Assembly (NCBI RefSeq): GCF_011516945.1
Contig: NZ_WOTH01000033.1
Coordinates: 1 to 32,505, forward strand
Origin: Acetobacter estunensis
Lineage (GTDB): Bacteria; Pseudomonadota; Alphaproteobacteria; Acetobacterales; Acetobacteraceae
Direction: 5' to 3'
Length of the DNA stretch: 32,505 nucleotides
The notes under the pieces were generated by a model. It ran no database searches, had not been told where the DNA came from, and was given only the letters and a program-made list of their open reading frames with translations. Both the position numbers and the translations under genes were made by a program. Shown in pieces: positions 1 to 32,505 of the stretch (its first letter is position 1; every line of letters begins with the position of its first letter).

Positions 1-9
1 CTCTGTCTG

Positions 10-80
10 CATCGGGTTTTCTTGATGATTATGGAAATTTCTTTTCTACAAAACAGACTTTTTCATAATCTAACCCGATG
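10..80. repeat. imperfect inverted repeat at the left edge
   Basis: CATCGGGTT near position 11 is mirrored by AACCCGATG at 71-79. The match continues as GATTATGGAAA against TTTTCATAATC after a bulge of about seven bases. The repeat flanks and overlaps the premature stop of the DUF2721-like gene. It could be a terminator or part of a mobile-element end. There is no clear U-tract. Confidence 0.4.
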
Positions 81-432
81 TACAACCCTTCTGTGAGATT
101 TCCGCGTCGAGCACCATCGTGCGCTTGGTCAGACGTTCCACATAACTCACCAGATGCTTGTGCGAGGCCTCATCGCTCTCATCGCCCAACAGATCCGAAG
201 CTTTCTCGATCTGGTCCGCCACCCGTGCAGAGCGCGTGTTGAGCAGATTCAGCAGTGTGCCGACACCTGAGAGCATGAAAACCGGCGTCAGCGCGGTTTC
301 GATGAGATGCGCGACATCACCGGCTGAATCGGACGCAAGAGCAGAGAGGGGAAGAGCCATGAACCACGCGAACTGTTCTGAAGGGAGCGGACTTCCTACC
401 CCACTGCCATCGGGAAGTTCAAATCCGGTCAA
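70..432 (-). pseudogene. DUF2721-like small membrane protein, C-terminus apparently lost
   Basis: The 120-residue product has one hydrophobic segment at about residues 42-66 followed by a basic/acidic stretch (TRSARVADQIEKASDLL). That is the layout of the first half of DUF2721 proteins, which normally have further membrane helices near the C-terminus. Here the chain stops after LTKRTMVLDAEIS with an unrelated tail (QKGCTSG), and the DNA beyond becomes AT-rich. This suggests the 3' half was replaced by foreign DNA, such as an insertion element beyond the left edge. The likely start is a TTG at 432 preceded by AGGGTG; an internal ATG lies at 360. It is divergent from eutA. The function of the family is unknown, and the family assignment is from memory of its pattern. 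Confidence 0.5.
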
Positions 433-510
433 CGCTGCACCCTGTTTAATGTTGCGATTACGAAACTATACCCCTACCCTCCTTCCTGACAGGGAGACGA
501 GACGCAGGCC

Positions 511-1968
511 ATGCACCCAGACAGCGCACGAAGGACGCCTTCGGGCGAAACCGTGCTGCTCGCAGGATTCGATTTCGGCTCGACCACATGCAGCGCCATG
601 GCTGCGCACGCCCGGTTGGACCTCAACTGCGTCACCGGCCGCGTGGAGTTCGGCCAACCCGATATCTTCTATCGTTCGGCGCCGCGCTTTACGCCTTTTC
701 AGGACGACAGCCGCCTTGATCTCAACACCGTCTCCAACCTGCTCAATCTGTGGCTGACTGAAGGCAACATAGACCCGACCATTCTGTTTTCCGGCGGCGC
801 CATCGTGACCGGGCTGGCGGCGGAGCGCGACAATGCCCGCGCACTGACAGAACTGGTCGAACGCCGTATCGGAAACATGGTCATGGCCACAGTCCGTGAC
901 CCGGTGCTGGAATCATGGCTCGCCTTCATGGGCAGTTGCGCGGATCTCGTGCGCCCCGGTGAGTCGCCGGTGCTCAATCTCGATATAGGGGGTGGCACCA
1001 CCAACGCCGCGCTGGGCGTGGAAGGTCAGGTCATTGCGGCTGGATGCCACTTCATCGGTGCGCGCCATCTGCAATTCGCACCAGATGGCGAAACGCTGAG
1101 CGGCTTCTCGGAGTTTGGTCAGACCTTACTGTCCCATCTCGATCTTTCCCACAGCCCCGGCGAACGCATGGAGCCGGACGCGATCGCGCGCGTGATCGCG
1201 TGGTACGTGCAGGCACTCGAAGCCATCGCTCAAGGCCAGCGTGAGATTTTTCGCGAATCCTGCGGTCGCATGCACGAGCAGGTACCGTTCACACCCGCTC
1301 TGCCTTCACCACCCCGCCTCACATTTTCGGGCGGTGTGGGCGAGATGATCTATGCCGCACTCGACGGCACACCCCTGCCTCCCCGTTCTCTCTATGGCGA
1401 TCTCGGCACCGATCTGGCGCGCGCGATCATGGCCTCGCCACTTCTGTCACGCGATCTACGGACGACCGTTCCCCGCAATCGGGGCCGCGCCACCGTGTGT
1501 GGCCTAACCGTACACGGAACCGACATTTCCGGCTCCACCGTCTTTTTGTCCCCTCAGAGCCGCCTGCCGTTGCGCGACCTGCCCGTGCTGGCCTGCGTGG
1601 ATTTCGAGACGACATCACGGCGTCTTGCCGACGTGTTTGCCATGATTGGCCGCCATCCTGCCGGCGGCTGCCTGAGGCTCGATACAACCACCCCACCGAC
1701 ACTGGCCGAGTTGCAGGATTTCGGTCGTCGTCTGGCCGATGTTTTCACAACCAGCGCTCTGCCACCCGAACTGCCCGTTGTGATCCTGACCAACCGCAAT
1801 ATCGGCCGCACGCTGGGCAACTACGCCACGCGATGGCGCACGCTGCCCGTCAACCTGATCGTACTGGATGAAGTTCCGGGTCGTGACGCCCGCTTCGTCC
1901 GCGTAGGCCGCCCCCGCAACACCGTCCTGCCCGTGTCTTTTTACGACATGAACCACCCACTCGGTTGA
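511..1968 (+). CDS. eutA: ethanolamine ammonia-lyase reactivating factor EutA
   Basis: This 485-residue protein is close to the usual EutA length of about 470. EutA is an ATP-dependent chaperone that exchanges damaged adenosylcobalamin in ethanolamine ammonia-lyase. The actin/HSP70-type ATPase signatures are visible: phosphate-1 loop GFDFGSTTC at residues 19-27, phosphate-2 loop NLDIGGGTTNAAL at 156-168, and an adenosine-type SGGVGEM motif near 273-279. The chosen ATG at 511 follows a purine-rich GGGAGACGAG stretch. The stop is 14 bases before the eutBC ATG, so the two genes form an operon. No microcompartment shell or eutP/Q/T genes are nearby, so the pathway is presumably cytosolic. No cobalamin riboswitch was recognised upstream. 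Confidence 0.9.
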   Translation: MHPDSARRTPSGETVLLAGFDFGSTTCSAMAAHARLDLNCVTGRVEFGQPDIFYRSAPRFTPFQDDSRLDLNTVSNLLNLWLTEGNIDPTILFSGGAIVTGLAAERDNARALTELVERRIGNMVMATVRDPVLESWLAFMGSCADLVRPGESPVLNLDIGGGTTNAALGVEGQVIAAGCHFIGARHLQFAPDGETLSGFSEFGQTLLSHLDLSHSPGERMEPDAIARVIAWYVQALEAIAQGQREIFRESCGRMHEQVPFTPALPSPPRLTFSGGVGEMIYAALDGTPLPPRSLYGDLGTDLARAIMASPLLSRDLRTTVPRNRGRATVCGLTVHGTDISGSTVFLSPQSRLPLRDLPVLACVDFETTSRRLADVFAMIGRHPAGGCLRLDTTTPPTLAELQDFGRRLADVFTTSALPPELPVVILTNRNIGRTLGNYATRWRTLPVNLIVLDEVPGRDARFVRVGRPRNTVLPVSFYDMNHPLG

Positions 1969-1982
1969 GAGGAACCGTCGCC

Positions 1983-4223
1983 ATGACTGCCACCCTGCCA
2001 CCCCTTGCCGAGATCGCTGTCCCCGCCCCCCGTCCGGACGAAACCTACACGCTCCGTCTGATGGACCGTGATTTCACCTTCCACGGTCTAAAACGCCTGC
2101 TTGCAGCCGCAGATATCTCCAAAACCGGTGATCGCGTGGCCACTCTCACCGCGGCTGACGAGATGGAGCGTGAAGCCGCCCGCGCCATCCTTTCGGACCT
2201 GACGGTGCGACATCTGTATGATCGTCCCCTGACCACCCAAGATGGCCGCGTGGACGCCGTCATGCGCGTGAATTACGACATCGACTACGTGGCTTTCGAC
2301 GCCATCGCGGATATGACGCTTGGCGCCCTCAAGGATCACCTGCTTCGCACACCAACCGCGGAGGTCCGGCGACTTGGGCGCGGTCTGACAGGTGTGATGG
2401 CCGCTGCCCTTGCCAAGCTGATGGACGTGCATGAGTTGATCCTCGTGGCGCGCAAGGCCAAGCGTTCGGCCAAAGCCCGCACGCTTGTGGGCCAGACCGG
2501 CACCCTCTCTTCCCGCCTCCAGCCCAATCATCCGACGGACGATCTCTCCTGCGTCTCAGCACTGGTTTATACCGGGCTGTCCATGGGTTCGGGCGATGCT
2601 CTTCTGGGCATCAATCCCGCCATCGATACGATCGAAAATGTCTCCGCCCTGCTCACCCATCTTGACCGTTTGCGGCGCGAGACGGAGGTGCCGACACAGA
2701 TCTGCGTCCTCGCGCACGTCAAGACACAGATGGCCTGCCTGAAGGCGGGCGCACCTGTAGAGATCATGTTCCAAAGCCTCGCCGGCACCGAGCGCACATT
2801 GACGGATGAGTTTGATGTGACCGTGGATGTGCTCGACGATGCCTACCGGCTGATGAAGGAGAAAGGACCGCTGCGCGATGTCGCGCGGCAGTTCATGTAT
2901 TTCGAAACAGGTCAGGGCAGTGAACTGACTTACGCCAAGCACGAAGGCATGGACATGACCACGTGCGAGGCCCTTTGTTATGGGCTGGCACGCCGCTACG
3001 ACCCGTTCATGGTCAATAACGTCACCGGGTTTATCGGTCCTGAAACCCATCGCAGTGATTTCGAGATGATCGTCTCGAACCTTCAGGATCATTTCATGGG
3101 CAAGCTGATGGGACTGCCGATGGGCATGGCCCCCTGCTACACCCTGCATTCCGAAATCTCCATGGAAGGCCATCAGATTGCAACAGAACTGCTGGCGGCA
3201 GCAGGCGCAAACTACTTTATGGATGTGTTCCTGACAGTGGACCGGATGCTGGCCTATTTCGACACCTCCGGTCATGACGATCAGACCCTGCGCGAGATCC
3301 ACAACGCCCAACCCGCGCCGGAATACCTGCAATGGGCACTCGCACGCGGCATCTTCACTCAGGACGAAACAGGCGAGATCACACGTGGACCGAACTGGGG
3401 CAATCCGCGTCTCTTCGTATCCTCGAAAGAGGAATTGCTCACACTCCTTGAGCGTGTTCCCGCAGCCTACGGACTGGACTCCGCAGGCCCACGCCCCAGC
3501 AACAGCGTCTCACGACAGGTACGCGCCAATCTCGCCATCGGGCGACAGGCCATTCAGGCGGAGCTCGATGGAAAGCGCCTGCCCGGGCTGTCTTTTCGCA
3601 ATCTGCGCACGCGCGCGCCCGATAAGGAAACCCATCTCGGCCACCCCGACACGGGGGCGGCGCTGGCCGAAGACAGCACCAACGCGCTCACGCCCGAAGG
3701 CATGGATGTGCAGATCATCGTGTCGGACGGACTGAGTGCCGAGGCCGTTCATTACAACGTGCCCGACCTTCTTCCCGTGCTCATGGACGGATTGCAGGCA
3801 CATGGCCTGAGCATCGGCCAGCCCATCCTCCTGCCACATGGGCGCGTGAAAGTGGCTGAAGAGATCGGCGACAGATTGATGCCGCACCTCATCATCAGCC
3901 TTATCGGCGAACGACCGGGCGGGGATGCCAACGCCTCACGCAGCCTGTCCGCCTATTTCGCCTACCGTCTGGACGATGAAGATGTGCGACAGGACGCCGC
4001 GATCTTCAGTGGCAATACCAATATCCGTTATGAATACTCAGTTGTTTCCAACATTCATGCTGGTGGCCTGCCACCGATCGAAGCGGGCAGCGTGATCGTG
4101 GACAAAGCCGTGCGCATCCTGAACGCCCGTGCGGCAGGGAACCGTCTGGAAACGATGCCTTCTTCCCCACATGCGCCTTTCGAACTGCATGACAAGACCG
4201 ACGTCGGAATGACGATTAACTGA
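1983..4223 (+). CDS. eutBC: ethanolamine ammonia-lyase, EutB-EutC single-chain fusion
   Basis: This 746-residue chain joins both subunits of the adenosylcobalamin enzyme that converts ethanolamine to acetaldehyde and ammonia. Residues 1 to about 478 match the large subunit EutB: LVYTGLSMGSGDALLGINP, VLAHVKTQM, YFETGQGSE, YDPFMVNNVTGFIGPE and DHFMGKL are family signatures. After a linker, residues from about 511 match the small subunit EutC: DVQIIVSDGLSAEAVHYN, GRVKVAEEIGD, ISLIGERPGG and SNIHAGGLPPIEAG. E. coli EutB plus EutC together are about the same length, although this EutC part is the shorter contribution. The ATG at 1983 has a GAGAGGA ribosome site; an in-frame TTG at 1965 overlaps the eutA stop and is less likely. 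There is no stop or frameshift in the linker. The 3' end overlaps the convergent gene by 8 bases. Confidence 0.92.
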   Translation: MTATLPPLAEIAVPAPRPDETYTLRLMDRDFTFHGLKRLLAAADISKTGDRVATLTAADEMEREAARAILSDLTVRHLYDRPLTTQDGRVDAVMRVNYDIDYVAFDAIADMTLGALKDHLLRTPTAEVRRLGRGLTGVMAAALAKLMDVHELILVARKAKRSAKARTLVGQTGTLSSRLQPNHPTDDLSCVSALVYTGLSMGSGDALLGINPAIDTIENVSALLTHLDRLRRETEVPTQICVLAHVKTQMACLKAGAPVEIMFQSLAGTERTLTDEFDVTVDVLDDAYRLMKEKGPLRDVARQFMYFETGQGSELTYAKHEGMDMTTCEALCYGLARRYDPFMVNNVTGFIGPETHRSDFEMIVSNLQDHFMGKLMGLPMGMAPCYTLHSEISMEGHQIATELLAAAGANYFMDVFLTVDRMLAYFDTSGHDDQTLREIHNAQPAPEYLQWALARGIFTQDETGEITRGPNWGNPRLFVSSKEELLTLLERVPAAYGLDSAGPRPSNSVSRQVRANLAIGRQAIQAELDGKRLPGLSFRNLRTRAPDKETHLGHPDTGAALAEDSTNALTPEGMDVQIIVSDGLSAEAVHYNVPDLLPVLMDGLQAHGLSIGQPILLPHGRVKVAEEIGDRLMPHLIISLIGERPGGDANASRSLSAYFAYRLDDEDVRQDAAIFSGNTNIRYEYSVVSNIHAGGLPPIEAGSVIVDKAVRILNARAAGNRLETMPSSPHAPFELHDKTDVGMTIN

Positions 4224-5286
4224 CGACAGCGTCCTTCCAGCCTGCCGCACGCATTTCTTCAATCAGTGTTTTCATGAGGTGTGCGGCGGGCTGAAACCGA
4301 CACAAGGGCGCACCCTGTCCCGCCCAGTGGGCGCCAAATCCCTGTTCACCATGTTTTCGTGCCGCCGCATGCAGGGCTTTTCCAGCATCATAGGCCACTG
4401 GATAGACTGGAGGAGACACACCGTTCGTGTCCATTTGCGTGAAACGGTTCGCAAGTGCACGGGCCGGTCGTCCGGAAATCAGACGTGTCATCCGCGTATG
4501 TTCCGCCCCCGGTCCTGCGAGGGCCGTTCGATAACCCTCATCCGCCGCTGATTCCACACAGCCGATAAAAGCCGTCCCCAGTTGCGCTGCCACAGCCCCA
4601 AGTTTCAACACCGAGACGACACCCGCACCATCCATCAGACCACCTGCCGCAATGACCGGCATCTTCGCTTCGCGCCCCAGACGCCGCGTGAGCACAGCGG
4701 TGGTCACTTCATCATCCGGCGCGTCAGGATCGAACATTCCCCTATGTCCACCGGCCTCGATCCCCTGTGCGATCACCATATCCATTCCGGCCTCTGCGAT
4801 GGCTTGTGCTTCAACGGGGTTAGTGGCCGTGGCCAGCAGTACAATCCCGGCGCCCTTCAGGGCCGATACGATGTCGGCTGACGGCAGCCCAAAGTGAAAA
4901 CTGACGACGGGAGGACGAAGCTCCAGCAGCATCGCCAACATATCGGGATCATCACGAAAACTCGTGTAAGGCACACCCAGTTCCTGTGGTGCAGCCATTC
5001 CATTTTCGGCAAAGAACGGCGCAAGAACATCCAGCCATGCCCGTTCGCGCACCACATCGCGCATGGGTGTTTCGTGCACGAACAGATTGACCCCGAAAGG
5101 ACGGTCTGTGACCTGCCGCACCTCATGAATCATCTTTACCGCAGCGGAAACGCTGGATGCACCCAACCCCAACGAGCCGAGACCGCCCACATTGCTGACA
5201 GCCGCCGCCAGAGCCGGTGTCGCCACCCCCGCCATGGGCGCCTGAATGATCGGCACTTCGATGCCGAGCCTACGATACAGAGTCAT
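4216..5286 (-). CDS. nitronate monooxygenase family flavoprotein (2-nitropropane dioxygenase-like)
   Basis: This 356-residue protein has the FMN-binding TIM-barrel pattern of the NMO family, which oxidises alkyl nitronates to carbonyl compounds and nitrite. It starts with PIIQAPMAGVATPALAAAVS. The catalytic-histidine motif IEAGGHRG places His181. Flavin-phosphate motifs PVIAAGGLMDGAGVVSVLKLGA and AAQLGTAFIG follow. Members of this family also include enoyl reductases and enzymes of unknown substrate, so the substrate is uncertain. The gene runs toward eutBC with an 8-base convergent overlap. It lies downstream of the porin gene and is separated from it by a strong hairpin, so it probably has its own weak promoter or depends on read-through. 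Confidence 0.85.
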   Translation of the reverse strand: MTLYRRLGIEVPIIQAPMAGVATPALAAAVSNVGGLGSLGLGASSVSAAVKMIHEVRQVTDRPFGVNLFVHETPMRDVVRERAWLDVLAPFFAENGMAAPQELGVPYTSFRDDPDMLAMLLELRPPVVSFHFGLPSADIVSALKGAGIVLLATATNPVEAQAIAEAGMDMVIAQGIEAGGHRGMFDPDAPDDEVTTAVLTRRLGREAKMPVIAAGGLMDGAGVVSVLKLGAVAAQLGTAFIGCVESAADEGYRTALAGPGAEHTRMTRLISGRPARALANRFTQMDTNGVSPPVYPVAYDAGKALHAAARKHGEQGFGAHWAGQGAPLCRFQPAAHLMKTLIEEMRAAGWKDAVVS

Positions 5287-5324
5287 CCGTGCCTCCCCTC
5301 CAAAAAGGAAAGCAGAAACATCCT

Positions 5325-5352
5325 GCGGGTTCCTTTCATGAAAGGAACCCGC
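5325..5352 (-). terminator. perfect 28-base palindrome after the porin gene
   Basis: The arms GCGGGTTCCTTTCA and their exact complement meet with no unpaired centre, although a four- to six-base loop would form in RNA. It begins 9 bases after the porin stop. On the minus strand it is followed by a moderately T-rich stretch. It most likely terminates porin transcription. Confidence 0.7.
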
Positions 5353-5360
5353 ATACCACT

Positions 5361-6944
5361 CTAAAGGGCTGCCAGAACCTTCAGCCCTGTCAGAATGGCG
5401 TTGGGAATCTTGGATGTCTCGCCCGGCCGCATCATGTATTCAAACACCGGCTGCATCACGAGACCCGGCATGACCGGAATACCGTAATACGCTTCCAGCG
5501 TGGCCGCATGCGTCTGTGGGCCATTGACCAATGGTCCGAGCGAGAGGCCCGCATCCACTTTCAGCCTTTGCCCCAGAGTCAGATTGTGACTGATCTGGTA
5601 ATAGGAATACATCACGCCGAACCGATCGAATGGACGGCCCGGGAAGATTCCCAGCAGCGACGCGCCGAAATAGACCTGATCCGAAAAGATCGACGTGCTG
5701 GGCGTGTTGTGAATATAGCCCGCCATGAGATAACCACCGGCCATCTGGTGGTCGCCGCCCTTACGGTAGATCATCTGGTCCGCTTCGAAATAGAACGTAT
5801 CGCGCGCACCACCGAGATGGCTGCCTACACTGTGACGATAAGCCGCCGGCACACTACCGATCACGTCATCATAATGGGTGGTGTCGTGACCGAAACCCAC
5901 CTTGTAATGACCCGGCAGTTTCTTCGGACCGAAAAAGGGCTGCCACGTCACCTCGATAGGCAGCATGACACCCGTGCCGTGCTCCGCACCCCAGGCCCAG
6001 CCTGACGGGTTCTCGGTCAGTGGGGCAGACTGGTAAACGCCTGTGGTGACGATCAGATCGCGTGTGGGACGCACACGGATCGTGCCACCCCATGTCGCTT
6101 TCGGATACACGCTCCAGCCCTGCTGCGATTTCAACGCCACCGGAGCAGAGCACTGAATCATGAAGGTACAGAGCAGCACGGACGTGGCGTAGGTGTGCGT
6201 CAGCGTAATGCGGCCAATATTGAGATTGACCGTATCGTGGAAAAAGTTTTTCTCCAGATAGATATCGGCAAGGTGGGCCGCCGCACCACCGCTGAGGCTA
6301 TAGACTTCCGACAACAGGATACGCTGCTCGCCCACATAATCATGCGAAACCTGCCGACCGGCACGCTCCATCATGACGGCATGCAGCATCCACCCTTGCC
6401 AGCCGATAAGTTTTCCCAGATCGAACCGTGTGGTGAGCGTCACTTCATGGGCATAATCCATGCCCTTGCGCTTTCCGCCGCCAACATTGGCAACCCCTTC
6501 CCCCTTGTAGGAAAGCTGGAAGCTGAATCCCTTGTCCGCCAGCCATTTACGCGGACCGGCAAGCTGCGGGACGAGATTGCCAAAGGTCTGCGCGGGCACA
6601 TAGTAACCGGCGGAGAGATCGCGTTCACGCAACGCATCGTCGGAGCTGTTGAGCAGCGACGAAATACTCTCCGTGTTGAAGAGCGTCTCCAGCGTCTGCG
6701 CCGAAGGGATCTTGGTGGGTTTGGGTGGATTGGCGGCCGAATGAAGGATCGGCCGCACATTCACCGTGCTGACGGACCCTGACTGGGAAGAAGTCTGCGC
6801 AACAGGCGCGGTTTGAGCGCGCGCCTCCACAGAAGCGAACAGAAGAGGCATGGCCGCAAGCGTCACGAAACGACCGCTTCCTTTCGGAAGACGACGGGGC
6901 GTGCGCGTGCTGACCTGAGTGCGGCGGATATTGTTCTTTTTCAT
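5361..6944 (-). CDS. OprB-family carbohydrate-selective outer-membrane porin
   Basis: This 527-residue protein carries a long basic N-terminus and a hydrophobic segment ending ARA-Q at about residues 41-44, which fits a signal peptide. The mature part alternates aromatic and polar residues as in a beta barrel. It has the OprB-type features of an N-terminal periplasmic helix region, LADKGFSFQLSYKGE, DLGKLIGWQGWMLHA, a cysteine pair in a loop (LLCTFMIQC) and late strands such as FDRFGVMYSYYQIS. OprB porins admit glucose and other sugars across the outer membrane and are abundant in acetic acid bacteria. It does not end in the usual aromatic residue (it ends VLAAL), which is slightly unusual. 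The promoter should lie in 6945-7160, where I could not pick a clear one. Confidence 0.82.
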   Translation of the reverse strand: MKKNNIRRTQVSTRTPRRLPKGSGRFVTLAAMPLLFASVEARAQTAPVAQTSSQSGSVSTVNVRPILHSAANPPKPTKIPSAQTLETLFNTESISSLLNSSDDALRERDLSAGYYVPAQTFGNLVPQLAGPRKWLADKGFSFQLSYKGEGVANVGGGKRKGMDYAHEVTLTTRFDLGKLIGWQGWMLHAVMMERAGRQVSHDYVGEQRILLSEVYSLSGGAAAHLADIYLEKNFFHDTVNLNIGRITLTHTYATSVLLCTFMIQCSAPVALKSQQGWSVYPKATWGGTIRVRPTRDLIVTTGVYQSAPLTENPSGWAWGAEHGTGVMLPIEVTWQPFFGPKKLPGHYKVGFGHDTTHYDDVIGSVPAAYRHSVGSHLGGARDTFYFEADQMIYRKGGDHQMAGGYLMAGYIHNTPSTSIFSDQVYFGASLLGIFPGRPFDRFGVMYSYYQISHNLTLGQRLKVDAGLSLGPLVNGPQTHAATLEAYYGIPVMPGLVMQPVFEYMMRPGETSKIPNAILTGLKVLAAL

Positions 6945-7163
6945 TGTCTTTTTCCGACTCGGGACTCATCGGCGTTACCAAGCGCGCCGTCTGAATCCAA
7001 TCCTCGGCGCCGTCTTCAGATCATGTTTCACGTCATATTGTGGCCGAAGGAACACGGCTGCCCAAAACAGAAACCCGTGAACCACGCACACGTAACCGTC
7101 ACCCCTCGCGGCAGCCGATCTTCACGAGTGGCGTTGTCATGTCATGGATTTTTGGCTGGGCGT

Positions 7164-7370
7164 TCAGAAAAGTCCGAGTTTTCCGCACGCCCACCAGAAG
7201 CCGAACAGAAGCACGACGCCGCCGATGAGCAGTGGGAAGAGAACGGTCGAAAGAAAACTCCCGCGCGGCTCTTTTGGTTCGGCAATGCCCGTCCGCGCAT
7301 CGAGGGAGTCTGCCCATGCGTCCGCTTCGGCATCGATCGGGTCTTCGCGAGTCCAGTCTTCGTCACTCAT
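7164..7370 (-). CDS. small acidic membrane-anchored protein, unknown function
   Basis: The 68-residue product starts MSDEDWTREDPIDAEADAW, is strongly acidic for about 30 residues, and ends in a single transmembrane helix (about 44-62, STVLFPLLIGGVVLLFGFWW) with a short tail. The ATG at 7370 has AGAAGGG immediately upstream. The reading frame continues further upstream to 7469, but that extension is not needed. I recognise no family. It lies upstream of the porin gene on the same strand and divergent from the sulfide operon. Codon use fits a real gene, but the evidence is limited. Confidence 0.5.
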   Translation of the reverse strand: MSDEDWTREDPIDAEADAWADSLDARTGIAEPKEPRGSFLSTVLFPLLIGGVVLLFGFWWACGKLGLF

Positions 7371-7442
7371 CCCTTCTGCATAAGGGAGAGCGGGAAGAAG
7401 GGAAAGCATCGAGCCTGACGCCACCGGCTGAAGGGGAAAAGC

Positions 7443-7485
7443 TTGACTTTCGGCGGAGAAGGGAGTCACATATTTAATTAAATTA
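7443..7485 (+). promoter_or_regulatory. promoter region with AT-rich palindrome before the sulfide operon
   Basis: A TTGACT-like -35 at 7443-7448 is followed, after a long spacer, by an AT-rich block containing the perfect 12-base palindrome ATTTAATTAAAT at 7472-7483. Sulfide operons with these genes are often repressed by an ArsR-type persulfide sensor (BigR/SqrR) that binds AT-rich dyads near the -10 region. No such regulator gene lies in the window, so the assignment is inference. Confidence 0.4.
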
Positions 7486-7513
7486 CTAAACTATGAAAGT
7501 AATGGAGGGGCAA

Positions 7514-8440
7514 ATGCCCGATTCCGCTCTCGAAGCCGCCACCCGGCAGATCCGCGCAGCCACAGCCGATCCAGCCCTGCGGCCAATCGTTCACACGTTT
7601 TTCGATGAAGCCACCTTCACGGCCACACATGTCGCGTACGATCCCGCCACACGGGCAACCGCTGTCATCGACAGCGTGCTGGATTACGATGCCGCCTCCG
7701 GACGCACCAATTCCGCCTCCGCCGAGGCCATCGTCGCCTATGTGCGCGAACATAAGCTGAAGGTTGAGTGGCAGCTCGAAACCCATGCCCACGCGGATCA
7801 CCTTTCCGCCGCGCCATGGCTTCAGGAGCAGTTGGGAGGCAAGCTTGCCATCGGTGCCGACATCACGCGGGTGCAGGAGGTTTTCGGAAAAATCTTCAAC
7901 GCCGGAACCGCCTTCGCCCGTGACGGCTCACAGTTCGATCGCCTGTTCCATGATGGTGAAACCTTCTCGCTGGGCAACATCCCCGCCATTGCGCTGCATG
8001 TTCCCGGTCACACACCGGCCGATATGGCGTTCATCATTGGTGACGCCGCCTTCATCGGAGACACGCTGTTCATGCCGGATTACGGCACTGCCCGCGCCGA
8101 TTTCCCCGGTGGCGACGCACGCAGGCTCTACCGCTCGATCCGTCGGCTGCTGTCTCTGCCCGACGAGACGCGGCTGTTCCTGTGCCATGATTACAAGGCG
8201 CCCGGACGCGACACCTTCGCATGGGAAACCACCGTGGGCGCGGAGCGGGAACACAATGTTCACGTCCATGAAGGTGTCTCGGAAGACGATTTCGTGAACA
8301 TGCGCACCAGCCGCGACAAAACGCTGGATCTGCCCCACCTCATCATGCCGTCCGTGCAGGTGAACATGCGGGGCGGCCATATGCCCGAACCCGAAGACAA
8401 CGGCGTCAGCTACATCAAGATTCCCATCAACCGCCTGTAA
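7514..8440 (+). CDS. MBL-fold persulfide dioxygenase (ETHE1/SdoA/Blh-type)
   Basis: This 308-residue metallo-beta-lactamase-fold protein should oxidise glutathione persulfide to sulfite and glutathione. The metal motif THAHADH supplies His91, His93, Asp95 and His96. His166 lies in HVPGHT, Asp183 in IGDTLF and His225 in LCHD. In ETHE1-type enzymes the iron is held by two His and one Asp, corresponding to His91, His166 and Asp183. The start at 7514 is chosen because GGAGGGG sits 3-9 bases upstream; an in-frame ATG at 7493 lacks a site. It is the first gene of an operon with an SQR and a TSUP transporter, which supports a role in sulfide oxidation. The N-terminal DUF442 domain found in some Blh proteins is absent here and is fused to the next gene instead. 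Confidence 0.87.
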   Translation: MPDSALEAATRQIRAATADPALRPIVHTFFDEATFTATHVAYDPATRATAVIDSVLDYDAASGRTNSASAEAIVAYVREHKLKVEWQLETHAHADHLSAAPWLQEQLGGKLAIGADITRVQEVFGKIFNAGTAFARDGSQFDRLFHDGETFSLGNIPAIALHVPGHTPADMAFIIGDAAFIGDTLFMPDYGTARADFPGGDARRLYRSIRRLLSLPDETRLFLCHDYKAPGRDTFAWETTVGAEREHNVHVHEGVSEDDFVNMRTSRDKTLDLPHLIMPSVQVNMRGGHMPEPEDNGVSYIKIPINRL

Positions 8441-8482
8441 GCCCTTTTGCCTTACCCTTCCCACAAGGAGCCGACACGTCCC

Positions 8483-10162
8483 ATGACACCCCGTTATCTC
8501 ACCGACACTTTCGCCATTGCCCCCCAGCTTTCCATCGCCGACGTGGCGGATGTCGCGCGGCAGGGCTTCCGCGCCATCGTCTGCGCCCGCCCCGATGGAG
8601 AGGAACGTGGCCAGCCCACCATCAAGGACATGGAACGCGCAGCCGCCGAGGCCGGGCTGACTTTCGAGGCCGTGCCCTTTGCGGCCGGAGCGACACCTCC
8701 GCAAGTGGACGTGGATCGTCTGAATGTCGTGCTCAAAGGCGCGGGCGGCCCTGTACTGGGCTATTGCCGCAGCGGCAACCGCGCCGCCCAACTCTGGGCA
8801 CTGGCGCAGGCCGGCACACTTCCCACCGAAGACATTCTGGCTGCCGGCCACAAGGCAGGCGTCGATCTCTCACCGCTCGTGCCGCTGCTGAAGCAGGAAG
8901 CCGCAACCGGCACAACCAGCCATGCCAGTCCCGGCCGACGCTTTGATGTCGTGATCGTCGGCGGTGGCGCGGGCGGCCTGTCGGCGGCAGCTAGCCTTTT
9001 ACGCCGTCGTCCGCGCACGACCATCGCCATCGTGGAACCCTCCGACACGCACTATTACCAGCCCGGCTGGACACTGGTGGGCGGCGGCGTGTTCAAGGCC
9101 CAGAAGACCCGTATGCCGGAAGCCTCCGTCATGCCCAAAAACGCGGACTGGATCCGCTCCACCGTCACCCATATCGACCCCGACACGCGGGAAGTCATCG
9201 TCGCGGATGGCGGCGTGCTCTCCTACGAGGTTCTGATCATCGCGGCCGGTATCACACTCGACTGGGGCGCGATTGCAGGCCTGCCCGAAACGCTGGGTCG
9301 CAACGGCGTGACGTCGAACTATCGTTACGATCTGGCCCCCTACACATGGGAGCTGGTGGAAAAGGTTTCGCACGGCAACGCGCTGTTTACGCAGCCCCCC
9401 ATGCCCATCAAATGCGCGGGCGCGCCGCAGAAAGCCATGTATCTTGCCTGCGACGCCTGGCGGAAGCGCGGCGTGCTGGACGCTATCAACGTGGAGTTCG
9501 ACAATGCGGGCGGCGCGCTGTTCGGCGTGCAGGCCTTCGTGCCCGCCCTGATGAACTATGTGCGCGACTATGGCATTGCGCTTCAGTTCCACTCCAAACT
9601 CGTGGCCGTGGACGGCGAACGCCGCATTGCCACCTTTGAGCGCACAACAGGTGACAAAACCGAACGTGTGGAGCAATCCTTCGAGATGCTGCACGTCGTG
9701 CCGCCACAGATCGCCCCCGCCTTCATCCGTGAGAGCGGGCTGGGCGATGCCTCCGGCTTCGTTGCCGTCGATCCGGGCACGCTGCAACATGTCACACGGC
9801 AGAATGTTTTCGCCATTGGCGACAGTGCGGGCACCAGCAACGCCAAGACTGCGGCCGCCGTGCGCAAGCAGGCGCCCGTCGTGGCGCTCAATGTCGCAGC
9901 AGCCCTCGACGGCAAGCCGCCTGTGGCTCTTTATGACGGCTATGGCGGATGCCCGCTCACCGTGGAGCGCGGCAAGATCGTGCTGGCCGAGTTCGGCTAT
10001 GGCGGCAAGCTGATGCCGACTCTCCCGCGCTGGATTTTGGATGGACAGCACGCCACCCGTCTGGCGTGGTTCCTCAAGAAAGACGTCATGCCGCCGCTTT
10101 ACCGCGAGATGCTGCGCGGGCATGAGTTCATGGTGGAACCGGAAAAAATCTCCAGGACGTGA
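8483..10162 (+). CDS. DUF442-sulfide:quinone oxidoreductase fusion
   Basis: This 559-residue two-domain protein has an N-terminal DUF442 (phosphatase/rhodanese-like) domain at about 1-110, with the loop YCRSGNRA placing Cys95. A short linker follows, then an FAD disulfide oxidoreductase domain with VVIVGGGAGGLSAA near 156-169. The catalytic cysteines of human-type (type II) SQOR are both present: PIKCAGAPQK (Cys311) and YGGCPLT (Cys490). The oxidoreductase should transfer sulfide sulfur to an acceptor and electrons to ubiquinone at the membrane. The DUF442 domain may relay persulfide sulfur. AAGGAG lies 13 bases before the ATG at 8483. It sits between the persulfide dioxygenase and the exporter, the expected order of the pathway. 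The domain roles are inferred. Confidence 0.88.
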   Translation: MTPRYLTDTFAIAPQLSIADVADVARQGFRAIVCARPDGEERGQPTIKDMERAAAEAGLTFEAVPFAAGATPPQVDVDRLNVVLKGAGGPVLGYCRSGNRAAQLWALAQAGTLPTEDILAAGHKAGVDLSPLVPLLKQEAATGTTSHASPGRRFDVVIVGGGAGGLSAAASLLRRRPRTTIAIVEPSDTHYYQPGWTLVGGGVFKAQKTRMPEASVMPKNADWIRSTVTHIDPDTREVIVADGGVLSYEVLIIAAGITLDWGAIAGLPETLGRNGVTSNYRYDLAPYTWELVEKVSHGNALFTQPPMPIKCAGAPQKAMYLACDAWRKRGVLDAINVEFDNAGGALFGVQAFVPALMNYVRDYGIALQFHSKLVAVDGERRIATFERTTGDKTERVEQSFEMLHVVPPQIAPAFIRESGLGDASGFVAVDPGTLQHVTRQNVFAIGDSAGTSNAKTAAAVRKQAPVVALNVAAALDGKPPVALYDGYGGCPLTVERGKIVLAEFGYGGKLMPTLPRWILDGQHATRLAWFLKKDVMPPLYREMLRGHEFMVEPEKISRT

Positions 10163-10163
10163 C

Positions 10164-10946
10164 ATGACACCCGATCTCGCCCAGACCGTTCTGGGGCTGC
10201 TTTCAGGCGGACTGGTCGGCTTCACGCTCGGGCTGATCGGCGGCGGCGGGTCCATCCTCGCCGTGCCGCTGATGGTCTATGTCGTGGGCGTACCCGACCC
10301 GCATGTGGCCATCGGCACCAGCGCCCTGACTGTGGCCGTCAACGCGCTGGGCGGGCTCGTACAACACGCCCGCAGCCATACGGTGAAATGGCGGTGCGCT
10401 GCCATTTATGCCTCCTGCGGCGTCGTGGGCGCGTTGCTGGGGGCGCATCTGGGCAAGATCGTGGATGGACAGAAACTGCTTCTGCTCTTCGCGGACCTGA
10501 TGATCATCGTGGGCGTTCTCACCCTTCGCGGCCGCCACAATGTCGGCTGCGAAGGTGCCTCCTGCAACCGTGAGAATGTCGGCAAGGTGATGCTCTACGG
10601 CACAGGAACCGGCGCCCTGTCAGGCTTTTTCGGGATCGGGGGCGGTTTTCTCATCGTGCCCGGCCTGATGGCGTCCACCCACATGCCTGTGCTCAACGCC
10701 GTCGGCACGTCGCTCGTCGCCGTCGCCGCCTTCGGGCTGAGCACGGCAGCCAGTTACATGATGTCAGGCTATGTGGACTGGCAGCTTGCCGTTCTGTTCA
10801 TCGTGGGCGGCCTGATCGGCACACTGGCCGGAAGCCGCATGGCCTGCCGTCTGGCGGGCACAACGGGACGACTGACCACTGTTCTGGCCTGCATCATCTT
10901 CGCTGTTGCCGTCTTCATTATCTGGAAAGGCGTCGCCGCACTCTGA
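10164..10946 (+). CDS. TSUP family transporter (TauE/SafE, sulfite or sulfur-anion exporter)
   Basis: This 260-residue membrane protein has the two-repeat TSUP (DUF81) layout, with glycine-rich helix starts FTLGLIGGGGSILAVPLMVY and LSGFFGIGGGFLIVPGLM marking the two halves and about seven to eight hydrophobic segments in total. The family exports sulfite, sulfoacetate or related anions. Downstream of SQR and persulfide dioxygenase it most likely removes sulfite from the cytoplasm. The ATG at 10164 follows the SQR stop by one base, with AGGA upstream, so translation is probably coupled. A longer upstream reading frame overlaps the SQR gene and is rejected. A small cysteine pair (GCEGASC) lies in the central cytoplasmic loop. 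Confidence 0.85.
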   Translation: MTPDLAQTVLGLLSGGLVGFTLGLIGGGGSILAVPLMVYVVGVPDPHVAIGTSALTVAVNALGGLVQHARSHTVKWRCAAIYASCGVVGALLGAHLGKIVDGQKLLLLFADLMIIVGVLTLRGRHNVGCEGASCNRENVGKVMLYGTGTGALSGFFGIGGGFLIVPGLMASTHMPVLNAVGTSLVAVAAFGLSTAASYMMSGYVDWQLAVLFIVGGLIGTLAGSRMACRLAGTTGRLTTVLACIIFAVAVFIIWKGVAAL

Positions 10947-10953
10947 ACAGTGC

Positions 10954-11181
10954 TTACCCCGCTGGCGGACGGTTGAGGCGCCAGGCGTTTTCCAGCGCCG
11001 TCACCGCGTCGGGGTCACCTTCGGCCCATCGGCCCTCGACGCCCGGCGCGTGAACGAGGGCACGCCATGTTCCGCTGCCTTCCGCACGTTCGATCTTCAC
11101 CGTCCAGTGTTCGGGAAGACGGTTCATCACGCGCTCGAAGCGCTGCGCGAGGGTGGCGGGTTTGGCGTAGTTGTGTCCCAT
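10954..11181 (-). CDS. small conserved-looking hypothetical protein
   Basis: This 75-residue soluble protein (begins MGHNYAKPATLAQRF, ends AWRLNRPPAG) has no signal peptide, membrane helix or family I recognise. It looks like a compact alpha/beta fold with a helix, a strand pair (WTVKIERAEGSGTWRALVHAP) and a final helix. It converges on the TSUP gene with only 7 bases between the stops. A GGA lies 5-8 bases before the ATG. The reverse-strand alternative frames look less protein-like. Confidence 0.5.
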   Translation of the reverse strand: MGHNYAKPATLAQRFERVMNRLPEHWTVKIERAEGSGTWRALVHAPGVEGRWAEGDPDAVTALENAWRLNRPPAG

Positions 11182-11302
11182 GATTGTCCGGACTCATCAG
11201 GCTATCAGAATATCGTTTTACTGGAACGCCACGCTGCCGAAGCATCGATCATGGGAGCTCCTTAAAAACCTATACCCCTTGTTCCGGCGGGGCTCAAAAA
11301 AA

Positions 11303-12147
11303 TCACGTATCTATCCGTTGCACCTGCAATCCACAGATTTCACAACACTTCAAAAAGAATGACATTTTCTCTGGTGGCACAAACGCATGGTTCCAGGCTT
11401 CTGCATCATAGGTAACCTGCTGTGCTTCAATCACAGCCTGCGGTCTCAGCCTGAAGTCACGATATCCACTGGACGAAAGAAAATCCTGCAACCCCTGAAA
11501 CTGCGCCGGAGGCAACACTTCCACTAAAAGGATGGGGCGGTCCTTCTGAATGGTCTGGTATCCGCCTGCCAGAAAGGCGTGCTCATGCCCCTCTATGTCC
11601 ACCTTCACAAGGGAGATCGGGTCTTTCAGCTTCAATGAGTCCAGAGTCTGCGCCCTCACGTCCACATGGGACGGGCAGTTACCCTTGAACGATGCCTCAA
11701 GAGAGCAACTTGTTTCCAGAATACCTTCCGTCTTTTCCGGGACATACAACGCAACCTGCTCAGAGCGGTCACTCAGCGCCACGGGATAGACAGCAATCCG
11801 GTCACCGAAATCATTCAGTGCAATGTTGTGTTCCAACACTTTCAGAATTTCAGGAAACGGCTCGAACGCTTTCACTCGAACTCTGGGATCGGCCGCGCAG
11901 GCGAGAATTGAATAAATCCCAGTATTCGCTCCAACGTCCATGAAAACACCGGGAGCCTCAGAAAGACTGGTCAGAATTAACTGCGGTAAAGGGGGGGTTC
12001 AAAACTGCCATTGCGAATGGCCCGTCCAACCTGATCGCTGCCGCCACACTCATCAAAGTGAAAATGTCTACCGTAAAACACCACGGATTGTGCGGCAGAC
12101 TCAGAAGGAAGAGACGGAAGGCTTTTATCTTTTCTGAATAACCCCAT
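11303..12147 (-). pseudogene. FkbM-family methyltransferase interrupted by a frameshift at a G7 tract
   Basis: The long 3' part (from 11941) encodes MDVGANTGIYSIL (SAM motif I), VKAFEPFP (motif II), VKVDIEGHE and a typical FkbM C-terminus, but it begins exactly at motif I, so the N-terminus is missing. The missing part is in another frame. An ATG at 12147 gives MGLFRKDKSLPSL and runs to RAIRNGSFEPPL, where a run of seven C on the coding strand (11991-11997) ends it. Adding one base to the run continues into PQLILTSLSEAPGVF-MDVGANTG without a stop and gives about 281 residues, the normal family size. FkbM enzymes O-methylate sugars in polysaccharides. The gene is AT-richer than its neighbours, which hints at transfer. 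It is either a phase-variable gene in the off state, a decayed gene, or a homopolymer read error. Confidence 0.72.
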
Positions 12148-12196
12148 AAAATTCCGGAAACTCTTATTCACATCCCGATTCCTTTTTGGCCTGAAT

Positions 12197-15088
12197 CTAG
12201 TAAAGCCCACCCATGCCAATATCGCCACTGGCTGGCTGCGGAGGACCGGACGGCGCCGCACCTGCGGCAGGCGCTCCCCCACCGGATGACGCCCCGCCAT
12301 TCGCGGCCGCTGCTCCACCACCTTCGGACATGTCCGTTTCGGAATCCGGCAGGTTCTCCGCCCCCGTATCCGCCGCTGTCAGTTCCCCTGTGCCTGCCGA
12401 GCCATTAAGATTTGCGCTCTCACCCGGCACCTGGTCGGCCTTGAAGGCGTCAATCGCCATGCCGCGCCCGGTGTCATAGCGCACCAATGTCACGCCATCG
12501 GGTACACGGAAATCCACCTTGGGGCGATCCGCAAGCGCCACTTTCATCACCCGGTTCCACAGCGGCCCGGCAATCGCGCCGCCCGTCTCGTTCTTGCCCA
12601 ACGACTGGGGCGAGTCGAAACCGATCCACACCACCGTCACCACATCGGCGGAATATCCGGCGAACCACGCATCGTTGAAGTTCTGGCTCGTACCGGTTTT
12701 GCCCGCGATGGGCGCGTCTATGCCTTTCCCCGCCTGCACGCCGGTGCCACGCCGGATGACGTCCTGCATCATCGTCGTGATCTGGAACGCGCTGGCGGCA
12801 TCGCTCACACGCGGTCGGCTGTCGTTGAACACGGGAAGATCGTCCTTGCCCGGTCCGGGCGGCGCTGTCACGGTCGGCTGCGCCGCTCCGGGCGGGACAG
12901 CGGGAGCCGCAGGCCCGGCCGCGCCCCCGGAATCGGCCGTGGGGAACACAGCGCTTGGACCACCCGCGTCCGGCACCTGCGAATCCGACGCGCGGGTGGC
13001 GCTGAGCGTCAGCCCCTCGGGCCGCCAGATGACATGACCGTCACGGTCCTGCACATCATCGATCAGCGTTGGCGTGACCTTGCGACCACCATTGGCAATG
13101 GTGGCATAGGCCCCCGTCTCACGCAGCACGGTCGTTTCCACGGCACCAAGAGCTGCGGGCAGCACATGCGGCATGTCCTGCACCAGCCCGATGTCCTGCG
13201 CCGTCTGCGCCACGGTCTTCATGCCGATATGCGCGGCCAGACGAATGGTGACGAGATTGCGCGATTCCCGCAGCGCGTCATGCAGGGTCGTCGGCCCCCA
13301 GAAGTCCTTCTCATAGTTATTCGGATGCCAGTCGCCATACGAGACAGCGGAATCCTGAAACTGCTGCGAAGGCGAAATGCCCTGCTGCATGGCCGCGAGA
13401 TAGACGAACGGCTTAAAGGACGATCCCGGCTGACGAAGCGCCTGTGTCGCCCGATTGAACTGCGAGGCCTCGAAGGACCAGCCACCCACCATGGCCAGCA
13501 CGCGCCCGGTGCGTACATCCATCGTGACGATCGCGCCCTCGATCTTGGGCACCTGCCGCAATGCCACATGGCCGCCTTCGGCCTGCGGCTCGATCATCAC
13601 GACATCGCCCACGCGTGGCAGACGCCAGCGACGGATCCAGCCAAGATCACGCGACAGAAGAGTCGCGCGACGCGGCGCCCCTCCCTCAATCCACCCCACG
13701 CCACCCGCGGCATCCAGCACCACAGCCAGTCGCCAGCGATCAAGCATTCCTGCCGGACGCGGCAGGGCCGTAAGTGCAGGCACCCACGCCGCGTCGTCCT
13801 GCGCGCTGGTACGTGTGAAGCCCTCGAAATGATGAACCGGCCCGCGCCAGCCACCATGCGAGCGGTCATAATCCATCAGACCGTCACGCAGCACGTTGGT
13901 GGCCGTCGTCTGGAGCGACGGGTCGAGGCTGGTGTGAACGTCCAGTCCGCCCTGCATGGTCTGTTGCGTGCCGTAGCGCTCGATCAGTTCACGCCGCACT
14001 TCCTCGCTGAACCACTCGGACCCCGGTTCCGGCCCCGGACGACGGAAACTGTGCGCGGCCAGAGGTTCCTGCATGGCGGCCTGCGCGGCATCGGACGGCA
14101 GCCAGCCAAGCTCCTCCATCCGCTCCAGCACCCAGTTACGTCGCCCGCGCGCCGCGTCCGGGAAGCGCCATGGATTGTAATTGGTAGGGGATTTGGGCAG
14201 CGCGCCGAGGAAAGCGGCCTCGGCATCGTCAAGCTGGTCCAGCGGCTTGCCGAAATAGGCCTGCGAGGCCGCGCCGATGCCATAGGCACCATTCCCGAGA
14301 TAGATCTCGTTGAGATAGATTTCGAGAATCTTCTCTTTGGGCAGCACCTGCTCAATGCGCAGGGCGAGGAACGCCTCCTTCGCCTTACGCTCGATCGAAA
14401 CGGCGTTGGAGCCCAGCAGCATCACGCGCGCCACCTGCTGCGTGATGGTGGACGCACCGATCGGGCGTCGCCCATGACCGCGCGCAAGATCGGTCAGGCC
14501 TGCGCGCAAGATGGCCACCGGATCGACGCCCTTATGGGTCCAGAACTTCTGATCCTCCGCCGCGAGGAAAGCGTTCTTCACACGATCAGGGATGGCGGAG
14601 TACGGCACGAAAATACGGCGTTCGGACGCCAGTTCCGCGATCAGCCGGTCATCGTTGGAGTAAAGGCGGCTCATCACCGGCGGCTGATAGGATTGCAGCC
14701 CCTGCACAGTGGGCAGGTCCGAAACCAGTCCGGTGTATTTATACCACATCACCACGGCCGCCGTGGCCGTTCCAAGCAGCAGGACCGCCAGGGTGGAACC
14801 GAGAAAACGGCGCCACATGCGAAAACGCGGGCGACGGGGCGGCCCACCCCAGCCCCCACCGGAGCCGCCTCCGCCTGACGCTCCTCCTCCGGAACCGCCA
14901 TCGGCATCATGGCCACCACCGTCCAGCCGGTCCGATCCCGTCGCCCGCAGATCTCCCCCACCGAAGGAATCCGCCATCCAGATAGTCTGGGCCCCCTCTC
15001 CAACAAGCGCAGGCACACCGGCAAACACACTCATGTCGGGCGTTACCATGGACAGGGCAGGACGAAAGAAGGGCAAACGGACTGTCAT
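12197..15088 (-). CDS. mrcA: penicillin-binding protein 1A, bifunctional transglycosylase/transpeptidase
   Basis: This 963-residue class A PBP polymerises and crosslinks peptidoglycan. In order it has a glycine-rich cytoplasmic N-terminus (about 56-82), a membrane anchor at 95-115, and a GT51 transglycosylase domain with AAEDQKFWTHKGVD (catalytic Glu178), GASTITQQVAR and KAKEAFLALRIEQ. The transpeptidase domain follows with SSFK (Ser556), SRN and KTGTSQ (Lys797). A Pro/Ala/Gly-rich insertion lies between the SRN and KTG motifs, and the C-terminal tail (about 900-963) is Gly/Ala/Pro/Ser-rich. Family members are usually nearer 650-850 residues, so this one is long because of low-complexity additions. 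The ATG at 15088 has AGAGAG upstream; internal ATGs at 15049, 15034 and 14977 are possible. Confidence 0.92.
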   Translation of the reverse strand: MTVRLPFFRPALSMVTPDMSVFAGVPALVGEGAQTIWMADSFGGGDLRATGSDRLDGGGHDADGGSGGGASGGGGSGGGWGGPPRRPRFRMWRRFLGSTLAVLLLGTATAAVVMWYKYTGLVSDLPTVQGLQSYQPPVMSRLYSNDDRLIAELASERRIFVPYSAIPDRVKNAFLAAEDQKFWTHKGVDPVAILRAGLTDLARGHGRRPIGASTITQQVARVMLLGSNAVSIERKAKEAFLALRIEQVLPKEKILEIYLNEIYLGNGAYGIGAASQAYFGKPLDQLDDAEAAFLGALPKSPTNYNPWRFPDAARGRRNWVLERMEELGWLPSDAAQAAMQEPLAAHSFRRPGPEPGSEWFSEEVRRELIERYGTQQTMQGGLDVHTSLDPSLQTTATNVLRDGLMDYDRSHGGWRGPVHHFEGFTRTSAQDDAAWVPALTALPRPAGMLDRWRLAVVLDAAGGVGWIEGGAPRRATLLSRDLGWIRRWRLPRVGDVVMIEPQAEGGHVALRQVPKIEGAIVTMDVRTGRVLAMVGGWSFEASQFNRATQALRQPGSSFKPFVYLAAMQQGISPSQQFQDSAVSYGDWHPNNYEKDFWGPTTLHDALRESRNLVTIRLAAHIGMKTVAQTAQDIGLVQDMPHVLPAALGAVETTVLRETGAYATIANGGRKVTPTLIDDVQDRDGHVIWRPEGLTLSATRASDSQVPDAGGPSAVFPTADSGGAAGPAAPAVPPGAAQPTVTAPPGPGKDDLPVFNDSRPRVSDAASAFQITTMMQDVIRRGTGVQAGKGIDAPIAGKTGTSQNFNDAWFAGYSADVVTVVWIGFDSPQSLGKNETGGAIAGPLWNRVMKVALADRPKVDFRVPDGVTLVRYDTGRGMAIDAFKADQVPGESANLNGSAGTGELTAADTGAENLPDSETDMSEGGGAAAANGGASSGGGAPAAGAAPSGPPQPASGDIGMGGLY

Positions 15089-15213
15089 GAACGGCTCTCT
15101 AGCATCGTCGCGGGGCAGCGTCGCCCCCGTTGGCGTCCCCGAAAGGGCGGTGTCCGTCGGATTGTGGCGGTGTGAGGAAAACCGTCAGGGAGCCTGTGTC
15201 TCGGGCCTTTCTG

Positions 15214-15231
15214 ACCGCCCCTCATGGCGGT
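15214..15231 (-). terminator. short GC hairpin between glutathione peroxidase and mrcA
   Basis: ACCGCC-N6-GGCGGT forms a six-pair GC stem about 25 bases after the peroxidase stop. A TTTT run follows only on the plus strand, so its role as a minus-strand terminator is uncertain. Confidence 0.3.
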
Positions 15232-15255
15232 TTTGTGACCGCGCACTCCCGCCGG

Positions 15256-15738
15256 TCAGTCCTCCAGAAGCACCCGCGCCACGGCGTCACGCAGCCGGGA
15301 AGCGGATGGCGGAGTGAGACTGGAATACCAGTTTGTCAGCTCACCCTGCCGGTTGATGAGATATTTGAAGAAGTTCCAACGCGGACGAGCGAAAAAGCCG
15401 CCTTCCGCCGCCAACCACCGGAAGAGCGGCGTGGCCTGCGGACCACGCACATGGCATTTTTCCGTCATGGGAAAACTCACGCCGTAATTGCGATGACAGA
15501 ACGTCTCGATGTCCGCAGCACTACCGGGCTCCTGCGCACCGAAATCGTTGCTGGGCACCCCTACGACCACCAGTTCTCCCTCCATCTCTCGCCACAGGGC
15601 CTGCAAGCCTTCGTATTGCGGCGTGAAACCGCATCGGGACGCCGTGTTGACGATCAGCAGAGGTTTGCCTTTCCAGCCCGCGAAATCGACGGTTCCGCCC
15701 GTCAGGGCAGGCAGGCTGAAATCATAGGCGCAAGGCAT
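15256..15738 (-). CDS. cysteine-type glutathione peroxidase (BtuE-like)
   Basis: This 160-residue thioredoxin-fold peroxidase reduces hydroperoxides. The peroxidatic motif NTASRCGFTPQYEGLQ gives Cys36 in place of selenocysteine. Gln69 (GAQEPG) and Trp121-Asn122 (PRWNFFKYL) complete the expected catalytic tetrad. A candidate resolving Cys81 suggests it may be thioredoxin-dependent, as in most bacterial members. There is no signal peptide, so it is cytosolic. It is on the same strand as mrcA but 167 bases away and probably separately transcribed; its 5' end is divergent from the exported protein at 15867. Confidence 0.88.
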   Translation of the reverse strand: MPCAYDFSLPALTGGTVDFAGWKGKPLLIVNTASRCGFTPQYEGLQALWREMEGELVVVGVPSNDFGAQEPGSAADIETFCHRNYGVSFPMTEKCHVRGPQATPLFRWLAAEGGFFARPRWNFFKYLINRQGELTNWYSSLTPPSASRLRDAVARVLLED

Positions 15739-15866
15739 GGCCGTCTCCGCAGGGGTGATCGTCTCTCCCTCCCCTGCCCTCCATGACCACGTTTGTCGAG
15801 AGCACCACGGCGGCGGTGCAAGGAACCCCTTCCACGCACAGACATTCTTGCAGGAGAAGGAAAGAG

Positions 15867-16496
15867 ATGAAACAAGAGGATTCCCCGAAATCGGCAGGCA
15901 CGACCATTACGGTCGGACGCATCCGGACGGGCCACCATCGTTTCATCGGACGATGCGAAATGAGGAGTTCCGCCTTGACCCGACAGTTTCTGGCCGCAAC
16001 CGTTGCGATCACCGTCAGCGGTCTTGCAGGCCTTGCGGACACCACCGCTCTGGCCGCTACTCCGGGCGCACAGGATGCAGGCAGCACTCTTGCCTCCACC
16101 GACTCCGAGGACAAACTCGTTTTCAACATTCGTCAGGCCAATCTGGGACCGGGTTACGCGTGGGGTCGCGGCCTGCTGCATTATCGCGGCAAGGATTACG
16201 ACATCCGTGTCGAAGGCGGTGGCGGCCCGGCCATCGGCTATTCCAGCGCCTGCGCCGAAGGCACCATCAGCGATCTGGGTTCGCTGGACAAATTCGACAC
16301 CACCTTCTGGGCCGTGGCCTCCGAGGCTACGGCAGGCAGCGGCATTGGACGCATGGCGCTGCAGAACAGCGACGGCACCGAAATCCACCTTCAGGTGAAA
16401 AGCCACGGAGCACGACTGGCCGCCGCCGCCGCGCGCCTGCGCTTCCATGTGCTTGGTCCGTCCAAGACCACCTTCGCCGCGTCCCGCTGCCCCTGA
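15867..16496 (+). CDS. exported protein of unknown function
   Basis: This 209-residue product starts at an ATG preceded by a strong AGGAGAAGGAAAGAG site. An alternative ATG at 15960 gives a cleaner signal peptide (MRSSALTRQFLAATVAITVSG, ending ALAA), so the mature periplasmic part begins around TPGAQDAG either way. The mature domain is about 140 residues, with a glycine-rich beta pattern (ANLGPGYAWGRGLLHYRGKDYDIRVEGGG) and a final ARLRFHVLGPSK strand. I do not recognise the family. It ends 17 bases before lpxB on the same strand, so the two may be co-transcribed. Confidence 0.65.
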   Translation: MKQEDSPKSAGTTITVGRIRTGHHRFIGRCEMRSSALTRQFLAATVAITVSGLAGLADTTALAATPGAQDAGSTLASTDSEDKLVFNIRQANLGPGYAWGRGLLHYRGKDYDIRVEGGGGPAIGYSSACAEGTISDLGSLDKFDTTFWAVASEATAGSGIGRMALQNSDGTEIHLQVKSHGARLAAAAARLRFHVLGPSKTTFAASRCP

Positions 16497-16513
16497 TTTC
16501 CACGTCCTCACCC

Positions 16514-17683
16514 ATGTCTCCCCCTGAGGCTCCACTGATCTGGCTTCTCGCGGGGGAGGCCAGCGGGGACGTGCTGGGCGCGCGCTTGATGGCAGCGCTC
16601 CGGCATCGCTGCCCGCAGGCTCGCTTCACAGGCATCGGCGGTCCACGCATGGAGCAGGCGGGGTTACGCAGCCTGTTTCCCATGCCCGACCTTGCCGTGA
16701 TGGGGCTGGTCGAAATCCTGCCGCGCATCCGTCATCTGTCCCGTCGCCTCGATCAGGCTGTGGCCGACATCGAGCGCCAGCGTCCCGATCTTGTCGTGAC
16801 CATAGACAGTCCCGGTTTTGCCCTGCGCCTGCTGCGCCGCATCAAGGATCTGGGCATCCCCCGTGTGCATTACGTGGCTCCGCAGGTCTGGGCGTGGCGC
16901 GAACACCGGGTGAAAAAATTTCCCGGCCTGTGGGACCGGCTTCTGGTGCTTCTGCCGTTTGAGGAAGACTTCTTCCGCCGCCATGGCCTCGCGGCCCGCT
17001 TCGTGGGGCATCCCGTGCTCCAGTCCGGCGCAGACACGGGAGACGCCGCCCGCTTTCGCGCCCGCCATCACATCCCCGAACAAGCGCCCGTGCTGGTGCT
17101 GATGCCCGGAAGCCGCCGTTCGGAAGCACCACGCCTGCTGCCCGTCTTTGGCGCGATGCTCACACTTCTGCGCCAGCGTCTGCCGGACGTGGTGCCGGTC
17201 ATTCCGGTTTCGCCGGTCGTGGCCGAAGCGGTGTTGAAGGCCACGGCAGACTGGCCTGTCCGCCCGGTGATCGTAACCGATCTGGCAGACAAGCACGACG
17301 CCTTCGCCGCCGCCGCCGCCGCTCTCACCAAGTCCGGCACGTCCACTCTTGAACTTGCGCTGGCGGGCGTGCCCATGGCCGTGACCTATCGGGTCAATCC
17401 CCTCACCGCCTTTCTCGCCCGCCGACTGATCCGCGTGCCCTATGTCGCGATGGTGAACCTGCTGTCGGGTCACGCTCTTGTGCCCGAACTTCTGCAGCAG
17501 GACTGCCGCCCCGACCGACTGGCCAAAACCGTGGTGCGGCTTATGACGGACCCCATCCAGCGCGCGCGGCAGAAAGCGGGATTTACCGAACTTCTGCGCG
17601 GCCTTGAGGGACCGGACCATCTGGATCCGGCGGATGCCGCCGCCACGGACATTCTCTCCCTCCTTCACTCCGCCACCCGCTGA
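16514..17683 (+). CDS. lpxB: lipid-A-disaccharide synthase
   Basis: This 389-residue GT-B glycosyltransferase is of the normal length for LpxB, which joins UDP-2,3-diacylglucosamine and lipid X to form the lipid A disaccharide at the inner face of the membrane. Diagnostic motifs are LLAGEASGDVLGARL (residues 11-25), TGIGGPRME, VVTIDSPGFALRL with Asp98, HYVAPQVWAWREHR, LMPGSRRSE and TKSGTSTLELAL. The ATG at 16514 is chosen because the protein start then matches the family; an open frame extends far upstream but is a shadow of the preceding gene. The ribosome site is weak, so it may rely on coupling to the preceding exported-protein gene. The usual neighbours lpxA and fabZ are not here. Confidence 0.93.
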   Translation: MSPPEAPLIWLLAGEASGDVLGARLMAALRHRCPQARFTGIGGPRMEQAGLRSLFPMPDLAVMGLVEILPRIRHLSRRLDQAVADIERQRPDLVVTIDSPGFALRLLRRIKDLGIPRVHYVAPQVWAWREHRVKKFPGLWDRLLVLLPFEEDFFRRHGLAARFVGHPVLQSGADTGDAARFRARHHIPEQAPVLVLMPGSRRSEAPRLLPVFGAMLTLLRQRLPDVVPVIPVSPVVAEAVLKATADWPVRPVIVTDLADKHDAFAAAAAALTKSGTSTLELALAGVPMAVTYRVNPLTAFLARRLIRVPYVAMVNLLSGHALVPELLQQDCRPDRLAKTVVRLMTDPIQRARQKAGFTELLRGLEGPDHLDPADAAATDILSLLHSATR

Positions 17684-17797
17684 ACGGACAAGCTTCGGCC
17701 ACCCGTCCACCAGCCATGTGCGTCAGCCGCTTCCTGCGCACGTCTCATCATGCTTGCTTGCAGCGGAACCAAGGGCAGCGGAGGAGGAGAAAGCGGC

Positions 17798-18307
17798 ATG
17801 CACCGGGCAGTTACAGCGATGGTGGGATTGCTCGTTCTCTCTGGCACAGCCACAGCGCAGCAGGTCCGTATCTGCGCCCAGCAGGACCCGATCGACGCGG
17901 CCGCGTGGCATCAGCTTTTCGCCAACGGACCGATTGGGGTTCCGGCTGACACGATTTTCGTATTCGCGGGCTATTCGAAAGGGCCGCCCACTGCCTTGGC
18001 CAGTAACACGGTCGAGGGCGAAAAACGCACCGAGGCGTTCATCACCACCGCCCCCGCCTCTCTCACGCAGGCAAAGCCCTGCGCGACAGTGGCGGCCATG
18101 GTGGGGCGTTCGGAAACCTGGGTCTGGAACGGCCAGCCCATCCGCCCTGACAAATTGCAATATTTTCAGGTCTTCGGACTGCTGACGCCAGATGGCGTGG
18201 ACACGTCCTTCGACGCCTCCGGCGCCTCCATGCAATGGGCGGCCCAGAACCAGCAACTCGACGCCCGTGTGCTGTCCACTCTGACGGCTCCCCGGGACGT
18301 GCCCTGA
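17798..18307 (+). CDS. small exported protein of unknown function
   Basis: This 169-residue product begins with a clear signal peptide (MHRAVTAMVGLLVLSGTATA, cleaved before QQ). The mature domain is soluble, with two cysteines (VRICAQQ and KPCATV) that could form a disulfide in the periplasm, and a WVWNGQPI segment. The ATG at 17798 has a GGAGGAGGAGA site about 11 bases upstream; an earlier in-frame ATG at 17750 has none. It follows lpxB by 114 bases on the same strand. No family is recognised. Confidence 0.6.
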   Translation: MHRAVTAMVGLLVLSGTATAQQVRICAQQDPIDAAAWHQLFANGPIGVPADTIFVFAGYSKGPPTALASNTVEGEKRTEAFITTAPASLTQAKPCATVAAMVGRSETWVWNGQPIRPDKLQYFQVFGLLTPDGVDTSFDASGASMQWAAQNQQLDARVLSTLTAPRDVP

Positions 18308-18433
18308 AAGAGCAGGATCGCCGTTTTTCCAACAAAAAGACGGTTCATTCTTACATTTTGAAACGGGTATGCCGTATTACCAGCCGATACGGTCTCGCAA
18401 ACTACGCCTTGGAATAACAGCAGGATGTTGCTG

Positions 18434-18838
18434 ATGAAAAAGATAGGTCTCACCACCCTTACCCTTTTGACCCTTGCCGTCACAGCGACCGATCTGCGCG
18501 CCCAGACCTCGGATGGCGGAGGTGGCTGGCAGTCGATCGGTCAATCCATGTTCGATGCCGCGCGTCAGTCCGGTGAAAACGCGGTGCGCCAGAATCTGCA
18601 GAACACCACTTCGGGCGTGGACAATCGCATCAACGACTATCGTAACGGTCTAATTCAGCGTGAGCAGTCGGCCACCAACTCCTGGCAGCAGGAAAAGGAT
18701 GGCGTGAACAATCGCATCAACAGCTATCGCGACGGCGTCTCCAACCGTGAGCAGGCCGCAACCGATGCATGGAAACAGAAGAAAGACCAACTCAAGGCCA
18801 CCCGGGATTCGGCGAACTCCCTTCTGGGTCAGTGGTGA
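18434..18838 (+). CDS. small exported helical protein with a 29-residue tandem repeat
   Basis: This 134-residue product starts MKKIGLTTLTLLTLAVTATDLRAQT, a good signal peptide with cleavage after LRA. The mature chain is glycine-rich at first and then contains two near-identical 29-residue units, GVDNRINDYRNG.. and GVNNRINSYRDG.., each with REQ(S/A)AT.(S/A)W in its second half. They are rich in Gln, Asn, Lys and Arg and predicted to be helical or coiled. AGCAGG lies upstream of the ATG; another in-frame ATG is at 18425. The function is unknown. The pattern resembles secreted or surface-associated helical repeats, but I make no assignment. Confidence 0.62.
   Translation: MKKIGLTTLTLLTLAVTATDLRAQTSDGGGGWQSIGQSMFDAARQSGENAVRQNLQNTTSGVDNRINDYRNGLIQREQSATNSWQQEKDGVNNRINSYRDGVSNREQAATDAWKQKKDQLKATRDSANSLLGQW
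18614..18787 (+). repeat. two 87-base tandem coding repeats
   Basis: Units 18614-18700 and 18701-18787 are exactly 87 bases each, encode 29 residues each and share long identical blocks such as AATCGCATCAAC and CGTGAGCAG. They look like a recent in-frame duplication, or a repeat kept under selection. Confidence 0.85.
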
Positions 18839-19240
18839 CACGCGCATATTTTGCGAAAAAGTTACCACTTGCGATGCCATGAACGGTGGATGAACTGAGG
18901 CCTGCACGACCTCAGTTCATCGCGGCTTCCGTCTCGATAAAAAGCCGGTTTCTCGCATGCATCCTCAAATAATCACCAAACACACCCCAACATTCGTCTG
19001 CACCCGGCCGCAAGAGCAACACCGTCTCAACGGAACATGACGGGCGTTTTGCCGTGGCCCGGCGTGCAACACCACGCATTGCATCTCGTCATGAAAGCCA
19101 CTCATTTCACTCGGGCTTGCCTTTCCGCACACGCCCCGCGTTTACCTTCCTGCAAAAAATACCGGGCACAAAAAGGAGAACTGGAAATCTGTGCTCGTGA
19201 CAGAGTATAGGGTGTCCCACAGATCACGCTCCATAAGGGT
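18839..19240. other. gene-free stretch
   Basis: This stretch of about 400 bases holds the inverted repeat at 18889-18921 and otherwise no reading frame with protein-like character. It should contain the promoter of the CNNM-type gene downstream. I could not pick a convincing -35/-10 pair. No tRNA or known riboswitch fold was recognised. Confidence 0.6.
18889..18921 (+). terminator. 12-base-pair hairpin after the repeat-protein gene
   Basis: GATGAACTGAGG is exactly mirrored by CCTCAGTTCATC across a 9-base loop, 50 bases past the stop. No T-run follows, so it may be a factor-assisted terminator or an mRNA-stabilising hairpin. Confidence 0.5.
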
Positions 19241-19282
19241 ATGATCGCCAACAAAACCGGTGTCCCTTGCTCCTGCTTCTGA
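19241..19282 (+). other. possible 13-codon leader peptide
   Basis: An ATG preceded by AAGGGT opens a short frame MIANKTGVPCSCF. Its TGA stop (19280-19282) overlaps the ATG (19282) of the CNNM-type gene as TGATG. The downstream ATG itself has no ribosome site, so translation may be coupled through this leader. It is speculative because such short frames arise by chance. Confidence 0.25.
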
Positions 19283-20583
19283 TGGGCGTCCTCGCTGTCG
19301 TCCTGCTCATTGCCATCAACATCCTCATCTCGCTTTCCGAGATCTCGTTCGCCGCTGCCCGCGACGTCCGACTACGATCCCGCTCTGAGGCGGGAGATGA
19401 ACGCGCAACCGCCTTCCTCGCTCTGCGCCGCAACAGCGGTCAGGTGATGACGGTACTCCAGATCCTGCTCAATGCCGTAGGCATCATGGGTGGTATCATC
19501 AGTTCGGATATGCTCAGCCCGGCCATTTCAGCGATCTTCTCCGGCTGGGGGCTCTCCGCCACGACCGCCGACAGTCTTGGCTCCGCCGCAAGCTTCATTT
19601 TTATTACCGCCGCCTTCGTCATCTTTGCCGATCTGCTGCCAAAGCGGATCGCCATGAATGCACCGGATCGCATTGCTCTGGCCATCGGCTGGTTTCCCGC
19701 GACAGCTCTGCATCTGCTTTTTCCGTTCGTCTGGGTCTTCTCGAAAATCTCCGACGCACTCCTGCGGGCGCTCAAGATTCCCGCAGCGTCCGCCGTGGAA
19801 CCGGTCACGCCCGAAGATCTCCGCGCCATCCTTGCCGCCGGCACCGCCTCGGGCGTCCTGCTGGAACAGGAACATCTGATGATCCAGAACGTGCTGGGAC
19901 TTCAGGACCGCTCCGTCAGTTCCGCGATGACGCCACGTGACGAAATCGTCTATCTCGACATTCTCGAATCCGTGGAAAGCCAACGCGCGAAGGCGCTCCA
20001 GCATCCCTACTCACGCTACCCGCTGTGCAAAGGCGGTCTGGACCACGTCATCGGCTCCATCCGTATCGAGGACATCATCGTTGCGGCCGCAACCGACGCC
20101 AATGCCGCCCCCCTTACCCGTCTGCGCCGCGATGTGCTGTCCGTGCCCGAGACGCTCAACCTGTGGGATACGCTGGCGCAGCTCGATACGTTGGGCACAG
20201 GCTTCGCGCTCATCATCAGTGAATACGGAACCGTCGTGGGTCTCATCACCTACAAGGACATCATGGGAGCACTGACGGACGGTCTGGCCACACCGTTCGA
20301 GGAACAGCTCATCGTCCGACGCAATGACAACTCATGGCTGATCGACGGCGCCGCCCCCATTGGAGACGTCATTCGCGAACTCGGCGTGACGGACCTGCCC
20401 GACAGCACCAATTTCGACACCATCGCGGGTTTCGTCATGCATCGCCTGCGACGTATGGCCCGAAAGGCCGATCACACGGATGCGGCCGGTTTCCGTTTCG
20501 AAGTTGTGGACGTCGAAGGTTTTCGCATCAACCAGCTTCTGGTGACGCGCACTACGGCGGATCAGGATGTCTTGGCGCCCTGA
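19282..20583 (+). CDS. CNNM/CorC (HlyC) family membrane protein with CBS domains
   Basis: This 433-residue protein has a DUF21 (CNNM) membrane domain in residues 1 to about 170, with the conserved SEISFAAAR motif after the first helix and further helices at SSDMLSPAISAIF, AASFIFITAAFVIFADLLPKR and LAIGWFPATALHLLF. A CBS-domain pair follows at about 200-330, including MTPRDEIVYLD and ALIISEYGTVVGLITYKDIMGAL. A CorC_HlyC domain (about 340-425) ends the protein. The family is linked to magnesium/cobalt homeostasis and ion transport and is often named hemolysin without good reason. The start at the ATG 19282 keeps the first helix; a TTG at 19267 is also possible. It is divergent in context from its neighbours and converges on the guanidine operon. 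Confidence 0.86.
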   Translation: MGVLAVVLLIAINILISLSEISFAAARDVRLRSRSEAGDERATAFLALRRNSGQVMTVLQILLNAVGIMGGIISSDMLSPAISAIFSGWGLSATTADSLGSAASFIFITAAFVIFADLLPKRIAMNAPDRIALAIGWFPATALHLLFPFVWVFSKISDALLRALKIPAASAVEPVTPEDLRAILAAGTASGVLLEQEHLMIQNVLGLQDRSVSSAMTPRDEIVYLDILESVESQRAKALQHPYSRYPLCKGGLDHVIGSIRIEDIIVAAATDANAAPLTRLRRDVLSVPETLNLWDTLAQLDTLGTGFALIISEYGTVVGLITYKDIMGALTDGLATPFEEQLIVRRNDNSWLIDGAAPIGDVIRELGVTDLPDSTNFDTIAGFVMHRLRRMARKADHTDAAGFRFEVVDVEGFRINQLLVTRTTADQDVLAP

Positions 20584-20708
20584 CAGGCAGGAAACCTCGA
20601 ATAGTCCATGAGAGCATAGCGCCGCAGCATAACGTCTGCCACGGCGATGTGGATCATCGCCTCTGCGACGCTGCGATCAAACGCGGTTCGCATGCGACAA
20701 TCATCCAT
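20562..20708 (-). pseudogene. possible degenerate IS5/IS1031-type transposase tail
   Basis: A 48-codon frame reads MDDCRMRTAFDRSVAEAMIH and then IAVADVMLRRYA. Its core resembles the C-terminus of IS5-group transposases (YDKTA..., IxxAS..., WLRHFV). It also resembles, more weakly, the transposase tail at the right edge of this window, where CATCGC/IHIA-type sequence recurs. No other transposase parts are nearby. It lies between the convergent CNNM and allophanate hydrolase genes and overlaps the former by 22 bases. It could also be a chance frame. Confidence 0.35.
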
Positions 20709-20765
20709 CTTGATTTCATGAATTAGGCACAAAAACACAAATAACTTTCAAACCACGCAGCAGGA

Positions 20766-22568
20766 TCACCGCTCCGTCATGTAATACCGCCAGCCACCCG
20801 TCTCGGTAATGTCCGTGCCACTGCGAGCCACGGCTTCGCTACAGAGGAACCCGCAGACTTCCTTTCCATCCGCCAAGGTAATCCGTCCAATGGACATCGG
20901 TTGCAGAACGGAGGCGACAAAACGTCCGAAGCCTGCGGCATCCAGTTCATAGACCTCCACTTCCAACCCTTCTCCCACAAAACCTCGCTCGCGTACCAGT
21001 CCGGGCTTGGGTGGCGTCGCATTGGGCAGCGCAAAAAGCCGGTAGTCCGGTGCGGTGCGTGTAGTGGCTCTTAGGACAGCGTGCTCCTGCTCAAGCTGCC
21101 AATGCAGGGGAAATCCTTTCAGATGAGCCCCAACCACAGCCAGAAGCACGCGCTCACTGGATGGGATCTCCTCCGCTTTTTCCCCCATGGGGCGATCCGT
21201 GCGCGCGGCCCCAACGGCTTCACCCAAAGCTTCGTGAAAACGTCCAGCCAGTGCCGCCAGATCCTCATCCGTAAAAGCCGGAGCCACGAATGTCACACCG
21301 AAAGGAAGGCCATCTGGCGCAAAGCCAGCAGGAACAGCGCAGGCCGCCATATCGAGCAGATTCACGAAATTCGTGTATGCCCCGAGCAGACTATTGGCCG
21401 CAATGGGCCGATCAATGACTTCCTGTTTCGTGACGATACGCGGCGCGGTCGGCAGCAGCATGACGTCAAAATCAGCCCACATACGCTGTGCCACTTGCTG
21501 AAAACCATGCTGACGATAGATCCCCTCAAAGACATCTGTGGCGGTATATTTTTCAGCATCGTCAATGATGGTGCCAACGGTGGGATCCATATCCTTTCGA
21601 TGTGTGCGATGAAACTCCTTTATGGCCGCAAGCCGTTCGACGACGAAAGGTCCACTATAGAGCAGCGCTGCCGTATTCTTGAGAGGCGCAAAATCCAGTT
21701 CGACAGGTGTGCCCCCAAGCTGTTCAAGCAGACGGATGGCCCGGGCGTAGAGGACGGCATTTCCCTCATTACCATCGAAAAAGCGATCTTCTTTCCGCAG
21801 AATCCCGAAACGAAATGTCGTGAGCGGCAAAGGACGCGAACACAGCGCACGTGAATAAGGTGCCCGCTCGTCTGGCGCTCCCGCAATCCGCTCCACTTTC
21901 CACGCATCGGACGTAGAACCCGCAAAAACCGATATACAATCAAGAGATTCACAAGCGGGGACGAGTCCATACGTGCTGAGAATACCGCGTGACGGTTTGA
22001 GTCCGACGATGTTGTTGAACGCCGCCGGAACCCGTCCCGAACCCGCTGTATCCGTTCCAAGCGCAAACGACACCAATCCGGCCGCAACAGCCACAGCCGA
22101 ACCGGAACTTGAACCACCCGAAACATACTCAGGACTAAACACGGAATGCGGTTGACCATAAGGCGAGCGCATCCCGACAAGACCGGTCGCAAACTGATCA
22201 AGATTGGTCTTGCCGATGACAATGGCTCCGGCAGCTTCCAGACGCTGCACAACCTCAGCACTTTCACTGGGCTCATAAGCGAACGCAGGACAGGCTGCCG
22301 TTGTCGGCAGACCTGCAACGTCAATATTGTCTTTCACTGCAAACGGAATGCCATAAAGCGGCAGATCGGCAGCAGGCTGTCCCTCCAGTTCGACTGCACG
22401 AGCGAGAAGGCGTTCTGTCGGAACACGACTGATCCAGACGGCGGGATCTTTGACGGCATAAGCATTGATGCGCGCAACAACTTCACGCACGATATCTGTC
22501 GGCGTAAGTGTTTCGGCACGACAGGCGGAAAGAAGGGATTCTATCTGCAACATGTTTGGCAGGTTCAT
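20766..22568 (-). CDS. atzF: allophanate hydrolase
   Basis: This 600-residue amidase-signature enzyme hydrolyses allophanate to ammonia and CO2, the last step of this pathway. The Ser-cisSer-Lys triad is visible: Lys79 in GIPFAVKDNID, Ser153 in the GGSSSGSAVAVAAG loop and Ser177 in GTDTAGSGRVPAAF. A second, C-terminal domain (about 470-600) is present, as in full-length allophanate hydrolases. The ATG at 22568 has AGGAAAA upstream; an in-frame ATG at 22604 has no ribosome site. It follows the carboxylase stop by 42 bases on the same strand and is the last gene of the operon. No strong terminator was seen downstream. Confidence 0.93.
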   Translation of the reverse strand: MNLPNMLQIESLLSACRAETLTPTDIVREVVARINAYAVKDPAVWISRVPTERLLARAVELEGQPAADLPLYGIPFAVKDNIDVAGLPTTAACPAFAYEPSESAEVVQRLEAAGAIVIGKTNLDQFATGLVGMRSPYGQPHSVFSPEYVSGGSSSGSAVAVAAGLVSFALGTDTAGSGRVPAAFNNIVGLKPSRGILSTYGLVPACESLDCISVFAGSTSDAWKVERIAGAPDERAPYSRALCSRPLPLTTFRFGILRKEDRFFDGNEGNAVLYARAIRLLEQLGGTPVELDFAPLKNTAALLYSGPFVVERLAAIKEFHRTHRKDMDPTVGTIIDDAEKYTATDVFEGIYRQHGFQQVAQRMWADFDVMLLPTAPRIVTKQEVIDRPIAANSLLGAYTNFVNLLDMAACAVPAGFAPDGLPFGVTFVAPAFTDEDLAALAGRFHEALGEAVGAARTDRPMGEKAEEIPSSERVLLAVVGAHLKGFPLHWQLEQEHAVLRATTRTAPDYRLFALPNATPPKPGLVRERGFVGEGLEVEVYELDAAGFGRFVASVLQPMSIGRITLADGKEVCGFLCSEAVARSGTDITETGGWRYYMTER

Positions 22569-22610
22569 GATGTTTTCCTGTTCTCTCAGCCCAGATCCAC
22601 TCATAGAAAG

Positions 22611-25600
22611 TCAGTTTGTGCGGACAACCATGATTCGTTCGCCGCCCCGCACTTCTCGCCCCTTACGACAGAGAATCTCGGTCACGACGCCGGTTGCTGG
22701 CGAGACGATTTTCATCTCCGTCTTCATGGACTCGATGATTGCAACCGTGTCCCCCACCTTCACATGATCGCCCACGTTTACGGGAAGCTGCCACACGCTG
22801 CCGGGCACCGGACTGTCCACACCCATATGCCCTTCAGGAAGGATAGACTCATCGGCCTGATTGTCGTTCGTTTCTTCCTCGAAGGTATCGAGCCCCTTCG
22901 CAATCCAGTCCTGTCGTTCCGCCTCGAAGGCCGCCTGCTGACGGGCGCGAGCCGCGGCGATCTCCTCCTTGTTAGCTTCAAGGAAAGCGCGATAATGGCG
23001 CAGACTGAACTGCGTCTTCTCGATCTTTACGGAAAAACGGCCATATGGGAACGCCGCGCGGGCCTCCATCAGTTCATCATGCGAGACAGGATAGAAACGG
23101 ATCTGATCGAAAAATCTCAGTAGCCACGGCTTACCTTCGTGAAACACATCGGTCGTTCGCCATGTATTCCAGACCTGTGTGGTGCGGCCGAAAAGCTGGT
23201 AACCGCCCGGCCCTTCCATGCCATAGATGCACATATAGCTACCGCCAATGCCCACCACATTGTCCGGCGTCCATGTACGAGCCGGATTGTACTTGGTCGT
23301 CACAAGACGATGACGCGGATCGATCGGCGTGGCGACAGGAGCACCAAGATAGACATCCCCCAACCCCATCACGAGATAAGAGGCGTTAAAGATGATCTCC
23401 TTGACCGCCTCGATGGAAGGCAATCCATTAATACGCCGGATGAACTCGATGTTGGAGGGACACCACGGCGCATTGGGCCGCACGAGTTCCTGATAACGCT
23501 GCATGGCCAGTCGCGCCTGCTCATCATCCCATGAGACAGGCAAATGCACGATGCGACTTGGCACCACGATATCGTCATCGCCCGAAGGAAGCGCTTGTTC
23601 GATGGTGTGCAAAACTTCCAGAAGCGAGGACAGCGAGATGACATCGGGGTTATAGTGAATCTGCAACGAGCGGATACCGGGTGTCAGATCGATGATCCCT
23701 TTCACCGCCTCGGTTTTCAGGCGTTCCAGCACCAGTTGGGCGCGCAGACGCAACGTAACGTCAAGTTCCGGCGGCCCAAATTCAAGCAACAGATAGTTCT
23801 CACCCGCGCGACGATACACAACCGGAATCTCGCCTTCGGAACGAAGCAGAATGGGACTGTCACCCTCAATCGGCGTGGATAGGAAAGCGACACTCACCGG
23901 TTGCGGCTGCACTCGGCGAAAACGCACCTTGTCGCCCGGATGGAGTTGCCCAATCTTCCACAACTCATCGCGCGTGAGCACGGCGGGGCAGACAAAGCCA
24001 CCCAGGCTCGGACCATCGGGGCCGAGCAGGATGGGCATATCACCGGTAAAGTCGATTGCGCCGATGGCATAGGCGTTATCGTGAATGTTCGAAGGATGCA
24101 GCCCTGCCTCACCACCATCCGTACGGGCCCAGCGGGGCTTGGGTCCGATCAGCCGGACCCCTGTGCGCGCACTGTTGAAATGAACTTCGTATTCGCTGGA
24201 AAACAGTTCCGCGATGTCCTCGTCGCGAAAGAAATCCGGTGCGCCATGAGGGCCGTACAGCACGCCCAGCTCCCATGTGCGTGTCAGTTCCGGACGATCT
24301 TCCTGCGGAATGGTGGTGACTGGCAGAGCGTCGGCCTGAGGTACCGCAAGCCGCAGAACGTCTCCCGTGCGAAGCTGACCGGTCGCATGACCGCCGAACT
24401 GACCGAGCATGAACGTAGCGCGCGATCCAAGATAAAGCGGCGCATCAATGCCACCACGAATGGCCAGATAAGTGCGGTGTCCCGCACCTTTGATCTGCCC
24501 GAAAGCCAGAACCTGACCGGCAAGAACTTCAATCGGCTCCCAGTAAGGTAGCTCTCGGCCATCCAGTGTAGCGGGCATGAATGCCCCCACCAGACCAATG
24601 GTAGCTGGTGCATTAAAACGCAGAACCGGCCCGGAAACCGTAAACTCCAAGGCAGCTACACCGTCTGCATTGCCCACAATGCGATTGGCCAGTCGAAAGT
24701 TGCGATCGTCCATCGGTCCGCTGGGCGGAACACCCACGTCCCAATATCCGATACGGCCCGGCCAATCCTGCACGGTGGATTGCAGACCCGGAGCAATGAC
24801 TTCGATTGTTGTCGGCATGTAAGAAAAACTGTTGAGCAGACCGGTGAAAACCTGCCCCTCAAGCACGGCGGGAGCAGCGGTGATGGTGCGCAGATAATCG
24901 AGATTACTTTCCAGGCCACCGATACGGGTGACTGAGAGCGTCTCGTTAAGTTTACGAAATGCTTCCTCGCGTGTGGCGCCACGCGCAATGACCTTGGCCA
25001 GCATTGGATCGTAATAAGGCGTAATTTCCGTTCCGGTCTCAATCCATCCGTCCACACGCACATCCTGTGCGAAATGTACCTCTGTCAAACGGCCTGTTGA
25101 CGGACGGAAGTTCTCTGCTGGATTCTCGGCATATACGCGGGCCTCCACCGCCGCACCCTGCGGAATAAGGCTGTCCTGCGATGGCAGGATCAAACTGCCA
25201 TCGGCCTGACGCACCATCCATTCCACCAGATCGATCCCGAACACCTCTTCCGTGACGCAATGCTCGACCTGAAGGCGCGTATTCACCTCAAGGAAATAGA
25301 ACTCCCCGCTTTCGGTATCGTAGATGAACTCCACTGTGCCTACGGATTCATACGCAACAGCAGCGCAGAGAGCGCGGGCAGCTTCACGCAATCCTTTGCG
25401 CGTCGCATCCGACAAACCAGGTGCCGGCGTTTCCTCAATGACCTTCTGGTTACGGCGCTGAAGCGAACAGTCGCGCTCACCCAGTGTGAGAATATTCCCC
25501 TTCCCGTCTCCAAAGATCTGCACTTCGACATGGCGTGCAAAAGCTATAAATTTCTCCAGAAAGACGCGAGCGTCACCAAAATTGTTGCCTCCCATGCGCG

Positions 25601-26150
25601 AGACGGCTGCGAAACAGTCACGCAGTTCAGCCTCATTATGACAGACCTGCATGCCGATGCCACCACCGCCTGCCGTGCTCTTGAGCATGACGGGATACCC
25701 GATGCGCCCGGCCTCAGTTACGGCTTCATCCGCCGTGCCGAGAATATCGGAACCCGGCAAAAGCGGCACGTTGTTCTGGCTGGCCAGTTCGCGTGCCGTG
25801 TGCTTGAGGCCGAACGCGCGCATATGCTCCGGGCGCGGCCCCATGAAACGAATACCGCGCTCAGCCAGTTTTTCGGCAAATTCCGCGCGCTCGCTCAGAA
25901 AACCATAACCGGGATGGACTGCCTGCGCCCCCGTGCTGGCACAGGCATCCAGAATGGCGTCCATGTTCAGATAACTGTCCGTCACCGCAGACGGCCCGAT
26001 CAGCACAGCGTCATCAGCTTCCAAAACGGGAGGCGTGAAGCGATCGGCTTCCGAGCACACCGCAACGGATGCGATGTTCATGCGCCGAAGCGTGCGGCTG
26101 ACACGCCGGACGATTTCTCCACGATTGGCGATGAGAACCTTAGTGAACAT
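22611..26150 (-). CDS. urea/guanidine carboxylase (biotin-dependent)
   Basis: This 1179-residue single-chain enzyme has a biotin carboxylase domain at about 1-450 ([36 protein letters not shown]). The carboxyltransferase region of the KipA/KipI (DUF183-like) type follows, with [28 protein letters not shown] in one half and [15 protein letters not shown] in the other. A C-terminal biotinyl domain carries ESMKTEM with biotinylated Lys1143. Enzymes of this design carboxylate urea to allophanate or guanidine to carboxyguanidine using ATP and bicarbonate. The adjacent DUF1989 gene pair points to guanidine as the main substrate; this is inferred from context, not read from the active site. The start has GGAAG upstream. 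No urease genes are present. Confidence 0.92.
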   Translation of the reverse strand: [1179 protein letters not shown]

Positions 26151-26168
26151 GGCGGATCTTCCGGTATG

Positions 26169-26813
26169 TCAGATGGTAGCGGGATCACCGATGACCACGC
26201 GGATTGGCGTGGGCGTGAAACCGTTGCAGGGATTGTTGACCTGTGGGCAATTCGACAGCACCACGAGCGTGTCCATTTCCGCGCGCAGATCGACGAAACC
26301 ACCGGGAGCGGAAAGACCGTCATCAATCACAAGTTCGCCATTCTGCATGATGGGAACATTCATGAAGAAATTGACGTTGTTGACGATATCACGCTTGCTC
26401 ATACCGTATTTTCCCACTTCCAGAAGGAAGTTTTCACGACAGGCATGCATGTATTTCGTCTCATGACCGAAACGTACGGTATTAGATTCACAACTGCACG
26501 CTCCTGCCAGCGTGTCATGTCGCCCGCAGGTATCTTCAACAACGGTCATGAGGACGTTGCCCTCGTTGGAAAACAGACGCCCACCCTTGCCGATATAGGC
26601 AGCCCCCTGATTCACCAGCGTATCCTGCGCACTGTACCGTTCATGATAGGCATGAGCGTTGTAGAACAGGGCGTCCACCGCCTGCTGGCTTTCAAGATCG
26701 ATAATGCGCAGCACCTGTCCCTTGCGGACCACTCCTGACCACGGCACACGAGCCGCTACGACCTGATCGAGAGTGATGGTCGAGAAAACCTTACTGATGT
26801 CATATTCTGGCAT
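26169..26813 (-). CDS. DUF1989 protein, UAAP2-type carboxyguanidine deiminase subunit
   Basis: This 214-residue DUF1989 protein is one of the two urea-carboxylase-associated proteins now known to form carboxyguanidine deiminase (CgdAB), which turns carboxyguanidine into allophanate and ammonia. The motif EDTCGRHDTLAGACSC gives Cys96, His99, Cys106 and Cys108. VDLRAEMDTLVVLSNCPQ matches the family core. Compared with its neighbour it keeps the full set of Cys/His residues, so it is the likelier catalytic subunit. The ATG at 26813 gives the family-like start MPEYDI; upstream in-frame ATGs fall inside the previous gene. It starts 16 bases after the neighbouring stop and ends 18 bases before the carboxylase. 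Confidence 0.88.
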   Translation of the reverse strand: MPEYDISKVFSTITLDQVVAARVPWSGVVRKGQVLRIIDLESQQAVDALFYNAHAYHERYSAQDTLVNQGAAYIGKGGRLFSNEGNVLMTVVEDTCGRHDTLAGACSCESNTVRFGHETKYMHACRENFLLEVGKYGMSKRDIVNNVNFFMNVPIMQNGELVIDDGLSAPGGFVDLRAEMDTLVVLSNCPQVNNPCNGFTPTPIRVVIGDPATI

Positions 26814-26829
26814 GGATCTGGCTTTCGGA

Positions 26830-27633
26830 TCAGACAAAAAGAGGATCGGTGTTTTCGAAACCGCGACGGGCTTCCTCACAAAACGTCCGGCACAGATCAT
26901 CCGGCTTGAAGGGAGGCGCCTGCCAGCGCACGGCATCGATCGGACCGGGCTCGAACGTTTTTTCCGGCGCCAAAGGATGCGGACAGTTCGAGACAGCAAC
27001 GAGAAGATTCATCTCCGCGCGCAGATCGACATGATCACCCGCCCGCACATCGCCTTCAATCCAACGGAAACTGCCATCCACCTGCGTGCTGATATGCGAA
27101 AAAAAGCTGATGCAGGAGGTGACATCATGTTGCGCCATGTCGTGCTTGCCCGCGATCAAGCGCAGATTGTTGCGCGTGTTGCGGAGACCGGCATTGCCAA
27201 AGTTCCGTGCGTTGCTCTGGGGTGTACTCCCCCCCACCAGCGTATCGCTGAATCCGCAGGAATCACCAATGATGGAGGCCAGCACACGTCCCATGTCCGA
27301 GAACAGAACGCGGCCTGTCGTCAGGCAGGTGGTCCATTGCAGCTTGATGGTGTCGCCCGCGTTGTACCGCTCACTGTGATCGTCTGCATTCCAGAGTGCG
27401 ACAGACACACCCTTATTGCCAGACGTGTTAATCAGGCGAAGAGCCTGTCCACGCGGCAGGATCGTGCTCCAGTACCACCCCCCCGGAATGGTTTCGCGAT
27501 GGAGAACGCGACTTTCCGTCATCTCAATGGGTGTAAAGGCTGGACGTGCGCTGCTCTCGGCAAGAAGCGCCTGATCGCGAAGCTGGTTGTAGCGGGCGCG
27601 ATACCACTCGGGAGTCTGTTGGTCGATCTGCAT
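26830..27633 (-). CDS. DUF1989 protein, UAAP1-type carboxyguanidine deiminase subunit
   Basis: This 267-residue DUF1989 protein is the longer partner of the pair, with an N-terminal extension of about 45 residues (MQIDQQTPEWYRARYNQLR). The family core is present: ALRLINTSGNKGVSVALWNADDHSERYN, GRVLFSDMGRVLASIIGDSCG and HVDLRAEMNLLVAVSNCP. At the position where the partner has CGRHDTLAGAC, this one has CGFSDTLVGGS, so a His and a Cys are replaced (Ser129, Gly135). It may therefore be a non-catalytic or differently acting subunit. It is 41 bases after the NikR-like gene and first of the enzyme block. Which cgd letter it carries I cannot say. Confidence 0.87.
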   Translation of the reverse strand: MQIDQQTPEWYRARYNQLRDQALLAESSARPAFTPIEMTESRVLHRETIPGGWYWSTILPRGQALRLINTSGNKGVSVALWNADDHSERYNAGDTIKLQWTTCLTTGRVLFSDMGRVLASIIGDSCGFSDTLVGGSTPQSNARNFGNAGLRNTRNNLRLIAGKHDMAQHDVTSCISFFSHISTQVDGSFRWIEGDVRAGDHVDLRAEMNLLVAVSNCPHPLAPEKTFEPGPIDAVRWQAPPFKPDDLCRTFCEEARRGFENTDPLFV

Positions 27634-27674
27634 GGAACGCTCCTATATTACGGAGTAATTTGAAAACACATTTG

Positions 27675-28154
27675 TCAGCACGGGGTCATGTCGAGGGCAG
27701 GCGCACGCCCCTTCTCATGGACAGGCGGAATCAGGGACGCGATGAGATGAAGTTTTCCCGAAATGACGCCGGACTGCGTCATGAACTGGTCTGCGATTTC
27801 CTGAAGTTTTCTCACCTTTCCCTGCACGAGAAGAACTTCAAGCGTCTGACGACGCACAAGGTTGACGTGCAGGGAACTGATAACCTCAGCCAGATTCTCG
27901 TATTGCAGTTCAGCGAGTTTCTGGGAAAGTCCGGTTGCGGCGTTGTTATAGAAGAGAATGATGACACCCGCCATCAGCTCATCCGCGCTGTCTTTACGCG
28001 ACGCCATGAGCTCCTGATGCAGGATATTCTGGATGGCCTGCGAACGGCTGGCATAGCCCTTCTCCGCCACCATGGCGTCCAGTTCATGCAGGATTCCCGG
28101 CGGCAGCGAAATGCTGACACGGCTGACCTGTTCTTTTGTTTCCCGACTGCTCAT
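27675..28154 (-). CDS. NikR-like ribbon-helix-helix regulator lacking nickel ligands
   Basis: This 159-residue protein has an N-terminal ribbon-helix-helix DNA-binding domain (RVSISLPPGILHELDAMVAEKGYASRSQAI, residues 12-41) and a C-terminal ACT-like domain (about 60-140) matching NikR, including SSLHVNLVRRQTLEVLLVQG. Aligned by eye with E. coli NikR, the four nickel ligands His76, His87, His89 and Cys95 correspond here to Tyr85, His96, Asn98 and Thr104, so only one is kept. It probably senses something other than nickel, for example guanidine, another small molecule or an energy or nitrogen signal. It sits inside the operon between the ABC ATPase and the DUF1989 genes. The ATG at 28154 follows AGGA. 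Confidence 0.82.
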   Translation of the reverse strand: MSSRETKEQVSRVSISLPPGILHELDAMVAEKGYASRSQAIQNILHQELMASRKDSADELMAGVIILFYNNAATGLSQKLAELQYENLAEVISSLHVNLVRRQTLEVLLVQGKVRKLQEIADQFMTQSGVISGKLHLIASLIPPVHEKGRAPALDMTPC

Positions 28155-28165
28155 CACTGCGCGTC

Positions 28166-29080
28166 CTACTCCGCCTTGTCTGTCACGAGGGTGAGGAGCG
28201 GAATGTCGAAATCCTCCCCTCCTTCATTCGTTTCCTCGGTGGTATCACCAAAGGATCGGATGAGCGCCTCCAGATGGGCCTTTGTCGCGAGAAATTCGTC
28301 CGAGGCCATCTGCGCCGCCCTACGTGGGCGTGAAAGCGGCACCTCGATCACCTCCTCCACCCGACCGGGACGGGGCTTGAGCACAAGGATCCGGTCCGCC
28401 AGATAAATGGCCTCGTCCAGATCGTGCGTGATGAAAACAATGGTGATGTCGATCTTGCGCCAGATCTCCATCAGATAGTTCTGCATCTTCAGCCGTGTCT
28501 GAGCATCCAGAGCGCTGAAAGATTCATCCATCAACAGCACGCGGGGGCGTGCCGCCAACGCACGGGCAATGGCCACACGCTGTTGCATCCCGCCTGAAAG
28601 CTGATGCGGGAAAGACGTGGCGAACTGCTCCAACCCCACCAGCTGAAGCCATTGCATGGCCTGACGTCGCGCTTCCACGCGATCCGTGCCGCCCATTTCG
28701 ATGCCGAACATCACGTTGCGGCAAACATCCAGCCATGGAAACAGCGTATATTTCTGAAACACCATGCCACGATCGGGACCGGGGCCATTCACCGGTTTTC
28801 CATCCACGAGAATGCGGCCTGTGGTAGCATCCTCCAGTCCGGCAAGGATACGGATCAAGGTCGATTTGCCACAACCCGAAGGACCGACAACACAGACGAA
28901 TTCGCGCCGGTGAACGCCGAACTCGATATCTTCAAGCGCTACGGTCTTATTGCGCTTCTGGGCAAAGACTTTTCCAACATGATCGATTTCCATCACACAT
29001 TCGCGCTGCCTGATCTGCGCCATGCGTTCGGCGACATCTGGCGGCAACACGCGATAGTCAGGGAGACAATGTTCAGTCAT
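28166..29080 (-). CDS. ABC transporter ATP-binding protein (NitT/TauT-type)
   Basis: This 304-residue ATPase has Walker A GPSGCGKST (66-74), Q-loop Gln109 in GMVFQKYTLFPW, signature LSGGMQQRVAIARAL (161-175), Walker B VLLMDES (181-187) and switch His219. The NtrD/SsuB/TauB relationship is clear. It has about 29 extra N-terminal residues and a C-terminal extension that is acidic. Its start overlaps the permease stop by 4 bases (ATGA), so translation is coupled. With the binding protein and permease it should import the substrate of the enzyme block, guanidine or urea; this is inferred from the operon. Confidence 0.9.
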   Translation of the reverse strand: MTEHCLPDYRVLPPDVAERMAQIRQRECVMEIDHVGKVFAQKRNKTVALEDIEFGVHRREFVCVVGPSGCGKSTLIRILAGLEDATTGRILVDGKPVNGPGPDRGMVFQKYTLFPWLDVCRNVMFGIEMGGTDRVEARRQAMQWLQLVGLEQFATSFPHQLSGGMQQRVAIARALAARPRVLLMDESFSALDAQTRLKMQNYLMEIWRKIDITIVFITHDLDEAIYLADRILVLKPRPGRVEEVIEVPLSRPRRAAQMASDEFLATKAHLEALIRSFGDTTEETNEGGEDFDIPLLTLVTDKAE

Positions 29081-30042
29081 CCGTCACTCTCCCTTTTCCA
29101 TGTGAACAGTCTGCGCGCCAGCAAACCAAGCACCATGTCCGTGCCCAACCCGACAATGCCGATCAGGACCATGGCGGCATACACATTGTCGAAATGCTGG
29201 TAACGTGCCTGCTGGGTGATGAACCAGGTGATACCCGAAGACGTGCCGATCAGTTCCGCCACGATCAGATATGTCCATGCCCAGCCAAGAAGAATACGCT
29301 GATCGCGGTAAAGATCGGGCAGAATGCCCGGTATCACCACACGAAAGAGCAGTTTCAAGCCCTTCGCACCGAGCGTGCGAGACGCTTCGATCAGCGCGAA
29401 ATCCAGCTTGCGGGTGGTGTTGGCAATGACCAGTATCTGCTGAAACAGCGTGCCGATAACGATGATGGCGATCTTGGGCGCATCATAGATACCAAGAATG
29501 GCCACTGCGAGCGCACCGAAGGCGGGGGCCGGCAGATAACGGAAAAAATCCACCGACGGCTCAACAAGACGCGCCACGGCAGGCAAAGCGCCACACAGCA
29601 CTCCGAGTGGCACACCGATCAGTGAAGAGATGACGAACCCCCAGAAAATGATCTGGATGCTGTGCCCAAAGGCTTGCGTGATGGAGTGCTCCGCACCCGT
29701 CGGAGCCGAGGACGTGAAGGCGCGACCAAAGGCCGTCAGCACCTCACCCGGAGAAGGAAGATAGACGGGATTTGTCGCAACCCCCTGTGGAACAGGCAGG
29801 TTTTTTGTCCGCATCTCGCCCACGGCACGACTGAAATCTGCACGATTCATCCGCATGCCGGATTCGAGATAATCTTCGCCGCCGGGATCGGTAATGAGCA
29901 CCTGTGGATGCCACACGAAAGGCAAGTAACTCACAGCACTCCATGCGAGTAAAGGCAGGAGCACCGCCAGAACACCGAATACGCCACGCGCTGTCCGGTC
30001 GGTCCGACCATACAATCTCCAGGAGGCGGAAAAGCCCTGCAT
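29077..30042 (-). CDS. ABC transporter permease (NitT/TauT-type)
   Basis: This 321-residue permease has a first membrane helix at about 21-41 and a long extracytoplasmic loop (about 45-118). The BPD_transp_1 core follows, with helices near 128-150, 172-188, 192-208, 255-270 and 285-305. The EAA motif EASRTLGAKGLKLLFRVVIPGILP lies at about 219-242. The 70-residue loop after the first helix is longer than in simple SsuC/TauC permeases and is seen in some urea/guanidine-associated systems. It overlaps the ATPase by 4 bases and starts 20 bases after the binding-protein stop. Confidence 0.88.
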   Translation of the reverse strand: MQGFSASWRLYGRTDRTARGVFGVLAVLLPLLAWSAVSYLPFVWHPQVLITDPGGEDYLESGMRMNRADFSRAVGEMRTKNLPVPQGVATNPVYLPSPGEVLTAFGRAFTSSAPTGAEHSITQAFGHSIQIIFWGFVISSLIGVPLGVLCGALPAVARLVEPSVDFFRYLPAPAFGALAVAILGIYDAPKIAIIVIGTLFQQILVIANTTRKLDFALIEASRTLGAKGLKLLFRVVIPGILPDLYRDQRILLGWAWTYLIVAELIGTSSGITWFITQQARYQHFDNVYAAMVLIGIVGLGTDMVLGLLARRLFTWKRESDG

Positions 30043-30062
30043 GGCGGTCTCCTGCCTCAGTC

Positions 30063-31046
30063 TTATTTCGCAGATTCTACGAAAGACGGGTCGATGTAAC
30101 TATCCACATTTTGCGAAATCTTATAGACACCATAACGAACATTGAAGGAGTCGGAGACGGCTGTGGAACCATAGAGCGAATCCAGACCGTCCTTCTTTGT
30201 GAAAACCGCCTTATCATCCGCAATCGTCAACAGATGTGTCCCCTTAAGAAAACGCTTGTAAGCATCAGGAGCGATACCCGTTCGGGCCGCCATGATACGC
30301 AAGGCATCGGGCTGTGTCTTCGGATCGTTGATGTAGGCCACGACATGATCCCATACACCGACCAGTCGCTGCCACTGATCCCGATTGTCATGCAGGGACT
30401 GTGGATCCACGACAATCGTGTCGTAGATCAGACCGGGCGCCTCGTGTGACGTGAACACCGGACGCGCGCCGGGCACCATATGCAGGGCCTGCCCGGCATT
30501 GGGCTGCCAAGCCGCCACAGCCGCGACCTCGCCTGAAGCGAGAACCTGCGGTGTTTCATTGGTCTTGGTGTTGACCAGTTTCACATCTTTCTCGCTCATA
30601 CCGGCTTTTTCCAGACCCGTGAGCAGAAGGAGATGATCGACCAGGCCCTCTTCCACCGCGATCGATTTACCCCTGAGGCCCTGCATGTCAGTGATTCCCG
30701 GCTGGGCCACCACCATGTCGTTACCGTCGGAATAGTCGGTGACGAGGATCATCTCGCCTTTATGACCGTTCGCGCCCGTCACCAGAGCGTCGCCATTCGT
30801 GGCCATGACGGCATCCAGCTTGTGCGCGGAGAACGCATCGAGCGAAGCGCTGTAATCGAACCACTGAAAATCGGCATCCACGCCAGCATCTTTCAGCCAC
30901 CCCTTATCGATGGCCACCTGCCATGCCACCCAGCCCGGCCAGTCGCTGTAACCGATCTTCAATGTCGCGGCGGACGCTGAGGCGAGAGTCGCAACAGCGC
31001 AGACGCCAGCAAACAGGACTTTGCGAAGAGACGAGAGCAGGCGCAT
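30063..31046 (-). CDS. ABC transporter periplasmic substrate-binding protein
   Basis: This 327-residue protein has a signal peptide (MRLLSSLRKVLFAGVCAVAT, cleaved near ASA-A at 26/27). The mature fold is of the NMT1/SsuA/TauA type: LKIGYSDWPGWVAWQVAIDKGW, DAFSAHKLDAVMATNGDAL, LRGKSIAVEEG and AAWQPNAGQAL. Tryptophans near the start (DWPGW) and acidic residues suggest a small cationic or polar ligand, in line with guanidine, but I cannot read specificity. GGAG lies 8 bases before the ATG. It is the first gene of the operon, and a perfect inverted repeat lies 11 bases upstream of its start codon. Confidence 0.89.
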   Translation of the reverse strand: MRLLSSLRKVLFAGVCAVATLASASAATLKIGYSDWPGWVAWQVAIDKGWLKDAGVDADFQWFDYSASLDAFSAHKLDAVMATNGDALVTGANGHKGEMILVTDYSDGNDMVVAQPGITDMQGLRGKSIAVEEGLVDHLLLLTGLEKAGMSEKDVKLVNTKTNETPQVLASGEVAAVAAWQPNAGQALHMVPGARPVFTSHEAPGLIYDTIVVDPQSLHDNRDQWQRLVGVWDHVVAYINDPKTQPDALRIMAARTGIAPDAYKRFLKGTHLLTIADDKAVFTKKDGLDSLYGSTAVSDSFNVRYGVYKISQNVDSYIDPSFVESAK

Positions 31047-31057
31047 GGACAGACTCC

Positions 31058-31087
31058 AGTAATACGAATAAGGAAAATCGTATTACT
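31058..31087 (-). promoter_or_regulatory. candidate operator, GTAATA-N16-TATTAC
   Basis: AGTAATACGA and TCGTATTACT are exact inverted copies separated by 10 bases, ending 11 bases upstream of the binding-protein ATG. Read as outer half-sites this is GTAATA-N16-TATTAC, the same 6-16-6 spacing as the E. coli NikR box GTATGA-N16-TCATAC. The NikR-like protein of this operon is the obvious candidate binder. Confidence 0.7.
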
Positions 31088-31088
31088 C

Positions 31089-31117
31089 ATTCTCCGGTGG
31101 AATCCCGATCATTGCAA
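31089..31117 (-). promoter_or_regulatory. candidate sigma-70 promoter of the ABC/guanidine operon
   Basis: On the minus strand TTGCAA (31112-31117) and GAGAAT (31089-31094) are 17 bases apart; each matches four of six consensus bases. The predicted transcription start falls inside the inverted repeat at 31058-31087, so a protein bound there would block initiation. Confidence 0.4.
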
Positions 31118-31225
31118 CATAAAAATGTTTTTATCTCGAAACTAAAATATGTTTTCTCATAACATATTGATATTATTGTTTTATCTGAAGGTGCTGTAGC
31201 TTTGAAATTGAACAATGAATGAGAA

Positions 31226-31256
31226 AATGCACATGACAGTCGTGGTCATGTGCATT
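31226..31256 (-). terminator. 12-base-pair hairpin, probable terminator of the PAP2 gene
   Basis: AATGCACATGAC pairs exactly with GTCATGTGCATT across a 7-base loop. On the minus strand the stem runs into TTTTCTCATT, a weak U-tract. It is about 140 bases past the PAP2 stop. Confidence 0.5.
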
Positions 31257-31395
31257 GGACTCGGTGTGGACTGTCGATAATTTGCTATACTTAAATCAAT
31301 ATGGCTTTCGCTTGAGGGCAACGCAAACACCTACAAGCTTGATAGACGATGCCATGCGGTGAAAAAACTATCATCAGCGGATTGAGAAACGTCCC

Positions 31396-32295
31396 CTATC
31401 TCTCTCCCGATACGACACCCTCACACCCGCCGTTTTTCCCACCCATCTCACCATAATGATGCCTTGGAATATGAAGCGTGGCTTTGATCGCGTGTTTGAT
31501 GGTCTGAGCTTCATCGCGCACACTGAGCAGCATGCTGGCAACGGAAAAACTGCCATAAAAGAAAAGACCATAAAAAACGCCGGGCCTACGCTGTTCAAAA
31601 TCCAGAGTCGCCTGAACAGGGTAAGACCGGATCAGAGGCAAACCCAATTCCACAACAAAAACGCCCAATGCCGAACCCGCCAGCACATCGGTCGGATAAT
31701 GTATACAGAAATAGATCCGGCAAAGATTGACCAGAACGGCAAAGCCTATCAGCACCAGACCAATACGACGCGAAATCAGCCATACAGACAGCACGAGACC
31801 CGCAAGCAAAGCGGCATGATCACTGGGAAACGATCCCCAGCCTGTCAGAGATGTCGGATCCACCGGCAAAGGCAGCACCACATGCACATCCGCATCATGC
31901 AAGAGCCGCACATGACCGCGCACGGCAAGTTGCGCCAACCGGCTCAGAGTGCCGACCAGCATGGAAAAAACGAGTCCATACAAAATAATGCTGCGGTCTG
32001 TCCGAGAGGGATACGCAAACCACAGACCGAACAGGACTGCGACAACAACCGCCACAGTCACACCGTCGGATGTAAACCAGTACAAGAATGCATCAATAAT
32101 ATAAGATCGGTTTGCCAGCGTATTTAAAGCTTCAACAATGGCGTAATCGCCCGATCCCACATGAAACCGGGCCAGAGCCGTCAGAATAAGGAAAAGAACG
32201 CCAGATCCGACCAAAATCGTTTTACGACTCAGCGATTTACCCGGATATTCCATACGCGATTCCAGCCCCAGATATCCAAGTATTTCCTTGAACAT
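31396..32295 (-). CDS. PAP2 superfamily membrane phosphatase
   Basis: This 299-residue protein has six likely membrane helices and the PAP2 active-site motifs: motif 2 GSFPSDHA (residues 155-161, His160) and motif 3 RIYFCIHYPTD (Arg193, His199). Motif 1, normally KX6RP, is present only as R119-X6-R126-G127. PAP2 membrane enzymes dephosphorylate lipids such as undecaprenyl pyrophosphate or lipid A precursors. The ATG at 32295 (MFKEILGY) is preferred; an in-frame TTG at 32364 and an ATG at 32253 are possible. It lies next to an IS5-type element and is AT-richer than the rest of the window. Confidence 0.8.
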   Translation of the reverse strand: MFKEILGYLGLESRMEYPGKSLSRKTILVGSGVLFLILTALARFHVGSGDYAIVEALNTLANRSYIIDAFLYWFTSDGVTVAVVVAVLFGLWFAYPSRTDRSIILYGLVFSMLVGTLSRLAQLAVRGHVRLLHDADVHVVLPLPVDPTSLTGWGSFPSDHAALLAGLVLSVWLISRRIGLVLIGFAVLVNLCRIYFCIHYPTDVLAGSALGVFVVELGLPLIRSYPVQATLDFEQRRPGVFYGLFFYGSFSVASMLLSVRDEAQTIKHAIKATLHIPRHHYGEMGGKNGGCEGVVSGER

Positions 32296-32347
32296 TCCAA
32301 AACCGAAATACTTCTTCTCTTTCTCACACCAAAGCAAACAACAAAAA

Positions 32348-32382
32348 ATGTTATAGTGTGTCAAAGCGCAACATTATAACAT
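32348..32382. repeat. 8-base inverted repeat upstream of the PAP2 gene
   Basis: ATGTTATA and TATAACAT flank 19 bases containing a TTGACA hexamer on the minus strand. It could be an operator of the PAP2 gene. Evidence is limited to the sequence symmetry. Confidence 0.3.
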
Positions 32383-32397
32383 CAACATGCAAGACTA

Positions 32398-32505
32398 GGG
32401 CCTGTTAGGGCTTGATCCAGTCTGCTGCGGCAGCGATGTGGATGACCGCGAGGAACGACGTTGCTGTTTTTTCATATCTGGTTGCGACAGCGCGCCACTC
32501 CTTGA
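32398..32505 (-). mobile_element. IS5-family insertion sequence, one end only
   Basis: The end starts near GGGCCTGTTAGG at 32398, immediately after CTA, consistent with the short TA/TNA targets of this family. It continues off the right edge and contains the 3' end of the transposase gene. The exact terminal inverted repeat cannot be confirmed without the other end. Confidence 0.7.
32405..32505 (-). CDS. IS5-family transposase, C-terminal fragment (runs off the window)
   Basis: The last 32 codons before a TAA at 32405-32407 read KEWRAVATRYEKTATSFLAV and then IHIAAAADWIKP. The pattern (K/R)xWRxVATRY(D/E)KTAxxFL...IAA is the standard C-terminus of IS5/IS427/IS1031-group DDE transposases, widespread in acetic acid bacteria. 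The rest of the gene lies beyond the window, so completeness is unknown. Confidence 0.85.
   Translation of the reverse strand, partial: KEWRAVATRYEKTATSFLAVIHIAAAADWIKP

Follow-up and report, generated by a model that had tools for sequence, protein, structure and literature searches.

The window analyzed here is a stretch of 32,505 nucleotides from Acetobacter estunensis and is contig 33 in a genome of 3.45 Mb. All eight genes of the operon lie on its minus strand between positions 20766 and 31046, in the order given in a preliminary description of this DNA, and neighbouring genes overlap by 4 bp at the closest and are at most 41 bp apart (Table 1). Domain and NCBIfam profiles assigned each of the eight genes to the expected family. 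The single-strand gene set with short gaps was thereby confirmed, as was the ribbon-helix-helix (RHH), NikR-like protein reported inside the operon.

Table 1: Genes of the operon and features of its leader in the window.
Feature	Position	Strand	Evidence
ABC transporter SBP, NMT1/SsuA type	30063-31046	-	ORF and domain profiles; TIGR03427 under cut-off
ABC transporter permease	29077-30042	-	ORF and domain profiles
ABC transporter ATPase	28166-29080	-	ORF and domain profiles
NikR-like RHH regulator, degenerate nickel site	27675-28157	-	PF08753 (1.8e-20); PF01402
UAAP1 (DUF1989), carboxyguanidine deiminase subunit	26830-27633	-	TIGR03425 over cut-off
UAAP2 (DUF1989), carboxyguanidine deiminase subunit	26169 to ~26813, start codon inferred	-	TIGR03424 over cut-off
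Biotin-dependent guanidine carboxylase (family name urea carboxylase)	22611-26150	-	TIGR02712, 1798 bits; D700, D932
Allophanate hydrolase	20766-22604	-	TIGR02713 over cut-off
Predicted operator, perfect inverted repeat AGTAATACGA-N10-TCGTATTACT, core TAWTAC-N14-GTAWTA	31058-31087	-	Ends 11 bp before the SBP start codon
Weak putative promoter TTGCAA-17-GAGAAT	31089-31117	-	By eye; 8/12 consensus positions; adjoins operator; partly conserved
12-bp perfect inverted repeat, terminator-like	31226-31256	-	Inverted-repeat and terminator scans

The substrate type of the carboxylase was deduced from two residues. In the alignment with the yeast urea amidolyase 5i8i, D700 pairs with Asn1330, and D932, which is part of a GLGD motif, was equated by hand with position 1584. 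The available excerpt of PMC11410670 gives aspartate at both of these positions (K. lactis numbering) as the criterion for a guanidine carboxylase, and the distinction between Asp and Asn is also made in the accessible portion of PMC12186494. The window enzyme carries both diagnostic aspartates and is accompanied by both DUF1989 deiminase subunits and allophanate hydrolase. Judged by these residues, the carboxylase is of the guanidine and not of the urea type, which agrees with the route from guanidine via carboxyguanidine and allophanate to ammonia proposed earlier. A urease alpha gene is present in the same genome and provides a separate route for urea.

Rfam scans revealed no guanidine-class aptamer upstream of the operon. 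No Rfam family reached its gathering score within the window, the six matches between positions 30500 and 31700 with E ≤ 10 did not include a riboswitch, and guanidine-I (RF00442) was absent from the whole genome. The leader thus has no detectable guanidine riboswitch, as had been stated before. An Atu_C9 match in the leader (21.8 bits, E 0.0024) remained under the gathering score of 40 and was discarded. Among the 11 other Acetobacter loci, guanidine classes were not found in the seven scanned with Rfam, i.e. in all except L002, L004, L007 and L008.

The regulator combines an RHH domain (PF01402) with a NikR_C ACT-like domain (PF08753), which is the architecture of NikR, and it matched the solved NikR structure 2bj1 with 82.7 bits. 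A profile search of the genome found no second NikR_C protein, and all 11 relatives in the genome contig collection came from Acetobacter. The nickel ligands of NikR are H76, H87, H89 and C95 according to the available excerpt of PMC7055735. The window regulator contains Y86, H97, N99 and T105 at these positions, so that three of the four ligands are gone. Among 22 operon-borne regulators H97 is found throughout, His99 in one, and His86 and Cys105 in none; position 86 varies freely. The set His, His, His, Cys (HHHC) is present in 22 of 24 canonical NikR rows and was absent from the query and from the 120 homologues listed of 783. From the Acetobacteraceae sample, 23 NikR-like proteins encoded outside these operons were aligned, 21 with HHHC and two with HQQR; L038 and L039 were left out and are also missing from the residue table and from the 71-row tree.

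In this tree canonical and ligand-less proteins were split with a support of 100/100. Residues retained in the ligand-less but not in the canonical proteins include, among others, S15, S17, Q40, E91, S94, Q104 and Q112. At the position taken to be that of E. coli Glu30, a residue of the potassium site, 48 of the 50 ligand-less rows have Gln and all 24 canonical ones have Glu. A structural model of the regulator reached a pLDDT of 74.7 and a pTM of 0.59, with low confidence at the N-terminus and a full-chain TM of about 0.5. Its C-terminal domain superposed on the nickel-bound NikR domains 1q5y and 2y3y with TMt values of 0.88-0.96 and an rmsd of 0.9-1.4 Å.

The leader contains a perfect inverted repeat, the predicted operator of Table 1, which is an addition to the preliminary description and can also be read as GTAATAC-N14-GTATTAC. 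The pattern GTAATACGA-N10-TCGTATTAC with up to three mismatches had a single match in the window, where 0.01 would be expected. When the dinucleotides of the leader were shuffled 5000 times, a perfect 9+10+9 repeat was obtained in 11 cases. GTAATA-N16-TATTAC occurs exactly at a single place in the 3.45 Mb genome. When one mismatch was allowed, one further place was found versus eight for the backwards pattern; consequently, the exact form alone stands out. This sequence has the geometry of a NikR operator, a 28-bp palindrome with two 6-bp ends around N16, and its half-site is GTAATA instead of GTATGA. At 10 of 11 other Acetobacter loci an exact copy of the operator precedes the first operon gene, and the copy at the eleventh differs by three arm mismatches. 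The SBP gene of L011 and L012 lies downstream, and there the operator precedes the permease gene. An alignment of 13 leaders revealed conserved operator arms and a less conserved spacer. The scanner reported no sigma-70 promoter in the leader, the putative promoter of Table 1 being under its threshold. The 12-bp inverted repeat was rejected as an operator: it scores as a terminator, lies upstream of the aligned leader stretch and probably ends the upstream PAP2 gene.

The distribution of regulator and riboswitch was determined in a sample of 398 Pseudomonadota genomes, with UAAP2 over its cut-off as the deiminase marker. This marker was found in 41 genomes, and a D700-type carboxylase was encoded at all 41 fetched loci. 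Guanidine-I without the regulator was observed at 34 loci and the regulator without guanidine-I at seven; no locus had both or neither. Fisher's test gave p 4.4e-8 for this split, a value that is inflated because relatedness is ignored and the regulator loci come from four families. The 34 riboswitch loci were scored for class guanidine-I only, and all 34 riboswitches are located 0.96-6.4 kb from UAAP2. The earlier statement that such operons are typically under ykkC control therefore holds for 34 of 41 loci, and the comparison of homologous operons places the regulator gene at 7/7 loci without guanidine-I and at 0/34 with it. One of the seven (G479) carries a guanidine-II riboswitch before UAAP1. 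In one of the 34 genomes (G910) a ligand-less relative of the regulator is encoded elsewhere, guanidine-I being found at a separate carboxylase operon. G879 was excluded from the 41, its deiminase-like match being under the cut-off with no carboxylase found nearby.

A second sample comprised 200 Acetobacteraceae genomes, 12 of which encoded a full-length carboxylase over the cut-off. Eight of these contained guanidine-I without such a regulator, three the regulator without guanidine-I, and one (G053) an operon with neither. A canonical HHHC NikR is encoded elsewhere in the genome of one of the eight (G187), and a ninth guanidine-I genome (G065) had no carboxylase over the cut-off. In G094 a NikR gene adjacent to a carboxylase was rejected as a case: the protein is of the HHHC type, its gene is divergent from one read by eye as a nickel transporter gene, and N occupies position 700 of the carboxylase fragment. 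In a FastTree phylogeny of 57 carboxylases the 14 regulator-bearing ones fell into three separate clades, with G479 nested among riboswitch-bearing enzymes and weak support for the placement of the Acetobacter clade beside the others; the tree was midpoint-rooted and calculated by one quick method, and the order of the two controls is not readable from it.

Regulator loci of Acetobacter, Sphingomonadaceae, Caulobacteraceae and Acinetobacter have the core TAWTAC-N14-GTAWTA in common. It lies before the SBP gene, the regulator gene or both in G712, G893, G861, G441, G897 and, in a form with one mismatch, G479. Among the fetched loci an exact core was present at 7/9 regulator loci versus 2/42 others; with up to one mismatch the values were 8/9 and 5/42. 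Genome-wide searches of eight regulator genomes yielded 13 exact sites (12 at the operon) and one match to the backwards pattern. The 43 other genomes contained 39 exact sites versus 42 backwards, with two of the 39 in fetched operon loci. In the ninth regulator genome (G169), scored as a miss in the local-site table, the carboxylase gene is interrupted, the SBP shortened and the operon site lost, and the sole exact site lies elsewhere. T3, A4, T6, A7, C8, G23, T24, A25, T27 and A28 are invariant among 20 chosen operators; since these were picked by core match, the invariance is a description and no test.

Of 34 plasmid records six were examined, four of them down to the ligand residues. The same gene set together with the regulator is carried by plasmids of Asticcacaulis excentricus, two Novosphingobium strains and Sphingobium sp. 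TomTYG65; exact operators were found on the Asticcacaulis and both Novosphingobium plasmids, the three of these that were scanned. The plasmid of Acinetobacter sp. NCu2D-2 encodes the regulator followed by allophanate hydrolase and SBP, with an exact operator before the regulator gene and a second one before a cluster of permease, ATPase, 2OG oxygenase, hypothetical protein and SMR genes. A guanidine-I riboswitch is located at the UAAP1-UAAP2-carboxylase genes of the same plasmid. This division of one pathway between guanidine-I and the operator is the strongest indirect indication that the two controls respond to the same molecule. One of the six records, a Methylomagnum plasmid, carries a NikR-annotated gene among TonB-receptor genes, outside a guanidine operon. 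On the whole, the earlier proposal that a protein replaces the riboswitch is supported by sequence comparison, namely by the presence of the regulator at all seven loci without guanidine-I, its absence from the 34 with it and the conserved NikR-type operator. A strict replacement was not observed, as G479, the Acinetobacter plasmid and G053 demonstrate.

A search of the 398 genomes with a profile of the regulator gave 49 places, of which 30 loci were retrieved and 28 aligned; L169 and L170 were left out, as were the contexts of L174-L176. Nine of the aligned proteins were ligand-less and 19 HHHC, and seven of the nine belong to guanidine operons. The remaining two are accompanied by creatininase and type III glutamine synthetase genes. 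In G902 these genes replace the carboxylase gene beside an importer of the same type, and an exact operator ends 17 bp before the predicted first gene. In G910 the pair is divergent from the ligand-less relative, and an E. coli-type site GTATGA-N16-TCATAC lies between them. Neither locus has a carboxylase, which leaves room for a different ligand: the clade may sense guanidino compounds more widely, or a different one in the G902 and G910 members.

The regulator might accordingly answer a pathway or nitrogen signal other than guanidine, such as carboxyguanidine, allophanate, urea, ammonia, glutamine or a substrate of the creatininase/glutamine-synthetase pair. This pair is also found inside the G479 locus, and a glutamine synthetase-like gene lies near the operon of A. 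peroxydans (L012). We nevertheless consider such a signal unlikely, since the enzyme set is identical to that of the guanidine-I loci and since on the Acinetobacter plasmid an exact operator precedes the 2OG-oxygenase/SMR cluster and a guanidine riboswitch the other part of the pathway. Far less probable is a still metal-responsive NikR by which nickel supply switches the operon, for example to replace urease. It would fit the urease alpha gene, the one retained ligand histidine and the scores of the window regulator, which passes two NCBIfam NikR cut-offs (105.9 versus 105 bits and 84 versus 83 bits). Against it stand the three lost ligands, the Gln in place of Glu30, the separate grouping of the canonical NikRs and the guanidine type of the carboxylase. 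A close relative (P0001) is named nickel-responsive regulator NikR in its source, and this name is probably wrong. A lack of specific regulation by the protein, with a complementary pattern that reflects inheritance in a few lineages, would agree with the four families of the phylum-sample regulator loci and is highly improbable in view of the three separate regulator-bearing carboxylase clades, the conserved arms around a variable spacer and the occurrence of both controls inside one family, the Acetobacteraceae.

What the sequences themselves show is the gene set, the loss of nickel ligands, the conservation of the operator and a distribution complementary to that of the riboswitch. From these we infer DNA binding, repression and guanidine as the ligand. 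Most likely, a NikR-derived regulator devoid of the nickel site controls the guanidine operon and replaces the riboswitch in this lineage. The operon would import a guanidino compound and convert guanidine via carboxyguanidine and allophanate to ammonia, with the NikR-like protein as its dedicated repressor. A tetramer would bind TAWTAC-N14-GTAWTA, which would overlap the inferred transcription start; repression would act by this overlap, the weak putative promoter next to the operator being absent from the scanner output. The ACT-like domain without a nickel site would then bind guanidine or a close guanidino compound and let go of the DNA. In this lineage the protein would fill the role that the guanidine-I riboswitch has in most relatives. 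Control of the operon by the protein through the predicted operator is very probable. The ligand is probably guanidine or a close guanidino compound, and the protein is likely to be a repressor released on ligand binding. Taken together, a guanidine operon with a dedicated NikR-like repressor, its operator and release by a guanidino compound is a quite probable best explanation.

Neither a guanidine-sensing transcription factor nor a NikR-like protein of a guanidine operon was among the literature matches listed, a coverage that mostly excludes subscription journals. Vinegar-type bacteria and several unrelated ones appear to control guanidine genes by a protein that is derived from a nickel sensor and lacks the nickel site. 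We lean towards a still broader reading, in which this clade would be the first family of transcription factors known to sense guanidine, would have replaced riboswitches in at least three lineages, would at some loci (Acinetobacter plasmid, G479) act on one pathway alongside a riboswitch that reads the same molecule, and would have turned a metal-sensing ACT-like pocket into a sensor of an organic cation. If true, RNA and protein sensors would have repeatedly been exchanged on one pathway. The clade is a concrete candidate guanidine sensor with a defined predicted operator and is hence directly testable.

With the NikR proteins of E. coli, Helicobacter and Pyrococcus the regulator shares the RHH and NikR_C domains, the latter superposing in the model. 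The E. coli site GTATGA-N16-TCATAC spans 28 bp according to the available excerpt of PMC7055735, a span that is shared by the window operator. In contrast to NikR, the equivalents of H76 and C95 are replaced in 22/22 rows and that of H89 in 21/22, the half-site is TAWTAC, and the regulator resides in guanidine operons. A guanidine/methylguanidine operon of Vreelandella with guanidine-I and guanidine-II likewise has the carboxylase pathway, an ABC importer and a 2OG oxygenase and may be compared with the Acinetobacter plasmid and G861; the available excerpt of its description mentions no NikR-like protein (PMC12508155). The guanidine-I (ykkC) carboxylase operons, represented by 34/41 sampled loci, possess the same enzyme set. 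They employ an RNA aptamer, whereas the operon of A. estunensis is predicted to use a DNA-binding protein and its operator.

On a plasmid of Acinetobacter sp. NCu2D-2 (L181) an operator-like site with two mismatches lies immediately upstream of a guanidine-I riboswitch. Since both precede the deiminase subunit gene UAAP1, the sequence suggests that riboswitch and operator control may be stacked on a single promoter. The sRNA match in the operon leader of the window scored below the gathering value.

Locations of the features discussed (L, fetched loci with local coordinates; G, sampled genomes)
Feature	Location	Remark
Atu_C9 sRNA, weak match	window 31226-31314	21.8 bits, gathering 40
Guanidine-I riboswitch and operator-like site, 5' of UAAP1	L181:3613-3724 and 3761	
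G094 canonical HHHC NikR and neighbours	L082:3321-4946	
G053 guanidine-type carboxylase and deiminase genes	L081:4097-9167	
G169 operon	L085:4470-13491	same genus as window (Acetobacter)
Creatininase-family, then type III glutamine synthetase gene	L172:7307-10056	
Same pair	L173:9804-12579	
Same pair	L134:5687-7833	
Exact operator site upstream of fatty-acid-hydroxylase/sterol-desaturase gene	L126:17932	family by Pfam
Same, gene putative	L102:17990	
Same	L179:18449-18556	family by annotation
Exact operator-like site plus another carrying a mismatch, both located between SBP and divergent 2OG-Fe(II) oxygenase genes	L120:18520-19735	

In the fetched stretch of G053 neither an importer match nor a regulator nor an Rfam riboswitch was found. 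The guanidine operon of G169 seems to be undergoing decay: its carboxylase gene is interrupted by ~1 kb, the substrate-binding protein (SBP) is shortened, and allophanate hydrolase gave no match within the fetched L085 stretch.

The canonical NikR of G094 is divergent from a putative nickel transporter gene and adjoins a urea-type (N700) carboxylase fragment. Ligand-less NikR relatives were repeatedly adjoined by the creatininase-family/glutamine synthetase pair, with guanidine carboxylase present or absent. This pair might constitute an alternative route for a guanidino compound.

The hydroxylase/desaturase genes of L126 and L179, and the putative one of L102, are located close to the guanidine operon; metallo-beta-lactamase-fold genes occur in the vicinity in L126. 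The L120 arrangement is reminiscent of methylguanidine demethylation operons.
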